NCBI GenBank assembly: GCA_016742275.1
Contig: JACVCD010000010.1
Location: 124,001 to 188,000 of the forward strand
Direction: 5' to 3'
Length of the DNA: 64,000 nt
From: Gemmatimonadaceae bacterium
Lineage (GTDB): Bacteria > Gemmatimonadota > Gemmatimonadetes > Gemmatimonadales > Gemmatimonadaceae
Each line of letters opens with the position of its first letter. Positions within the stretch are counted from its first letter, which is position 1. The notes under the pieces are model-generated. The model saw only the letters and a program-made list of their open reading frames with translations, had not been told where the DNA came from and ran no database searches. Made by a program: the position numbers and the translations under genes. Of the stretch, positions 1-64,000 are shown one piece after another.

Positions 1-114
1 GACAATCGAAAAGCGATAGTAACACAAGAAAATTGCGTTCTACTCTTTCGGCGCGCGAATTCCCGACATGTGCGAACATGTCACCGTTCTCATTTGCAGT
101 CGGGATAGGCTGTA

Positions 115-966
115 CTACTGTTGTTCGCGCGGTGTCACAGACGTGTAGGATCTTCCCAGGAACTGGTCAGCCCAAGGCAGGAAGTATTTCCAGTTTGGCG
201 CGTCCGTGTGCCCGCCATCATGTTGACGCCAGGCCAGATGTCCATCGAGCAGTCCGGTATTCACCGGTGGCATCTTCTCTGACATGTAGTCGTCGGATCG
301 GCCGAGATCCTTCGTGCCGAGTAGACGAAATGCGGGCTGAGCCGCAATGGTGGCCATGAAACTGCCTTGCTGATCGAGCCACCGCGCATCGCCACGCTCG
401 GGTATTCCGTAGCTGAGAATGTGAGACGCGGTGCGCAGAGGGCGATCAGCCGATGCGGTCCGAAGTTACGTCGGTACAGCTTGGCGCCTCCCTCACCCGA
501 CGATCCGATGAGCACCACCGCGAACCGCGGTATCGAAGGCCATCGTGACGAGCGCGGCCTTACCTTAGCGCGACGCTCTTCACGCCCATTCCCGCAGCGC
601 TCTCCAATCTTGCGGTGTGAACACGCGTGCGCCCGGTGGCGGTGCTGGCGAAGGACGCCCAACAGCCTGCGCCAGTGCACGACCTCCAAACAGAATCATG
701 ACGGGTGCGGACTTCACATCGACCGGCATGACCAGATTCATCACCATGTCGACCGAGATAGCGGGATATGCCGTGTTGTCCACGTGACCCGTCACCTGCT
801 TCTCAATCACTCTCTTCCCGGCAATGGTGCCCGTGTCGGCTGCTGTCACGGCTCAACGCACGCGCGGCACACTGGCCGGTACTTTTCCCACCACGTCACG
901 CGAGAACTCTTCCAGCAACTCGGCGCGACGTTGTGTCCACGGCTTTGCCGTGGTGACCTTGATCAT
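115..966 (-). pseudogene. Decayed CE15 glucuronoyl esterase
   Basis: Pieces of one carbohydrate esterase family 15 (glucuronoyl methylesterase) protein are spread over different minus-strand frames. The N-terminal part (WTQRRAELLEEF) hits an in-frame TGA at 853-855 and the reading resumes as VTAADTGTIAG. The frame then breaks near 570, where the nucleophile segment (RFAVVLIGSSGEGG) is found. About 40 residues usual before LIALCAPRLTF seem to be missing, and another one-base shift near 425 leads to SYGIPERGDARW. The last piece (115-357) keeps the catalytic-His region HDGGHTDAPNW. CE15 enzymes split lignin-glucuronoxylan esters. With one stop, two shifts and a deletion it cannot make an active enzyme. 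Family assignment is from memory of CE15 sequences. Confidence 0.75.
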
Positions 967-1041
967 GATCGTTCCAAATTTCCAATGGTTTTTGAGCTAC
1001 TCAATCAATAGGGTGCAGACAATGAGCACTGCTGGCAAGAC

Positions 1042-1791
1042 TCAAGAAGGGGTGCTGTTCTCCATTCCTGTATCGTCTGCAAGCCAGTGTTTGGTCCAGA
1101 AGTACGCCACGATTGTCACCACTTCATTGAGGATAAACAGATACGGTACACCGATCACCGTATCAGCGAGCACCTTGCGCTTGGTAAGCAGATACTCGAG
1201 CAGCATGAATGGCGGCCCCCACACGATGTAGGGCAGGAACGTAAGGAACAGCAGATACCACCACACGCGCTTCGTGTTCCCGATCGCACGCCACGCACCA
1301 ATGAGTGGCGGCAGGCAGCAGGCGACGATGACTGCGAACGTCGTCCACCGCGTTGTTTCCGAAATGCCAAAGAGATGCCAGGCGGCGTAGTACTCATCGT
1401 TGTGCCCAAACAACGGACCGGTGATGCGCTGCAGCGGCAACTGCGCGAAGATCATGGCGAAGCCGAGTTGCCGCGTCAGTGTTGATGAAGCCTGACGGGC
1501 CAGCATCCACCAGCCTACCCACATCACAGCAAAGCTGAACGCGGGGCCTGCAAAGGTCGCCGACCACGACGCTCGACTTCCTTCGCAGGTCGTGATGAAG
1601 TAGTTGAATGTCTTGTATCCCCACGATCCGCAAATGAGATAGCCGGCCACATGGTGCACGAACTCGTGCAGCGAAGCGTACAGCATCACCACGCAATACA
1701 GGGCCACACAGTAGCGCCACGTCACGCGTAGTGTGATTTGTGGCGGCACCGTGGACATGGGTATGGAAGCGGACAATGCAGTGGATGACAT
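1042..1791 (-). CDS. Polytopic membrane protein with HExxH motif, possible metalloprotease
   Basis: The 249-residue protein has about six hydrophobic segments. The first contains LHEFVHHVAGY, an HExxH zinc-binding motif placed in a membrane helix as in site-2-protease-like (M50-type) enzymes. A possible third ligand is not clear; GHNDEYY lies about 90 residues later. No signal peptide is evident beyond the first membrane segment. It lies 11 bp downstream of a secreted HELGH protein on the same strand, so the two are probably co-transcribed. I do not recognise a named family, and peptidase activity is inference from the motif and its membrane setting. Confidence 0.6.
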   Translation of the reverse strand: MSSTALSASIPMSTVPPQITLRVTWRYCVALYCVVMLYASLHEFVHHVAGYLICGSWGYKTFNYFITTCEGSRASWSATFAGPAFSFAVMWVGWWMLARQASSTLTRQLGFAMIFAQLPLQRITGPLFGHNDEYYAAWHLFGISETTRWTTFAVIVACCLPPLIGAWRAIGNTKRVWWYLLFLTFLPYIVWGPPFMLLEYLLTKRKVLADTVIGVPYLFILNEVVTIVAYFWTKHWLADDTGMENSTPS

Positions 1792-1802
1792 CGTGCGTGA
1801 TA

Positions 1803-2402
1803 TCAGCGTTGTGGTGTATTACGGACCCGCAGGCTCCGGAACTCCTCTGCCCGCTCAGAGGCGCTTCGCGCCAGTGCGGCATCCCATGCCTTTGGGTACG
1901 GTCCGCGTCGTGCTTTTTCGATCAAGACCTGCGCATCGGCAAATTCCCTGCCCCACAACTGCGTCCAGACGTCATACAGCCAGAGAAATAGAACCTCGTG
2001 CTCGTCTTCGTCGCGCGCGATGCCGACCTGCAATCGATGCCCGAGTTCATGCGCGAGTGTCGCGCGTTTGGTGGGCTCCGGATAGCTCGCGCGAAGACGC
2101 ATCGGTTTGCCCGGATCACCGGACTGACTCACACCTTCGAATACGATGACCGTGATCGCGGTATCTGCATGGGACGGTGCATCAAACCGAAGCCCCGTCG
2201 CTTGCTCTGTTGCGGCAATGATTCTTGGACCTTCGAGCTTCCAGATCTCCGTGTACTCCGTCGCGGCATTCGCAAATTGTGCCGACTCGGCGACGAACGT
2301 GATACGAACGATTGAAGGCAATGCGGAATGGCTCGCCGGCGCATGTGATACTCCCATGAGCACCATGAGCAAGCTGCCGACAAGCCACCGAGTGAGATGC
2401 AT
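1803..2402 (-). CDS. Secreted zincin-like protein (HELGH motif)
   Basis: I chose the start at MHLTRW because it leads straight into a signal-peptide-like hydrophobic stretch ending near SHAPASHS; an upstream in-frame Met would add 20 unlikely residues. The mature part contains KRATLAHELGHRLQVG, an HExxH zincin helix, and later acidic and aromatic residues (LFLWLYDVWTQLWG) as in short gluzincin-like proteins. At about 200 residues it is small for a peptidase. It sits just upstream of the HExxH membrane protein on the same strand. Predicted to be periplasmic or secreted; the substrate is unknown. Confidence 0.6.
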   Translation of the reverse strand: MHLTRWLVGSLLMVLMGVSHAPASHSALPSIVRITFVAESAQFANAATEYTEIWKLEGPRIIAATEQATGLRFDAPSHADTAITVIVFEGVSQSGDPGKPMRLRASYPEPTKRATLAHELGHRLQVGIARDEDEHEVLFLWLYDVWTQLWGREFADAQVLIEKARRGPYPKAWDAALARSASERAEEFRSLRVRNTPQR

Positions 2403-2586
2403 GCGCACGAACATGCAAGAACGTATGCGTTTTACTTCACGGCATGGGGCAGACGGAATCAATCACGTGATGAAGTGATCCGAACACGCGATCGACACCA
2501 TACACCGTGCGCGATTCCCGATTTTCGTCGTTCGGATTTCTCGATGGTGGAGTAGCCAAGGCGTAGGCATTCATTCCGGACTCACA

Positions 2587-2706
2587 CTGCGGTTCGACCT
2601 CGAGATGGCCATCCTGCGTCTCTACCAGCGCGCACCCGGTCACCCAATCGCCATTCAGTTCACCGACGTGTACCACAATCTGCTGCGGAGGTGGGCGGAC
2701 GCCTGA
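2587..2706 (+). repeat. Diverged 40-codon repeat, copy A
   Basis: This segment aligns without gaps to 7205-7324. On the plus strand the two read as related C-terminal peptides, sharing FDL-MAI-RL-Q-AP-HP and [13 protein letters not shown], and both end at the same TGA. Several differences are synonymous on this strand (CTG/TTG, AGG/CGG), which suggests past coding selection. The frame stays open upstream for at least 20 codons without a convincing start. The minus strand is also open, so the coding strand is not certain. The rest of the gap 2403-2718 holds nothing else I can name. Confidence 0.5.
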
Positions 2707-2718
2707 CGTCGATGACGC

Positions 2719-4323
2719 TTACAGCAATCGCAGCGAGCGCCGAGGCGCCCCACCCGCCGCTCGTATGTGATTCGCGCGTTCGACAATCGCAGATCGAGCG
2801 ACCTCCGTCAGTCGCGCAAGATTCTTCAACTGCAGTGTCATTCGTTGATTGCGAGCAAGCATCTTTTCGTGCTTCATCATGAAGTCCCAATACAATGTCG
2901 TGAATGGGCATGCATCGTCACCCGTCGACTTGGCCGGATCGAACCGGCAATGTCCGCAGTAGTTGCTCATACGCTGGATGTACTTGCCCGTGGCGATGTA
3001 CGGCTTGGACGCCATCACACCCCCGTCAGCGTATTGCGACATGCCGAGCGTATTGGGCAACTCGACCCATTCGACGGCATCCACGTAGACCGCCAGATAC
3101 CGTTCGTGAACTGCCACCGGATCGACCCCGAGCAACAAGGCATACAGTCCGGTGACCATCAGACGCTGGATATGGTGGGCGTAGCCAAACTCCAGTGTCT
3201 GTTGCACTACCTGGCTCAGACACTGCATCTCGGTGTCCCCGGTCCAGTAGAACGCCGGTAGCGGCGCCTGGGCCGAGAGGGCATTGCGAGAGAGATAGTC
3301 CGGCATGCCAAGCCAATAGATGCCGCGTACGTACTCACGCCAACCGAGCACCTGTCGGATGAAACCCTCGGCAGCAGCCAAGGGAGCATCACCGTCGCGA
3401 TACGCCTGCTCGGCAGCGCGCACGACATCGCGCGGATCGAGCAATTTGAGATTCATCGCGGCGCTCAATCGTGAGTGATAGAGCCACGGCTCGTTGTTCC
3501 ACATGGCATCCTGATACATGCCGAAGTTGGGCAGGCGATGGGCGATGAAGTCCTGCAGCGCCGCTTGCGCCTCCTGCGGCGTGACGGGCCAGTCGAAGCG
3601 ATCCAGCTCGCCCGGATTGGACGGCAGGTTCGTGCCGACCAGCTTCATGACGTCACGGGTGATGTGGTCGGGAGAGAAAGCCTGTGGAGTCGGCACATCT
3701 GTTGGGCCGTGCTTTCCGAAATTTCCCCGATTGGCATGATCGAAATTCCACTGGCCGCCTTCCGGCTGACCGTCCGGCGACAGCAGCACGCGATGGCGCT
3801 GCCGGAGTTCGCGGTACCAGTACTCCAGACGCAATTGCTTGCGGCCCGCGGCATGCGCTCGAAATTCGCCAATGGACGCGAAAAAATGGCGATCTTCGCG
3901 GATTTCGAGCTCAGCGGACACGCCGGCGGCTGCCTGCTCGAGCGCTCGACGCACGCGCCAATCGCCTGGTTCGGTCATGATGAGGCGACGCGGGCGGTGC
4001 GTGGCCACGGCTCGCGCAAGTTCGCCGGCCAGCGTCTGCGTATTGTCTGGCGCATCCAGCGCGACGTACCGCACGACATGCCCGGCTTCCCGTTGCGCGG
4101 CCGCAAAATGCCGCATGGCCGACAGGAACATCACGGATCGCGTCTTGCTTGACCACACGTGAGAGGATTCCTCGACCACTTCGGCCATGAACACCATGTC
4201 CTGCCCAGCGTCAAAGCCATCAAAGGCTGACGATCGATGGTCGAGTTGATCACCAAGTACCAGGACAAGATTGCGGGTGCTCCCGGTACCTGGGGGACTC
4301 GCAGCAATGGCTTCGCTCTTCAT
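2719..4323 (-). CDS. phrB: Fe-S bacterial cryptochrome / (6-4) photolyase
   Basis: This 534-residue protein matches the FeS-BCP (PhrB-type) branch of the cryptochrome/photolyase family, which repairs UV (6-4) photoproducts with light and binds FAD, a ribolumazine-type antenna and a 4Fe-4S cluster. The N-terminal Rossmann part opens with LVLVLGDQLDH. The C-terminal catalytic half holds the FAD-pocket stretches GWREYVRGIYW and LPNTLGMSQYADGG. Four conserved cysteines are present: one in EMQCLSQ, two in YCGHC and one in DDACP, as expected for the cluster. Length is normal for the family. Its 3' end faces the small repeat at 2587-2706, and no operon partner is evident. Confidence 0.92.
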   Translation of the reverse strand: MKSEAIAASPPGTGSTRNLVLVLGDQLDHRSSAFDGFDAGQDMVFMAEVVEESSHVWSSKTRSVMFLSAMRHFAAAQREAGHVVRYVALDAPDNTQTLAGELARAVATHRPRRLIMTEPGDWRVRRALEQAAAGVSAELEIREDRHFFASIGEFRAHAAGRKQLRLEYWYRELRQRHRVLLSPDGQPEGGQWNFDHANRGNFGKHGPTDVPTPQAFSPDHITRDVMKLVGTNLPSNPGELDRFDWPVTPQEAQAALQDFIAHRLPNFGMYQDAMWNNEPWLYHSRLSAAMNLKLLDPRDVVRAAEQAYRDGDAPLAAAEGFIRQVLGWREYVRGIYWLGMPDYLSRNALSAQAPLPAFYWTGDTEMQCLSQVVQQTLEFGYAHHIQRLMVTGLYALLLGVDPVAVHERYLAVYVDAVEWVELPNTLGMSQYADGGVMASKPYIATGKYIQRMSNYCGHCRFDPAKSTGDDACPFTTLYWDFMMKHEKMLARNQRMTLQLKNLARLTEVARSAIVERANHIRAAGGAPRRSLRLL

Positions 4324-4468
4324 TCCCGCTTAACGAACGTGAGGTACACGAAGGTTCCGGCATCTGGCGGCTCAAAATCGGGGAATTTGCGGCCCAATGG
4401 GTTCTTGAGTCGCCCGAAATGGTCATGCAGCGCACGATTGGTGGCCCCTCACCTGGAGTTGGCTGGTC

Positions 4469-6031
4469 ATGTCTTCGTTTTTCGCGGTCGCATTGCTGAC
4501 ACTGATGTTCTTCAACACACCGGACCAACCACCGCAGGGCATTGGACTCGCGGGGATGCACCAAACGATCGGGCGGCATTCGATGCTCCGTGCCGACGCA
4601 TTGCGAAAGGATCTGGCGACACTTCGGCGCTCATACGAATTGCTCCATCCGGGACTGTATCGATATCAGACCAAAGCGAGCATGACCGCACGATGGGATG
4701 CCACGGATCAGTACTTCAGTCAGGACCGTTCCCTGGCGGATGCATTCCTTGAATTGACCCGATTGACGGCCGCGGTTAAGTGCGGACATAGCTACCCGAA
4801 CTTCTGGAACCAGTCAGCTAGAGTGGCCGAGGCGCTGTTCGAAGGTCACGACAGGGTCCCGTTTCATTTCCGGTGGCTCGACCGAAAAATGATCGTCACC
4901 GGAGATCATTCCGGCGGCGCGCTCCCGAGGGGAACGCAAGTTCTTGTCATCGATGGCATAGAGACCGGCTTGATGCTGGACTCACTGCTCCCGCTGGCGC
5001 GCGCGGACGGTGCGAACGATCACAAACGCGTCGCCTACCTTGAGGTGCAGGGGAACCCGCGATGGCATGCATTCGACATTCTTCGCGCACTCCGCTTTCC
5101 ACCGCGCGACACCCTGATCACACTCAAGGTTCGGCGCCCGGGAGAACGTATGACGGCCTCGGTGGTGGTCCGCGCGTTGACAGCCGGTGAACGGCGAACG
5201 ATTGGAGATCGTAGCAAACCGGACACCGGACTCGCCAGCTGGCACGTGAGTGAACGTGAGACGGGCTCTTCGGGGGTGGCCATCATTCGCATGCCAACGT
5301 GGTCGCTGTACAACGCACGCGAAGCCGCACGCGTGTGGACGGACTCCGTGCTTTCGGATCTGGAGCAGCGCCGCGTATCGGCGCTCATTCTCGATCTCCG
5401 CGAAAATGAGGGGGGCATCGACGCGGGTAACCAGTTCCTGGCCCATCTCACATCAGTCAAGCTTCCACTCCCCATCTACCGACGTCACGTACGGTATCGT
5501 GTGGTGCCGGAAGATCTGCTTCCATTTCTCAGCACCTGGGACTCGACATTTCGGAATTGGGGTGCCGACGTGCAAGGACCACTGGACACCGTCACGCATC
5601 CACTGCTTGAGCGACTGGATCTTTACCGGCTGACTCGATGGGATGATGATCCGAGCGGAGCTGATGTGATACATCCGGTGGCGCCGCGGTACACCGGCCG
5701 GGTGTTCGTGCTGATCGGCGCGGTAAACAGCTCAGCGACGTTTCAGTTCGCTCTCGCGGCAAAGCAGACCGGCCTTGCGACCTTGGTTGGGCAATCGACA
5801 GGCGGCAATCGCCGGGGAATTAACGGGGGCGCATTTTTCTTCTTGCGGCTGCGTGAGACCGGGATCGAGGTTGATCTCCCGCTCGTCGCAGGCTTTCCCG
5901 CGTCACCACAGCCCGACGCCGGGATTGAGCCAGACGTCTTCGTGCAACCTACGATCAAGCAAATCACCGAAGGACGGGATGCCGAACTGGAGCGCGCGCT
6001 GGAATTGGCGCGCACCAGTCGGATCCGATAG
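4469..6031 (+). CDS. Secreted S41-family peptidase-like protein
   Basis: The start at 4469 gives a short hydrophobic leader (SSFFAVALLTLMFF), so export is likely. The C-terminal half has the S41 (C-terminal processing peptidase, tricorn-like) fold markers: ILDLRENEGG and, later, FVLIGAVNSSATFQFA, in which a serine of NSSAT would be the nucleophile, then GQSTGGNRRGINGG. The N-terminal region (LRRSYELLHPGLYRY) resembles the helical cap of stand-alone S41 proteins of Bacteroidetes and Gemmatimonadota. The catalytic lysine cannot be placed with confidence. The downstream AraC-type regulator overlaps its 3' end, so co-expression is likely. Confidence 0.8.
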   Translation: MSSFFAVALLTLMFFNTPDQPPQGIGLAGMHQTIGRHSMLRADALRKDLATLRRSYELLHPGLYRYQTKASMTARWDATDQYFSQDRSLADAFLELTRLTAAVKCGHSYPNFWNQSARVAEALFEGHDRVPFHFRWLDRKMIVTGDHSGGALPRGTQVLVIDGIETGLMLDSLLPLARADGANDHKRVAYLEVQGNPRWHAFDILRALRFPPRDTLITLKVRRPGERMTASVVVRALTAGERRTIGDRSKPDTGLASWHVSERETGSSGVAIIRMPTWSLYNAREAARVWTDSVLSDLEQRRVSALILDLRENEGGIDAGNQFLAHLTSVKLPLPIYRRHVRYRVVPEDLLPFLSTWDSTFRNWGADVQGPLDTVTHPLLERLDLYRLTRWDDDPSGADVIHPVAPRYTGRVFVLIGAVNSSATFQFALAAKQTGLATLVGQSTGGNRRGINGGAFFFLRLRETGIEVDLPLVAGFPASPQPDAGIEPDVFVQPTIKQITEGRDAELERALELARTSRIR

Positions 6032-7154
6032 CACGACAAACCGAACTGACCGTCCTCTGATTTCCTTCGGCCTCTGGAGCACCATTCTCCTCGTTGGTGC
6101 CCTCAATGGTGCCATCGTCGCACTCTTGCTTCTCAGAACCCGTCGCCCCGCCAACACCCTGCTGGCGGGGCTGGTGCTGGTCGTCGCACTCCGTCTCGTA
6201 CCGTACATCATTGGTTACGCCGGGTTCTACGACGCCTATCCGTGGCTTTCCTTCGCGCCCTTCGACATCCCCCTCGCCCTCGGGCCGCTGCTCTGGCTCT
6301 ACGTCGTGCGACTGACCACGGGCGGACTACCGAGGCATTGGGTACGACACCTGACGCCAGCGGCGGTGCACTTCGCGTTCTTGCTCATCGTCTTCGTCGG
6401 CTTCACGGTTCCCCAGAAGGATCGCATCGACGCGATCATCATGCGTTGGCTCGGGCCAGTCATTACGACGGGGTCTCTGGCAGGAATCGCCCTCTATTCC
6501 GCAGCCGCGTTGCGCCAGTATCGACGCTACCAGCACTGGCTCGACGACGAATACAGCAATCGTGAACAGTATCGGCTTGCCTGGTTGCGCGGAGTCATTC
6601 TGCTCTTCGCCATCACCGGTGCACTGTGGCTCGCGTTTTCGATCACGCATTGGTTCATCGTGCCGCTCAACTATTTCGATCAATTCCCATTGTATCTCTG
6701 GTTGGCCGGTCTGTCATATGTCCTGGGTCTGTTGGCGTGGCGCGGAACCGCCGTGGACTATCCACCTATTACAGAAACGGTTGCCGTACCCGACCCGACG
6801 GACTGGCAAGCGATTGGCGAATCAATTCTTGCGCGCATCGAGCAGGAGGCGCATTGGCAGGATGCCGCCCTCACACTGCCGCTCCTCGCACGAAGGTTGG
6901 ACGTGTCACCAACACGACTTTCACGGGCTCTCAACCAGGGGCTCGGCATCAATTTCAACACATGCATCAACCGTATGCGTGTTCACGCAGTGGCTGCTCG
7001 ACTGGCAGCGGGCGATGGACGAGACCTGCTGCAAATCGCTTTTGAAGCAGGTTTCAACTCCAAGCCCAGCTTCCAGCGCGCGTTCCGCGAGTATCGAGGT
7101 GAGTCGCCCAGTGCGTACCGTGAGCGTGTGCAGCACCGCGAGACGACTCACTGA
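5979..7154 (+). CDS. Membrane-anchored AraC-family transcriptional regulator
   Basis: The N-terminal 230 residues form about seven membrane segments (from [15 protein letters not shown] to [17 protein letters not shown]). The C-terminal 120 residues are an AraC/XylS double helix-turn-helix with the signature [23 protein letters not shown]. Proteins of this layout are thought to sense a signal at the inner membrane and bind DNA through the tail. The ATG at 5979 lies inside the upstream S41 gene. No later ATG precedes the first membrane helix, so a 53-bp overlap is accepted, but the start is uncertain. The target genes are unknown; the overlapping S41 gene is the obvious candidate partner. Confidence 0.8.
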
Positions 7155-7177
7155 GCGCTGACATTTGGTTGCAGAGC

Positions 7178-7324
7178 ATGATTCGTGACGATGGCGAACG
7201 TACCATGTTGTTTGATCTCGACATGGCCATTCAGCGACTGAATCAGGATGCGCCCGACCACCCAACAGCGGTGCAGTTCACCGGCATCTACCACAATTTG
7301 CTGCGGCGGTGGGCAGGCGCCTGA
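7178..7324 (+). other. Small ORF with the 40-codon repeat, copy B
   Basis: An ATG at 7178 opens a 48-residue frame ([14 protein letters not shown] start) whose last 40 codons align without gaps to 2587-2706. Both copies end with [10 protein letters not shown] and the same stop. No strong ribosome site precedes it. It could be a relic C-terminus of a duplicated gene or a genuine small protein. The minus strand is open through the same stretch, so a protein on that strand is not excluded. Confidence 0.4.
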
Positions 7325-7338
7325 TCGGGAGTAATGCT

Positions 7339-7893
7339 CTATGGCGTGACCAGCACCGTGGTCTGCCACGTGCCCACTGCGAGACCCGTAGTGTCGACGG
7401 GATCGGTCACTCGACCTGTCGGGGCGCAGTTCCACGCGCCCTTCCACAGGTTGTCCGGAGCTTTTGCTCCCTTGATTACCCGAAGAGGGGCGACAAAGGC
7501 GGGAACGGTCGATTCGGGCCATAGCGTCAGCTCCATGCTGTCACTGCCCAGCAAGCGGCCGCGTGCCTGTGCGTTGGCAAAGTGGTGCAAGGCCAGTTCC
7601 TGAGAACCGCCGCGCCGCACGAGTGCGCGGCGCACATCGCCCCTTACGCTTCCAAAGCGGTGTTGTTCATGGACCGAAACCCTGCGAGTGGAGTCCCACT
7701 CCAGTACCACCGCCATGGAGCACAGCACCGCGACGCTGTCATTGAAGACGTATCGCGCGGAGCCCGCGTAGGTGTTTTCCAACACCTCCTCTTCAGGCGG
7801 CTCTTCCTTCGTGACTCTATCGGATTTGCACGCGGAAGCCCCCACTGCGGCGAGGGTCAATAGCAAGGCCTGCAAGAATGATGAGGTACGCAT
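7339..7893 (-). CDS. Hypothetical lipoprotein
   Basis: From the Met at 7893 the product starts MRTSSFLQALLLTLAAVGASAC, a lipoprotein signal peptide with a GASAC lipobox, followed by a charged linker (KEEPPEEEV). The remaining 150 residues contain a beta-rich stretch and two further cysteines, and I recognise no family. The 13 residues upstream of this Met in the same frame do not look like a leader. It is predicted to be anchored in a membrane facing the periplasm. It lies downstream of the patatin/barrel gene on the same strand with a 99-bp gap. Confidence 0.6.
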   Translation of the reverse strand: MRTSSFLQALLLTLAAVGASACKSDRVTKEEPPEEEVLENTYAGSARYVFNDSVAVLCSMAVVLEWDSTRRVSVHEQHRFGSVRGDVRRALVRRGGSQELALHHFANAQARGRLLGSDSMELTLWPESTVPAFVAPLRVIKGAKAPDNLWKGAWNCAPTGRVTDPVDTTGLAVGTWQTTVLVTP

Positions 7894-7992
7894 GCCACAT
7901 ACTTCAGCCTGTCGGGCAAAACGGCATCGCACCTGTGACAGATTGTCGCCCGCGTGGGGCGCAGTGCCTTGCTCAGGTGATGCAATGCAAGA

Positions 7993-10239
7993 TCAGAACC
8001 AGCGGCCAATACGTACAAACCATCGATGGTTATGCCGCGAGTTGATCCCGTACTGCACGCGCAGCGGTCCGATCGGCGTTGCCGCCCCCAGGCCAAGTCG
8101 CGCGCCAGCGACCCAATCGCCGGACAACGGGCGGTACTGATCGAGTGACATCTGTCCACCCTGCACGGTGAACTGCATGGCGAGTGGTCCAAGAATCTGG
8201 CGCGAGACCTCCACCATGCTGGACAGTTCGGCCATACCACGCTCTTCGAAGATGCGGAGTCCACTGAATCCGTCTTCACCGCCCAAAGTGGGCGTATCCA
8301 TGAGCGGCAGCTCGCGATCGGCCCACACCACGCGAGTGGACATCGCAATACCGAACATCCCTTTGGTAAACGTGGACGCTGTCACCGCCTGCAGACGCGT
8401 GTATCGGTTCGTGTATTCGAGATCGACACGCGGAACGAAGCGTGGACCTGATCGCACGCGCACAAAACTCACCGTGCCGCCCATCACATGGAGCGCACGA
8501 TCATCAAACTCGATAACAGTGCTATCACTGTCATCGTCAAGCGTGGTGACACGTCGTGCGAGGCCCGCTGCCTGTAGTGTCCAATTGTGCCCCAGCGGCT
8601 GTTCGATACCGATTCGCAGCTTCTGATCACTGAATGCCGGAAGTAGCGCATCGGGAATTTCGATCCGACGATCTTCCGGCAGAAACAGACGTACACGTTC
8701 CCGCGCGATGCTCGCCTCGAGAAACGGACTGCGTACCAGTTCGATGTATTGATCGTTGCGCCGGAGTCCAACCAGAAGATCCTGTCGATAGCGCCCCAAT
8801 GCACCACGCGTAGCCAGTTCGAGCGGCCAGCCGATCAGATTGCGATCCACGCCACCAAGCCAGGCCCGTCCACCGAGTTCGCCGTCGTACACGAGACCCG
8901 CCGCCAGTGAACGACGCGGCGCAAACACCAGTCGTGGATGAATACGGACACTGTCCGTGCCAGATACCGCCTCCGATGACGGCCGACTCACAGTCACGCG
9001 CTCGGGCGAGATCCACAGGGCGTTCACACGTTCGCCATCGCTCACGCGCACAATGCGCGTCATGACCGTATCCAGCGACACATCATTTGGCGATCCATTG
9101 CCAAAGATGATCTGCGACAGTCGCTGTTCGGCGTTGGTGGGAGGGGAGGTGTATCGCTGCGCAGCGAACGGTGGAAGATCGGCCACCACACGCGGCTTTG
9201 TGGGCAGGCATTCAGCCGAAGGAATAGCACGGCGAGCAGCCTCGCGTCCGCGCGCAATCATCAGCTTCATGGTGACATCGGAAAAGTCCAATGCCGAAAT
9301 GCCCGTGGTATTGCTGGTCACGCGTACATCACCGCTCCGAAGCTCGGGGCGGTTGCGTGAAAAAAGGAAACGCATGAGCGAAGCCGCAACGGTGCCTGTT
9401 GTGCCAAGTTCGGCAGCATGCGTCATGGTGTCGGCCATTTCGCTCAGAATCACGCGCGTTGCTCCTTCGAGGCGCGCCACTCCAACCGGTGCATTCTCGG
9501 CCACACCACCATCCACAAGCACCCGCTTGTCGATCACGAGCGGACGAAATACCAGTGGAATGGCGAAGCTGGCACGAACGGCCTCCGCGAGATCGCCATG
9601 TCGCAGCACAACGGGATCGCCAGTGCGAAGATCAGCTGCAACCGCACGGAATGGTGTTGGCAACCGATCAAAATCACCCGCCGCCCGCAGATTGCCGGCC
9701 AGCAACATGGCCGATGCGATGAGATTCACATTCGCTTCGCGTGCGGTGGACGTAGAGAAATCGAGCCCACCGCCAGCACCTTCACTCCATGTGAGCAGTG
9801 GCAGGACGGGGCCGAGTGCACGTGGCGCGGATGGCGCGTAGCCACCGATGTAGCGACCGACGTTGAATCGAAACACGAATGATTCGAGCGCCTTGGCATC
9901 CCAGCCACTGGCGTACATGGCGCCCACGAGTGCGCCGATGCTGGTGCCAACCACGAGATCCGGTGTTACGCCAAGTGAGTCGAGGTGTTGGATGACACCG
10001 ACATGTGCGATGCCCTTGGAGCCGCCACCAGCGAGTACGAGAGCGACACGGCCGGGGGTACACACGACTGGCTTGACCGCTGCGGAGTCGGCTCGTTCTT
10101 GCGCATTCGCATCAGAAACGGAGATGGCCGCGCCGAGTAAGAATACCGAGAGTGCACGGTGAGACGCGCGCACCAGCCAGCGAGTCTTCGATTTAGTCGA
10201 GTCCGTCAGGTCAAACGACACCGCGTCTGCAATCCTCAC
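7993..10239 (-). CDS. Patatin-like phospholipase fused to outer-membrane barrel (PlpD-like)
   Basis: A signal peptide (VFLLGAAISVSDANA) precedes a patatin domain (about residues 60-330). It has the oxyanion-hole motif GGGSKG, the nucleophile elbow GTSIG and the Asp motif DGGVAENAP, so the Ser-Asp dyad is intact. A short linking region, possibly POTRA-like, leads to a C-terminal beta-barrel of about 300 residues that ends in RIGRWF, a terminal aromatic typical of BamA-inserted barrels. This is the layout of type Vd secreted phospholipases. It should sit in the outer membrane with lipase activity towards phospholipids. An earlier start within the first 25 residues cannot be ruled out. Confidence 0.88.
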   Translation of the reverse strand: MRIADAVSFDLTDSTKSKTRWLVRASHRALSVFLLGAAISVSDANAQERADSAAVKPVVCTPGRVALVLAGGGSKGIAHVGVIQHLDSLGVTPDLVVGTSIGALVGAMYASGWDAKALESFVFRFNVGRYIGGYAPSAPRALGPVLPLLTWSEGAGGGLDFSTSTAREANVNLIASAMLLAGNLRAAGDFDRLPTPFRAVAADLRTGDPVVLRHGDLAEAVRASFAIPLVFRPLVIDKRVLVDGGVAENAPVGVARLEGATRVILSEMADTMTHAAELGTTGTVAASLMRFLFSRNRPELRSGDVRVTSNTTGISALDFSDVTMKLMIARGREAARRAIPSAECLPTKPRVVADLPPFAAQRYTSPPTNAEQRLSQIIFGNGSPNDVSLDTVMTRIVRVSDGERVNALWISPERVTVSRPSSEAVSGTDSVRIHPRLVFAPRRSLAAGLVYDGELGGRAWLGGVDRNLIGWPLELATRGALGRYRQDLLVGLRRNDQYIELVRSPFLEASIARERVRLFLPEDRRIEIPDALLPAFSDQKLRIGIEQPLGHNWTLQAAGLARRVTTLDDDSDSTVIEFDDRALHVMGGTVSFVRVRSGPRFVPRVDLEYTNRYTRLQAVTASTFTKGMFGIAMSTRVVWADRELPLMDTPTLGGEDGFSGLRIFEERGMAELSSMVEVSRQILGPLAMQFTVQGGQMSLDQYRPLSGDWVAGARLGLGAATPIGPLRVQYGINSRHNHRWFVRIGRWF

Positions 10240-10324
10240 CAGGGGTCACCAGCGCTGGGAGCACATTTGGCAGATGACTGCAATGTGGTGACCGGGGGCA
10301 ACTTCCGGTATCGTACCCGGATAG

Positions 10325-11021
10325 CTACCGGCGTGTTGCGGGACGTATCCAGTCGGGTGCGGCGGCGGCCTCAATACTGTCCGCAATCACTTGCATACGC
10401 TGAATGAGTGATCGGGCCGCCGTGTCCGTTCTTGCGGCAATCCCGCAGCCCGTGTAGTAACTCCGCGCGCGAATAGAGCTCGCATGGTAGAGCGTCACCG
10501 CGATGGTGGGCGCATCGGTGGCAATAATCCGGCAGTATGGCTCCTCTCCCATGCGTATCTCGGGGAGGGCGAGAAACTGCTGCGTCGTCAGCACCTGCTC
10601 GATTCGGCGCACCATGGCATCGGTGGCGGGGCGTGACGCGGTACGCCCCATATCGTTTCGGTTGTGCGAAACAAACCGTATGTCGCCCTTAGCTAATACC
10701 ACGCATCAAGAATGCAGGACATGCGCCCAAGCACGGCGTACGCTGCAGCGTCAGGCTATCGAAGCGAATGCCGTCGTAGAAAAAATCATCCGCCCAGATG
10801 CGAAAGCGCGCAGCATAGCGACTCAAGATGCTGAAGTGCCCCACCGAGTCCGACTGCGCCCGGTCCACCGTGTTGTCCAATTGCACACTGACGCCCCGGA
10901 CTGGCCGTCCATTTGCCGAGTCGACAACCTGCCCAATGATGACATGAGTGCGCACCTGCGTTTCAACTAGGCCGGCGCTCAATGCCATCACGATGAGGGC
11001 GATAGTCGTTCGTGCGGACAT
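10325..11021 (-). pseudogene. Regulatory-like beta-sandwich plus DUF6438 protein, split by a frameshift
   Basis: Two overlapping frames form one protein. The first (from 11021) has a signal peptide, a carboxypeptidase-regulatory-like segment (GQVVDSANGRPVRGVSV) and the start of a DUF6438 domain (SLTLQRTPCLGACPAF), then stops at once. The next frame continues the domain (VLAKGDIRFVSHN ... TDAPTIAVTLYH ... YYTGCG). Removing one G in the run at about 10695 joins them as LMRVLAKGDIRFV. So this is a one-base insertion, either a real pseudogene or a sequencing error. DUF6438 has no known function. The gene follows the coiled-coil membrane protein with no gap. Confidence 0.7.
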
Positions 11022-11671
11022 CAGTGCGGAGTAACAGCTCTCTGCAGTTCACGCTTCGCAACGGCTTCGGGCATTTGCGGACGTGCTTCAGGTGATACGC
11101 CACCCAGCTGCGCGCTGAGCAGTCCGGTCACGTAGCGCTGCCCTTCCCCGATCCGTTCGACTTCAGTGGCCATGGAGTCCACGGCCATCTGCATGGTTTC
11201 GAGGCGTTGCTCCAACTCTGGTGCCAATGCCACACGACTTGGCTCATGTCGCCGCCAGATTCTGCGTGCGAATGCGAGTGATACCGGCAGTACGGCAACC
11301 AGAAGGAATAGCGTGCTCAGGACGACATACTCATTCGGTATGGCTGGCAGGTTCGGCAAGCCAGGTGCAGTCGAAACAGCTGAAACGGAGGTATTGGGAC
11401 GCGACAGGCGCTCCACCTCATACGCTGCCAGGTTGATCTGCTCATCCATGACGGCAAGCATCTTCTCCATCTGCGCCGTAACAGCATCCCCTTCGGGCCG
11501 CTGCGCAATTTCAATCCGGGACTGCATCTTCTGCCTGATCAGCTCATCTAGCCGTTGCTGTGCCTGCGCACGCTGAACTTCGATGGTCGCAGTGGCATTG
11601 GTTTGCGGGCTATTCGTTGAACCGACAGACGCTTGATCCATCTGCTGCTCCGGAATCGGTGGAGGGATCAC
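11021..11671 (-). CDS. Membrane protein with flanking coiled coils
   Basis: The 216-residue protein has a Gln-rich N-terminal helix (IEVQRAQAQQRLDELIRQKMQ), one membrane segment (YVVLSTLFLLVAVLPVSLAFA) near residue 125, and a second helical part (EQRLETMQMAVDSMATEVERI). It therefore looks like a single-pass protein with coiled coils on both sides of the membrane. I do not recognise a family. Its stop overlaps the start of the DUF6438 gene at 11021, so the two are likely co-translated. Confidence 0.55.
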   Translation of the reverse strand: MIPPPIPEQQMDQASVGSTNSPQTNATATIEVQRAQAQQRLDELIRQKMQSRIEIAQRPEGDAVTAQMEKMLAVMDEQINLAAYEVERLSRPNTSVSAVSTAPGLPNLPAIPNEYVVLSTLFLLVAVLPVSLAFARRIWRRHEPSRVALAPELEQRLETMQMAVDSMATEVERIGEGQRYVTGLLSAQLGGVSPEARPQMPEAVAKRELQRAVTPH

Positions 11672-11751
11672 GCACCAACATGGCTTTGGGCGCGGGTGAG
11701 GTATCGCCTCTCCCTACGTGGACTCTGCGTCCACAGTGTCACCTCAGGTCA

Positions 11752-12204
11752 TCACGACCACATCGGCAATGTACGGTCCAGCGGAGCTACCGCGCGACTG
11801 AAACGACGGTGCAAGTATGCACCGAGCACTCCAAAGGCGGGGAGCGCCAGCAGTGTGCCCGCGAGCTCCAGGAGGGAGGTATCCCGCGCCTGACTGAACG
11901 CTGAATACACGCCAAGTCCCACAAAGAGCCAGCTGGAGAGCGCACCGAGGGCCAGTGATTGCAAGCGGGAGAATCGCGCGGCGATGGCGCCGCCCAACAA
12001 GCACGCCATAAAGACGCAGAGGTATCCGACCACCCGCAAAGCCGGTGTCATGCTCAATGCGGCGATTGCCTGGTCGTCCAGTCCAGAAAATGTAGCGCCG
12101 GTTGAACTGGCGAAAATCCACGATGCCAGCGTGGCCGTTCCGAATGCAAACAGCAAGGCCGCCAAGGAACCAACGACGATCCCGGTGAATGGGCGCGATT
12201 TCAT
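11752..12204 (-). CDS. Small polytopic membrane protein
   Basis: The 150-residue product has four likely membrane helices (IVVGSLAALLFAFGTATLASWIF, VVGYLCVFMACLLGGAIAA, ALGALSSWLFVGLGVYSAF and LAGTLLALPAFGVLGAYL) and a short basic C-terminal tail. No family is recognised. Codon use and position in the minus-strand run support it as a real gene. It could form a unit with the coiled-coil protein 80 bp downstream. Confidence 0.55.
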   Translation of the reverse strand: MKSRPFTGIVVGSLAALLFAFGTATLASWIFASSTGATFSGLDDQAIAALSMTPALRVVGYLCVFMACLLGGAIAARFSRLQSLALGALSSWLFVGLGVYSAFSQARDTSLLELAGTLLALPAFGVLGAYLHRRFSRAVAPLDRTLPMWS

Positions 12205-12300
12205 ATGTGTGCCGGAATTGGAAGCAAGCGTCTGCGCTATGCCGCGATCAGCTACAACAATGTAGCCGGGGGACCCACGGAGCCAGTCACAAACAGCGTT

Positions 12301-13077
12301 TCATCCCCGTAGCACTTGCTTCGAAAGTGCTCGTTCCGTCACTTCGCCAGCAGCAAACGAGACATGATAAGCGTTGCTGCCTTCATCCAATGCGACGACC
12401 TGTTTGACCTGCTCATTCTCGAAGTAGATACCGGCGCGATCATCGCATGCATACCCCGGCTTGTATTCGCCGCTCTTGATCTTCGACCAATAGAGAGGTT
12501 TGCGTTGAACTTCGGCATGATAGTGCGGACAATGACTACCACTGATGAGCCCCAATCCTTCCACGGTGCTCAACTGTCCAGGGCGCGAGTCCGTGGTGCC
12601 ATGCTCAAACCAGCACAACGAGCCTGCACTACCACCACCAAGCACCACTCCGCTCTCATATGCCTTTCGCAGCGCGACGTCCATTCCCTGCGCCTTCCAG
12701 ATTGCCATCATATTCAGTGTGTTGCCGCCGCCGACCAAAATGACATCCATGCTCATGAAGATCGTCTCAAACGAAGCCTTCTGATTGTAGGACGAAATGA
12801 AGGAGCGCTGCACAAATGGCTGCACGGCAAGGTCGCCACACGTCTCGAACCATCGCATGACGTAGCCGGGCGCGTCGCCGGCCGCCGTTGGGAGGAAACA
12901 GACGCGCGGATTTTGCTTCCCCGTGAGCGACGAGGCGTACTTGATGAACGCCCGGTCGAATTCTCCGCCATACACGAAGAGTTTCCGCAGGCTGACCTTG
13001 GGCTCAACGGGCGGAAATGCGATCTGTTCGGCAAAGGAAATGGCTGCCGCCGCTCGTACGAAGGTTCGCCGATTCAT
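12301..13077 (-). CDS. S51-family peptidase (peptidase E / cyanophycinase-like), Tat signal
   Basis: I chose the Met at 13077 because it opens MNRRTFVRAAAAISFAEQ, a twin-arginine-type leader; 20 upstream residues in frame look spurious. The fold is that of class-I-glutamine-amidotransferase-like S51 peptidases: KLFVYGGEFD at the start, VILVGGGNTLNMM, and the nucleophile elbow GGGSAGSLCW, with Ser in GxSAG. A downstream His (GSHCPHYHAE) may complete the triad. S51 enzymes cleave Asp-X dipeptides or cyanophycin. Substrate choice cannot be told from sequence. The length (258 residues) fits. Confidence 0.8.
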   Translation of the reverse strand: MNRRTFVRAAAAISFAEQIAFPPVEPKVSLRKLFVYGGEFDRAFIKYASSLTGKQNPRVCFLPTAAGDAPGYVMRWFETCGDLAVQPFVQRSFISSYNQKASFETIFMSMDVILVGGGNTLNMMAIWKAQGMDVALRKAYESGVVLGGGSAGSLCWFEHGTTDSRPGQLSTVEGLGLISGSHCPHYHAEVQRKPLYWSKIKSGEYKPGYACDDRAGIYFENEQVKQVVALDEGSNAYHVSFAAGEVTERALSKQVLRG

Positions 13078-13173
13078 GATGGGACTGATTGGGGAATATT
13101 TCTGTTTCGATCTCTCAAAGACAGTCCGACGGCACAAACGGTTGATCGCCTAACAGAAAAGACTGACCAAGGG

Positions 13174-13686
13174 CTAGTTCCAGTCCCGCGCCATGAATCG
13201 TTCCTTGGCGCCACCGAGCACCTGCATGACCCGTTCAATGTTGCGCTGCCTCGCCTCATCGGACTTGAGACCGGCGAGATAGCGCAGGATCTCTTTCTGT
13301 CGACTAGGCGACAGCGCATTCCATTGTGCTTGGGCCGCGGTGTTGCCATCAAGGCGCGTAGCAAGCTCAGGCGGCATTTCGTGCTGCGGCCCCCCCTTGT
13401 ACTCACCATCGAACGTGACGGAGACCTCCACCCGATCTCCAACCTGCGTGGTCGAGGCCTTCCGCACTTCGCCGGCGAGGTAGAGGTAGAAGCCCCCATC
13501 ACCCGCCGGCATCATGTTGATGCGCCACGGCACATCCGGTTTGCCATTCACCTGCACAAGCACGGGCATGGGCTTCTTCCACGAAGCCTTGATGCGTTGA
13601 GCACGCGACGCACTCACCCAAACGTATGGGTTGATGCCGTTGATCTCGATCGTGGCAGTGAACTTCACTTGAGCATCATGCTGCAA
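13174..13686 (-). CDS. DUF1905 / YdeI (OmpD-associated) family protein
   Basis: The 170-residue protein has an N-terminal DUF1905 beta-barrel region (VKFTATIEINGINPYVWVSA ... VPWRINMMPAGDGGFYLYLAG). A C-terminal helical YdeI/OmpD-associated tail follows (ALSPSRQKEILRYLAGLKSDEARQRNIERVM). Proteins of this pair type are common and mostly uncharacterised; some annotations link them to bacteriocin protection. Cytosolic, no signal peptide. It stands between the M14 peptidase and the S51 gene on the same strand. Confidence 0.75.
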   Translation of the reverse strand: MQHDAQVKFTATIEINGINPYVWVSASRAQRIKASWKKPMPVLVQVNGKPDVPWRINMMPAGDGGFYLYLAGEVRKASTTQVGDRVEVSVTFDGEYKGGPQHEMPPELATRLDGNTAAQAQWNALSPSRQKEILRYLAGLKSDEARQRNIERVMQVLGGAKERFMARDWN

Positions 13687-13710
13687 GTCACCGCGTGCTC
13701 ATCATGATGG

Positions 13711-15510
13711 TTACCCCGGCGTGTTCATCGAGCGCAGCACCGGATAGTACTGCGGCGCCGGTGACAGGCCGAGCACGGCATCGAGGATGTTCCACCACAT
13801 GAAGCCGTCATCCGAGCGCGGATCGAACAACAGGAACGCGAGGCGGGCGAGCGGCTGCTCCATGCTGATGATCACGGAACCCGCCGGGATCGTCTGCTGA
13901 TTCGCCTCCCACGCACCTGTCAACGTACGCGCACGATGCGTGCCCTGATAGTTCTGCTCGGCCATCGTGTTACCGCTGATGCGGAAGCGCTCACCATTGA
14001 ACGCCATATCGCGTTCGGTCACGGTGTACTTGATGCCATGCGCGTCGAGACGATCAGTGACACTTGCGATCATGCGCTGCGTGGGTGTGCCGGCGGGAAC
14101 ACCCGGACGGGCACCACCACCTGCACCGCCACGTGCGCCCCCTGCCGGAGCGGGAGCAGGCGTAGTGGATACGGCCGGCTCCTGCGACGCATTCGGGATC
14201 ACCCACACACGCGGCGCGACGCTGGTTTCCGTTGCCACGGCGGTGCCGAAGAACGGCAGCATCTCGGTGGTGCGATTGGTATTGCCATCCGGGCGCAAAC
14301 GATACGGACGATCCGCGACATACGGATTGCGCACCGAGAGCGTGGGTGCAAACACGATCTCGTGCAACTGCGGTGCCTTCACCAACTGCTGACGCACGGC
14401 GAGCTGCTGACCAACGATGGACTCCTTGTTGGCAGTAGCGACGACTTCACGAATGCGCGGACCATGCTTGGCTACGAAGTCGAGCGACTCTTCAAGGAAC
14501 CAGTACGTCTCGGTGATGCGCGTCTTGAACGAGGCGTACGAATACGTCTCCGTCAGCAGCCCGAGAATGTTGCGCACACCATAGTAGGTGGACGTGTAGC
14601 GCGGCTTCGCGAGCTCGGCGTCGGAACGCCACGCACGATCGGCTCCGGTGCCCGACACACCACCGTAGTAGAACCAATCTGAACCGTGCTTGGCCTTCAC
14701 CGTCTTGGTGATTTCCGGCAGCAACTCTTCGCGCAACAGGCTCATTTGCGCCTTGGAGTTGTTGGGGCTGAGCGACGTTTCATACGTCATGTTGAAGCCG
14801 CTGTTGGAGCTGCCATCCGTCGTGTGCAGGTCCATCGCCACATGCGGCTGATACTCGGTGAGCAACCGCGCCATCGAACGTGCCTCGGCCGTCTCCATCT
14901 TGGTGCCGTCGCGATTGAGATCGAGTCCCAGCGCATTTTCGCGCGTGCCCATGCCACCAACCGGACCAGCCTGACTGCCACGGTTGGCCACACTCACGCG
15001 CTCATTGCCATCGGCGTTGTAGATGGGATTGATAAGCAGCACCGTGTTGCGGAACCACGCGTTGCGCTCTCCTTTGGCGATCGAACGCAGCAACCACAGC
15101 AACGCTTCCTTTCCTTCAACTTCACCGGCGTGAATGTTGCCCTGGATGTAGACACGGGTCTTGCCCGTAGCGAGCACTTGAGCCGCTGTTGCACCCGGTG
15201 CGCCAATGACCGCGAGTGGAAGCGGCCGTCCTTCATACGTGTAGCCGTACGTGGTGAGATGGATCTGCGGATTGGCAGCGGCCATCAACTTCATGTACGC
15301 GATGACTTCGTCGTAGCTGCTCGTCTCAGCGTAGTCGGTGCGTTCCGGCCGCGTGTGCGGAAACTTTGCACTGCCGTTTGCACTGGAGCCGGAACCCGCT
15401 GCAGCCGCTCGCGCTGCCTGCGCCTCGGCGGTGCTGCCGGTGGTCGTCAACGTGAGTGCGGCTACAGCGAGTGCAGCTTTCGCACTGCGGACCATGCGTG
15501 ACGACATCAT
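13711..15510 (-). CDS. Secreted M14-family zinc carboxypeptidase
   Basis: A signal peptide (KAALAVAALTLTTTGSTAEAQA) leads to an M14 domain with the zinc pair HAGEVEGKE (HxxE) and a third ligand in MDLHTTDGSSN. The substrate-binding region NPIYNADGNER resembles the NPDG stretch of carboxypeptidases, and TETYSYASF probably carries the catalytic Glu. The C-terminal 200 residues hold an extra domain interrupted by a Pro/Ala/Gly linker (APAPAGGARGGAGG). It likely trims peptides in the periplasm or outside. Its start codon overlaps the stop of the upstream gene by ATGA, so the two are translationally coupled. Confidence 0.88.
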   Translation of the reverse strand: MMSSRMVRSAKAALAVAALTLTTTGSTAEAQAARAAAAGSGSSANGSAKFPHTRPERTDYAETSSYDEVIAYMKLMAAANPQIHLTTYGYTYEGRPLPLAVIGAPGATAAQVLATGKTRVYIQGNIHAGEVEGKEALLWLLRSIAKGERNAWFRNTVLLINPIYNADGNERVSVANRGSQAGPVGGMGTRENALGLDLNRDGTKMETAEARSMARLLTEYQPHVAMDLHTTDGSSNSGFNMTYETSLSPNNSKAQMSLLREELLPEITKTVKAKHGSDWFYYGGVSGTGADRAWRSDAELAKPRYTSTYYGVRNILGLLTETYSYASFKTRITETYWFLEESLDFVAKHGPRIREVVATANKESIVGQQLAVRQQLVKAPQLHEIVFAPTLSVRNPYVADRPYRLRPDGNTNRTTEMLPFFGTAVATETSVAPRVWVIPNASQEPAVSTTPAPAPAGGARGGAGGGARPGVPAGTPTQRMIASVTDRLDAHGIKYTVTERDMAFNGERFRISGNTMAEQNYQGTHRARTLTGAWEANQQTIPAGSVIISMEQPLARLAFLLFDPRSDDGFMWWNILDAVLGLSPAPQYYPVLRSMNTPG

Positions 15511-16037
15511 CGAACAACTCCGAACGGTTGATGTGAATGGTGAACGGCTGTCGCCAATTCGTGGTGATCTTGAACAATACTGAGCTTGCGGAGCGCCGGC
15601 GTCGGTCCTTCGCGGCCGCGCAGCACGACCGCGATGCTGGTGCGTCCCTTGGTCACGTCAAAAGGTACGCGCAATTCGAGCGTTCGGGTGGCCGAATCGG
15701 TCGGTGCGAGGGTGGCGCGAGCGACGACGCTGTCTTCCACAATCAGGTCGAAGTGACGCGTCGAATCGCGGCTCCCGGTGAATACACAGGCAATGGTGAC
15801 CTCGGTGTCGTCAAAGGTCGTCATGGCGTAGCGCATCCAACCGCGCGCCAGCCGGAATGTCGTGTCGTTCCGTATGCCAGCCGAGTCATCGTGACCGGCG
15901 TAGCCGTGCGCGAATTCGCTTTCCGCGTCGCCGGCGATGACCGTGTCGACGATGCGGCGGTCTGGCGTCTCGGCCGAGAATAGTGAAACGCTGGCTGAGA
16001 GCAGGGCGATCAGCGCAATCCGGACTGGGGCGGGCAT
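15507..16037 (-). CDS. Secreted DUF6805-like beta-sandwich protein
   Basis: The Met at 16037 gives a signal peptide (PVRIALIALLSASVSLFSAE). The mature 150 residues resemble the beta-sandwich domain found at the end of GH127-type (DUF1680) proteins: AGDAESEFAHGY near the start, ARGWMRYAMTTFDDTEVTIACVF, and HFDLIVEDSVVARATL. Here it stands alone instead of fused to a glycosidase. The longer open frame upstream of 16037 has no coding character. Its stop overlaps the M14 start (ATGA), which implies a shared function. Assignment to DUF6805 is from memory. Confidence 0.65.
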   Translation of the reverse strand: MPAPVRIALIALLSASVSLFSAETPDRRIVDTVIAGDAESEFAHGYAGHDDSAGIRNDTTFRLARGWMRYAMTTFDDTEVTIACVFTGSRDSTRHFDLIVEDSVVARATLAPTDSATRTLELRVPFDVTKGRTSIAVVLRGREGPTPALRKLSIVQDHHELATAVHHSHQPFGVVR

Positions 16038-16105
16038 GGGCAGGAGGCTACCGAGGCTTGGCGGGGTGGTCAAGCACCAGCCAGAGCCAACCGGGAGCAG
16101 CCGAT

Positions 16106-16843
16106 TCACATTCCCCGGGCGCGCACGGATTGCGCTCGGGCGCGGCTGACGGCCAGCCGTACCCCGTTTCGCATGACGGCGTTCAAGACACCGTTCGCAC
16201 CTCGCCGAAACTCCTGAACATGCGAGAGGTTCACGACACACCCGCGATGAATGCGCAAAAACTCGGCCGGTTCGAGACGCTGCTCCAGTCGATGCAAGGC
16301 CACATGCACGAAATGTCGGCCGGTGGCGGTGTGCAGCACCACGTAATCTCCATCGGCTTCGAGCCACAGTACATCCTGCAGCAGCACTGGCGTGATGCCC
16401 GCGCCACCACGAACAAAAATGCGCTGCACGGGCCCGCTGGCGCTGACATCGGCCAACTGTTCTGGTGACGGTTCTGGAGCGGTTTCACCACGCATTGCCT
16501 TGAGCCGAGCCATGCAGGTCGCCAGGCGTGGAGCGCCGAATGGCTTGAGCAGGTAGTCCACCGCACCGAGTTCGAAGGCAAGAACCGCGTGCTCGCCGAA
16601 TGCCGTGGTAAACACGATCGTGGGTCGATGCACGAGTTGCCGTGCCACGTCGATACCGGAGCATCCCGGCATCTGCACGTCGAGAAACAGTACATCTGGC
16701 ACCAGCCGATTCACGACCTCGATGGCCGTCGGTCCATCGGCTGCGGTACCAACGCACTCGACCCAATCGTATGCGGTGAGCAAGCTGACCAAGGCACGGC
16801 GAGCTACGGGCTCATCATCAACAACCACAACACGGATTGTCAC
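16106..16843 (-). CDS. LytTR-family response regulator
   Basis: The N-terminal receiver domain has the acidic pair VVVVDDEP, the phospho-acceptor Asp in LFLDVQMPG, the Thr in VFTTAFGEHA and the Lys in YLLKPFG. The C-terminal LytTR DNA-binding domain has EADGDYVVLHT, FLRIHRGCVVNLSHV and a basic end. It forms a pair with the histidine kinase whose stop overlaps its start (ATGA), so phosphotransfer from that kinase is expected. LytTR regulators bind direct repeats upstream of targets; no target is evident in the window. Confidence 0.92.
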   Translation of the reverse strand: MTIRVVVVDDEPVARRALVSLLTAYDWVECVGTAADGPTAIEVVNRLVPDVLFLDVQMPGCSGIDVARQLVHRPTIVFTTAFGEHAVLAFELGAVDYLLKPFGAPRLATCMARLKAMRGETAPEPSPEQLADVSASGPVQRIFVRGGAGITPVLLQDVLWLEADGDYVVLHTATGRHFVHVALHRLEQRLEPAEFLRIHRGCVVNLSHVQEFRRGANGVLNAVMRNGVRLAVSRARAQSVRARGM

Positions 16844-17910
16844 GGCGCGTCATCCAGCGATGGAACGAACAGACGTGCCTCGACCCGATCGTCTCCAGTC
16901 TGTTCCACGCTGAACGTTGCCGCAGGTCCGAACAACAGTGCCAACCGCTCTTCCAACCGATCAAGACCTGTCCCGTCACTCCGCGCAAACGTTCGACCGA
17001 TATCGTGTCCACTGTCCACCACGACAATGCGAATGCCATCACCTGCGACAACGGACTCCAGGAGCAGTTGAGTAGGGCCCATGCGCTGTGCTGCGCCATG
17101 ACGCACGGCATTTTCTACCAGCGTTTGGACGGCGAAGGACGGGACCAACATGTCATCGGCTTCGGTACTCCACCGCGACTCGACGACCAGTCGTTCCTCG
17201 AAACGCAGTTGCTCGAGCGCGAGATACCGCTCCACGAACGCGCGTTCCTCACGTAGGGAGATCAAGTCCCGCGTCTCCGAGATGGCCGAGCGCAGCAAAC
17301 CCGCAAGCTCTTCTGCAGCACGCGCCGCCGTGGCGGGATCCACGGGGATCATATGTACCATGGTGTGCAGCGCATTGAAGAGAAAGTGCGGCTGCAATTG
17401 ACCGCGTAGCGCATCGAGTTGCGTACGTGCGGCAGCCGCCTCAGCTCGCGCGGCCCGACGTCCCTCTTCAACGGTATAGCTGAAACTCGCGATCATCACG
17501 TACAACCACACGCCGAGCACCACCACACCGAGCATTCGCCATGAAAGCGCGAACATCGGTTGCCCGCGTACCAGCAGCTCCTGTGCCAGCATCAGCACGG
17601 TCAGAGCGACGCCGTATGCGAGCGCTCCGCTGACATGCAGTACGACGAAGCGCCATGTGATACGAGGAGGCCACGGCCGTCGGGCGACCAACGTCTGCAC
17701 ACCCAGTCCCATGAGTGCCGCAGGCACCACAAATCGCAACGCAACAACTGCGGCGATCCCAGCGGGAAGCCCATGCACCGCCGCGAGAAGCCCGGCGCAC
17801 AGGATCCACATGGGCACCCAGGCCACCAGCAGACTTGCCCGGATCGGCCCCAGGCGCAATCGCCGGAGCGGCGCTTCAGCGGACAACGGAGCGGTCGAAC
17901 GAGTGTTCAT
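16840..17910 (-). CDS. LytS/YehU-type sensor histidine kinase
   Basis: From the Met at 17910 the protein has four membrane segments in its first 150 residues, a short coiled coil (AEAAAARTQLDALRGQL), the phospho-acceptor His in LQPHFLFNALHTM, and a HATPase domain with VQTLVENAVRHG and the G-box GTGLDRLEERL. This is the His_kinase (PF06580) family that pairs with LytTR regulators. No extracellular sensor domain is present, so the signal is probably sensed in the membrane. It overlaps the upstream secreted-protein gene by ATGA and the response regulator by ATGA, giving a tight three-gene operon. Confidence 0.92.
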   Translation of the reverse strand: MNTRSTAPLSAEAPLRRLRLGPIRASLLVAWVPMWILCAGLLAAVHGLPAGIAAVVALRFVVPAALMGLGVQTLVARRPWPPRITWRFVVLHVSGALAYGVALTVLMLAQELLVRGQPMFALSWRMLGVVVLGVWLYVMIASFSYTVEEGRRAARAEAAAARTQLDALRGQLQPHFLFNALHTMVHMIPVDPATAARAAEELAGLLRSAISETRDLISLREERAFVERYLALEQLRFEERLVVESRWSTEADDMLVPSFAVQTLVENAVRHGAAQRMGPTQLLLESVVAGDGIRIVVVDSGHDIGRTFARSDGTGLDRLEERLALLFGPAATFSVEQTGDDRVEARLFVPSLDDAP

Positions 17911-18530
17911 CGCGGAACGGTCGGGGTTCCTCGTGCGGGGATACGTTCTGCCGTGACCACAAGCACGGGCTCCTCCCAAGTGCGTCCCCCGTCGTTGGAG
18001 ACTTCACGCAGGTAGCGAAAGTGGTTCGGTGTGCGTTCGACAAACCTACTGCGCGCGACACGATTCGCAGCCGGAATGATGATCTCCCCTTTCGCGACCA
18101 TCGGGCGCATTGCGGCCGAGGCCGCACCCGAACGATCGATCTCGCGCACATTCCAGACGCGTGCGCTACTGTCAAACACGCGCTGAAAGCGCAGCACAAG
18201 GTGCGTGGCGCCATCGGACTTGGCCAGACGCAATTCATCGGAGACGCCATTCTCGTTGCGATTCCCGCGCCAGTGCCCGGTAAAACGCGGCACTCCGTGC
18301 ACCAGTGCAGCGAGCTTCGATATGCGAGGGGAGGCCTCCACGCGCCACTCTCCGTTCAGAAAATCGAACAACGTATCGGAAGGCGTCGTGGCGTTCGGCA
18401 ATTTTGATGTCGCCGCGGCTGCGCGCCCATCACGCGATTGCGCGTAGGCCGTGTTGCACGAGTGTTGCAACACAAGAGCGGCCACGAGACAGGCCGCGAC
18501 AAAGGGAAGAACTCGTAGACGCAGGAGCAT
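17907..18530 (-). CDS. Secreted DUF1579-like protein heading the two-component operon
   Basis: The signal peptide (LPFVAACLVAALVLQHSCNTAYAQ) is clear. The mature part starts FDFLNGEWRVEASPR and continues with beta-rich repeats (FTGHWRGNRNENGVSDELRL, GATHLVLRFQRVFDSSARVW), similar to the lipocalin-like DUF1579 proteins that begin with a phrase like LxGxW. Periplasmic location is expected. Its stop overlaps the histidine-kinase start by ATGA. A co-translated periplasmic protein could be an accessory sensor or an output of the LytTR system; that is inference. Confidence 0.6.
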   Translation of the reverse strand: MLLRLRVLPFVAACLVAALVLQHSCNTAYAQSRDGRAAAATSKLPNATTPSDTLFDFLNGEWRVEASPRISKLAALVHGVPRFTGHWRGNRNENGVSDELRLAKSDGATHLVLRFQRVFDSSARVWNVREIDRSGAASAAMRPMVAKGEIIIPAANRVARSRFVERTPNHFRYLREVSNDGGRTWEEPVLVVTAERIPARGTPTVPR

Positions 18531-18750
18531 GACCGGAGCGATGAGGAGTGGGGATGCACGGCAACTGTCACCTCGACTCTATCTGATCGCAGGCTCGAAA
18601 ATGCGGTGATGTATTGCTCCAGTCGCCAAACGGTCGAATGACATCGACGAACGGCATGTCTCGGTGTAGCCCGGCTAGGTCGCCGTCCGTAGCGTGCCAT
18701 ACAGGCGCGAACGCCGCACTCATCCAACACGTCACGCACACCATTGGCAT

Positions 18751-19476
18751 ATGTCCGTTCAGTCAACATCCGTAGAAGAACCCGTCGTGCAACTGCATGA
18801 GGTCACCAAGCAATTCACGTCACTCGCCGGGGTCTTCACGGCGCTGGATGCCGTCACGCTGGAGGTGAAGCGTGGCGAGTTGCTTGCATTGGTGGGGCAT
18901 TCGGGAAGCGGCAAGTCCACTTTGTTGCACCTTGTCTCGGGAATCGAGCGTATCACCTCAGGGCGTCTCCTCGTAGCGGGTGCCGCTGTACCCGAACTCG
19001 ACGAAGCGCAGATGGCGCGTTGGCGTGGTCGTCATGTGGGTATCGTGTTCCAGTCGTTCCAGCTCATTCCCACGCTGACCGCGGTCGAGAACGTTACCAT
19101 GGCCATGGATTTTGTTGGCCGCTGGCCACGAGCAGAACGGGAAGAGCGGGCACATGCGCTGCTCACACGACTCGGCGTAAACACACAAGCGGAGAAACTG
19201 CCCGCCACGTTGTCAGGTGGACAACAGCAGCGCGTGGCCATTGCTCGAGCGCTGGCGAACACACCTGACCTGATCGTGGCCGACGAACCCACGGGCAATC
19301 TGGACAGTCGAACGGCACAGGAGATCTACAAGGTGTTCGCCGAACTCGTGGCTGATGGGCACACAGTGATCATGGCCACCCACGATCCGGCCGCGCAGGA
19401 GTACGCCACACGCACTGAACACATCATGGACGGTCGCTTGCTGGCCACGGTCGACATGGATGCGGCTCATGCGTGA
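18751..19476 (+). CDS. ABC exporter ATP-binding protein (LolD/MacB type)
   Basis: I chose the Met at 18751, preceded by a His-rich non-coding-like stretch. All ABC motifs are present: Walker [13 protein letters not shown]-loop FQSFQLIP, signature [15 protein letters not shown], Walker [14 protein letters not shown] and the switch His in MATHDP. The TGNLDS form is typical for ATPases that drive FtsX-fold permeases (LolCDE, MacB). The 3' end overlaps the start of the permease gene, so the two proteins form one transporter. The 220-bp gap upstream (18531-18750) is a divergent promoter region in which I see no clear motif. Confidence 0.92.
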
Positions 19477-21832
19477 TACACGATGGCGCAAGGTTTTTCG
19501 CGATCTGCGGTTGCACCGCGGCCGATCGATCACGACCGTAGTGGCGATGAGCGTGGGTCTGCTTGGCGCGAGCCTCGTGCTCAACAGCTGGTCATTGGTG
19601 ACTGCGGCAACCCACGGTGGGTACGATGCCACCAATCCACCGGCAGCCACGCTACGCCTCGGCGCTACTTCCCCAGAGCAATTGGCATCCGTGCTTCCCG
19701 AGGTTGAGAGGGTGAGCGGCGTCGCCGCGGTGCATGTACGTCGCACCGCCGTGACACGCGTGACAGTCCGCGGTGTGCCGCGCACCGCCATGCTTTTCAG
19801 TTCCGACGGACTCGATGCACAGACCATTGGTCGCGTGGAGTATGAGAGCGGTCAATGGCCACTGCTCGCATCAACGGTGGCAATTGACTACTCGTCGTTG
19901 GAGTTTGCGAAGGTTGGCCTTGGTGATTCCATCGTTTTCGAACGCCAGGGCCAGCGTACGGCGCTGCCGATTGCCACGGTAGTCCGTGATGCCGGACTCC
20001 CTCCCGGTTGGATGGATCATCTGGTGTACCTCTTCGTGTCCGACTCCGTGTTGAATGGCATCGTGCCACAGCCGACGACGGAGTTGCGTTTCACCACGGA
20101 GCCGCATCCCACACGTGACGGTACACGCGCGGTGAGCCGAGCCGTTGTTGAACAGCTGGCATTGCGTGGTGTGACCGTCGCTCACACGGAGATCCCCGAG
20201 CCAGGGGAACACGCACATGCAGGACAGATCGAATCGTTCCTGATGATTCAGGGTGCGTTTGGTGTGGTGGCACTGTTGTTCAGCGCGGTGCTGATCGTGA
20301 ATCTGGTGTCAGCCATGCTGCTCTCTCAGCGACCACTCATCGGCGTGATGAAGGCCATGGGCGCCACGCCGGGACAGCTGATGGGGATGTATCTCGCCCT
20401 CGCCGCCGTGCTTGGTGTGGCCAGTGCAGTACTCGCCCTGCCACTTGCTGCAGTAGGTGGCCGCCTGTACGCAGGTTTTGTGGCCACGCTACTCAACTTC
20501 AGCATTGAGGGCTTTTCAGTTCCGTGGTACGTCTACGCGGCGCAGATCGCAACGGCGGTTCTCTTGCCCGTGCTCGCAGCGGCCATGCCGGTGCGCCGCG
20601 CCAGCGGTATGACCGTGGCGGAGGCCCTCCGACCGCCGGTTGTTCTTGATGTCATGCCACAGTTCGTTGGACTACCGGCCCGTGTGCGTTCCTATCCTGC
20701 GGTACCCTTCGCTCTACGCAACCTCTGGCGTCATCAGCGACGCGTGGTGCTCACTGTCCTCACCCTGGCCTCGGGTGGCGCCGTGTTTCTCGGGGCGCTG
20801 CAACTGCGGCGCTCCATCCAGCAGTCCGTTGCTGTTCTTTACGAAAGCACGTTGCGCTACAACGCGATGGTGAGAACAGAACAGTCCGCGGACATGGAGA
20901 GACTCGACAACATTGTGCGCGCAGTCCCAGGTGTGATGTGGGCCGAAGCCTGGCCGACTGTGCGCGCGGCCATCGTGGCAGACGGGCGGCTCGAAAACCG
21001 ATTTACGATCTCCGCGCCTCTGCCAGAGACACCACTGCTGCACATGGCCCCAACAACTGGACGATGGTTGCGAGATACGGATAGCAGTGCGCTCGTGGTG
21101 AGCCGCGAGTTGGCGGCTGCGGAGCCGGCGTTGGCCGACGGGTCACAGGTATCGCTGGTTATCAACGGAGAGACCCGGCGCTGGCAGGTAGTTGGTGTGT
21201 TGTCCATTCCCGGGCGCGTGGCGTACGCGAACCAACGTTTTGTTTCGGGACCGCTCGGCGTAACAGCTGCGAGTATGGTGGCCATGCAACTCGCGAACAC
21301 CGACTCGACCGCGTATGAAGCGACAATGCAACGAGTCCAAGCAGCACTTGAGGGTGCTGGTGTAGCCGTAAGTGGCGGACATCGCATGAGCGATGCGCGC
21401 GCGTCGGCCGAGGATCATCTGGTGATGGTAGTGGACTTCCTCATTGCGGTAGCACAGCTCACGGTCATCGTGGCCGCGCTCGGCCTCGCATCCACCATGG
21501 GGTTGGCCGTACTGGAGCGCACACGCGAGATCGGCGTGCTACGTGCTGTGGGTGCCACGCCGCGCGCAATCATGGCAGTAGTCCAGGCCGAAGGGCTTCT
21601 CATTGCCGTCGTGAGTGCGGTAGTGGCGATACCGCTGTCCATTCCCATGAGTGTGGTGCTCGGCGCCGCATTTGGACGTGTGATGTTCCCCGTGCCGGTC
21701 GAACTCAGACCAGTAGGCGCATCAGTTGCACTGTGGTTTGCAGTGGCGATCGTCGTGTCAGTCCTGGCCTGCGCGGGACCAGCGCGTCGTGCGACGAGAA
21801 TCTCTGCGCGCGAGGCGTTGGGGCACGACTAG
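19460..21832 (+). CDS. FtsX-fold ABC permease
   Basis: The 790-residue protein has two FtsX modules. The first begins with a membrane helix (SITTVVAMSVGLLGASLVL), has a periplasmic domain, then three helices from LMIQGAFGVVALLFSAVLIVNLV. The second begins around VLTVLTLASGGAVFLGAL and ends with three helices closing at VSVLACAGP and the ARRATRISAREAL tail common to FtsX permeases. This is the fused two-module architecture used for lipoprotein, lipid or macrolide-type export. Substrate unknown. A second ATG nine bases later is an equally possible start. Confidence 0.88.
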   Translation: MRLMRDTRWRKVFRDLRLHRGRSITTVVAMSVGLLGASLVLNSWSLVTAATHGGYDATNPPAATLRLGATSPEQLASVLPEVERVSGVAAVHVRRTAVTRVTVRGVPRTAMLFSSDGLDAQTIGRVEYESGQWPLLASTVAIDYSSLEFAKVGLGDSIVFERQGQRTALPIATVVRDAGLPPGWMDHLVYLFVSDSVLNGIVPQPTTELRFTTEPHPTRDGTRAVSRAVVEQLALRGVTVAHTEIPEPGEHAHAGQIESFLMIQGAFGVVALLFSAVLIVNLVSAMLLSQRPLIGVMKAMGATPGQLMGMYLALAAVLGVASAVLALPLAAVGGRLYAGFVATLLNFSIEGFSVPWYVYAAQIATAVLLPVLAAAMPVRRASGMTVAEALRPPVVLDVMPQFVGLPARVRSYPAVPFALRNLWRHQRRVVLTVLTLASGGAVFLGALQLRRSIQQSVAVLYESTLRYNAMVRTEQSADMERLDNIVRAVPGVMWAEAWPTVRAAIVADGRLENRFTISAPLPETPLLHMAPTTGRWLRDTDSSALVVSRELAAAEPALADGSQVSLVINGETRRWQVVGVLSIPGRVAYANQRFVSGPLGVTAASMVAMQLANTDSTAYEATMQRVQAALEGAGVAVSGGHRMSDARASAEDHLVMVVDFLIAVAQLTVIVAALGLASTMGLAVLERTREIGVLRAVGATPRAIMAVVQAEGLLIAVVSAVVAIPLSIPMSVVLGAAFGRVMFPVPVELRPVGASVALWFAVAIVVSVLACAGPARRATRISAREALGHD

Positions 21833-21856
21833 TGGTTGGTTCTCCAAACGATCTGC

Positions 21857-22327
21857 CTACAATGCCTTGACGTAGATGGATACGTTCTCGCCGCTGTATC
21901 GCACCTGCTCCATGAACTCCCAGCCGGATCGTTCGAGCAGACGATTCGCGGTCGCGGTTCCGCAGTAGATGTGAGCGTACCCGAGGGTTCTCGCGACCTC
22001 TTCTATCGCACAAAGCAATTCTCCACCGATGCCTTGGCCGCGATACAGCGGACTGACCATGCCCGCAGCTGCCCATGGGCTGAGATGTGCATGGGTGGTA
22101 ATCGATCCCATCTTCAACGCCGCGATGCCACAAGGCTCATCCCCAAGGAACGCCACCACGCCAACAGGCAGCTCGGTGCCGTTGGCATAGGCTAAGAGAT
22201 CCTGCTCGGCGTTCCCTGGACCGTTTGGACCGTAGTGGGGCTCCCACTCGGTCTCAAACCACTCCCTAATAGTGGGAATCACTTCAGGATGGTCAGCGAG
22301 ACGTGCGATGCGAAGGCGTCCATTCAT
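21857..22327 (-). CDS. GNAT-family N-acetyltransferase
   Basis: The 156-residue protein has the GNAT core: a beta-strand pair around PVGVVAFLGDEPCGIAALK and the acetyl-CoA pyrophosphate loop VSPLYRGQGIGGELL (RxxGxG). The C-terminal part YAHIYCGTATANRLLERSGWEF is the usual final helix/strand. Substrate cannot be told. It ends convergent to the ABC permease (24-bp gap) and is followed upstream by the TetR gene on the same strand. Confidence 0.85.
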   Translation of the reverse strand: MNGRLRIARLADHPEVIPTIREWFETEWEPHYGPNGPGNAEQDLLAYANGTELPVGVVAFLGDEPCGIAALKMGSITTHAHLSPWAAAGMVSPLYRGQGIGGELLCAIEEVARTLGYAHIYCGTATANRLLERSGWEFMEQVRYSGENVSIYVKAL

Positions 22328-22358
22328 GGAGCAAAGGAGACGGATTCATGCAAGAGGT

Positions 22359-23012
22359 TCACCCCCGCGCATTCCGCAACCGCTCCAACCCATCGAGCAG
22401 CAGTTCCAGCCCAAACGCAAAATCGAGCGTCCCGTCGTGCGAACCGTCGATGACATGCGTGGTGAGTTCATGCATGTAGGGGTACACATTGACGGGCAAC
22501 ATGGGCAGGTAGGCCGCCGCCGCTGACGCGTATTCGTCAGGGTTCACGGGAAAGTTCTGCTGTTGCAGCGCGAAGCCGTAGGTGTAGTTGTCGATGGCAT
22601 TCCACGCGCGATCCACCTCGAACCAGGTGAACCCCGCCTCGCGCAGCGTGCCGAGCGTTGCGTCGATGTAGCTGAGCATGTTGGGGCCGACGCTGATGCG
22701 TGACACGACAAGCATTGGCGCCCACGGATGTGCCGTCATCACCGACAACGCCGATGTCGCCCGCGCACGCATGGCGGCCTTCCAGTCGCCTCCCGGCGTG
22801 GGCCTCGTGATTTCTCCAATCACCACATCGACCATGCCGTCCAGCAATTCGTCCTTGTTCGCGACGTGATTGTAGAGCGACATCGCTTCGACTTTGAGTG
22901 CCGTGGCGAGTTTGCGCATGGAGAGCGCCTCGAGACCGTTCCGGTCTGCGAGCTTGATGGCAGCCCGCAGTATGCGGTCGCGAGTCAGTGGCGCGCGTCG
23001 GGCGGAGGGCAT
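22359..23012 (-). CDS. TetR-family repressor
   Basis: The Met at 23012 precedes the domain start PLTRDRILRAAIKLADRNG, and the DNA-binding helix-turn-helix is SMRKLATALKVEAMSLYNHVANKDELL. The C-terminal region (about residues 80-217) looks like the TetR_C_1 ligand-binding type. It faces the outer-membrane protein gene at 23136. The shared gap contains a 32-bp palindrome (23076-23107) that overlaps a good promoter, so autoregulation and control of the divergent gene are likely. Confidence 0.88.
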   Translation of the reverse strand: MPSARRAPLTRDRILRAAIKLADRNGLEALSMRKLATALKVEAMSLYNHVANKDELLDGMVDVVIGEITRPTPGGDWKAAMRARATSALSVMTAHPWAPMLVVSRISVGPNMLSYIDATLGTLREAGFTWFEVDRAWNAIDNYTYGFALQQQNFPVNPDEYASAAAAYLPMLPVNVYPYMHELTTHVIDGSHDGTLDFAFGLELLLDGLERLRNARG

Positions 23013-23061
23013 GAAAGGGACACTAGAGCTGTGAACGGTGGAGAGCAAGCAACGAACGTGC

Positions 23062-23107
23062 TTGACTGGCCGAACCTTACAGTGTACGGTCCAACATACA
23101 CCGTAAG
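23062..23107 (+). promoter_or_regulatory. Promoter with TetR operator palindrome
   Basis: TTGACT at 23062-23067 and TACGGT at 23085-23090, 17 bp apart, form a plausible promoter for the gene at 23136. The palindrome CTTACAGTGTA (23076-23086), a 10-bp spacer and TACACCGTAAG (23097-23107), with one mismatch between arms, covers its -10 region. This is where a repressor encoded divergently would bind. Confidence 0.65.
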
Positions 23108-23135
23108 TACGCGGTTTTCATTTCGTCCCTTTCCC

Positions 23136-23879
23136 ATGCGCTATTTCCACGCCGCCCTCGCCGGGCTGCTTTTGGTCTCGCCCCCCGCATCCGGGCAACA
23201 GGCACCAGTCGCCCCAGACACCAACGCGATGAGCATTCCTCGCTGGCATGTCGGCCTCGCCGCCGGCGCTGGTCAACCTGTCGGTGATTTCAAACGCCAC
23301 GTGAAGAACGCCGCGGGAGCAATGGGCCATGTGCTGCTTCGGCTCGACAAATACGGTCTGGCCTCACTACGACTGCAGGGTGGGTGGCTCAACTACGGTC
23401 ACGAAGGCCAGCGCACCTGCCTCGGTACGGCGCCGCACTGCCGTGTGGCCCTCAACATGACCACAGCCAACGGCATCCTGTCTTTGGCTCTTGGGCCACA
23501 GGTCGCGATGCCACTTGGACGAGTGCGGGCGTACGGCTACGGCCTCCTCGGCATGAGCCGTTTCGCGACCGTCAGCGGAATCGACGGTGGCCTTGTTCCG
23601 GATATCGTGGCGGCCGACGAAAACTTCGGTGATGGCGGCATGATATGGAGCGGCGGTGTTGGTCTGCAGGTGCCCGTGCGCCGCAGCACCAGCATTGACC
23701 TCGGTGTTGGCTATGAGAGCCACGGAAAGCGGGACTATCTCATCAAGGGCGGATTGACGGATCTACCGGATGGATCGCTCGGCTTCGACATCAAGCGCTC
23801 GAAAGCCGACCTGTTCACGTTCCGGATCGGTCTTACTACGACGATAGGCTGGGGACGTCGGGCTTCGCCGGCACCATGA
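23136..23879 (+). CDS. Outer-membrane beta-barrel protein
   Basis: The Met at 23136 gives a signal peptide (YFHAALAGLLLVSPPASGQQ). The remaining 225 residues alternate polar and aromatic residues in strand-like stretches: WHVGLAAGAGQPVGDF, LRLQGGWLNYGH, RVRAYGYGLLGMSRF, SIDLGVGYESHG and LFTFRIGLTTTIGW. This resembles small OmpW/OmpA-like barrels of about 8-10 strands. The longer frame open from 22728 runs antisense to the TetR gene and is not coding. It overlaps the next gene by 4 bp and probably shares its TetR-controlled promoter. Confidence 0.75.
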   Translation: MRYFHAALAGLLLVSPPASGQQAPVAPDTNAMSIPRWHVGLAAGAGQPVGDFKRHVKNAAGAMGHVLLRLDKYGLASLRLQGGWLNYGHEGQRTCLGTAPHCRVALNMTTANGILSLALGPQVAMPLGRVRAYGYGLLGMSRFATVSGIDGGLVPDIVAADENFGDGGMIWSGGVGLQVPVRRSTSIDLGVGYESHGKRDYLIKGGLTDLPDGSLGFDIKRSKADLFTFRIGLTTTIGWGRRASPAP

Positions 23880-24859
23880 CCGTCCATATGAAAGCAGCAG
23901 TGTGCCGGCAGTATGGACCGCCGCACGTAGTCACAATCGAGGATTGGCCAATACCTGTCCCGGGTCCGCATGATGTGCTGATTCGTGTGCGCGCATTCAC
24001 GGTATCGTCGGCCGACTGGAGAATTCGCAGCCTCTCGATACCCTACGGTTTCGGTATGGCCTCGCGACTGGCGTTCGGTATCACCGCACCGCGTCAACCG
24101 ATTCTTGGCAGTGAACTGGCTGGTGACATCGTCGCGACCGGTTCCGCCGTTCGCAACTTTGCTGTAGGCGACGCGGTCGTGGCATTCTCGGGCGCAAAGT
24201 TGGGTGCCCACGCCGAGTACCGCTGCATGCCTGCCGATGCCGTGATTGTGCACAAGCCGCCTGCTCTCTCATACGAGACCGCTGCGGCTCTCGCATTCGG
24301 AGGCACAACGGCGCTCGATTTCTTTCGGCGCGGAAGACTGCACGCGGGCGACCGCGTACTGATCAACGGCGCGTCGGGTACGGTTGGATCGGCGATGGTG
24401 CAACTCGCCGCCCAGACCGGTGCGGAAGTCACCGCAGTGTGTAGTGGCGCGAACGCCGAGGCAATGCAGCAACTAGGCGCCGCTCATACGATTGACTACA
24501 CGCGCGTCGACTTCGCAGAACAGAGCACGCGCTATGACCTGATCGCAGACACCGTGGGCAACGCGCCGTACTCGCGCGTACGTCATGTGCTCACGCCCAA
24601 CGGGCGTCTGCTGCTGATACTGGCCACGCTGCCGCAGATGCTCGGCGCAATGTGGGTCAACACCACATCGCGGCATCGCATTATCGCCGGCCCCGCATCA
24701 GAGCGTGTGGACGACTTGCGCACACTGGTCGACATGGCAGTGGACGGACGCTTCACACCGCTCATTGATTAGACTTTCGCGCTTCACAATATCGTCACAG
24801 CGCATGAGCAGGTTGAGACCGGGCGAAAGCGCGGAAGTGTTGTGGTCACTGTCCACTGA
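23876..24859 (+). pseudogene. Zinc-free MDR-type NAD(P)H oxidoreductase with an in-frame amber codon
   Basis: The protein matches the quinone-oxidoreductase branch of the MDR superfamily: MKAAVCRQYGPP at the start, GSELAGDIVATGSAV, and the cofactor motif VLINGASGTVGSAMVQLAA. It stops at a TAG (24770-24772) after PLID. The same frame then continues TFALHNIVTAHEQVETGRKRGSVV and ends at TGA 24857-24859. That continuation is exactly the family's normal C-terminus (IDRxFxLxxIVxAHxxVxTGRKRGxVVV). So a single nonsense change removes about 29 residues. The gene may be inactive, read through, or carry a sequencing error. Co-transcribed with the barrel gene (ATGA overlap). Confidence 0.8.
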
Positions 24860-24957
24860 CCACTGAGCGTCCCGTTCGGTCCACGACCGACCGTACCGTC
24901 CAAGCATCTGGACCCACGCGGCTTGCCCGGCTCCTCCGCGCCACGGCAAGCTCAGCA

Positions 24958-24968
24958 TACACTGTAAG
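24958..24968 (+). promoter_or_regulatory. Half-site matching the TetR palindrome
   Basis: TACACTGTAAG is the exact reverse complement of the left arm of the palindrome at 23076-23086. It lies 26 bp upstream of the TonB receptor start. No second arm is found at the same spacing. It may be a weak site of the same TetR regulator. Confidence 0.35.
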
Positions 24969-24993
24969 CAACAGTCTCTCATTCCATCAACTC

Positions 24994-27396
24994 GTGAAGC
25001 GCTCGCTACTCCTCTTTGCATTTCTCACGGCCGCGCCGCCATTGTCAGCGCAGGACTCGTTGCCTTCCACGCGCCATGAGCGCGTGGCTGGTTATGTGCG
25101 CAGCGTCGCATCGGGCGAGGTATTGCGCGGCGCGGTCATTCGCGTGGACGCCGATGCACAGGTGCGTCAGACCAATGAAGAGGGCTTCTACGCCCTCGTA
25201 CTGCCCGCAGGTACGCATCGCTTGCGCGTGCGCGTGATTGGGTACGCGCCACTCGACACCAACATCGTGGTGAATGCGCGACTCGATCTCACACTCCGAC
25301 TGCGCGCGCTTGAAACCGTGTTGCAAGCGGTACAGGTGCAGGCCAAGCGCGAAGAACGGGCTGATCTCGATCCGGCAGCGCCACAAATGAGCGTCGTGCG
25401 CATTGACATGACCGCAGCCAAGGCGGTTCCTCCAGTGCTCGGCGAAGTGGATCCGCTGCGCACGCTCACGTTGCTGCCGGGTGTGGCCACCACATCCGAT
25501 GCCTCCAATGCCTTTTCAGTACGAGGCGGCAGCACCGATCAGAATCTCATCCTGCTCGATGAGTCCACGATCTACAATCCATCGCACATCCTCGGCTTTC
25601 TCTCCACGTTCAATGCCGACGCGATCGACAACGTGACGTTGTACAAGGGCGGCATTCCGGCACGATTTGGCGGGCGATTGTCGTCGGTGGTGGACATCCG
25701 GCAGCGTGATGGCAACCGCGAAGAGTTTGCCGGCACGGCGTCCATCGGCCTGCTCTCGAGCAAACTGCTGGTGGAGGGGCCGGTGCCGGGCAAACGCGGC
25801 TCCTACATGCTGGCCGCACGACGCTCGTATGCGGATGCCTTTATCCCATTGGCGAGCGACACCACCATCCGTGATAACCGCGCGTACTTCTACGACCTGA
25901 ATGCCAAGGCCCAGGTCAACATCGGATCAACTGGCGCGGTGATCGCCTCTGGCTTCATGGGCCGCGATCTGTTCGCGCTGCCAAGCGCCGGCTTCGGCGC
26001 CGGTTGGGGCAATCGAGCCACCGCACTCCGCTGGAATCAGGCAGTAGGTGGGCGACTCTTCTCGAAAATCTCCGGTACGTGGAGCGACTACGACTACAAG
26101 CTGGGTTTCCGCGCAGAACCGGATGACTCGGCCAGTTGGGTCGCAGGAATCGTAAGCGCGGAGTTGCGCATCGATGAGACGTGGCAGATGACGGCCAATC
26201 AGCGACTCAGTGTTGGCGGCGAGTTCTCGCGCAATCTCTTCCGTCCCGGTCGATTGAGCCCGGTTGGCGATACGGCGGGGTCCAGCTTGCGCACGCGCGA
26301 AGTGGAGCGACGCATTGGCATCACCCGCGCCGCATTCATGAACTGGGAGATGGATGTTGGCACGCGACTCGGGCTGCAAGCTGGCCTGCGTTACGCGGAC
26401 TTTGCTCGTGTGGGCGAAGGGACGCTGTACCGGTACGCGAACGAGGCGCCAGTCGTATGGAACGCGGCGCTGGATCGGTACGAGCCTGGCGTACTGGTGG
26501 ACAGCAGTCGTGTGTCGCGTGGCACGCGCATGGCGTACTTCGATGGCTTCGAGCCGCGCGCCACAGCGCGTTTCTCACTCACGCCGCGACACAGTCTCAA
26601 GGCCAGTTACGCACGAACACAGCAATTCCTGCAACTCGCGTCGAACACGAATTCGCCAACACCGCTGGATGTGTGGGAGCCGGCCGGGCCGTTCATTCGC
26701 CCGCAGGTGGCCGACCAGTATGCGTTCGGTTGGACGGGACAGTATCGCGGCGTGGAGTTCACGGCCGAGACGTACTTTCGGCGTGCAGAGAACGTGGTGG
26801 ACTACATCAGTGGCGTGGATGTGTTTCTGAATCCGCGCCTCGAGACAATGCTCGTGCAGGGAGAAGGACGCGCCTACGGCCTTGAGCTGTTTGCGCGACG
26901 CGCCGAGGGACGCTTCACCGGTTGGGCGAGCTATACGTTGGCACGAGCCGAACAGCGATTCCCGGCGGCGGGCACCACGAATGGTGGCATCAGTGGTGGG
27001 CGCTGGTATGTGTCGCCCTTTGACAAGACCCACAACCTGTCGCTGGTGGGCAGCTGGTTGTGGACCCCCAAGTGGCGCGTTGGCTCAACGTTCATGCTCG
27101 CGTCGGGTCTCCCCGCTACGCTGCCGCGTGCACGCTACTGGGTGGATGGTTTTCTCGTGGCGGAGTATGGCGATCGCAACTCTTCGCGCCTGCCGCTCTA
27201 TCACCGCCTCGACCTGAGCCTCACGCGACAGTTCCGTCGGAGTGAACTGCAGTTTGGCCTGGTCAACGCTTACAACCGCTTCAATGCGCAATCGCTGCGT
27301 GTGGAGCAGCGCAACGACAATCCGCTGGTCGCTGATGCGGTCCAGACGTCGATCTTTGGCATCATTCCGAGTCTGAACTATGCCTTCCGTTTCTGA
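24994..27396 (+). CDS. TonB-dependent outer-membrane receptor
   Basis: The GTG at 24994 gives a signal peptide (SLLLFAFLTAAPPLSAQ). A carboxypeptidase-regulatory-like domain (RVAGYVRSVASGEVLRGAVI ... RLRVRVIGYAPL) precedes a plug domain (FSVRGGSTDQNLILLDESTIYNPSHILG) and a barrel of about 22 strands ending IIPSLNYAFRF with terminal Phe. This is the SusC/CirA-like receptor type with an N-terminal extension, common in Bacteroidetes and Gemmatimonadota. The immediately following DUF4249 gene overlaps it by 17 bp and is the usual partner. The substrate is unknown. The gap 24860-24993 holds the promoter region. Confidence 0.92.
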   Translation: MKRSLLLFAFLTAAPPLSAQDSLPSTRHERVAGYVRSVASGEVLRGAVIRVDADAQVRQTNEEGFYALVLPAGTHRLRVRVIGYAPLDTNIVVNARLDLTLRLRALETVLQAVQVQAKREERADLDPAAPQMSVVRIDMTAAKAVPPVLGEVDPLRTLTLLPGVATTSDASNAFSVRGGSTDQNLILLDESTIYNPSHILGFLSTFNADAIDNVTLYKGGIPARFGGRLSSVVDIRQRDGNREEFAGTASIGLLSSKLLVEGPVPGKRGSYMLAARRSYADAFIPLASDTTIRDNRAYFYDLNAKAQVNIGSTGAVIASGFMGRDLFALPSAGFGAGWGNRATALRWNQAVGGRLFSKISGTWSDYDYKLGFRAEPDDSASWVAGIVSAELRIDETWQMTANQRLSVGGEFSRNLFRPGRLSPVGDTAGSSLRTREVERRIGITRAAFMNWEMDVGTRLGLQAGLRYADFARVGEGTLYRYANEAPVVWNAALDRYEPGVLVDSSRVSRGTRMAYFDGFEPRATARFSLTPRHSLKASYARTQQFLQLASNTNSPTPLDVWEPAGPFIRPQVADQYAFGWTGQYRGVEFTAETYFRRAENVVDYISGVDVFLNPRLETMLVQGEGRAYGLELFARRAEGRFTGWASYTLARAEQRFPAAGTTNGGISGGRWYVSPFDKTHNLSLVGSWLWTPKWRVGSTFMLASGLPATLPRARYWVDGFLVAEYGDRNSSRLPLYHRLDLSLTRQFRRSELQFGLVNAYNRFNAQSLRVEQRNDNPLVADAVQTSIFGIIPSLNYAFRF

Positions 27397-28291
27397 GATG
27401 CATACGCATCTGCGTGCACGTGTGATGATGCTTGGCGCTTCGCTGCTGCTGTCGATGGGCTGCGAGCGGGTGGTGGATATCACGGTACCTACGATGGCCA
27501 CACGACTGGTGGTGAGTGGGCGTCTTGAACTGGTGCGTGGTTCGTCGAATGGCGCGCCGTCCGGTCGACAGGTCATTACGCTGACCACCACCGCTCCGTA
27601 CTTCCAACCGGCCGGTCCGCCACCAGCGCGCGGCGCCGAGGTGCGCGTCACGGACAGTCGCGGAGTTGTGACGCTCTTCCGCGAGCAGGCGAACGCACCG
27701 GGCGTGTATGTCACCGACAGTCTCATTCCCGTGCTCAATCGACGGTACACACTGCGCGTGCGGTGGAACAATGACACGTACGAAGGCAGTGACTCGCTGC
27801 TGCCGGTGGCACCGATCGATTCGTTCTATTTCCGCGAGCGTACGGGGTTGTTCGCGCCACCTGATGTTGCGCGCGAGCCGGGGCCGCGGGCGACGATCGA
27901 TTTCCGAGATCCGCCCGGCGTGGAGAACTACTACGTGTGGGATCAGTTCGTGGACGGTCAGCGATTGGTGGAAGCTGATACCGCATTCCGTTTCCGCCCC
28001 ATGGAGCGCGACGCGTTTTTCAATGGCGCGCTCGTGCGTGGTTTCCAGCCGTACTCTGGCATCGTACTGCGTTCGGGTCAGACCGTACGCATACGGCACA
28101 TGTCGCTCAGCGAACAGGGATATCGCTTCTACCTCACACTCAACAACGCGTCGATGTCGGACGGCTCACCGTTCTCGGTGCCACCGGCCAGTCTGCGTGG
28201 CAATGTTTCCAATCTCACCCGCCCGGCGGAGCCGGCGTTGGGGTACTTCCTGACGGCGGAGGTGGATGAGAGGATGGGGAAGGTGCCGTAG
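27380..28291 (+). CDS. DUF4249-type lipoprotein, partner of the TonB receptor
   Basis: The leader MMLGASLLLSMGC has a lipobox, so the mature protein is a lipoprotein starting CERVVDI. The body follows DUF4249: VVSGRLELV at the start, VRVTDSRGVVTLFRE, APGVYVTDSLIPVLNRRYTLRVRW, YYVWDQFVDGQRLVE, and a late SLSEQGYRFYLTLNN. Members are encoded directly behind TonB-dependent receptors with a regulatory-like N-terminus, as here. They are thought to act as the surface lipoprotein of that uptake complex. Two later Met codons (27398, 27428) are alternative starts. The gap 28292-28506 that follows holds no gene I can support. Confidence 0.82.
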   Translation: MPSVSEMHTHLRARVMMLGASLLLSMGCERVVDITVPTMATRLVVSGRLELVRGSSNGAPSGRQVITLTTTAPYFQPAGPPPARGAEVRVTDSRGVVTLFREQANAPGVYVTDSLIPVLNRRYTLRVRWNNDTYEGSDSLLPVAPIDSFYFRERTGLFAPPDVAREPGPRATIDFRDPPGVENYYVWDQFVDGQRLVEADTAFRFRPMERDAFFNGALVRGFQPYSGIVLRSGQTVRIRHMSLSEQGYRFYLTLNNASMSDGSPFSVPPASLRGNVSNLTRPAEPALGYFLTAEVDERMGKVP

Positions 28292-28506
28292 TCTGTGCGT
28301 CACCTCCTTTCCCTTCCCGCTGAGATATTGATCTCGCCGCCAATGTTGGCCAACCGGCCGGCGGCTCCAGACAGCACGTACGGTCCCGGGTAGTAGCACG
28401 CCGGCAGTTGCGCGCACGCGCAGTTTTCGCCTTGGATCAACAAGGGGCGTTCTCCGCATTCTGCTCGCTGAGCGAATCGTGTATCCGCTGGCGGGAACCG
28501 AGTCTG

Positions 28507-29283
28507 TCAGATCAGATTTGCGCGACGTTGAGCACTGCAAAGCGTGTGGACCACGCTCACATCCACGCCCGACGGAGAGAGCATCGCAGCAAGGTCCCGC
28601 AGCATGGCGATGCTACGGGTGCGGCCATCGCAGGTGAGCGCTTCGGAGAGAAACACTGCACGCGAGGTCAGCGGGGTCAGTGCGGAGTCGCGTGCGTCCC
28701 GATGGTTGAACGACCAGCAGATCACGGAGCTGCCTGCGGCATAGACCACCACATCTTTAGTCAGCGGCATGTCCTCTATCTTGCCGCTCAGCGGCAGGAA
28801 CTTGTCCGTCGCGGGTGAGGCAAGGCGAAGGGTGATCTGAGTCGTCTCGAGCCGATCGAGATCATAGCCCCCGGCCGGTGCGAGGTGCTTCGTCGAGAGT
28901 GCGCAGTACAGATTCACAGCTCGGACCGGCGTCTGCACCGGTCCTTCTCGGAGTAGACGACGGCACAGTGCCTCTACGCTCGATTTGTACGTCGATGGCT
29001 TCAGTCCGGAACACTTCGTCGCCACACGCCACGGCTTCAAAACGTCGTGTTCAGCTAACGTCTCAAGCTTGACGTGCTGCTCGGCGAGCGACGCGCGCGC
29101 ATCGCTCCATGTCGCGTCGATACGCCCGTCGTCGAGACCGCTCATCATCGCGCTGAGGTTAGTGACCAATACGGCACTCACGCTAACGTACGGAAAACGC
29201 TCGATCACGTCTTGGGCAATCTCGATTGTCGGAGGTGCCGAATCGCCGACGCCGTCCAACACGCCCCCTTGACTCTTCCACAC
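28507..29283 (-). CDS. Solo B3/B4 (PheRS beta-type) domain protein
   Basis: A GTG start lies 7 nt after a clear GGAGGT site. Most of the 258 residues match the stand-alone B3/B4 family, related to the editing domain of phenylalanyl-tRNA synthetase beta: RFPYVSVSAVLV at the start, then LKPSTYKSSVEALCRRLL, VRAVNLYCALSTKHLAPAGGYDLDRL, KDVVVYAAGSSVICWSFNHRD and a C-terminal helix. In PheRS this domain hydrolyses Tyr-tRNA(Phe). Solo proteins are poorly known. It begins one base after the desaturase fusion, so the two form an operon. It has no membrane segment. Its role beside a TGS/ACT ATPase is unknown but suggestive. Confidence 0.75.
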   Translation of the reverse strand: MWKSQGGVLDGVGDSAPPTIEIAQDVIERFPYVSVSAVLVTNLSAMMSGLDDGRIDATWSDARASLAEQHVKLETLAEHDVLKPWRVATKCSGLKPSTYKSSVEALCRRLLREGPVQTPVRAVNLYCALSTKHLAPAGGYDLDRLETTQITLRLASPATDKFLPLSGKIEDMPLTKDVVVYAAGSSVICWSFNHRDARDSALTPLTSRAVFLSEALTCDGRTRSIAMLRDLAAMLSPSGVDVSVVHTLCSAQRRANLI

Positions 29284-29284
29284 T

Positions 29285-31063
29285 TTACACCTCCAGATTC
29301 GAGTCGGATCTCACTGCAGTGGAGGGCTCCTCCTGCATGGCGTGCTCGATCGCCGGGTTCACCGCTGACCGGTGACGACGGGACCGGACTTCGGCGGCCT
29401 TCGCGGGCATAGCCGGGTTCTCGAACACCCCGCGACGCGTGCGGCCGGCGGCGTAATTCGGATCGTTGGCGAACAGCCACCGATGGGCGGCGCGCGCTTG
29501 ATGGTGCACAATCCATGGTGCCACATGATGGAGGAAATGGTAGGCATCCCCGTTCGGATGAAGCAGCCAGTGGATTGGTCCGATGTTGCTGAACGTGCCG
29601 TCACGTGTCGTCGTCCCGTTCGCGTAGTCGTGCTTCGCCGCCTCGGCGATGAAGCGAAGCACCGGCAGCACGACTACGAAGCCTATTACGACGTAGCGCA
29701 GCCAAAGTCCGATCGATATGGAGAGCGCGGAGCCGACCGAGGACGTTACGGCAGCAAACTCGAGCACGAACGCGCCCGGCACGATGAACACGACGATGTG
29801 CCACGCGAGTGCGGTGATGAGGAGCTTAGAGTTGCTCCCGACGAGCCGCCACCAGCTCTCCATGTACGTGCCCATGACCCGCGCCATCTCCTTCGCGTAG
29901 CGCCACACAGAACCGCGGTCGAGTTTTGCCCAGAGGACTTGGAACCGGCGCTGGCAGGGATCTTCGTCATCACCCAGGTGCTCATGATGCACCTGGTGCG
30001 ATGCCCGGAACGCCTTGACGGTTTGGATGACTGGAGTCGCCGCGAGGTAGTCTGCGATCCGGTCGTTAAGCGGCTTATCGCGCGTCCAATTGTAGTGAGC
30101 GGCCTCGTGCACCAACGCCTCGAGCGCGCGGAACTGGCGAGCGACGAGGAGCAGCGTCACCGGATAACCGATCATCCAGACCGCCAGGGCGAAGGGCGCG
30201 TTCGACGCCCCCTCGGCGAGCAGCCAGTGCACGGCCACGAGCAACGGGATCGCGCCGATGTCGCAAAGTGCGACGGCGATGCTGCGCCAGAGGTTGGCGT
30301 TTCCCCACTGCTTCCTCAAGTTCTTTTCGATGCCCGCCGGCAGACGATAGTCGAGATCGAATTGCGTCGGTCGACGGGTCGACTCCTTCGCCTCCTCGGA
30401 CGCCGCCGGAGCGCGGTTCGCCCCACGCTTGAGATTCCACGTGCGCGCCTCGCCGTCGGCGCGGAGAGGAAGGGTCGCACGGCTGGGAGCACCGGCGATC
30501 AGAGTCGGTCCGCGCGACGCACGCGCGAAGCGCCATGCGTGAGCCGGCAAAAACAGGCTGCCCTCAGCGTTGATCGCGCCCGCGCAAAGAATCGGCTGCA
30601 CCGTGAAGATGCTGCCGCCGCTGAGCAACACCGACGGGAGCATACCCGCGACGTGGGTTCGCACCGCCGCGACGCCATTGGTCGCCGGTGTCGCGGTGGC
30701 AAGCACGTGACCGGCGATCATTGCGAGGCCCCCGCGTTTCCCCGCAGAGCCGGGAACGATCTCGCCGACGACGAGGAACTCACCGTCGGATCCAACGAAC
30801 TCGCCGCGCTCGAACATAGCGCCGAGCGCCTCGCTGTCCGCAAACCCTTCCGTCAAAGACGCGGCCATGACTAGAAGAAAATCGACGGGCATCCCGGTGC
30901 CCTGATCTGGGCGCGTCGTTGCCAATCGGCGGAGCACGTCGGCGGCCAGAGGGTAGTCCTGGGCATCAACCGCTTCCTGCAGGTCGAGAAGGAGAGGGAA
31001 CTGCTGGCCAAGCGCGGTGGCACGCATCGCGACCTCGGGGTGGGAGGGCGTATCGTCCAACAA
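29285..31063 (-). CDS. Fatty-acid desaturase domain with an unrecognised N-terminal domain
   Basis: Residues about 250-530 are a membrane fatty-acid-desaturase domain. Its three His boxes are HEAAH (319-323), HQVHHEH (356-362) and HFLHH (509-513), with hydrophobic segments between them, so a di-iron desaturase/hydroxylase fold is likely intact. Residues 1-230 match nothing I know. They start helical (PLLLDLQEAVDAQDYPLAADVLRRLA) and go on with strand-like stretches (EFLVVGEIVPGS, TLIAGAPSRATLPLRADGEA). Desaturases are normally 300-400 residues, so this is a fusion. It is the first gene of a leftward two-gene operon, divergent from the TGS-ACT ATPase. It may modify a membrane lipid as an effector; that is inference. 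Confidence 0.75.
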   Translation of the reverse strand: MLDDTPSHPEVAMRATALGQQFPLLLDLQEAVDAQDYPLAADVLRRLATTRPDQGTGMPVDFLLVMAASLTEGFADSEALGAMFERGEFVGSDGEFLVVGEIVPGSAGKRGGLAMIAGHVLATATPATNGVAAVRTHVAGMLPSVLLSGGSIFTVQPILCAGAINAEGSLFLPAHAWRFARASRGPTLIAGAPSRATLPLRADGEARTWNLKRGANRAPAASEEAKESTRRPTQFDLDYRLPAGIEKNLRKQWGNANLWRSIAVALCDIGAIPLLVAVHWLLAEGASNAPFALAVWMIGYPVTLLLVARQFRALEALVHEAAHYNWTRDKPLNDRIADYLAATPVIQTVKAFRASHQVHHEHLGDDEDPCQRRFQVLWAKLDRGSVWRYAKEMARVMGTYMESWWRLVGSNSKLLITALAWHIVVFIVPGAFVLEFAAVTSSVGSALSISIGLWLRYVVIGFVVVLPVLRFIAEAAKHDYANGTTTRDGTFSNIGPIHWLLHPNGDAYHFLHHVAPWIVHHQARAAHRWLFANDPNYAAGRTRRGVFENPAMPAKAAEVRSRRHRSAVNPAIEHAMQEEPSTAVRSDSNLEV

Positions 31064-31389
31064 TGGGAATGTCCCGCAAACACAGCAAGCACCATGAATG
31101 TTCTACTATAACACCAAACATGACCTTGTTGGTCATTTCATGGTCTTAAAAAAGACTACACTAGGACATGTATTTGCGCAACCCTATTAAATCTGGTGGC
31201 CTAAATCGGTATAAAACTCCTTTCGGTGACTATCTGATGTACATTTTGCGACGATTCCGAGATCATAATCGTCAGATATGATCCAATTTCCCTTTCGAAT
31301 CTGGATTTTTGAGGTGAAACGCAGATGAGCTTTGATTCCTTAGGTGCTAGCGGGCCGGTTCGTTCCACAACACCAAGCCGGGCGGTTCG
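31064..31389. other. Divergent intergenic region between the two accessory operons
   Basis: This 326-bp stretch is clearly richer in A and T than its surroundings. It must hold the promoters of both accessory operons. It contains a perfect 6-5-6 palindrome (31120-31136) and a short leader ORF (31325-31393). I cannot assign -35/-10 boxes with confidence. Confidence 0.6.
31120..31136. promoter_or_regulatory. Palindrome in the divergent promoter region
   Basis: ATGACC, a TTGTT spacer and GGTCAT form a perfect inverted repeat 57 bp upstream of the desaturase start. A third related half (ATGGTC) follows at 31140. It is a candidate operator; the second right-hand protein, which ends in a winged helix, is a possible binder. 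Confidence 0.4.
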
Positions 31390-31393
31390 ATGA
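31325..31393 (+). CDS. Possible 22-residue leader peptide
   Basis: An ATG at 31325 preceded by GAGGTG (8 nt spacing) opens a frame of 22 codons, MSFDSLGASGPVRSTTPSRA plus two residues. Its TGA overlaps the ATG of the TGS-ACT ATPase (ATGA). The ATPase start itself lacks a good ribosome site, so translation may depend on this leader. It could be a regulatory leader peptide or just a coupling device. Confidence 0.4.
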   Translation: MSFDSLGASGPVRSTTPSRAVR

Positions 31394-33642
31394 TCACGGT
31401 TAAGACACCGAAGGGCGACGAGCGCAAGCTGAAGGCCGGGTCGACTGTTCTTGAGTTCGCTGAGCAACTCCATTCGAACATCCTCCTGCACGCGATCGGA
31501 GCGCGGATTCTCCGAGAAGGCGCAACCACCCCTCACCGTGTCGGCCTCTTACATGGGCTTCGAGACGGCGATACCGTCGAGATCGAGATGGCGATGACGC
31601 CGCAACCGATCCGTCACGACATCGCCATGCGCATGACAGCGAGGTCGCGCCGCAGCTTGCGCGCCGCTTATCGCGAGGCTGCCTCGCGCCGCGGGAGGGC
31701 GTATCTGCAGCGCCGTCTGATCGAGGCGGGAATCTGGCCGGTCCAGGATCAAGATGCGCTCGATGAGATCGTGCAGGATTCGCTCGCACACGCGCGCGCG
31801 CGTAATCGGTTGCGCCGCGAGATCGTCACGATCGAGGACTTCTATCAGGAGCTATACGACTATTTTCACGGTCGACCGGTACCGGGGCGCCTGCAGCCAC
31901 ATCGCATCGAGCACATGCTGCGACTAGTCTTCGAACGGAGCGCACTCCCTATTGCTCGGGCCGCGTTCGGCCGTCTCGCGGCCGAAGTGCAACTCATGAA
32001 ACATTGTCGAGTATGCGCTGGCACCACTCTCGTGGCGCCGCTATTCGAGCTCCGAAACGACGGGATCGTCTGCCACGATCAACGTCATCCATGCGCGGAA
32101 GCAAAAGCCGCCGACTGCTATCCACTGCCTCCGCACAATGCGCAGTACTTTTTTATTGAGGCGAGCGACCGTAGTGGGTTGGTCGCCGACGTGGGAGACG
32201 TATTCGAGGAGGCCGATGTTCAGCTAGACGAGCTCCTCGCGCGCGTGATCGGGCGTCGGACAGCCGCGATTCGTGCACGGGTCGAGCCAAGTTCGCAGGA
32301 GACGATTAACCGCGTGGGGATATTGCTACGTCAAGTGCACGGCGTTGATCCTGAAGGAGTCTTTGGCCCGGAGGATCCGATATCCGCTACGGAAGCACTT
32401 CATTTCGACCCACGTCAACTCGCACGTGAGGTGCGCAAATCGTTCCCGATTGCTCCGTACGATGTTGGCGAGCGCATTCGGCGTGAAGAACGGCTATACG
32501 GCCGTGATGACGAACTCTCGGACTTGTGCCGTCGCATCGAGGCGTCAATCAACTTCGACGAGCCAGAAGATGGGTCCATTTTCATCCACGGTCCGTTCAA
32601 GATCGGAAAATCCTCGCTTGTTTCGACCGCGCTTGCCGTCATCCGACGGACCCACTCTGGCTCTCTTGTATCAACGCACCTCGATGCGGTACGCGGTGAG
32701 CCATGGACGCAGTATTTCGAGCGTGTGTTGGACGATCTTTGGGTGCAGGCAGCACCATTACTCGATGCAGCGCCGGGTGAAAATTGGCGCAATATGCTCG
32801 AGACTTGGGGTGTAAAGGATGGCTCACGCGCGGCCGCGCTGCTGCACCTCACTCGCACGATCATAGATCATCGCGTCCCCGTCGTTATTGCGATCGACGA
32901 AGTGGTATGGCTGCTTCTCAAGATCAGCACGGACCCCCAAGCTTCTGCAGTTTGTGCACAAGCGTTAAATATGCTGCGCGATCAGCGCGGCGTATCATTG
33001 GTTCTGGTAGGGCCCGACCTGATCGGACTGGATATGGATCATAACGTTAGTACCGTGATACGCACATCACGAAAGATGGAAGTCAAATCGCTGACTCGCG
33101 ACAGGTGCGTAGAATTGCTTCTTGCCCAGAAATCTCGCTTGCCCATCGAGGCTGAGGATGCAGTACAGACCGCCGTCTTTCACGAGACGCTCGGTCGGCC
33201 TTACTGGACTCAACTGATTGCGAGCGAGGTTTGGAACGATGTTGTGGCGACTGCTGACGGGACTTGGCACGCAGGTGCGATCCGATATACTGCTGAAGCA
33301 TTTTCGCGTGCACGAGATAAGGTGAGTAAGCTCGTGCTCCCCTTCGAGCAGCAATACCGTCCGTTTCTTGACGGCAAACAAGCGAAACTGACTCGAGCGG
33401 CCCTTCAGCTGTTCGTCGACGACGTACGATCGGACAAGCATGAGGGCATGACGCTCATCGAGATTCAAGAACGCCTCGGAACGGTTTTTCCGAACATATC
33501 AAGTGAATTTCCCCGATGGCTTCAGGATATGGAAGCCGTCGGTACGCTTGTTCGTTTCCACGCGTCTGAGACTTGGCATATGGCTCCAATCCTAGCGAGA
33601 CACTTGGACACGAACGGCATCTTAAACGGCCCTCTATCATGA
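31390..33642 (+). CDS. RelA/SpoT-type regulatory domains (TGS-ZFD-ACT) fused to a P-loop ATPase
   Basis: Residues 1-68 are a TGS domain (MITVKTPKGDERKLKAGSTV). Residues 70-205 are helical and resemble the linker of long RSH proteins (ASRRGRAYLQRRL). Residues 206-236 match the RSH zinc-finger/CC domain (C206, C209, H229, C235). Residues 251-320 are an ACT domain (FFIEASDRSGLVADVGDVF). No ppGpp hydrolase or synthetase is present. From residue 365 a STAND/AAA-like P-loop ATPase follows: YGRDDEL, Walker A GPFKIGKSSL (401-410) and Walker B VPVVIAIDEV (D503/E504). In RelA the same N-terminal set contacts the ribosome and A-site tRNA. The inference is a translation- or tRNA-sensing switch ATPase. 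Its stop overlaps the next start (ATGA). Base composition is lower in GC than the flanks. Confidence 0.82.
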   Translation: MITVKTPKGDERKLKAGSTVLEFAEQLHSNILLHAIGARILREGATTPHRVGLLHGLRDGDTVEIEMAMTPQPIRHDIAMRMTARSRRSLRAAYREAASRRGRAYLQRRLIEAGIWPVQDQDALDEIVQDSLAHARARNRLRREIVTIEDFYQELYDYFHGRPVPGRLQPHRIEHMLRLVFERSALPIARAAFGRLAAEVQLMKHCRVCAGTTLVAPLFELRNDGIVCHDQRHPCAEAKAADCYPLPPHNAQYFFIEASDRSGLVADVGDVFEEADVQLDELLARVIGRRTAAIRARVEPSSQETINRVGILLRQVHGVDPEGVFGPEDPISATEALHFDPRQLAREVRKSFPIAPYDVGERIRREERLYGRDDELSDLCRRIEASINFDEPEDGSIFIHGPFKIGKSSLVSTALAVIRRTHSGSLVSTHLDAVRGEPWTQYFERVLDDLWVQAAPLLDAAPGENWRNMLETWGVKDGSRAAALLHLTRTIIDHRVPVVIAIDEVVWLLLKISTDPQASAVCAQALNMLRDQRGVSLVLVGPDLIGLDMDHNVSTVIRTSRKMEVKSLTRDRCVELLLAQKSRLPIEAEDAVQTAVFHETLGRPYWTQLIASEVWNDVVATADGTWHAGAIRYTAEAFSRARDKVSKLVLPFEQQYRPFLDGKQAKLTRAALQLFVDDVRSDKHEGMTLIEIQERLGTVFPNISSEFPRWLQDMEAVGTLVRFHASETWHMAPILARHLDTNGILNGPLS

Positions 33643-35105
33643 ACACTGCTGTCACGGGGTTGCCTGACTACCGACCGACTGGAGCCGATGCGCTCTTTCG
33701 TCCGCTTTTTGTCAGTAGCATCGAACCTCGTATGGACCGTGCGGTATTGATACTCCGCGCTCCCCGTGCGTGTGGGAAGACCGAGTTAGTCGAGATTATC
33801 ACGGAACGACTCGCAATTCCGCCAGAACACATTATCGACGGAAAGGCTCACGACGCGGCACAAGCGCTCATCGATCTTCAGAAGGCAATTCGCTCGACAC
33901 CGGACTCCTCAATATCTCGCCTCGTAATCGATGATGCCGATGAACTCATTCTCAGGAACCCCGTCGACAGCGAGCGTGGCGAAGGGCTGAGGACAGCGTT
34001 CGAGACGTTGATTTCCGACGCCAACGCATCCAAACCGAGAGTCCGATTAGTCTTGACGATCACGCTCCCTCCCGAGCGGATCAACGAGCCAAGTCAGCTT
34101 ATTTCAGATGTGCTGCGGACGACCCCAATCGAGCCCACAGCGCTTCCCGAAGCAATTTGGCGCGCCGCTCTTCAGGTAGCGGTCGCGGAGGTCGTTCACG
34201 ATGGGCAGCATCAGACATGGCGGGATAAATCGCTCGCGGAATCTCTGTTTCAGTTGAGTGGTGGCCACCCATCTCTGATGGTCGCTGGACTCGACGCACT
34301 CGGCGCGCTCTTCGGCGTGCAGGCCGATCCCGAATTGGAGCGTCGTCGGGAGGATGATGATTTCGTTCGCGGAGTCGTCACTGCCGCGATGCGCTACGAC
34401 GGTGGCCGGCCAATCCGGAAGCAAATCCTGCGAATGCGTGACGTGAACAGCCAAGAGGAAGCAGCACTAGTTGAGAGCGCATTCGATGCACTCAAGTCGC
34501 AACTCGACGTAGCAGGCCATGATTTCTTTACACTCCCTGTTCCTCAAGGGGAACTGTTGCTCGCGGCTGGGCTCATTCGGCTCGTCGACCCAAGACTTCC
34601 AGGTACATTCGCGTTATGGGGTGGGCAGTTCGTCGAAGTGGTACGGACCGCTCTTGCAGCTCCCGCACAGCACACTTTCGACTCGTCCTCAGACGGAAGG
34701 AATTCAACCATTCGTTCCACAGATACCGAGGCTCCTAAGTTCGTCGAGCCTCGCCCCCTTCCGGGCTCAAGACGCGGAGAGCTGCGTCTCGTAAGCCCAG
34801 ACGGTGAGCAGCCGACCGCGAATCTCACGCCGCAGTCATGGCTTATCGCAAGCGAAATTATTAAGGCGAACGGTGGCGTTATCAGCGTCAAGCGTATCTG
34901 TGACTTGCTCTTTCCTGAGACAAGTGAAGGTGAGGAAGAGCAGTCGACAACGGCCCAGAACATGAGCAAGACGATGACCGCGATCCAGCGGATGCTCAAG
35001 GAGATCGCCCGCACGACGGAGAGGCCGATCGTGAATGTTCGAGGCGAAGGGTACCGGTTCGATCGGGAGCACTATCAGCTGCGCGGACTCGTCAATCAAG
35101 AGTGA
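33639..35105 (+). CDS. P-loop ATPase with C-terminal OmpR-type winged helix
   Basis: The ATG at 33639 overlaps the upstream stop (ATGA). The protein is 488 residues long. Walker A is APRACGKT (41-48; the first Gly is Ala), Walker B is RLVIDDADEL (94-103), and an arginine-rich helical region follows. After a Ser/Pro-rich linker (residues about 345-385), the C-terminal 100 residues form a trans_reg_C-like winged helix: WLIASEIIKANGGVISVKR and the wing NVRGEGYRFDRE. So it is likely an ATP-driven DNA-binding partner of the TGS-ACT ATPase, as regulator or effector. I do not recognise a named family. It ends 15 bp before the IS left end and looks complete. Confidence 0.7.
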   Translation: MNTAVTGLPDYRPTGADALFRPLFVSSIEPRMDRAVLILRAPRACGKTELVEIITERLAIPPEHIIDGKAHDAAQALIDLQKAIRSTPDSSISRLVIDDADELILRNPVDSERGEGLRTAFETLISDANASKPRVRLVLTITLPPERINEPSQLISDVLRTTPIEPTALPEAIWRAALQVAVAEVVHDGQHQTWRDKSLAESLFQLSGGHPSLMVAGLDALGALFGVQADPELERRREDDDFVRGVVTAAMRYDGGRPIRKQILRMRDVNSQEEAALVESAFDALKSQLDVAGHDFFTLPVPQGELLLAAGLIRLVDPRLPGTFALWGGQFVEVVRTALAAPAQHTFDSSSDGRNSTIRSTDTEAPKFVEPRPLPGSRRGELRLVSPDGEQPTANLTPQSWLIASEIIKANGGVISVKRICDLLFPETSEGEEEQSTTAQNMSKTMTAIQRMLKEIARTTERPIVNVRGEGYRFDREHYQLRGLVNQE

Positions 35106-35119
35106 GAGAACGGTACAGA

Positions 35120-36400
35120 CCGGGTAGATCGGCAACAGAGTAGTCCAGCAGCATGGGTAACAGTTGCCCCATAGCGTGCACAGCGAGCCCCCTTTCTGCG
35201 AGGTCGCTGATGCCTTGGGCAGAGATTGGCCCGATGGAAGCCCGCCTGCAGTTTGTGCGGGACGCGTTGAGTGATCGTTTCACGATGAGCGAGCTCTGCG
35301 CGCGCTATGGCGTGAGTCGACGGATCGGATACAAATGGCTCGCGCGGTACGAAGCGGAAGGGCGGCCCGGACTGCAGGATCGCAGTCGCGCCCCCATCAG
35401 TGTCCGCATCGTATTCCGCAGGCGGTCGAAGCCCTCCTCGTGCAGGAGCGACAGGCGCACCCGTTCTGGGGCGCACGGAAGCTGCTCAAGGTGCTCGCGA
35501 CGCGCTTTCCGAAGATTCCGCGGTGGCCGGCGCCGAGCACCACCGCGGATCTACTCGCTCGTCATGGCTTGGTGCAAAAGCGTCGGCGGCGGCGCCTGTC
35601 GACCCATCCGGGGATTGTGCGACCGACCACCGCGGCACCGAATGATCTGTGGACCGCCGACTTCAAAGGGGAGTTTCGTACCGGGAATGGGTGGTACTGC
35701 TATCCGCTGACCATCGCCGATCAGCACACGCGCTTTCTCCTGGCGTGCCGTGGTTTGCTCTCGACCAAGACGGTCACCGCCAAGCCCGTGTTCGAGCGCG
35801 TGTTTCGCGAGTATGGCCCGCCCGTCGCGATACGCACGGACAACGGCGTCCCGTTCGCGACACAGGCGATTCACGCGCTCTCATACTTAAACGTGTGGTG
35901 GATGCAACTCGCCATCGGCCATCAACGCATTCACCCGGGTGTCCGCAGGAGAATGGTGCGCACGAGCGCATACATCGCACGCTCAAGCGCCAGGCCATCA
36001 AACCGGTGCGCGGGAACTGCGCGGCGCAGCAACGCAACTTTGATGCGTTCCAACGCGAGTACAACACCGAGCGACCGCATGAGCGACTCAACCAAGAAAC
36101 GCCAGCCTCGCAGTACCACCCGTCGCCGAGATCCTATCCGGATCGTCTGCCGACTCCGGAATACCCGGGGCACTTCCTTGTCAAAAAGATCACAACCGGG
36201 GACGTTTCGCTTTCGCGATCGGCTGCTCTACCTCGCCAATACCATGGTCGATCAACACATGGGATTGGAAGAAACGGACGATGGCATTTGGACGATCCAC
36301 TTCAACACGGTCTTGCTCGCCGAGCGCGACTATCGCATCACGGGGTGACTGAAAAAGTGTTACCCATGTTGCTGGATTTTTCTGTTACCCATCATCCCGG
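35120..36400 (+). mobile_element. IS481-like insertion sequence
   Basis: The element is about 1.28 kb, bounded by imperfect 43-bp inverted repeats (35120-35162 and 36358-36400) that share TCCAGCA-CATGGGTAACA near their inner ends. The transposase matches the IS481 family in order and length but is broken by frameshifts. I cannot recognise a target-site duplication. The right end overlaps the last codons of the neighbouring minus-strand gene. Confidence 0.75.
35210..36348 (+). pseudogene. IS481-like transposase, frameshifted
   Basis: The reading starts at the ATG of MPWAEIGPMEARLQFV with an HTH (MSELCARYGVSRRIGYKWL). It shifts near 35395 to SRPHQCPHRIPQAVEALLVQ and runs through the DDE region (LWTADFKGEFRTGNGW; AIRTDNGVPFA). 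It shifts again near 35940 to PQENGAHERIHRTLKRQ, which contains the catalytic Glu. A third shift near 36195 leads to RDRLLYLANTMVDQHM and the normal end LAERDYRITG. The three acidic residues survive in separate frames. With three shifts it is not active by itself. Confidence 0.8.
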
Positions 36401-37098
36401 CTGTTCACGGCGAGATCGGTAGCGGCAACCATCATGTCGCGCATTGCATCGGCGAGCCACGTTAGGAGCGCTCGAAACTCCGCCTCATCGCCGGCTAACG
36501 CGTTGTGACTCCAACGTTCCGCGAACGCCAGCAGTTGTGCTGGTGGTAGAGGAACGCCGGCCGATGCATAGACGATTCGCGGGATGTCTGAACGATGCGT
36601 CATCGTGTTTCGGAAGTCGGTCCAGAGCTCCCATTCTCCAGAATCAAGGCGAGCGCGGATCACATCCGTTAGCCGAGCATTCGGTAGTTCGGCCATCAGC
36701 TGATCGCGAAGCCATCTCAAGCTGCTTCGTCGTCGGTTTCCCTCGTCAAAAGCAAATGCAGGGGGAGTGAGCACGGATAGAAGCGCGTGACAGGAATATG
36801 AGATCGTCTCAAGCGATGCGACCCCGCACGAGAACATGCCGTACAGGGCTCTCTCCCTTGCATACTGGGTTTCGAAACCGGCCTGGACGCCAACCGAACG
36901 CCATGAGTCCACGATCTCCGAAGCGTATTCCGCGCATGCGCGGAAACGCCAGCCGATCAGGTTGCACGCACCGTTAAACTCGCGATGAGGCTCAGACGGC
37001 TGGGTAAGCCGCCTGCGCGCGGCTTCATAAAATTGGACAAACTCCGCTAGAGGGAAATCCGGCGGCAGTTCCAACTGGTGAGGACTACTGAATGGCAC
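36385..37098 (-). CDS. Cassette protein with HEPN-like RNxxxH motif
   Basis: This 237-residue protein is mostly helical and contains LWTDFRNTMTHRSD with R163 and H168, the Rx4H pattern of HEPN ribonuclease-like domains. A second helical region surrounds GACNLIGWRFRACAEYASEIV. The last codons (SRDDG and stop) lie inside the IS right inverted repeat, so the original 3' end and any attC site were lost to the insertion. I recognise no named family. It is the last gene of the cassette row, 28 bp after an attC-like site. Confidence 0.55.
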   Translation of the reverse strand: MPFSSPHQLELPPDFPLAEFVQFYEAARRRLTQPSEPHREFNGACNLIGWRFRACAEYASEIVDSWRSVGVQAGFETQYARERALYGMFSCGVASLETISYSCHALLSVLTPPAFAFDEGNRRRSSLRWLRDQLMAELPNARLTDVIRARLDSGEWELWTDFRNTMTHRSDIPRIVYASAGVPLPPAQLLAFAERWSHNALAGDEAEFRALLTWLADAMRDMMVAATDLAVNSRDDG

Positions 37099-37126
37099 GT
37101 CGGGTGTTCATTGTGGGTTGGTAGCT

Positions 37127-37236
37127 ACCTAACGCTCGCGTTCTGTTCCGCGCCCTCCAGTAGGTTGCGGCCAAGGGGCGGAGCGAGCAAGGCCGCAATC
37201 ATTAACGGCGCTGTCAACAGCAACACACTGTTAAGC
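37127..37236 (-). repeat. attC-like integron recombination site
   Basis: On the minus strand it runs from GCTTAAC (R'' core, RYYYAAC) to GTTAGGT (R' core, GTTRRRY), 110 bp. An internal GCGGCC...GGCCGC arm pair gives the long hairpin expected of attC. It separates two minus-strand ORFs. The L boxes are weak. Confidence 0.6.
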
Positions 37237-37289
37237 AACACTGGCACACGACCGCCCGATCTAAGGAGAGAACGCCAGAACTCGTCGAC

Positions 37290-38465
37290 TTATCCTCGAT
37301 CTGTCAGCGGTGCTATAGGTAGGCTCGCGAACTTGGCCAAAGGTGCGCTCGGAACTGTCTCGGGATCCTGCCGTCCCGCGAACGAGATTCGAACGTTACC
37401 CCAACTGCCCGAATGGTTCTCCACCTTCACAATGAGATTTCCCCAGTGCCTGCGTCGCTGCGCTCCAACGCCCTGCTCACTCTGCGGAGGAACCACGTCG
37501 ACCTTGATCTCGGGTGGGACGATCGACGCCTTTAGCTGATCAACTGAGAGCCCGTGCAGAGTAACAGCGACGGTAACTTCGCCCTTCCCTTCCGGGAGGA
37601 TGTACATGATTCTATCCAGCGAGGTTGCAGCATCACCGCGCACTTCCAAGACGTCAGCAATAGCCCGGATGAGCGCCCTGTGCAGTATCGGAACTATGTC
37701 CGGAAGGTGGACTCGCTCTTCATAGAAATGACCGGAGCCATGCTGCAGAGAGCGCCGAATGTTCCTCGCATGATTGGCGGTCTTCTTGTCGGAGCCAGCG
37801 AGCGTAACGACAGCGAAGGTAATTCCAGCAGATGAGCCGAAGACCTCCATTGGAGCATTGCAGATGGCGCAGTGCCGTGCCACGAACTTTGTCGGAAGCG
37901 AGTACTTCTCGATGAGACGACCGTTGATGCTTTCGAGCCCCAGCCAGAGCTGAGAGAACTGCTGCACGAGATCATCAGTAAGAGCAGCTTGCCGAGCATG
38001 CGCGATCGCTCGCGCGATCCTAGAGTCCTGCAGACTGTTTGTCCCCTCCGTCGCTCCTTTCAAAAAACTCCCGAAGAGCTCCTCGCTGACGATCCGCGGA
38101 TTCGGAATAAGTGTTGGAATGTCTTCGAAAAACTGCGCGAGCTCTCTATCTTCTGATCTCTCGTCCAGATCGATAGCCCAGAGCGAAGTCACGTGCCCAA
38201 CGCCGGCTCCATGACTCGCGGAAAGAACGCCGCAGAAGTTCTCGATCGCGCTCCGACCGCGCTCAACTGCTGTTTCAATGTCTTCAGCGTTCATCCAAGC
38301 CCTGAAATCAAGGCCAACGTGAGCGGTAGAGCTTCCGCTCGTCAGTTCACGGTTGCTCATCCAAATCTCGGCGCCGTCGTCGACCATCACAACTTTTATC
38401 CCACCTGTTGGAAATCTAAGAGGCGTCGGGACATTCGCGCGAATTAGATATCGCTTGTCATTCAT
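37290..38465 (-). CDS. Cassette protein with zinc-knuckle-like CxxC and Rx4H motif
   Basis: I chose the Met at 38465 (MNDKRYLIRANVPTP); the longer frame from 38555 adds a low-quality 30 residues. The protein of 391 residues has a helical core with HCAICNAP (C199, C202). After that comes KTANHARNIRRSLQHGSGHF, which contains R237-x4-H242, again a HEPN-like pattern. The C-terminal 90 residues are beta-rich. It lies 183 bp after the next HEPN-like gene on the same strand, without a clear attC between them, so both may belong to one two-gene cassette. Function unknown. Confidence 0.5.
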   Translation of the reverse strand: MNDKRYLIRANVPTPLRFPTGGIKVVMVDDGAEIWMSNRELTSGSSTAHVGLDFRAWMNAEDIETAVERGRSAIENFCGVLSASHGAGVGHVTSLWAIDLDERSEDRELAQFFEDIPTLIPNPRIVSEELFGSFLKGATEGTNSLQDSRIARAIAHARQAALTDDLVQQFSQLWLGLESINGRLIEKYSLPTKFVARHCAICNAPMEVFGSSAGITFAVVTLAGSDKKTANHARNIRRSLQHGSGHFYEERVHLPDIVPILHRALIRAIADVLEVRGDAATSLDRIMYILPEGKGEVTVAVTLHGLSVDQLKASIVPPEIKVDVVPPQSEQGVGAQRRRHWGNLIVKVENHSGSWGNVRISFAGRQDPETVPSAPLAKFASLPIAPLTDRG

Positions 38466-38648
38466 CTGAGTTCGTCCAAAGCTGGGTGGCATAGCTGCAG
38501 GAGTTTGCTCGCTCTGCATGCGGAGGAAGAGGCGTACAGTCCGTGTGGGTACCACCTGAGTGAATGAATCTGCTTATGTTGCGCGACGACCGCACGAATG
38601 GTCCGCCTGATCACAATACGCAGGTCGCTGCGTCAGCAGCAAACTGGG

Positions 38649-39584
38649 TTAGAACGCTGCGTCGCTCACAAGTAGGATATCGGAGAGAAGCTTGCGCAGA
38701 GCGAACTCGAGATTGTTGCCAGCATCTACGAGCTCTCCTGCTTCGGGCGCACTGTCGCCATGCGTGATCTTGTTTCGCAGTTCATACGCCACATCGAACG
38801 CGTCGACTCCGACCTCCCCCGCAGCGAGACGCAAAGCGCTTCTGCATGCCGATCGGCTGCCTTCCGTCTTGAGCCCTCCGAATATGCTGCGAAGTCTGTT
38901 CAACTGTTCGGGTTCGAGCCCATCAGCATTGGCTTCCAAGAGGCCGATCGCCCGATCCAAGAAGGCCAGTTCCTTCTCGGGACGATCCGTCTTCTCGACC
39001 ACCGCTTCAACCGCGGCGGTTAGGAGAAGTAGTCGAGCCATTGAAGAGTTCTCAGAACGCGAACTTCCCCAGAGGTCAAAAGCAACTCGTGCGCGTGCCG
39101 CACCAAGGGCGGAGCGCGCCACGTTCTTCTCCGCGTGCTGTATGTACGGTTCGAACAGTGTACCGGTGCGCAGAAGCACGGGGCCAGCGCTGGCAAACCG
39201 TGTCGGTGTGCCAGCAGTGTATAGCGTTGTGCCAAGCTCGCCCTGCAGAACCGCGCTGTTGTGTTGCTGCGCAAACTGGTCGAGGGCAAATACGGTGAAC
39301 TTTGTCTCAGGACGACGGGCGAAGAAGCTAACTGCGAATCCACGCTCCACAGAGACGGACATGAGGATCGCCTCGAGCGACTTTGCGCAGAGCTCGGCTT
39401 CCTCGCGCGTCTCAAAGGCTGGTGTTTTCACCGCGATTCGCTGCGAGACGTAGTCGCTCCCCTTGCCAATCTCCTTTATCTCGTATGGCTTACGCGTGTT
39501 GCTCAGATGGAACCGAGTGTCGCTCGCGATGCCTTTGATTTGATGGCCTACTTCGACGTCAAACACGATACGCGCACGAAGCAT
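38649..39584 (-). CDS. Cassette protein with HEPN-like C-terminal domain
   Basis: The 311-residue protein has a beta-rich N-terminal part (RARIVFDVEVGHQIKGI ... FAVSFFARRPETKFTVF). A C-terminal helical domain follows, with ARLLLLTAAVEAVVEK and DVAYELRNKITHGDSAPEAG. The latter gives R270-x4-H275, the typical RN-K-x-x-H signature of Apea/HEPN-type domains, which are often RNases or nucleotide-binding folds in conflict systems. The stop TAA lies within a TTCTAAC sequence like an R'' core, but a matching R' core is not found downstream. Upstream is the attC site at 39681-39789. Confidence 0.6.
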   Translation of the reverse strand: MLRARIVFDVEVGHQIKGIASDTRFHLSNTRKPYEIKEIGKGSDYVSQRIAVKTPAFETREEAELCAKSLEAILMSVSVERGFAVSFFARRPETKFTVFALDQFAQQHNSAVLQGELGTTLYTAGTPTRFASAGPVLLRTGTLFEPYIQHAEKNVARSALGAARARVAFDLWGSSRSENSSMARLLLLTAAVEAVVEKTDRPEKELAFLDRAIGLLEANADGLEPEQLNRLRSIFGGLKTEGSRSACRSALRLAAGEVGVDAFDVAYELRNKITHGDSAPEAGELVDAGNNLEFALRKLLSDILLVSDAAF

Positions 39585-39680
39585 TTTCGCTCCTCAACTC
39601 CTGCTGTAACACGCTGCGCCTGCGAAGCGGAGGGCCGGCTCCGCAGGCACGAAACGGCTTTGCGCTGCCGCGCGACTGCG

Positions 39681-39789
39681 GCCTAACGCTGAAGTTCAGC
39701 AGCGGCGGCAGTCAACAAGTTGCGGCAGGTGGGCGCAGCCCGCCAGCCGCAGTCCTAAGTGCCGCCGTCGGCTGCAACGCACGTTAGGG
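39681..39789 (-). repeat. attC-like integron recombination site
   Basis: On the minus strand it runs from CCCTAAC to GTTAGGC over 109 bp. The L boxes GCGTTGCAGC and GCTGAACTTC pair with one extrahelical base, as in true attC sites, and the inner arms GGCGGCA/TGCCGCC also pair. The stop codon of the upstream ORF (TAA) lies inside the first core, a common arrangement for gene cassettes. Confidence 0.8.
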
Positions 39790-40266
39790 CTCACGGGTAC
39801 GCAGTCGACTGAAGTCTGCAGCGAGATACTTTTCCCACTGCGGCTTGCAGTACTCTTCTGTTACTCCAGTTACCTTGTTCTTTCGAGCGCCGTTAAACCA
39901 AACACTTCGCTTACCGGCGTTCTTTCCGTTCTTGTTCTGCACAGCGTTGGCGACGAACTCCGCAGAGGACATGATCCAAGTGAGGTCAAGCCGTTCGGAG
40001 TAGAAGATGAACCAATAGTCCTCACGATGTTCGTGCTCGATGGCTGCAAATAGTGCTGCATCCCGATCGACAACTGCGCGCGACCTTGCTTTGATTTGCA
40101 CAAGTGCGATGGTTCCATCGTCTCGACGGACAATTGCGTCGACGGCGTGATCATCGACGAGCGGGATGTATACATCCATCCCCTCCTTGAGCATCCTACC
40201 AATTATCCAGTACTCGATACGCTTTCCGAATCCTGCAGAGTGTCGGAAGGTGCCAGGCAAGGTCAT
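39784..40266 (-). CDS. Cassette protein with PD-(D/E)XK-like nuclease pattern
   Basis: The 160-residue protein starts TFRHSAGFGKRIEYWIIGRMLKEGMDVY and has VDAIVRRDDG followed by ALVQIKARS. The set E18, D43, Q57-x-K59 fits the E...D...(E/Q)xK core of restriction-endonuclease-like folds. The later stretch YWFIFYSERLDLTWIMSSAEF is like Holliday-junction-resolvase-type or group I homing-like nuclease relatives. The family cannot be named. The stop is inside the attC core. It is preceded by a core-like GTTAGGG (40291-40297 on the minus strand), so it is the first recognisable cassette of the row. Confidence 0.6.
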   Translation of the reverse strand: MTLPGTFRHSAGFGKRIEYWIIGRMLKEGMDVYIPLVDDHAVDAIVRRDDGTIALVQIKARSRAVVDRDAALFAAIEHEHREDYWFIFYSERLDLTWIMSSAEFVANAVQNKNGKNAGKRSVWFNGARKNKVTGVTEEYCKPQWEKYLAADFSRLRTREP

Positions 40267-40593
40267 GAGTATCGAAAATGATGTAGGTAGCCCTAACGCT
40301 TATTAGCCCGCGTGCGATCACTACAGCCAACTGTTTATACCGCTGATTTTCGCAGCATAACAATCCGGCAATACGCGGCAGTTCAGTACACCATCCAATT
40401 GCACAGCCAGAACTTACGGCGCACTTAGGCCCAATCGCCAGCCCGCGTTCTCCTGCGCTTATCGCGCTATATCACGCCGGTCGCCAGAGAGAGTCACGGA
40501 AGGACATGGCCCGCTGCCAACGCGTCGTCCAATTGACTCCGATCGCGCCATTACAGACCCGCAGCCACCCCGCGCACCAGGCTATCTTTCAGT
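40267..40593. other. Junction of cassette row and core genes, no gene
   Basis: The segment holds a single attC/attI-type core (GTTAGGG, minus strand, 40291-40297) with a flanking GCTAATAAGC arm. No second core is found within 140 bp. No integrase gene lies in the window. The right part presumably carries the promoter of the hydrolase at 40594; I see no clear boxes. Confidence 0.45.
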
Positions 40594-41538
40594 GTGTCCT
40601 CCCCCGCCCTCTCCCGATATCTGGCGTTCCGACGCTCGCTCCCGCCACGTCCGGCGCTCGAACAGCGCAAGGTGCGCGCGCGTGGTCTCGACTTCGCGGT
40701 GTTCCTCACGCCGCCCGTCGAGGGCACACTGCCGCTACTCTGCATCAATGGTGGCCTGATCTACGATCACAAGCTGCTGTGGCCCGCGCTCGCGCCACTC
40801 GCGACACACCGGCAGCTCATTCTCTACGATCAGCGCGGTCGTGGTCAATCACAGGCGCCGCCAGGCATCAGCGCCAGTCGCATTGAATTCGACGCCGGCG
40901 ACATTCCGGTCATTCGCAAAGCGCTCGGCATCACCCAGTGGGATGTGCTCGGTCACTCGTGGGGCGGCGGCATAGCCATGCTCTCCACAGCGCTTGATAT
41001 CAAAGCGAGTCCCAACGCGGTACGTCGACTGGTGCTTGTGAACGCCGTGGGTATCACCAGCCGCTGGCTCGGTCCGCTGCACAATGCAGGCGTGGAACGC
41101 CTCAAGAATGAAGGCAGCGCAGAAGATCATGCGCGCCTCGCGGCCTTCGATCCCACCACACTCGAAACACCGGGCATCGAACACCACGCGGCGTACACAC
41201 GCGCGTATTTCCCGGCCTGGTTTGGCGATCAGGAGTTCGCGCGCAACGTGAATCCGCCACTCGGCGACAGTGAAACGGGCACTCACGTGGTCGCCCGCCT
41301 GCGCCGCGAGGGCTACGACTGGACGGACCGCCTGCGTGACCTGCCCGTCCCCACACTCGTCGTGCATGGTGCGGCCGACGTGCTGCCACTGGCCGAAGCG
41401 GAGAACACCGCCCGGACACTGGGCAACGCGCGCGTCGCACCTATTCCCGAGGCGGGACACAATCCGTTCTGGGAGTCGCCCGAGTTGTTCTTCACCACGG
41501 TGGACACCTTCCTTCGCGAGGGCCAACCCGCCGGCTGA
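40594..41538 (+). CDS. Alpha/beta hydrolase (proline iminopeptidase-like)
   Basis: The 314-residue protein has the alpha/beta-hydrolase core: LCINGGLIYDHKLLWPAL (oxyanion region), LILYDQRGRGQSQAP, the nucleophile elbow VLGHSWGGGIAM, the acid in VVHGAADVLP and the His in PEAGHNPFWESPE. GHSWGG and DQRGRGxS are typical for S33 prolyl aminopeptidase-like enzymes, though esterase activity is possible. No signal peptide. The start at 40594 is GTG; an earlier or later start by a few codons is possible. The next gene follows after 17 bp. Confidence 0.82.
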   Translation: MSSPALSRYLAFRRSLPPRPALEQRKVRARGLDFAVFLTPPVEGTLPLLCINGGLIYDHKLLWPALAPLATHRQLILYDQRGRGQSQAPPGISASRIEFDAGDIPVIRKALGITQWDVLGHSWGGGIAMLSTALDIKASPNAVRRLVLVNAVGITSRWLGPLHNAGVERLKNEGSAEDHARLAAFDPTTLETPGIEHHAAYTRAYFPAWFGDQEFARNVNPPLGDSETGTHVVARLRREGYDWTDRLRDLPVPTLVVHGAADVLPLAEAENTARTLGNARVAPIPEAGHNPFWESPELFFTTVDTFLREGQPAG

Positions 41539-41555
41539 CGCCCGAAGCCTTCGCA

Positions 41556-42404
41556 ATGAAAAACGCCGAAACACTGCTCGCCTGCTGTGTCGTGGGATTG
41601 GCGTGTTTCATTGGCGGTCAGGCGGTGGGCATCAAACACGCGGGCCCCGTGCGCGATCACGCGGCGGGTGCAATCGAGATTCCGGGTAGCCGCATGGCGC
41701 CCAATCTGAGCGGCCCCGGCGCGGAAGTCTCTGGCGCGCCACTCGCACTCGGCAACACCAGCGCCGCAGCCCCACACGCGCAGGAATTGCTGGTCGCCAA
41801 TTCGCTGCTCACGCCCGCCGAGATGCCGCGCTTGTCACCGGCAGATATGCGCCAGCGTGTGGCACAAGGCGCGAACGGCACCTATGTGCACGATGTGCTC
41901 ATCTCACGCGACTCGGCGCTAGCACGTTGGCCCGATCGCACGGGACGTCCATTGCGTGTTTGGGTGCAGGAAGCAGAGCAGCTCGAACCGTGGACACCGG
42001 AGTTCTTGCCATCGGTGCGCGATGCGTTCGACACCTGGGTGCAATCAGGCATTCCCGTGCGCTTCACCTTCGTGATCGACTCGGCCACTGCCGATGTACG
42101 CGTGACGTTCGTACCGGGATTTTCCACCGGTATCAGTGGCCGTACGGTGTGGAGCCGCGATGCGTCGTACTGGATGGTATCCAGCGACATTCAGCTCGCT
42201 GTGTCGGATCCGTCAGGCAATGTGTTTACGCCGCCGCAAATGCGGGCCATTGCATTGCATGAAGTAGGACATTTGCTCGGACTCGATCATGCGGCGAGTG
42301 CGGAGGATATCATGTCGCCGCGAATTCGAGTGCGGGAATTGAGTGAGAGAGATAAGCAGACGGTGAGACTTATCTATTCACTGCCTGCCGGTTCGCTGCG
42401 CTAG
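41556..42404 (+). CDS. Exported matrixin-like (M10) metalloprotease
   Basis: The N-terminus (LLACCVVGLACFIGGQAVG) is a membrane anchor or uncleaved signal. The C-terminal domain has the full metzincin motif ALHEVGHLLGLDHA (HExxHxxGxxH) followed by EDIMSPRI, the Met-turn, as in matrixins. Before it, PLRVWVQEAEQLEPWTPEF and DVRVTFVPGFSTGISG fit the first strands of the M10 fold. It has no visible propeptide cysteine switch. A periplasmic or surface protease is expected. It probably forms an operon with the upstream hydrolase. Confidence 0.85.
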   Translation: MKNAETLLACCVVGLACFIGGQAVGIKHAGPVRDHAAGAIEIPGSRMAPNLSGPGAEVSGAPLALGNTSAAAPHAQELLVANSLLTPAEMPRLSPADMRQRVAQGANGTYVHDVLISRDSALARWPDRTGRPLRVWVQEAEQLEPWTPEFLPSVRDAFDTWVQSGIPVRFTFVIDSATADVRVTFVPGFSTGISGRTVWSRDASYWMVSSDIQLAVSDPSGNVFTPPQMRAIALHEVGHLLGLDHAASAEDIMSPRIRVRELSERDKQTVRLIYSLPAGSLR

Positions 42405-42430
42405 TCTGCCTCGCGGGACAGCGGCGCGAT

Positions 42431-43222
42431 CTATACAACTCCGCCGCGCACATACAACGCGATCCCATCGAGCACACGCTGCAAACCGAAGTCGAACGAT
42501 TCCTCGAGCGACAGCGGCTTCCCGTCCGATGGCGCAGTGAGAATCGCCGCGAACGAAGGGAAACGAGGGTCACCAATGGCGCGGCCCAAGTCAGCTCCTA
42601 CGGCTGCGGCCCACTGCTCGGCACTGACACCACGTGCTTCTGCTCGCGCAAGCGAGATCGCCGTATCCGACGCACCGCGCGTGTAGCCGTCCACGATACT
42701 CAGCATCTGCCCCACAAATGGGCCACTCAATCCCGTCTGTGAGAGTGGCTCCGCAATGGCTTCGAGCCATGTGAGCCAGTTGGGGCCATGCGGAGCAGCC
42801 ACGAACGGCAGCTCTGCCAGCCACGGGCGTGCAATCAACATGGCGCGCTTCGCATGCGCCCACTCAGCCACTCGTGCTCTCCAGTCAGAGACAGGAGCAC
42901 GGAATGCGGGCGGCTGACCCATTCCCGCGTCCACGATGGCGTCATACAACGCCTCCTTGTTCGGGAAGTAGCGATAAAGCGCCATGGTGGTCAGGCCAAG
43001 CCGAACAGCCACTGCCTGCATCGTCATCGCCGCCAGCCCATCATCGTCAGCAATCTGGATGGCCACCCGGACAACATCGTCCGGCGTAAATGCCGCCTTT
43101 GGCCCCCTCGTCGATACGGCCCGGTCCCAGAGCAGTTCGCTGCGTCGGCGGAGATCGGGATCGACACGACCCGACGCCTCCATGATGTCCGCATGCGTCA
43201 CCGTGCGCTTTCTGGCTGCCAT
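42431..43222 (-). CDS. TetR-family repressor
   Basis: The protein of 263 residues has an extended N-terminus (DLRRRSELLWDRAVSTRG) before the TetR HTH: FTPDDVVRVAIQIADDDGLAAMTMQAVAVRLGLTTMALYRYFPNKEALY. The C-terminal domain is of the type typical for TetR_C_1 drug-efflux regulators. It is divergent from the outer-membrane protein at 43380, and the gap holds two palindromes on top of a consensus promoter. Autoregulation and control of that gene are likely. Confidence 0.88.
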   Translation of the reverse strand: MAARKRTVTHADIMEASGRVDPDLRRRSELLWDRAVSTRGPKAAFTPDDVVRVAIQIADDDGLAAMTMQAVAVRLGLTTMALYRYFPNKEALYDAIVDAGMGQPPAFRAPVSDWRARVAEWAHAKRAMLIARPWLAELPFVAAPHGPNWLTWLEAIAEPLSQTGLSGPFVGQMLSIVDGYTRGASDTAISLARAEARGVSAEQWAAAVGADLGRAIGDPRFPSFAAILTAPSDGKPLSLEESFDFGLQRVLDGIALYVRGGVV

Positions 43223-43265
43223 CGTCGTTTTTCGGGCTCGTGTTGACGGCCATCAACATTGCCTG

Positions 43266-43319
43266 TTGACAGCCGAGAAACTGTGTATATGATACACATT
43301 AACTGTGTACCACATACAC
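43266..43319 (+). promoter_or_regulatory. Promoter with tandem TetR operators
   Basis: TTGACA (43266-43271) and TATGAT (43288-43293), 16 bp apart, form a near-consensus promoter. GTGTAT-ATG-ATACAC (43283-43297) is a perfect palindrome covering the -10 box. GTGTA-CCACA-TACAC (43305-43319) is a second one, centred 22 bp away, two helical turns. These are the expected sites for the divergent TetR protein. Confidence 0.7.
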
Positions 43320-43379
43320 TAATACCTGGTGCATGCCTTTTGAAGGGCGCACTCGGTTCCATCCACGAGGAATACTACG

Positions 43380-43985
43380 ATGCTGCACACATGTGTTGTT
43401 CTTGCGACAATTTCTTTTGCGCTGACAGTTTCTGTGGCTCGGGTCGCCGACGCTCAGGAGACGGCGACACCCACCCGTTGGGGCGTTCGATTCACCAGCG
43501 GTGCCTTTCTCCCGACCGGCGATGCACGCGCACTTCTGCGGAATGGTGAGGTCAGTGGGCTCCAGATCTCGCGCACCCTGTCCCCCGCACTGGCTCTAAC
43601 CGGAAGTTTTGGGTGGGCCCGGAGCCGCGCGCTTGGCGCGACAGAAGCACCGCGTCTCGATGTGTTTACCTCCGACGTGGGTCTCGAGTATCGACGCCCG
43701 GCGCGCGCGATCGCGGGTAGCGTGACACTGGCTCCTTTTGCCGGCACGGGCGCTGGCATGCGGAGCTACAACTTCCGCAGTCGCACCGTCGATGCAACCA
43801 ACAATCTCGCAGGATACTTCGGTGCGGGCGGTGAGATTGGCATGGGCCGGTTTGGCGTGCGCCTGGAGGCGCGCGACTACATCGCCGGATTCAAGCCGCT
43901 CGAAACCCGCGGTCGTTCGGTCCTTCGCAATGACGTGATGATCACGGCAGCGCTGCGTTTTGACTTCCGCAACAACAAGCGCTGA
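43380..43985 (+). CDS. Outer-membrane beta-barrel protein
   Basis: A signal peptide (VVLATISFALTVSVARVADAQE) leads to about 175 residues of alternating strands: WGVRFTSGAFLPTGDA, ALALTGSFGWARSRA, LDVFTSDVGLEYRR, ITLAPFAGTGAGMRSY-like stretches and VRLEARDYIAGF. The end is ITAALRFDFRNNKR. This resembles small 8-stranded OmpA/OmpX-type barrels. It stands behind the TetR-controlled promoter and overlaps the next gene by one base. Confidence 0.7.
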   Translation: MLHTCVVLATISFALTVSVARVADAQETATPTRWGVRFTSGAFLPTGDARALLRNGEVSGLQISRTLSPALALTGSFGWARSRALGATEAPRLDVFTSDVGLEYRRPARAIAGSVTLAPFAGTGAGMRSYNFRSRTVDATNNLAGYFGAGGEIGMGRFGVRLEARDYIAGFKPLETRGRSVLRNDVMITAALRFDFRNNKR

Positions 43986-44773
43986 TGCGCGGTCAATCGG
44001 GCGTCGCCACATCCATTGCTCGAGAATCACCCATGCATACGCGACGAACGGACTGGCTCGTTCCCGTCTCTCTCATGGTGCTGAGTGCGGTGCCCGTCAT
44101 CGCGGGCATCGCACGTGTCGCCGGATTGGCCAATGGCTCACCGGCCACCGCCGACAGTGCGCGATTTCATGCGGAACCAACGCCGGTCATACTACACATC
44201 ATCGCCGCCATTCCCTACAGCGTGCTCGGGGCATTGCAATTCTCGAAGACACTTCGGCAACACGGAGCGCGCTGGCATCGCATCTCAGGACGCATCCTCA
44301 TTCCCTGCGCATTGCTGGTGGCGATCACCGGTCTGTGGATGACACTCACCTATTCATGGCCCGCCGGTGATGGCGTCGCGGTCTTCGTTGAGCGTCTCGT
44401 ATTCGGCACGGCCATGCTCGTATCCGTGGCACTTGGCATCAACGCCATCAGACAACGCGATTTCCGCGCGCATGCTGACTGGATGACGCGGAGCTATGCC
44501 ATCGCACTGGCTGCAGGCACTCAGGTGCTAACTCATCTCCCCTGGTTTCTCTTCATGAGCGAGAAACCGGGCGAATCTGCACGCGCATTGATGATGGGCG
44601 CCGGATGGGTTCTCAACGTGCTCGTGGCCGAATGGGCTATCCGGAGATCGCGTCCGCGCCGCGTAGCCATCACGGTGTCAGCGAAGCGGCAGCACCACCA
44701 CGCGCCCACCACTGGTTCTCGTCTGCAACTGCAGCCGCGCCTGCGGGCCAGCGGCACCAAGCACACGACGTAA
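43985..44773 (+). CDS. DUF2306-type membrane protein
   Basis: The protein has about seven membrane helices and DUF2306 features: HIIAAIPYSVLGALQFSKTLR, RWHRISGRILIPCALLVAITGLWM and RDFRAHADWMTRSYAIALAAGTQVL. Conserved His and Arg residues at helix ends suggest a heme- or ion-related role, which is unproven. The C-terminal 30 residues (KRQHHHAPTTGSRLQL) lie antisense to the PDZ gene and look like a run-on after loss of the native stop. A Met at 44033 is an alternative start. It follows the barrel gene directly, so it is co-regulated by TetR. Confidence 0.72.
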   Translation: MRGQSGVATSIARESPMHTRRTDWLVPVSLMVLSAVPVIAGIARVAGLANGSPATADSARFHAEPTPVILHIIAAIPYSVLGALQFSKTLRQHGARWHRISGRILIPCALLVAITGLWMTLTYSWPAGDGVAVFVERLVFGTAMLVSVALGINAIRQRDFRAHADWMTRSYAIALAAGTQVLTHLPWFLFMSEKPGESARALMMGAGWVLNVLVAEWAIRRSRPRRVAITVSAKRQHHHAPTTGSRLQLQPRLRASGTKHTT

Positions 44774-45937
44774 CGTCAAGACATCGCGCACTGCCACGCC
44801 ATTCACACTACGCAGTAGTTCACCGGGACGCAGACCGGCTTCGGCAGCAGGAGTACCGGCTGGCGCACTGAACACCAGGACACCGGGTTCAAAACCCATC
44901 GACTGTGCGAACTCGTCGTCCATGGTGATGAACTGCGCGCCGGCAATTACCGCCAGACCGTTTCCGGAGAGGAAACCAGCGGCCGGTGAAGGCGGCAATG
45001 GGGTGGTAACACCACCACGCTGTCCACCCGCCGTCGCAGCGACAATAGTGCCACCACCTTGCGCCACACCAGAGGCACCGGGTGCACCAGCGGAACGCAT
45101 AAAGATCATCGTACGCACGGGCTCTTCCTCAGCACGCGGCGCCACAGTCACGTTAAGATCGCGCGACTTGCCACTCTTAAGCACACGCATGCGCACGGTC
45201 TCGCCAGGAACCAGCATGGCGGGATAGTTGATGGCGAGCTTGGTGAGATCACGACCGTTGTACGCGAGCAACGTATCACCAGCTACGAGACCGGCGCGCG
45301 CAGCAGGCGAACCCACATCGACCGTTTCCACCATGGGATACTCACAGTGGCTGGTCATGATGCCTTCAGGCGTGACCACACGCATCTGCGCACCGGTAAC
45401 CGTCACACCCATGTAGCCCGCACCACCGGCATGATTGCGCATCACACGCGCTTCGGCTTCGAGCGCAAGCGCCGCCACCTGCGGCTGCAGATTGCGAATG
45501 AGCATCGGCACGTCGGGCGTCACACGCACAGTCACGTTGCGTGTCTCCGTGCGCGAATCGGGTCCATCATTACTGCGACGCACGATGACCTGCACCAGCG
45601 AATCCATACCGCGCTGCATCTGCGAAAAACGCTGCAGCTGTTCGCGCTCCAACTGCTGCGACTGCTCGAGTGTGAGTGCGGCACTTTCGAGTTCACGCTT
45701 GAGACGCAGCAGCGCAAAACCTTCGGGTGCACCAGACAGCACGGAAGGCTGCGCCATGATTTCCGCGCAGGCGTTTGGTGCGGTGAGCGTTGCCGTCCCA
45801 CGCACGACAACACGCCCCTGTGCAGGTCGCGCCGTAATGGTCTGCGCCTCGAGCGTCGCAGCACTAGACACGCCTGCCACCACACTCAAGCCCGCCAACG
45901 TCAGCCAGGGAGAGAACACCCGCGAAACCTTCATCAT
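44678..45937 (-). CDS. Periplasmic protein with two PDZ domains
   Basis: After a signal peptide (SPWLTLAGLSVVAGVSSAATLEAQ) comes a helical region (LRLKRELESAALTLEQSQQLE). The first PDZ follows (VGSPAARAGLVAGDTLLAYNGRDL). A linker and a C-terminal PDZ (AGTPAAEAGLRPGELLRSVNGVAVRDV) complete it. There is no protease domain. It is the third gene of the ECF sigma operon and its start overlaps the anti-sigma stop by one base (TGATG). PDZ proteins can present peptides to sigma-regulating proteases, so a role in envelope stress sensing is plausible. Confidence 0.82.
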   Translation of the reverse strand: MMKVSRVFSPWLTLAGLSVVAGVSSAATLEAQTITARPAQGRVVVRGTATLTAPNACAEIMAQPSVLSGAPEGFALLRLKRELESAALTLEQSQQLEREQLQRFSQMQRGMDSLVQVIVRRSNDGPDSRTETRNVTVRVTPDVPMLIRNLQPQVAALALEAEARVMRNHAGGAGYMGVTVTGAQMRVVTPEGIMTSHCEYPMVETVDVGSPAARAGLVAGDTLLAYNGRDLTKLAINYPAMLVPGETVRMRVLKSGKSRDLNVTVAPRAEEEPVRTMIFMRSAGAPGASGVAQGGGTIVAATAGGQRGGVTTPLPPSPAAGFLSGNGLAVIAGAQFITMDDEFAQSMGFEPGVLVFSAPAGTPAAEAGLRPGELLRSVNGVAVRDVLTLRRVLGAAGPQARLQLQTRTSGGRVVVLPLR

Positions 45938-46758
45938 CAGTACCGCTCGATGGTCTTGTCCACGGGCAGCGTTCCCATGAGCTGCTGCAACGTGGCCTCA
46001 CGCGCGGTGTAGGCGGCGAGGTAGTAGTGATTGATCACGGGATCCTGCGGCGCATCCCGCAATGCCGCACGCGACGCGGTCATCATCTGATCGAGCGCGG
46101 CGAGACGCGCACGGAAAACTTCGGAGTCCTGCTGCGTGGTGTCGTTGGCAGCAAGCCACAGCGATGCACGCTCGTAGTCGCGTTGTGCACGCGCCAGCAC
46201 GTTCGATGCTTCTTCGACACTGCCAAAACCACCGGCTGCCTGGAAGTCGCTGTAGTTGACGGGCACAGCGTTGGTACGCGACAAACCCAGCGACTCGGCG
46301 GCAGCAGCCTGCGAAGCGGAGGCGAATGAAAGACCGTTGGCGGCAGGGCCGGTGAGACGGCCGACTGTGGCGCCGGTCGCCAGCAATACGGCGGCGGCGG
46401 CGGCGCGACTCGCCCATCGGGGAATGAACTGTGAACTGCGGAAGCGCGACGAGCGGATGCTGGACTGCGGAAGCGATTGCACCGGAAGCGTTGGGGCGAG
46501 CTCGGCGACATCCGGGCGCTGCAGACCGGCAGAGATCTGCTCCCAACTCACCAAGCGCGGAGCGGACTCGGTCTCCTGCGACAACACGCCGTGTGCCATC
46601 GCCACCACACTCGCCACGGCTTGCTGCTCGGCGCGGCAATACGCGCACGCGGCCAGATGGGCGAGCTCGGCTTCGTTGAACGGCTCGTAATCGAATGCTG
46701 CGAGTCGTTCGGCGTCGAGATGCGTAGTGTCCATCAGTTCCATATCATGGTGCTGCAT
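45937..46758 (-). CDS. Putative anti-sigma factor (zinc-finger type)
   Basis: The N-terminus has DYEPFNEAELAHLAACAYCRAEQQ, a His-x3-Cys-x2-Cys zinc-binding anti-sigma (ZAS-like) motif. A membrane segment (ASRAAAAAVLLATGATVGRL) in the middle separates it from a periplasmic helical part with LARAQRDYERASLWLAAND. It overlaps the upstream sigma-factor gene by 14 bp, so the pair is co-translated. A Met at 46734 is an alternative start without overlap. Role: holds the ECF sigma factor at the membrane until a signal arrives. Confidence 0.82.
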   Translation of the reverse strand: MQHHDMELMDTTHLDAERLAAFDYEPFNEAELAHLAACAYCRAEQQAVASVVAMAHGVLSQETESAPRLVSWEQISAGLQRPDVAELAPTLPVQSLPQSSIRSSRFRSSQFIPRWASRAAAAAVLLATGATVGRLTGPAANGLSFASASQAAAAESLGLSRTNAVPVNYSDFQAAGGFGSVEEASNVLARAQRDYERASLWLAANDTTQQDSEVFRARLAALDQMMTASRAALRDAPQDPVINHYYLAAYTAREATLQQLMGTLPVDKTIERY

Positions 46759-47341
46759 AGCTGCGATCCAGGCCGGTGGATGAGTTCATCGTGTCGACCA
46801 ACGGGGCCAGCAACCGGCGAAGCTTGGCCCGTGCTTTGAACAGCTGCGATTTACTGCCACCCGGGGTGATGCCGAGCTGGTCGGCGATCTCCTCGTGTGT
46901 GAATCCTTCCACATCGTGCAGATAGAATACCGTGCGGGCGCCGGGTGAGAGGCGCGCCGCGGCGGCTTCGATGTTTTGTGCGAGCATGCGATTCTCGGCG
47001 TCCTGTTCGACGATCACGGAATGCTCCTCGATTTCCGACTCCACGGCCGCCGAACGTTTCACGGGGCGCAGGGCATTGAGCGTACGGTTGATCGCGACGC
47101 GATGGATCCACGTGCTGAACTTCGCGTCCCCCCGCCAGGACGGGAGGGCACGGAAGATCTGGATCCAGACCTCCTGCGCGATGTCCTGCGCAAGGTCGGG
47201 ATCGCCGGCGAGTCGTCGGACAACGGCTTCGACATGCGGTGCGTGCTGATTCCAGAGCAGCCGCATGGCTCGTTCGTCGCCTTCGATCGCCCGTCGGACG
47301 ATAGCAGCGTCGGTCTCCATGGGTTCCATCCAATCTGTCAC
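46745..47341 (-). CDS. ECF-type RNA polymerase sigma factor
   Basis: Region 2 is LLWNQHAPHVEAVVRRLAGDPDLAQDIAQEVWIQIFRALPSW with FSTWIHRVAINRTLNALR. Region 4 is LSPGARTVFYLHDVEGFTHEEIADQLGITPGGSKSQLFKARAKLRRLL. Both are complete, as in group 4 sigma factors of about 190 residues. Downstream come the anti-sigma and the PDZ gene. The 140-bp gap to 47482 holds its promoter and that of the divergent serine hydrolase; no clear ECF-type site is identified. Confidence 0.92.
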   Translation of the reverse strand: MTDWMEPMETDAAIVRRAIEGDERAMRLLWNQHAPHVEAVVRRLAGDPDLAQDIAQEVWIQIFRALPSWRGDAKFSTWIHRVAINRTLNALRPVKRSAAVESEIEEHSVIVEQDAENRMLAQNIEAAAARLSPGARTVFYLHDVEGFTHEEIADQLGITPGGSKSQLFKARAKLRRLLAPLVDTMNSSTGLDRSYAAP

Positions 47342-47481
47342 GTGCGGCCCCGTAAATGGTTGCCTGTCACGGAGGTGAACCGTCTGAGGTATTGACGGGT
47401 ACTACTTTTGGACTTAGATGCCGATGGGGTCGCCGCCGACCTGCCGCCTAAGTCCATTCGCCCTACGGACCAAGAGCCCTG

Positions 47482-48954
47482 GTGTTACTGCTCACGACAG
47501 TCCTGACCCTTGCCGCCGCCGATGTCACGCACGTGGCATTGCCGGCTGGTGCGCGCATGGGTGGCGGGCTTCCAGAACGGGAGCCGGCGGCGGTCGGCAT
47601 GTCGGCCGAACGGCTGTCCACGATCGACCGCGTAGTGCAGCGGGGCGTGGACGCTGGCGGCTATCCCGGTGCCGCTGTGGTAGTTGGCCGCAAGGGATTT
47701 GCGGTCTGGTCGCGTGGATTTGGCACGCTCGACTGGACCAAGAAGTCCCGCGTGACCGCCCAGGAAAGCGTGTACGATCTGGCCAGCCTGACCAAGGTGG
47801 TGGCCACGACGACCGCCATCATGCTGCTGCATGATCAGGGCAAGCTCGACATTAGCGCGCCAGTATCGCGCTATCTTCCAGACTTTTCCGGTGGACTGAA
47901 GGATAAGGTCACCGTGGAGCATCTGCTCACCCATCGCGCCGGTCTTCCGGCGGGACGGGAGCTGTGGCGCATCGCCGATACGCCAGCTGAGGCGCGCCGC
48001 GCCGTGCTGGCGTCCCCGGTTAAGTGTGCGCCGGGCCGCTGCTACGAGTACTCCGATCTGGGCGCCGACCTGCTGGGCTTTGTGGCCGAAGCAGTGAGTG
48101 GGCAGCCGTTGGATGTGTTCCTCGAGCGCCAGGTCTTCTCCAAGTTGGGCATGAGCGACACGCGCTTCCGGGTAACCGGAGACGATGTGGCGCGCACCGC
48201 CCCCACCGAAATCGCTCCGCCGCGCGGCTACCCGTTGCGTGGCGAAGTCCACGACGAAAACGCCTACGCGCTGGGTGGCGTGGCTGGCCATGCCGGTCTC
48301 TTCAGCACGGCCAACGACCTATCGGTCTTTGCCCAGATGATGCTGGACGGCGGTGTCTACAATGGCATCCGCATTCTGAGCGAGCCCACGGTGGCGCTGT
48401 TCACCAAGCGCAGCGCTGGTCATCGCGCCCTGGGCTGGGACACCTGCGCCGGTGGCGCGGGCTGCGGTCAATTCATGTCCGAGCGGGCCTATGGCCACAC
48501 GGGCTTTACGGGCACGTCGCTCTGGATCGACCCCGACCGCAACATGTTCGTGATTCTGCTGACCAACCGCGTGCATGCCGCCAAGGCGCGCCGCCCCAGC
48601 AAGGTCATTGCGGATGTGCGGAATGACCTGGCCGACGCGGCCGTAGTGGCGGTGATGGACCACCCGGACGGTGTGCTGGCCATGCCGGCGAGCTTCCGGG
48701 CGGACCTGGCGCAGGACTGGAATCGTCCGGTGCGGACGCGGGCATCGTCGGCGGCTGCGCGGAAACGGGCAGCGGCGGCGAGAGCGGCGGCGGCGAAAAA
48801 GGCGAAGAGCGGAAGCGCGACAAGCGGAAGCTCTAAGGCCGGAAGCTCTAAGAGCGGAAGCAAAGCTTCGAGCAGCAAGAGCTCGACGGCCAAGAAGACG
48901 ACGGTGAAGAAGGCGTCGACTTCCAAGTCGACCACGTCCGCGCGCAAGAACTGA
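47482..48954 (+). CDS. Serine hydrolase (beta-lactamase class C family) with basic C-terminal tail
   Basis: A GTG start yields a short hydrophobic leader (LLLTTVLTLAAADV). The class C/DD-peptidase fold has the SxxK motif in DLASLTKVVATT, a YSD motif in YEYSDLGADLLG and the HTG-type motif GHTGFTG. Typical genes end near residue 410. Here about 75 further residues follow, made almost only of Ala, Ser, Lys, Gly and Thr (KKAKSGSATSGSSKAGSSKS). That tail is strongly basic and reminiscent of histone-H1-like or lysine-rich wall-binding tails. It may tether the enzyme to teichoic-like or nucleic polyanions or to the envelope. Confidence 0.85.
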   Translation: MLLLTTVLTLAAADVTHVALPAGARMGGGLPEREPAAVGMSAERLSTIDRVVQRGVDAGGYPGAAVVVGRKGFAVWSRGFGTLDWTKKSRVTAQESVYDLASLTKVVATTTAIMLLHDQGKLDISAPVSRYLPDFSGGLKDKVTVEHLLTHRAGLPAGRELWRIADTPAEARRAVLASPVKCAPGRCYEYSDLGADLLGFVAEAVSGQPLDVFLERQVFSKLGMSDTRFRVTGDDVARTAPTEIAPPRGYPLRGEVHDENAYALGGVAGHAGLFSTANDLSVFAQMMLDGGVYNGIRILSEPTVALFTKRSAGHRALGWDTCAGGAGCGQFMSERAYGHTGFTGTSLWIDPDRNMFVILLTNRVHAAKARRPSKVIADVRNDLADAAVVAVMDHPDGVLAMPASFRADLAQDWNRPVRTRASSAAARKRAAAARAAAAKKAKSGSATSGSSKAGSSKSGSKASSSKSSTAKKTTVKKASTSKSTTSARKN

Positions 48955-48993
48955 ACTGCGTAGACGGCGCTAGCAGTTTGGCGCCAGCATTGC

Positions 48994-49013
48994 TCGCGAG
49001 CTGAGGCTCGCGA
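48994..49013. terminator. GC-rich hairpin after the serine hydrolase
   Basis: TCGCGAGC, a TGAG loop and GCTCGCGA form a perfect 8-bp stem 40 bp after the stop codon. No U-run follows, so it may be a weak or Rho-assisted terminator rather than a classical one. Confidence 0.4.
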
Positions 49014-49090
49014 CATCCAGTTCGCGCTTTTAGCGCAGTTTCCTACCAGCTCAGCCGAACCTCTGGGACCGCGATCGGCTATAATTCGGT

Positions 49091-49465
49091 ATGGATAACG
49101 CTACCGAAAGCGCCCCCAACGACGGCGCGGCGCCGGACACGATCGACGAAACCCAGAACGAGTCGGGCGTCGTCTCTGCTGATCAAGCGCGGCTGGTGCT
49201 GCGGCGGGTCAAGGATCCGGAGCTCAATCTCAATATCGTCGACCTCGGTCTCATCTACGAAGTCACCGTAGATGGCTCGGTGGTGCGCGTGGATATGAGC
49301 CTGACCTCGCCCGGCTGCCCCTCGGGCCCGGAAATCATGGGCGAGGCCGAGCAGCAGCTGCGCTCGCTTCCAGGCGTGACCGATGTGGTCATGAATCTCG
49401 TCTGGTCGCCGCCCTGGACGCCCGAGCGCATCGAGCCCCGCGTGCGCGCGTACATGGGGTTCTAG
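49091..49465 (+). CDS. DUF59/MIP18-type Fe-S assembly factor (SufT/PaaD-like)
   Basis: After an acidic N-terminus of about 35 residues comes the DUF59 core: VLRRVKDPELNLNIVDLGLIYEV, MSLTSPGCPSGPEIMGEAE with the conserved Cys, and VTDVVMNLVWSPPWTPERI. The DPEL-x-x-x-IVDLGL and GCP motifs are those of the MIP18/SufT family, which helps mature Fe-S proteins. It lies 7.5 kb from the SUF operon and may work with it. No partner gene adjoins it. Confidence 0.88.
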   Translation: MDNATESAPNDGAAPDTIDETQNESGVVSADQARLVLRRVKDPELNLNIVDLGLIYEVTVDGSVVRVDMSLTSPGCPSGPEIMGEAEQQLRSLPGVTDVVMNLVWSPPWTPERIEPRVRAYMGF

Positions 49466-49476
49466 TACAGCCGACC

Positions 49477-49770
49477 TCAGGGAATGTCCGCAGGGAAAAG
49501 TCGAGCCGAGTGAAAGACTGTCAGAACCACGACAATGTCGGCTCTTCTTTCATAGACAATGCGGTAGGGCGCTCGAATCAATTCGCGCAGTGATGACTCG
49601 CCGCGTTCGGGCACAATCCGACCGGCGTCGGGGTGGTGTCTAAGGACCGCTGTCGCCTCTACCAGACGGGACACCACCATGCGAGCAATTGTCGGCGAGT
49701 CCTGCGCGATGTAGTCGCGAATAGTCTCAAGATCGCGAGCTGCGGTCTCCGTCCAACGGACCGCCGTCAC
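49477..49770 (-). CDS. ParE/RelE-type toxin
   Basis: The 97-residue protein has the ParE-like fold: VRWTETAARDLETIRDYIAQDSPTIARMV (helical hairpin), LRHHPDAGRIVPE, LRELIRAPYRIVYERRADIVVVLTVFHSAR. This is the C-terminal pattern typical of RelE/ParE toxins with a final His-Ser-Ala-Arg. ParE inhibits gyrase and RelE cleaves mRNA; sequence alone does not settle which. Its start overlaps the stop of the antitoxin gene by ATGA. Confidence 0.85.
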   Translation of the reverse strand: MTAVRWTETAARDLETIRDYIAQDSPTIARMVVSRLVEATAVLRHHPDAGRIVPERGESSLRELIRAPYRIVYERRADIVVVLTVFHSARLFPADIP

Positions 49771-49949
49771 AGGCCCAGACGATGCTTCAGCTGTTCATCG
49801 GTGATCACACGACCGGACTCAGCGTCGGCACGTCCCTGTTCGATCTTGGACAGAAACACGAGGCGCTCCAACGCATCTTCAACTGAAGCACCCTCAGGAA
49901 GTCGCTCTGCAGTTTCCCGCAGCAGGTCCTTAGCCGTTGCGTGTGCCAT
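49767..49949 (-). CDS. Antitoxin of the ParE-type pair
   Basis: The 60-residue protein (MAHATAKDLLRETAERLPEG start, AESGRVITDEQLKHRLGL end) has the addiction-module (Phd/RHH-like small antitoxin) form with the common GRVITDEQLKxRL tail. The N-terminal part is helical and may wrap the toxin. It is translated before the toxin and coupled by ATGA, as is usual for type II modules. It likely autoregulates its promoter. Confidence 0.8.
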   Translation of the reverse strand: MAHATAKDLLRETAERLPEGASVEDALERLVFLSKIEQGRADAESGRVITDEQLKHRLGL

Positions 49950-50004
49950 GACAATTTCCGAGAAAAGAGGACGATAGATCGTCCTTCAATCTATGCAGCT
50001 ATGC

Positions 50005-50568
50005 TCAGGCAGAGGTTGCGGCGCGTTGCGCTACACGCTCCGCCCGCTCATCGCGCACCAGCTTGACCAGCGTCAGCGCCACCGGGGCCAGCATCAGCGC
50101 ACCGCCCCAGAGGGCGAAATCCGCCACGTTCGCCACCATAGTGGCGTCGGCCGACAACCGGATACCGATGAAATCGGCCACGCCCGGCGGACCAACCAGA
50201 ATGCTGGCCAGATTACCCAGCGCACCACCGGTAACCAGTCCAAGCGCCGAAGCAGCACGCGGGTCTACTGAAGCCATTGGACGCACGACCGTGATGACCA
50301 GCCACAGCGCAAGCACTGTGACGATCACGTTGAGCTGCGCCGTGAACGGCCCAACCGAAACACCACCGGTCACGCCCGTATTCCACACCAGGAAAAGCGA
50401 CAGCCGATCGGTCAGCGACACATAACCATCGGTGCCCAGCAACCGGACCGCCGATTCCTTGGTGGCCAGATCGATCAGCAGTGCCGCGGCTGCCACCATG
50501 GAGAAGCGGCGGGTGACCGGGTCGCGCCAGAAGGCGATCGTGTTGTCTGTCGAGGCGGAGTTTCGCAT
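50005..50568 (-). CDS. LspA-like signal peptidase II family protein, diverged
   Basis: I chose the Met at 50568 (MRNSASTDNT); the frame upstream is not coding-like. There are four membrane helices. Both catalytic aspartates are placed as in LspA: GVADFIGIR and, 18 residues later, NVADFALWGG. The GNLxDR signature is altered to GNLASI, so the Arg of that motif is missing. Function as the lipoprotein signal peptidase is plausible, but the divergence and Ala-rich C-terminus suggest a paralogue. The gap 50653-50889 after it holds no gene. Confidence 0.65.
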   Translation of the reverse strand: MRNSASTDNTIAFWRDPVTRRFSMVAAAALLIDLATKESAVRLLGTDGYVSLTDRLSLFLVWNTGVTGGVSVGPFTAQLNVIVTVLALWLVITVVRPMASVDPRAASALGLVTGGALGNLASILVGPPGVADFIGIRLSADATMVANVADFALWGGALMLAPVALTLVKLVRDERAERVAQRAATSA

Positions 50569-50889
50569 ACGACCGGGAGCTGGAAGGAAGGGCTTGCTGC
50601 TTATACCCCTAATGCACTCCCTGTGCCGTAATGGATTCGCGTAGCGAAGCAAATTCTGTCCCAGACGGTATCACCACAAATCATTACCCAGTAATGCTTT
50701 AGGCTCAAATCCAAAAGCTCGAAACGGTTGAGCCCGTTTGTGCGATAGCGCACCAACACATTCGTGATGCCACGCCTGCCCTACAGGACCGTGGCACCCA
50801 TGCCGCAGTTTTTTGCCCGTGGCGTCGGAACACCACCTGTCAAGCAATCTCGAGAATCATCCAGTGAATCATCTCGAGCGGGACACGGA

Positions 50890-52068
50890 TCAGCCCGGCT
50901 TGTACGGAGAATCGTGGTCGGCGCCCTTGTCGGTCCCGTTGTTCAGCGCCTTCACAAACGACGGGGCCAGCACCTCGACCTGCCAGCGACGGAGTTCGGT
51001 GATGGTCTCGAACTCGTCCACATGCCGCGGCTTCTTGCGCGCTACGGCTTCCATGCGATCACGCGAACAGAGCACGCCAGGATCGAGATCGAGCTCACCC
51101 GCCACACGATCACGCACTGACTTGAGACGCGACACCCGATCATCGAACTCGGGGTCCTTGTCCCAGCGCGCAGACTTGGGGAAACGCGGCAGCTCGCCAT
51201 CGGGCACCGCATTGCCGCGCGCAACAGCAGCCAGTGCTTCCTGCACACGCGTGTCATTCATGCCACGCGGAAAACCCTTGGTGGCAAACAACGCATCACG
51301 TGTTGTCGGCGACGTGCGCGAAAGATCGAGCAGCACTTCATTGCTGGCCACGCGGAACGTGGCGCGATCAAGTTCAGCGGCAATCGCATCGCGCCACTGC
51401 ACCAGTTCGCGGAGACGCGCGAGTTCACGACGCGTCAGATCACGTGCACCCTTGAGACGCAGAAACGCCTGATCGTTGGCGTCGTGTTCCCACCGTGTGC
51501 CTTCCGCGCGCGCAAACTCTTCCTTCGCCCAGTGCCACCGCCCCTTCTTCTCGAGATCACGGCGCAACCGATCACGCAAACCCAGCAAGTGACGCGTGTC
51601 CTGCGCAGCGTAATCGAGCATGTCTGCCGTGAGCGGACGCATGCTCCAGTCGGCGCGCTGATGTTTCTTGTCGAGCTTCACATTGAAGAACTGCTCGAGC
51701 AACGCCGCCAGACCGAATGCACGAATGCCAAGCAACTGCGCCGCCACACGCGTATCGAACAGATTGCGCACCTGCCATCCGTAATCCTGATGCAGCAAAC
51801 GCAGATCGTAATCGGCGTCGTGCAACACGACTTCAACCGACGGATCTTCGATCAGCGCGCCGAGCTTTTGTGGCGTGCCGATGGGCAGTGGATCGATGAC
51901 CGCTTCATGCTGCACGGTGGAGAGCTGCAGCAGATAAATGCGATCGACGAAGCGATGAAAACTGGCACCTTCGGTGTCGAGCGCGAGTGATTGGACTCCA
52001 GTGAGTCCACCGAGAAAGCGGTCGACGCCGTCGGGCGTATCGAGGTAGAGTGGAGCTGGCGCAGGCAT
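50890..52068 (-). CDS. rnd: Ribonuclease D (DEDDy exonuclease plus HRDC)
   Basis: The Met at 52068 precedes PAPLYLDTPDGVDRFL. The exonuclease domain has the four acidic motifs of DEDDy enzymes: LALDTEGASFHRF (D, E), VLHDADYDLRLL (D), and DYAAQDTRHLLGL (Y and D). The C-terminal half is an HRDC-type helical domain (LVQWRDAIAAELDRATFRVASNEVLLDLS) and a second one with a PGVLCSRDRMEAVARKKP-like repeat. It matures the 3' ends of tRNAs. A short C-terminal tail ends in DHDSPYKPG. Divergent to the AI-2E-type gene. Confidence 0.9.
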   Translation of the reverse strand: MPAPAPLYLDTPDGVDRFLGGLTGVQSLALDTEGASFHRFVDRIYLLQLSTVQHEAVIDPLPIGTPQKLGALIEDPSVEVVLHDADYDLRLLHQDYGWQVRNLFDTRVAAQLLGIRAFGLAALLEQFFNVKLDKKHQRADWSMRPLTADMLDYAAQDTRHLLGLRDRLRRDLEKKGRWHWAKEEFARAEGTRWEHDANDQAFLRLKGARDLTRRELARLRELVQWRDAIAAELDRATFRVASNEVLLDLSRTSPTTRDALFATKGFPRGMNDTRVQEALAAVARGNAVPDGELPRFPKSARWDKDPEFDDRVSRLKSVRDRVAGELDLDPGVLCSRDRMEAVARKKPRHVDEFETITELRRWQVEVLAPSFVKALNNGTDKGADHDSPYKPG

Positions 52069-52141
52069 GTGTGACGTAAGGTACACCAGACCCGTGGCAC
52101 TGGGGCACCCGCAATTCTCCTCTCGACGCTACCTTGGTCAC

Positions 52142-53434
52142 ATGTCGCTTCCCGATGAATCTCTGCTCCCGTCCCCCCTGCCCCCAGAGCGGCGCGGGTG
52201 GAGGACGGCCGACATCGTCCGTGCGGCTACGGTGGTGCTGGCCGTCTGGTTCGGTCTCCAGCTCGTCTGGCAGGTCCGTTCACTCGTTATCCTGGTCTTC
52301 CTGGCCACGCTCTTCGGCTTGGCTGTGGCGCGCGGCGTGGACTACCTCGAGCGCTATCGCATCCGGCGCGGCATCGGCTCGGCGCTGATCGTCCTCGTGA
52401 CGCTCGGCTCGATCTTCGGCATGCTGTCGCTGACAGCGCCGACCCTGATTGAGCAGAGCAAGCAGCTGCAACAGGAATTCCCGGCCGCCGTCGACAAGCT
52501 GCAAACCTGGATCGACAGCCGGCGCGGTGGGTTGGTCGGTGCCATCATCGAACAGGCCAGTGGCCCGCCAATTCATGCGGCCGATAGTGCTGCCCCGGCA
52601 GCAGCCGGCGCACCTGGCGCGGCACCCGCTGCCGGTAGCGCAGCAGGCGCCGCCCGCACCGCACCGCAGACCACCGTGGTCGTGGAGCGCGAAGAAACAC
52701 CCACCGAACGCCTCAAGCGACGGCTCGGCGAGGGTGTGGGCAGTGCGTCCAAGTATCTCTTCTCGTTCGTCTCCAATACGCTCGCCGCGCTCACGGCATT
52801 TGTGCTGCTGGTGTTTCTCGCCATGTACATCGGGGCCGAGCCCAAGGTGTATCGCGAGTGGTTGATTGCCGTGGTACCGGCACCGTCGCGCGCCTATGTG
52901 CGCGATGTCCTGGCGCAGGTGTCGACCGTCCTTCGCAAATGGCTGGTCACGCAGCTCATTGCGATGGTGGTGATCGGTGTGGTGAGCATGATCGTGCTGC
53001 TCGTGCTCGACGTGAAGGCGGCATTTGCCCTCGCATTCATTGCGGGCCTGCTGGAGTTCATTCCCACCGTCGGCCCCATTCTGAGTGCCATCCCGGCCAT
53101 TCTGATGGGCTTCGTGGACTCGCCCGAGAAGGCGTTGTTCGTGATGATCGCCTACTGGGGCATTCAGTTCATCGAGAACAACTTGCTCATCCCGTTCCTG
53201 ATGCGCGGCGAGATGGATCTGCCGCCTGCCATCACGATTGTGGCGCAGACGTTGATGACGCTGGTGTTTGGTTTCCTTGGTCTGATGGTGGCAGTGCCCC
53301 TCACAGCAGCGGTGCTGGTGCCGCTGCGTATGCGCGCTGAACGCGAACGTCTCGCTGAACGGGCCATTATTCGCTCTGAAGCGGGTCATCGACAGGAGGC
53401 TGGCACGGCCGCGGAGGAGTTCGGAACGCTATGA
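52142..53434 (+). CDS. AI-2E/PurR-type (AI-2E family) membrane transporter
   Basis: From the Met at 52142 the protein has eight membrane segments. AI-2E family features are LVWQVRSLVILVFLATLFGLAVARGVDYLERY near the start and LEFIPTVGPILSAIPAILMGFVDSPEKALF. A periplasmic loop contains an Ala/Pro-rich insert (PAAAGAPGAAPAAGSAAG) of about 30 residues, unusual for the family. Members export small molecules or act as Na+/H+ antiporters; AI-2 export is known only for some. The 3' end overlaps the next gene by 4 bp. Confidence 0.85.
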   Translation: MSLPDESLLPSPLPPERRGWRTADIVRAATVVLAVWFGLQLVWQVRSLVILVFLATLFGLAVARGVDYLERYRIRRGIGSALIVLVTLGSIFGMLSLTAPTLIEQSKQLQQEFPAAVDKLQTWIDSRRGGLVGAIIEQASGPPIHAADSAAPAAAGAPGAAPAAGSAAGAARTAPQTTVVVEREETPTERLKRRLGEGVGSASKYLFSFVSNTLAALTAFVLLVFLAMYIGAEPKVYREWLIAVVPAPSRAYVRDVLAQVSTVLRKWLVTQLIAMVVIGVVSMIVLLVLDVKAAFALAFIAGLLEFIPTVGPILSAIPAILMGFVDSPEKALFVMIAYWGIQFIENNLLIPFLMRGEMDLPPAITIVAQTLMTLVFGFLGLMVAVPLTAAVLVPLRMRAERERLAERAIIRSEAGHRQEAGTAAEEFGTL

Positions 53435-54228
53435 TCGCTCAGTTGCCCGGTTTTCAGATGGGGTACGACGAAAGCGGCGAAGGGCTGCCCGTCGTCTTTC
53501 TGCATGGATTTCCGCACGACCGCACGCTGTGGGCCGCCCAGCGTCTCGCGCTGGCGCCGCATGCCCGATGCATCGTGCCCGATCTGCGCGGCTTTGGTCA
53601 TTCGTCCACACATGGTCCATTCTCGATGGACCAGTACGCGGATGACGTGGTGATGCTGCTGGATTTTCTGCAGATCGAGAGTGCAGTGATCTGTGGTTTG
53701 TCGATGGGCGGCTATGTGGCCATGGCGCTCTGGCGTCGTCACCCGGACCGCGTGCGCGCATTCGTTTTCTGCGACACCAAGGCCGGTGCCGATAGCGAAG
53801 AAGCGCGCGGCCGTCGCGATGAACTCGCGGCACTGGTCAAGCGAGAGGGTGCGCGGGCCATTGCCGACGCGCAGATCACGGGCATGGTGGGTTCGGCCAC
53901 CCGTGAGCGGCGACCTGAGGTGGTAGCCGGCATGCAGGCCATGATGGGACGGCAGCCGGTAGCGGGCATTGTGGGTGCCTTGCAGGCGTTGCGTGACCGT
54001 CCGGACTCACGCGATACGCTCCGGACGATTAGCGTTCCCGTGCTGGTGGTGGTCGGGGAGGACGATGTCCTCACGCCGATCAAGGAAGCGCGGGCGATCG
54101 CCGAGGCCGTGCCCTCGGTGGCGCGTGTGCGCCTCGAGATCATCGCCGGTGCGGGTCACGTCCCCTGCCTCGAACGACCCGCTGCAACCACGCACGCCAT
54201 CTCCGACTTCCTCTCAACGCTGGCATGA
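53431..54228 (+). CDS. Alpha/beta hydrolase
   Basis: The core has VVFLHGFPHDRTLWAAQ (oxyanion region), VPDLRGFGHSS, the elbow VICGLSMGGYVAM, the Asp in VVVGEDDVLTPI and the His in GAGHVPCLERP, so the triad is complete. The cap region includes ITGMVGSATRERRPEVVAGM. It resembles 3-oxoadipate enol-lactonase (PcaD-like) and esterase families; the substrate is not determined. It overlaps both neighbours by 4 bp, so it is part of a three-gene operon with the transporter and the methyltransferase-like gene. Confidence 0.85.
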   Translation: MIAQLPGFQMGYDESGEGLPVVFLHGFPHDRTLWAAQRLALAPHARCIVPDLRGFGHSSTHGPFSMDQYADDVVMLLDFLQIESAVICGLSMGGYVAMALWRRHPDRVRAFVFCDTKAGADSEEARGRRDELAALVKREGARAIADAQITGMVGSATRERRPEVVAGMQAMMGRQPVAGIVGALQALRDRPDSRDTLRTISVPVLVVVGEDDVLTPIKEARAIAEAVPSVARVRLEIIAGAGHVPCLERPAATTHAISDFLSTLA

Positions 54229-54842
54229 CCACCAACGCCGCTGCTCCTGTCATTTCCGATGCCGAGCGGTCTACCGCTGCACGTATCGGACAAGTGCTGT
54301 TCAAAAACCGTGGTTGGTTGCCGGTACCGTTTCTCGCGGTGCCGCTACTCGTACCCGGTGAGCAGTCGGTGGCATCGTGGAGTGTGGGACTTGGACTGGT
54401 GGCGATTGGCGAAATGGTTCGCACGGCCGGTGTCGCCGCTGCAGGCACGGTGACACGTCGTCGTTCACGCGATGTGCAGCGTCTCGTGACATACGGTGCG
54501 TTTGCGTGGTGCCGTAATCCGCTCTACGTCGGAAACTTCCTGGCGTGGATGGGCTTCACGGTGGTGAGCGGCGTGTACTGGTTCCTGCCCGTGGCCATCG
54601 CGATTTTCGCGATCGAATACACACTGATCGTGCGATACGAAGAAGGTGTGCTGGAGTCGATCTTCGGTCAGGAGTATCTCGACTACAAGAAGCGCACACC
54701 GCGCTGGTTTGGTCGTCCGCCCGCTGGGTCGGTGAGTGGTCCGCACGACTGGGCAGAGGCGATGTGGAGTGAGCGGTCGACGATTCTGCAGTACATCGCG
54801 CTGGTGGCGGCATTCATGCTGAAGGCGCGGTTTGTGGATTGA
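54225..54842 (+). CDS. ICMT/PEMT-type membrane methyltransferase-like protein
   Basis: The 205-residue protein has four membrane helices and the C-terminal isoprenylcysteine carboxyl methyltransferase signature: LVTYGAFAWCRNPLYVGNFLAWMGF, ALIEYTLIVRYEEGVLESIFGQEYLDYKKRTPRW. The NPLY and EExxL-x3-FGxEYxxYxxRTPRW motifs are the SAM-binding and product-binding ones. Bacterial members methylate lipids or small molecules; the substrate is unknown. It starts within the hydrolase stop (ATGA). Confidence 0.85.
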   Translation: MTTNAAAPVISDAERSTAARIGQVLFKNRGWLPVPFLAVPLLVPGEQSVASWSVGLGLVAIGEMVRTAGVAAAGTVTRRRSRDVQRLVTYGAFAWCRNPLYVGNFLAWMGFTVVSGVYWFLPVAIAIFAIEYTLIVRYEEGVLESIFGQEYLDYKKRTPRWFGRPPAGSVSGPHDWAEAMWSERSTILQYIALVAAFMLKARFVD

Positions 54843-54877
54843 TCTTCTGCTGAGAGGCGGGAGATGAGATGAAAAGC

Positions 54878-54908
54878 AAAACGGCGACCAGTGATGGTCG
54901 CCGTTTTT
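54878..54908 (+). terminator. Rho-independent terminator
   Basis: AACGGCGACC, an AGTGAT loop and GGTCGCCGTT form a perfect stem followed by T's, with A's on the left. It lies 36 bp after the methyltransferase-like gene and could also serve the opposite ferredoxin gene. Confidence 0.9.
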
Positions 54909-54956
54909 ACAACAACAGCTCTGAGCTTTGAGTAAAAGTTCAGAGTTTTGAGTTGG

Positions 54957-55220
54957 TCAGCGCGTCGGACGACCCGGCGGATTGGAGCTCTCGAACACGT
55001 CCTTGTTCTTGCCGATGAAGCTCTTGAGCTGCACGGGCACGTCTTCTTCGGGGAAGATGGCCGTCACTGGGCACTCAGGCTCGCAGGCGCCACAGTCGAT
55101 GCACTCGTCGGGGTGGATATACAGCTGATCCTCACCCTCGTAAATGCAGTCGACGGGGCAGACGTCGACGCACGACTTGTCCTTGACGGAGATGCAGGCT
55201 TCGGTAATGACGTAGGGCAT
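54957..55220 (-). CDS. fdxA: 7Fe ferredoxin (3Fe-4S/4Fe-4S), FdxA-like
   Basis: The 87-residue protein begins [27 protein letters not shown] and has [19 protein letters not shown]. The first cluster region (C-x7-C-x3-C type, with the second Cys set giving a 3Fe-4S site) and the classical CxxCxxCxxxCP motif fit ferredoxins of the FdxA/7Fe type. It carries electrons in the cytosol. The following basic end is unremarkable. Its start is 138 bp from the YhbY gene, on the same strand. Confidence 0.9.
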
Positions 55221-55358
55221 GGGAGCGAATCTCGGGTCAGACGGGACCGGAGCAGAGATGGGCCCGGTTCAGTTTCGGAAGATACTGAGCCAGCAACGCG
55301 CGACAAGCGGTAAAGGTTGCAGCGTGTGGACGATGCCGCGTGTGCACGCGCAACCGCT

Positions 55359-55700
55359 TCAGCGACGCCAAGGGGGGAGATCCCCCTTCTTGAGCTCAGG
55401 ATTGTGGCGATACAGGGTGAAGGTTCGGCCGATGACCTGAATCACTTCAGCGCCCATTTTCTCCGCCACATCATTGGCGGCTTCCTTGGCCGACAGCTCG
55501 CCAGCCTTGGCCACCTGCAGCTTCACCAGTTCGCGCGTGCGCAGCACGTCGTCGAGGCTGCCCAGCAGCGCGTCGGTGAGGCCCGCGTGGCCGATATGCA
55601 CCTTGACGTCCAGATGATGTGCTTCAGAGCGCAGCTCCGCGCGCTCCTTTCCCGTCATGCTCATGAATGCCTCGTGAAGGCCTGCTGTCCTGCCAGCCAA
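55359..55700 (-). CDS. yhbY: YhbY-type CRM-domain RNA-binding protein
   Basis: The core (MTGKERAELRSEAHHLDVKVHIGHAG) and the end (MGAEVIQVIGRTFTLYRHNPE) are the CRM (chloroplast RNA splicing and ribosome maturation) fold. The G-x-x-G-loop region is IGHAGLTDALLGSLDDVL. YhbY binds pre-50S ribosomal subunits. The Met at residue 13 (55664) is a likely alternative start. It ends with a short basic tail (PPWRR). Confidence 0.85.
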   Translation of the reverse strand: MAGRTAGLHEAFMSMTGKERAELRSEAHHLDVKVHIGHAGLTDALLGSLDDVLRTRELVKLQVAKAGELSAKEAANDVAEKMGAEVIQVIGRTFTLYRHNPELKKGDLPPWRR

Positions 55701-55727
55701 TGTCTCCGGCCTTTGGAGCCGGAATTA

Positions 55728-56357
55728 TTAGGGGCGGTTGCCGTCGGCCGCAAAATACGTGAACGGGTTGATGGGAGATCCATCCCACCAGGCGCGACCA
55801 GCTCCCCGTTTCATGACCTGAAAATGCAGGTGCGGGGTGTTCTTTGGCGCGTTGCCCGTGGTTCCAACGTAGCCAATCACGGATCCCTTGGCGACTCGGT
55901 CCCCAACGGCGAGCCCGCGGCGATAGCGCTCAAGGTGGGCGTAGTAGTAGACGAAACGGCCGTCAGCGTCGTGGGCATAGATGAAAATGCCGCCCACACT
56001 GCCCTCACCGAGCCGCCCGATGACCTGATCGGACGGAGCCAGGATTGCCGTCCCCTGAGGTGCCAGAATGTCGAGCGCGCCGTGAATGCGCCCCGTGGCC
56101 CGGCCGGCCGTGTAGTTATCCCGCAGCTGGGCACGGGTGACGCCCTCGACCGGCACCATGAGCTGACGGGTCCAGAGCTCGCTCAGGTCTTCGTCGCTGA
56201 TGGCCGAATCGCGGGGACCGGCATGACTCGGTGTTGCCGGCAGGACCGGCTTTGGGGCGCGCTCAGCTGTTTCAGACGGCGCGGGAGCGGGTGTGGGGAT
56301 GGCGTTCGGTCTTGGTCCACCACCACATGCTGCGGTAAGTACTACGACAGCAACCAA
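55728..56357 (-). CDS. M23-family peptidase-like lipoprotein
   Basis: A TTG start, 18 bp after the stop of the upstream gene, gives VAVVVLTAAC, a lipobox. A Pro/Ala linker leads to an M23 (LytM-like) domain: GRIHGALDILAPQGTAILAP (H and D zinc ligands), FVYYYAHLERY, and the catalytic HLHFQVM. These enzymes cut peptidoglycan cross-links. All zinc ligands seem present, so it is probably active. The upstream gene in the same direction has an N-terminal membrane helix. Confidence 0.88.
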   Translation of the reverse strand: MVAVVVLTAACGGGPRPNAIPTPAPAPSETAERAPKPVLPATPSHAGPRDSAISDEDLSELWTRQLMVPVEGVTRAQLRDNYTAGRATGRIHGALDILAPQGTAILAPSDQVIGRLGEGSVGGIFIYAHDADGRFVYYYAHLERYRRGLAVGDRVAKGSVIGYVGTTGNAPKNTPHLHFQVMKRGAGRAWWDGSPINPFTYFAADGNRP

Positions 56358-56375
56358 CCAGTACGAGCGCAGCGC

Positions 56376-56789
56376 TCAGCCCTTCACAACTTCGGGGCGA
56401 AAATAGGGCTCGAGATACTGGAGGAGATCTTCCACGGTCCGCACTCGCGTCTTGAGTTCGTCCAACTCGTTGGCGCGCGGCAAACGTGCCCCGGCCCGGT
56501 CGGCGATAACCAATACCGCGTCTTCGAGATCAAGATCCGCGAGACCGTACACCCGATCCAGATCATCCTGCGGATTCACGATGTAATGCGGCTCGACAGC
56601 CCCATGCTGTTCAGCCAGATACATGTAGACCTGGGAAATCAGAATCTCGGGATACCGGCCACCAAAACTGTCGCGGAAACGGGAAAGCCCGTCGCGCTCA
56701 ATAGACGCCTTGGTCAAACGCCGAGCCCGGATCAGTGCAAACAGACCAATCAGCAGTACGCCAATTGCGATGGTGACGGTCAGTGACAC
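56376..56789 (-). CDS. Hypothetical membrane-anchored protein
   Basis: The first 25 residues form a membrane helix (TVTIAIGVLLIGLFALI). A cytosolic or periplasmic part of about 110 residues follows (FRDSFGGRYPEILISQVYMYLAEQHG, ending in YLEPYFRPEVVKG). The middle (DDLDRVYGLADLDLEDAVLVIADRAG) has an acidic helical look. No family is recognised. It is the first gene of an operon with the M23 peptidase and is divergent from the SUF operon; its promoter would lie in 56790-56907. Confidence 0.55.
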   Translation of the reverse strand: MSLTVTIAIGVLLIGLFALIRARRLTKASIERDGLSRFRDSFGGRYPEILISQVYMYLAEQHGAVEPHYIVNPQDDLDRVYGLADLDLEDAVLVIADRAGARLPRANELDELKTRVRTVEDLLQYLEPYFRPEVVKG

Positions 56790-56907
56790 TGGTGGGGCTT
56801 CCTCGGCGGCAAGAGACGAATTGGCAAGTGGAGCGGCAGCAATATGCAGGCTGCACAGCGGAAGCGAAATGTAGGGACGGATGAACGGGAATTCGTCAAC
56901 GGTTTCG

Positions 56908-56937
56908 TTGACCTATTGGTCAAAACCGAATTATAAT
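56908..56937 (+). promoter_or_regulatory. SUF promoter with SufR operator palindrome
   Basis: TTGACC (56908-56913) and TATAAT (56932-56937), 18 bp apart, form a strong promoter. TTGACC-TATT-GGTCAA (56908-56923) is a perfect 6-4-6 palindrome on its -35 box. Transcription would begin at about 56944, the start codon of sufR, so the mRNA would be leaderless or nearly so. Confidence 0.75.
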
Positions 56938-56943
56938 GTCGTG

Positions 56944-57606
56944 ATGGATGATGTCGTTGGAGCACTGGGGGGATTCCGCGGAGTCCGGGCTGACCTGTTG
57001 GTTGCGCTACGCAAGGCGCAACCGCTGACGGCTGGTGAGCTGGGATCACAGTTTGGACTGACCGCCAATGCACTGCGTCGCCATTTGAAGGCCCTCGAAG
57101 AAGACGGGCTGGTGCGGTATCGTCGCATGGTGCGTGGTGTGGGCGCCCCGGTTTTTGCCTATTCGCTCACGGCAGCCGGCGAGGCGTTGTTCCCTCGCAG
57201 TTATGTGCAGGTGTTGGCGACTGCTTTGGATGCGCTGCGGGCCCAGACGGGCGATCGCGCGGTGGAAGCGGTGTTGGAGGCCGATTGGCAGCGGTTGGCT
57301 GATGAAGCCGGGCCGGTGCTGGAGGCCCTGCCCCTCGAGGAGCGGGTGCCATTGGTGGCGGAGTTGCTGACGGCCAAGGGCTACATGGCCGAAGTGGATC
57401 CTGCCTCGCTCACGCTGCGCATTTACAACTGTGCGCTGCGCGAGATTGCCGACCGGTTTCCGGAGGCATGTGCGGTGGAAGCGAAGTTCGTGGAGCGACT
57501 GCTTGGTGTTCAGGTCGAGCGTTTGGCGCATCGACTTGGCGGCTGCGGGCGCTGTGAATACCGGATGTCAGGTCACCTATCGTCGGTGCAACAGGAGCAG
57601 GCATGA
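56944..57606 (+). CDS. sufR: SufR-type Fe-S-responsive repressor
   Basis: The ATG at 56944 (alternatively GTG at 56941) precedes a winged-helix (DeoR/ArsR-like) domain: [44 protein letters not shown]. The C-terminal part has Cys in IYNCALREI and GGCGRCEYR, which match the Fe-S ligands of SufR. Cluster-loaded SufR represses suf genes. It is the first gene of the operon, and its stop overlaps sufB by ATGA. Confidence 0.9.
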
Positions 57607-59036
57607 GTTCGACCATCGAGACGCTGGTCAATCGCGAGTATCAATACGGGTTCACAACGGACATCGAAGCGGAGACGCTTCCGCCGGGTCTGACCGAAGA
57701 CACGGTGCGCTTCATTTCGGCCAAGAAGAACGAGCCGGAGTGGTTGCTGGAGTGGCGTCTCAAGGCGTTTCGTCGCTGGCAGACGATGACGGAACCGCAT
57801 TGGGCGAACCTGCACTATCCGCCCATCAACTATCAGGCGGCGTCGTACTACAGCGCGCCCAAGACGGTGAAGCCGCTTGGTTCGCTCGACGAAGTCGATC
57901 CCAAGTTGCTCGAGACGTACAACAAGCTTGGCATCTCACTCAACGAGCAGAAGCGTCTGTCCGGCGTAGCCGTTGATGCCGTGTTCGACTCGGTGTCGGT
58001 TGGCACGACCTACAAGGAAGAACTGGCCAAGCACGGCATCGTGTTCATGTCGTTCGGCGAAGCGGTGCGTGAACACCCGGAGCTCGTGAAGAAGTATCTG
58101 GGCTCGGTGGTGCCGTACAGCGACAACTTCTTTGCAGCGCTCAACAGCGCGGTGTTCTCTGACGGCTCGTTCTGCTACATCCCGAAGGGTGTGCGTTGCC
58201 CGATGGAGCTGTCCACGTACTTCCGCATCAATGCGGCGGAAACGGGTCAGTTCGAGCGTACGCTCATCGTGGCTGACGAAGGCTCGTATGTGAGCTATCT
58301 GGAAGGTTGCACCGCGCCCAAGCGCGACACCAACCAGTTGCATGCGGCCGTCGTGGAAATCGTGGCGCTCGACAATGCCACGGTGAAGTACAGCACCGTG
58401 CAGAACTGGTATGCGGGCGACGAGAATGGCGTGGGCGGCATTTACAACTTCGTCACCAAGCGTGGCAAGGCGATGACCAACGCCAAGATTTCGTGGACGC
58501 AGGTGGAAACCGGTTCGGCGATCACGTGGAAGTATCCGTCAGTGATTCTGCAGGGCGACAACGCCGTGGGTGAGTTCTACTCGGTGGCAGTGGCCAGCAA
58601 GATGCAGCAGGCGGACACGGGCACGAAGATGATTCACATCGGTCGCAACACGAAGTCGACGATCGTGTCCAAGGGCATCAGCGCCATGAAGGGGCAGAAC
58701 AGCTACCGCGGCAAGGTGCAGATCCTGCCCAAGGCCGAGGGCGCACGCAACTACACGCAGTGCGACTCGATGCTGGTGGGCAATGCCTGTGGTGCGCACA
58801 CGTTCCCGTACGTCGAAGTCGGCAACAACAGCGCAACACTCGAGCACGAAGCCTCGACGTCGAAGATCGGTGAAGACCAGATCTTCTATCTCAAGGCGCG
58901 TGGGCTGGATGCCGAGCAGGCCGTGAGCATGATCGTGAGTGGCTTCTGCAAGGAAGTATTCAAGGAGCTGCCGATGGAGTTTGCGCTTGAAGCGCAGCAG
59001 CTGCTTGGTATCACGCTTGAAGGTTCGGTTGGTTGA
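57603..59036 (+). CDS. sufB: SufB, Fe-S scaffold subunit
   Basis: The 477-residue protein aligns over its full length with Suf[75 protein letters not shown], and the C-terminal [22 protein letters not shown]. SufB forms the SufBCD complex on which clusters are built, with Cys and a catalytic Glu near the end ([16 protein letters not shown]). Length is typical. Confidence 0.97.
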
Positions 59037-59048
59037 ACAACAGTTGTG

Positions 59049-59118
59049 AGTGTTGAGTACTCAGTTTCGAGTTGGAGTTTGACTTGAACTCGAAACTGAA
59101 CACTCGAAACTCAACACT
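59049..59118. repeat. Large intergenic hairpin between sufB and sufC
   Basis: AGTGTTGAGT pairs with ACTCAACACT over 10 bp (59049-59058 / 59109-59118). The inner CAGTTTCGAGTT pairs with AACTCGAAACTG over 12 bp (59062-59073 / 59087-59098). The elements share the GAGTT/AACTC word with the hairpin at 62051-62099. It may tune downstream translation or mRNA ends. Confidence 0.7.
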
Positions 59119-59173
59119 GCTGTTCCATGCGTCGCACTCGTTTCGTTCACACAATTCTCTACCGTTTCCACAT

Positions 59174-59919
<746 letters not shown>

Positions 59920-59923
<4 letters not shown>

Positions 59924-61230
59924 GCACCGGTCTTCGATTCGCTGAACAGGCGGTGGCGGCTTCGGTCGCTGACGCGCCGGGTTCACTCAAAGCGTTGCGT
60001 ACGGCGGGAGCTGAGGCGTTCAAGACGCTGGGCTTCCCCACCACGCGCAACGAAGACTGGCACTACACCAGTGTGTCGGCCATTTCGGCCGCGCAGTACA
60101 CGCCGGCCGTGGACGTGGCGCCCGGTACACTGGATGCGTCGCGCCTCGAGCCGTACACGTTTGGTGGCACGTGGCCGTTGGTTGTGTTTCTGAACGGTCG
60201 TTTCAGTGCCGCGCTGTCGCGTCTTGAAGGTCTGCCGGCCGGTATGACGTTGTTGTCGCTGGCCGATGCGTCAGTGCGCGAAGCCGACACCCTCGGCCGC
60301 GTGCTCGGCACGGCCGCGCCGGCATCACGTGATGGCTTCACGGCCTTGAACGCGGCATTTGCCGGCGAAGGCACGTTCATTCACGTGGCTAAGGAAATGG
60401 TCATCGACACGCCCATCCACCTGCTGCACGTCACGGACGCGCGCGGGGCTGGGCTGATGAGCCATCCGCGTCATGTGCTGGTGGCTGAGCGTCATGCCAA
60501 GGCCACGATTGTCGAGAGCTACATCGGTCTTGATGACGTGCCGTACTTCACGAACGCCGTGGTCGAAGCGTTCGTGGAAGATGGTGCGACCTTGCAGGTC
60601 ATTCGTGTGCAGCGTGAAGCGCGTCAGGCGCATCATGTGGGCACGGTGGAAGCCCGCCAGGGACGCGACAGTCACTTCGTCACGTTCACTTTCCAGACCG
60701 GCGCCGCGCTGTCACGCAGCAATGTGTACACGGTGCTCGATGGCGAAGGCTGCGGCTGCACGATCAATGGTCTCTACATGCTGGATGGTGAGCAGCATGG
60801 GGATCATCAGACGCGCGTGGAGCATGTGAAGGAGAATTGCTTCAGCCGCGAAGCCTACAAGGGCCTCATCGACGACAGCGCGCACGGGGTGTTCAACGGC
60901 AAGGTGTATGTGCATCCCGAGGCACAAAAGACCGACGGCAAGCAGACCAATCACACGTTGCTGTTGTCCGAGAAGGCACAGATCGACACCAAGCCGCAGC
61001 TCGAGATTTTTGCCGACGACGTGAAGTGCACACACGGCGCCACAGTGGGCCGTATCGACGAAACGTCGCTGTTCTATCTCAAGAGCCGTGGCGTGGGCAA
61101 GGTGCTGGCCAAGCAGCTGCTCATGTACGCCTTTGCGGCGGACGTGCTGGAGACCATCGACAATCCGGTGATCGTGGAAGCGCTGGAGAAGCTGACGGTG
61201 GAGCGGTTCACGGGCGATTCGAGCCACTAG
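59920..61230 (+). CDS. sufD: SufD, Fe-S scaffold subunit
   Basis: The GTG at 59920 lies in the sufC stop region. The 436-residue protein starts STGLRFAEQAVAAS and has the SufB/D helical N-terminus (FKTLGFPTTRNEDWHYTSV) and the beta-helix core with SHFVTFTFQTGAAL and NGKVYVHPEAQKTDGKQTNHTLLLSEKAQIDTKPQLEI. The end is SRGVGKVLAKQLLMYAFAADVLE. SufD joins SufB and SufC in the scaffold complex. The next gene follows after 9 bp. Confidence 0.95.
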
Positions 61231-61239
61231 CTCCTCGCC

Positions 61240-61704
61240 ATGACCGATCTCCAGGAGCTGTATCAGTCCGTCATCCTCGACCACAATCGGAAGCCGCGGA
61301 ATTTCGGTGAACTGCCGAGCGCGAATCGGCATGCCGATGGGCGCAATCCGTTGTGCGGCGATGAAGTGCATGTGGCGCTGGTGCTCGACGATACCGGTGT
61401 CATTTCCGATGTGAAGTTCACTGGCCATGGGTGCGCCATCTCCAAGGCCAGTGCGTCGCTGATGACGGCAGCGGTCAAGGGCAAGTCGCGCGCGGATGCC
61501 GAGGCGTTGTTTGCGCGCTTTCATGCCCTGGTGCTCGGTCAGGATCCGGAGGCAGGCAAGTCGCTCGGACAGCTGGTGGTATTCAGCGGTGTGTCGCGAT
61601 TCCCGGTTCGTGTGAAGTGCGCGTCGCTGGCCTGGCACACACTCAAGGCGGCGCTGGAAAGCGAAGCGGCTGCGGATCAGGCAGCAGCGGTCAGCACGGA
61701 GTGA
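61240..61704 (+). CDS. sufU: SufU, Fe-S scaffold/sulfur transfer protein
   Basis: The 154-residue protein has the SufU Cys-ligand set: NPLCGDEV, FTGHGCAISKAS and VRVKCASLAW. The GD-C pattern and the 18-residue insert relative to IscU are typical of SufU, which takes sulfur from SufS via a zinc site. It is one of two SufU-like genes in the operon (the other at 63413). A GTGA overlap couples it to the Rieske gene. Confidence 0.93.
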   Translation: MTDLQELYQSVILDHNRKPRNFGELPSANRHADGRNPLCGDEVHVALVLDDTGVISDVKFTGHGCAISKASASLMTAAVKGKSRADAEALFARFHALVLGQDPEAGKSLGQLVVFSGVSRFPVRVKCASLAWHTLKAALESEAAADQAAAVSTE

Positions 61705-62048
61705 GTGAGTCGTCCGACTCGACGTGGCAGCCGGTTGCCCGTCTCGAGGATGTAGATCCGACGTTCCCACACGGGGTGCAGTTGTCCGACGGAACGCGCG
61801 TGTGCCTGGTGCGCGAACGCGAGTCCGTGTTTGCAGTGGAAGATCGGTGTCCGCACCGTGACTTCGCGTTGTCCGGGGGCGATGTGGTAGCCCCCTGCGT
61901 GCTGGAGTGTCCGTGGCATGGCGCGCAGTTCGATGTGCGAACGGGCGCAGTGCTGCGTGGGCCGGCGACAGACGCGATTCGGACGTACGAGGCGAGAGTG
62001 GAGGATGGGGTGGTGTATGTTGGGCACCCACTCCAACTCGACACTTGA
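61701..62048 (+). CDS. Rieske-type 2Fe-2S protein
   Basis: The GTG at 61701 overlaps the SufU stop (GTGA). The 115-residue protein has the Rieske motifs ERESVFAVEDRCPHRDF (CxH) and LECPWHGAQFDVRTG (CxxH), with the fold closing at VYVGHPLQ. It looks like a stand-alone Rieske ferredoxin of the NirD/BphF type. In SUF operons such proteins are common and may act as electron donors or cluster carriers. The exact partner is unknown. Confidence 0.88.
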   Translation: MSESSDSTWQPVARLEDVDPTFPHGVQLSDGTRVCLVRERESVFAVEDRCPHRDFALSGGDVVAPCVLECPWHGAQFDVRTGAVLRGPATDAIRTYEARVEDGVVYVGHPLQLDT

Positions 62049-62050
62049 TG

Positions 62051-62099
62051 ACTGAGAACTCGGAACTGTTTTTATGAACTGCAGTTCTGAGTTGTCAGT
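62051..62099. repeat. Intergenic hairpin between the Rieske gene and sufS
   Basis: AACTCGGAACTG (62057-62068) pairs with CAGTTCTGAGTT (62082-62093) with one G-T wobble, and the flanking ACTGA/TCAGT extends the stem. It shares the AACTC/GAGTT word with the hairpin at 59049-59118. No U-run follows. Confidence 0.65.
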
Positions 62100-62182
62100 T
62101 CACAGTGGCGAGTGTGAGTGGGTGCAGGATGCATATGAGTGAGTGCGTACGGAATGCGATGCGAACCCCAACACGGCCCATG

Positions 62183-63406
62183 ATGTCCGCTGCTCTCGCT
62201 CCCCGCTCTGATTTCCCGCTGCTCGCGGCCAATTCGAATCTCCATTATCTCGACTCGGCTGCCACGTCGCAGAAGCCGAAGATGGTGCTGGACGCCCTGC
62301 GCGACTTCTACGAAACGGCCAACGCCAATCCGCACCGCGGCGCCTACGCACTCTCGGCGCTGGCCACCGAACGCTATCACGAAGCCCGCGCGACCATTGC
62401 GCGATTCGTGGGTGTGGCCGACACGGACTGTCTGCTGTTTACGCGTGGCACCACCGAGTCCATGAATCTCGTGGCGTCAAGCTGGGGCCGAGCCAATGTG
62501 AAGGCCGGCGACGAAATCGTGATCACGGCACTCGAGCATCACGCCAACTTCGTCCCCTGGCAGCAGCTGGCACTCACGACTGGTGCCACGCTTCGCGTCA
62601 TCGAGCTCACGGCGCAGCAGACCATCGATCTCGATCAGCTGCGTGATGTGTTGTCATCGCGTACGCGGGTTGTGGCACTCACACATGTCTCCAATGCCGT
62701 TGGCGCCATTACACCCCTCGACGAAGCGGTGCGACTCATTCGCTCGCGATCAGCGGCGGTGATCGTCGTGGATGGCGCACAGGCCGTTCCGCACCTGCCG
62801 GTGGACTTTGATTCGCTCGACGTGGACTTCTACGCGTTCAGCGGTCACAAGCTGCTCGGCCCAATGGGCATTGGTTGCCTGATTGGTCGTCGCGCGCTGC
62901 TCGAGTCCATGCCGCCCTACATGTTTGGCGGCGACATGATCGAGTGGGTGCATGACACCACCAGCACGTGGAATGTGCTGCCGCACAAGTTCGAAGCTGG
63001 CACACCAAACGCCGCCGACGCCGTGGCTCTGGCTGCCGCCACGCGCTATCTCAGCGCGCTCGGCATGGCCAATGTGCGAGCACACGAACTCGCGTTGCTG
63101 GAACTGGCCGATTCGCGCATTCGTTCTCTGCCCGGCGTCACGGTGTACGGTCCGCCCCCGGCGCAGCGCAGTGGCGTGGTGAGTTTCTCGGTTGCTGACG
63201 TGCACCCGCACGACCTCGCCACAATTCTCGATCAGCATAGCGTGTGTATTCGCGCCGGCCATCATTGCGCGCAGCCGCTCATGCGCCGCATCGGTGTGAG
63301 TGCCACGGCCCGCGCATCGTTCTACGTGTACAGCGATGCGGCGGATGTGGAGGCGCTGGTGGGTGCACTGGAAGCCGCGCAGTCATTGTTTGCTGCGGCC
63401 GAGTAA
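62183..63406 (+). CDS. sufS: SufS cysteine desulfurase
   Basis: I chose the Met at 62183 (MSAALAPRSDFPLLA); in-frame starts at 62105 or 62159 are possible. The PLP-binding Lys lies in YAFSGHKLLGPMG, the active Cys in AGHHCAQPLM, and other motifs (LDSAATSQKP, NPHRGAYALS, LTHVSNAVGAI) are those of class V/SufS enzymes. It supplies sulfur to SufU. The usual suf gene order has it before SufU, here it is between two SufU genes. Confidence 0.95.
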   Translation: MSAALAPRSDFPLLAANSNLHYLDSAATSQKPKMVLDALRDFYETANANPHRGAYALSALATERYHEARATIARFVGVADTDCLLFTRGTTESMNLVASSWGRANVKAGDEIVITALEHHANFVPWQQLALTTGATLRVIELTAQQTIDLDQLRDVLSSRTRVVALTHVSNAVGAITPLDEAVRLIRSRSAAVIVVDGAQAVPHLPVDFDSLDVDFYAFSGHKLLGPMGIGCLIGRRALLESMPPYMFGGDMIEWVHDTTSTWNVLPHKFEAGTPNAADAVALAAATRYLSALGMANVRAHELALLELADSRIRSLPGVTVYGPPPAQRSGVVSFSVADVHPHDLATILDQHSVCIRAGHHCAQPLMRRIGVSATARASFYVYSDAADVEALVGALEAAQSLFAAAE

Positions 63407-63412
63407 CGTTGC

Positions 63413-63850
63413 ATGAGTGCGCAGGGCTCACCCTCGCTGGCCGCGATGTATCAGGAGGCGTTGCTTGCGCATCATCGTTCGCCGCACAACAAGCGGGAAA
63501 TGACCGATGTCACCGGGTTCGCGGAGCACAAGAACCCGGTATGTGGCGATCACATTCGCGTCATGGTGCGTGTTGAGGCCGCCCGCATTGTCGATGTGAG
63601 TTTTCTTGGGCAGTCCTGCTCGGTGGGCACAGCGTCGGCGAGTCTGATGACGGACGCGGTCATGAGTCTCACGGTGACTGAGGCGCTGGCGATTGTCGAT
63701 GACGTGGAAGCCATGCTTGCTGGCCAGCCGGCGGAGAGGTTACCGGAAATGCTGTCGCCGCTGCGCAGTGTGGTGCCATTTGCGGCAAGACATGGCTGCG
63801 CCAGGTTGCCGTGGGTGGCATTGAAGGAGGCAGTGGGGAGACCGCTTTGA
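63413..63850 (+). CDS. Second SufU-like scaffold protein
   Basis: The 145-residue protein has the SufU pattern: PVCGDHIR, FLGQSCSVGTASASLM and HGCARLPWVAL. It is clearly a paralogue of the gene at 61240 but quite different in sequence. It lies 6 bp downstream of sufS, the classical sufS-sufU arrangement, so it is probably the main zinc-SufU partner and the upstream copy a variant. No further gene is coupled to it. Confidence 0.9.
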   Translation: MSAQGSPSLAAMYQEALLAHHRSPHNKREMTDVTGFAEHKNPVCGDHIRVMVRVEAARIVDVSFLGQSCSVGTASASLMTDAVMSLTVTEALAIVDDVEAMLAGQPAERLPEMLSPLRSVVPFAARHGCARLPWVALKEAVGRPL

Positions 63851-63930
63851 GCGGACTGGATCCGTGTTGAGCTCAATGGGTATCAGCGGTCTATATTTGG
63901 GTCGAAATTCATTTCTCCCGCCAATTGCCC

Positions 63931-64000
63931 ATGCTCCGCCTACCTCGTCCCTCCCGTGGTACGGTACTCACACACCTCTGCGCACTCGCCATTGGCGTGA
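63931..64000 (+). CDS. Start of a possible further gene, cut by the window end
   Basis: An ATG at 63931 opens MLRLPRPSRGTVLTHLCALA, a basic then hydrophobic start like a signal peptide, which runs to the window end. It is too short for certainty. The gap 63851-63930 holds no further feature. Confidence 0.35.
   Translation, partial: MLRLPRPSRGTVLTHLCALAIGV

Follow-up and report, generated by a model that had tools for sequence, protein, structure and literature searches.

How does a short row of integron-type cassettes come to lie in a genome with no integrase gene beside it, and is such a row a working part of an integron or what is left of one? Arrays of this kind, known as CALINs, are frequent, and there is debate over whether they arise by rearrangement, by loss of intI or by off-target insertion. 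In one published account an array without intI is static, and each integron is assumed to have a single attI. The question is raised here by a 64,000-nucleotide stretch of DNA (the window) from a Gemmatimonadaceae bacterium. It corresponds to bases 124001-188000 of C20, a contig of 209 kb in a genome of 4.57 Mb, 33 contigs and 99.6% completeness, the gene content of which suggests a member of the Gemmatimonadota.

An earlier note, made from the sequence alone, had placed two attC-like sites of 109 and 110 bp on the minus strand of the window; a covariance-model search was to check them, an absence of hits counting against the claim. Rfam at gathering thresholds gave no matches in the window and the attC model was therefore constructed from relatives. 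This model, R1, was trained on 34 attC sites that belong to arrays 3′ of intI in other genomes, the source genome contributing none; the pairing of the R and L boxes was specified manually. It returned both sites as strong matches, attC-1 at 39681-39789 (minus strand) with 67.5 bits (E 5.9e-16) and attC-2 at 37127-37236 (minus strand) with 46.3 bits (E 3.4e-10). The third-ranked match was the opposite-strand reading of one palindrome, and the next independent score in the 64 kb was 15.9 bits. Within the training set 92% of cells are paired and 16 pairs have changes on both sides, counts that are partly built in, as the training sequences were chosen for complementary arms; since the window contributed nothing to R1, its scores are the test of the sites. 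A scan of the whole window for arm complementarity, independent of R1, detected these two sites and nothing else, the background being three matches in 203 kb of non-integron DNA. A strict-core folding scan detected one of the two, the core of the second being non-standard. Extrahelical bases, which the note had described in the L boxes of one site, are found on the 5′ arm of both and are oriented as minus-strand cassettes require. The ORF stop that it saw inside a core is the TAA of ORF 40266-39784, within the R'' core CCCTAAC.

Read on the minus strand, the first cassette runs from the crossover in the attI core to that in attC-1 (39687-40296) and holds an ORF of 160 aa (39784-40266). It is followed by ORFs of 311 aa (38649-39584) and 421 aa (37290-38555). 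The description of the ORFs as separated by attC sites is correct for the two sites above but not between these last two: the only candidate there, at 38574-38642, scored 3.6 bits with filters off and was rejected, so that both ORFs form one two-gene cassette. Past attC-2 lies the start of a third cassette, with an ORF of 237 aa (36385-37098) that is followed by no attC and is shortened, its stop codon lying within sequence resembling an IS end. The row then ends, as had been noted, at an insertion sequence, an IS481-like element (35144-36376, plus strand) that has inverted repeats of 19 bp and a transposase broken across several frames. To the left of this element, at window positions 31390-35105, are two neighbouring plus-strand genes. 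The product of the first (750 aa) combines TGS/ACT and AAA ATPase domains, and that of the second (510 aa) is an AAA protein whose C-terminal part weakly matches a winged helix; no defence model matched them above noise. To the right of the array is a hydrolase-matrixin pair conserved in the genus. The left neighbour varies between relatives and no integron is present at the hydrolase-matrixin locus among the relatives read there, so that the insertion in the window cannot be dated.

The nature of the array is revealed at its upstream edge. The lone core that had been taken to mark this edge is present, and it is the crossover site of an attI (GTTAGGG, 40297-40291, minus strand). This core closes a unit of about 200 bp (40291-40493, minus strand), the other end of which is the box CTCTCTCT, and an L half-site, GCGGGCTAAT, is read at 40311-40302 on the same strand. 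Comparison of window positions 40285-40600 with the rest of the genome gave a match directly after the stop codon of an intI gene on another contig, C4, with 88% identity over 251 bp; the alignment breaks off exactly at GTTAGG, the recombination point. The matching DNA takes in the last 15 codons of an intI, RSQLDDALAAGHVLP (40497-40541, minus strand), together with its stop codon (40494-40496, minus strand), as read from the alignment with the C4 intI, tblastn and translation. Ten of the 15 residues are identical to those of the C4 IntI, at its residues 322-336. The statement that the window holds no integrase is thus true of an intact gene, but had passed over this stump.

An attI profile built without the source genome recognised the window attI with an E value of 2.1e-9 and found exactly four copies in the loci fetched from that genome. 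Besides the one on C4, the window attI matches C13:245468-245667 (78% identity) and C13:674-756 (87%). The full profile, run against 288 kb of control DNA, gave a single weak match, a decayed copy on contig C30 (E 0.0027); this decayed unit, at L019 3407-3468, may be the fossil of a further platform. The half-site GCAGTCTAAT is repeated within the unit, and in the clearest examples it occurs once at -14 and in pairs at -64/-46 and -174/-157. The accessory half-sites of the window attI are weaker, with three mismatches. The homology between the window and C4 is some 50 bp longer than that of the other attI-headed arrays without intI, hereafter satellites, which share the 200-bp unit or less. 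The 15-codon stump indicates that the window copy derives from an intI-attI region rather than from a free attI.

With at least two attC close together (two R1 matches 2.4 kb apart), co-oriented ORFs and no neighbouring integron integrase, the only one above the family cut-off being on C4, the array falls within the formal definition of a CALIN, and the cassettes, orientation and edges reported in the earlier note stand. Unlike a CALIN, however, it is headed by an attI and an intI stump, and this attI is common to the intI-linked locus and the other arrays of the genome; the label CALIN-like therefore understates it. Of the parts of a complete integron, it has attC sites with R and L boxes and extrahelical bases in cassette orientation and an attI ahead of the first cassette, and lacks intI in cis. 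In class 1 integrons with a truncated intI1, a cassette array and attI also lie beside a shortened integrase gene. The present case differs from these in that an intact integrase exists in the same genome and the pattern is repeated at several loci in sister genomes. In Xanthomonas, arrays occupy fixed loci away from intI in about half of the genomes, and the available portion of that study makes no mention of attI at its CALINs (PMC12444791). According to the available portion of another study, Delta-attI-type cassettes of mobile integrons carry an attI, or a truncated one, downstream of the cassette gene, where it acts as the cassette's own site (PMC12901181). They resemble the present array in having attI-derived sequence away from intI but, as there described, differ from it, since the present units, complete and about 200 bp long, stand at the head of entire arrays.

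The genome-wide search for intI, proposed in the note as a further check, found one integron-integrase gene, intact and located at C4:120898-121827 (383.6 bits against a family cut-off of 265), in which the tyrosine-recombinase residues R, HxxR, H and Y are present by eye. Its own attI lies directly 3′ of it, followed by its own cassettes, and the gene points toward both. Across the whole genome 14 attC were detected and no others, of which C4 has four, the window two and C13 eight, giving three cassette arrays and four attI copies for one intI. The eight attC on C13 lie beneath an attI without intI (L016, 10967-18405); the cargo of this array includes a PLD-like nuclease and a zinc-finger protein, and one of its cassettes is 75% identical to a cassette of a satellite in a sister species, G025. 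The fourth attI copy, also on C13, consists of the final 83 bp of the unit alone and is followed by transposase-like DNA with no recognised attC.

In most of 21 intI loci from relatives, a site resembling CTAAT-N4-GTTRRRY is found roughly 80-330 bp 3′ of intI. Nearly all attC detected at these loci are also on the 3′ side, the few weak matches on the opposite side looking like noise. The layout is thus reversed, with intI pointing toward attI and the array 3′ of the gene, as in the integrons of Treponema (PMC3607928) and Archaea (PMC9668308). In the Treponema study each integron has one attI (PMC3607928), whereas the source genome has one intI alongside several attI-headed arrays.

When the attI profile was applied to arrays of the genus, ten more satellites were found in seven sister species, two each in G028, G005 and G025 and one each in G001, G017, G015 and G022; as the G022 locus and the second G025 locus were picked for their attI match, the proportion of attI-headed arrays is not unbiased. 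At every one of the ten, attI and attC are on the same strand. Not all integrase-less arrays are built in this way, since no attI was found by profile at three of them (G005 C5, G005 C2:195-204 kb and G029 4.46 Mb). When the C4 IntI was used as a tblastn query, neither an integrase gene nor a longer intI remnant was detected beside the satellites, the one clear match being a cassette-encoded tyrosine recombinase in a G005 satellite (32% identical). At locus L219 (16958-16170) the product of the cassette adjoining attI is a tyrosine recombinase, about 300 aa long and 32.5% identical to IntI; this cassette lies within a segment also present in an intI-linked array, L184, and related DNA occurs in L177. 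Integron-integrase matches (E <= 1e-60) number exactly one in each of G005, G028, G025, G001, G017 and G015, and zero in G022.

One of these satellites, downstream of a cystathionine-beta-synthase-like gene, is common to G005, G017 and G028. Between G017 and G028 identity is 81% over 4 kb up to the attI core, with none beyond: in 50-bp windows it is mostly 84-98% in the coding flank, 64-80% in the spacer and 84-90% in the attI unit, falling past the core to 24-44%, the chance level. In G005 the flank is 96% identical and the attI is of a different type, and the first cassette is identical at 1224 of 1224 positions to a cassette of another array in the same genome. The left join of this cassette reads GGCTAATAG|GCGTTCGGC and its right end falls at GTTA, the canonical crossover. 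The genome of G028 is assembled in one contig; there the intI-linked array and a satellite, about 0.8 Mb from each other if the contig is circular, have a cassette in common (620/632 identical). A satellite common to G001 and G022 has flanks that are 95-98% identical and contents that differ. G005 also contains a recent copy of an attI unit with its first cassette (2621/2626), which begins at the edge of the unit.

These comparisons, made at the level of sequence, indicate that satellites in the sister species are alive, with cassette exchange and site-specific insertion at attI sites that have no integrase beside them. The agent would be the distant IntI, as it is the sole integron integrase found in those genomes and action in trans on CALIN cassettes is accepted (PMC9668308, PMC12444791). 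A share in these events could also fall to a different recombinase or to homologous recombination among attI copies. Moreover, IntI can recombine two attI sites (PMC8946536), which makes exchange between array heads possible; recombination of attI with attI by IntI and homologous recombination are equally possible routes for it.

The feature in the window is, in our judgement, an attI-headed satellite array of a multi-platform integron, probably served in trans by a distant IntI. Its own attI would give it a defined point of cassette insertion with no adjoining intI, and the C4 IntI, the only one in the genome, would insert and remove its cassettes through recombination of attI with attC. The window copy would have arisen from an intI-attI region from which all but 15 codons of intI were lost, and the IS481-like element would later have cut the far end of the array. 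We infer that its attI is still usable. No insertion event was caught at the window array, no relative sharing the insertion and no cassette having a twin in the genome.

The alternative that survives best, although we consider it unlikely, is that of a dead relic: a second integron, once complete, would have lost intI, leaving behind an inert attI and inert cassettes in decay. The stump ahead of attI fits simple decay, as do the small size of the array and its IS-truncated end, and like cases are described in Treponema phagedenis (PMC3607928) and Xanthomonas (PMC12444791). Against this, the window attI retains its core and L half-site, and on C13 the same attI heads a larger array of eight attC. 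In the sister species, moreover, the attI unit of orthologous satellites is better conserved than the adjoining spacer while the cassettes have turned over fully, and a cassette was inserted recently at such a site.

Insertion by IntI into a chance attG-like site, with no involvement of attI, is one published proposal for the origin of CALINs (PMC8618304), and insertion at attG has been described for E. coli (work cited in PMC12444791). A chance site would have no homology to attI, and the roughly 250 bp of attI and intI end ahead of the first cassette, homologous to the intI-linked attI, contradict this reading, which we regard as very improbable. Separation of the window array from the C4 integron, by rearrangement, also a published proposal (PMC8618304), or by an assembly error in a genome of 33 contigs, is just as hard to credit: cassettes of its own directly follow the C4 attI, the attI of the window has diverged from it (88% identity) and is situated deep within a 209-kb contig, and the single-contig G028 has the same pattern. 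Chance inverted repeats with short, degenerate cores are refuted by the E values, 6e-16 and 3e-10 for the attC sites under a model built on other genomes and 2e-9 for the attI profile.

If the satellite reading is extended to the genus, we lean slightly towards a distributed integron in which one integrase serves several scattered attI heads of about 200 bp, these being maintained by selection and copied or swapped between loci, with cassettes circulating among the banks. Every part of such a system, attC, attI, reversed intI and CALIN, is already known. In the open-access literature we found no description of one integrase with several attI-headed arrays and sequence evidence of insertion at the satellites. 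Arrays that carry attI and still receive cassettes from a single distant integrase would offer a concrete and testable origin for conserved arrays away from intI, and searches limited to intI and attC overlook such insertion points. If the arrangement is general, several cassette banks, differing in their neighbours and perhaps in their expression, could be run simultaneously by one integrase.

The cassette proteins of the window have no family match above cut-off. The 160-aa protein has a weak PD-(D/E)XK nuclease match below cut-off and one relative, 61% identical, on an Acidisoma plasmid. Among 395 genomes of the phylum the 311-aa protein has no homologs and the 421-aa protein one relative, 27% identical, in another genus; neither has a plasmid homolog, and the latter has no viral homolog either. 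Rx4H motifs resembling those of HEPN RNases were seen by eye in three cassette ORFs, among them RNKITH near the C end of the 311-aa protein and RNTMTH in the 237-aa protein; Pfam and PADLOC match none of them, and AlphaFold2 models of two of the Rx4H proteins have a pLDDT of 40. For the integron system as a whole a defence cargo is plausible, given a CBASS in the C4 array and a Gabija system beside an attI. The CBASS, at L007 1992-4232, is a two-gene system between two attC and hence a single integron cassette, encoding a patatin-like effector and a CD-NTase (PADLOC E about 1e-103 and 3e-102). The Gabija genes gajA and gajB, at L018 674-5064 on C13, end directly before the fourth attI copy.
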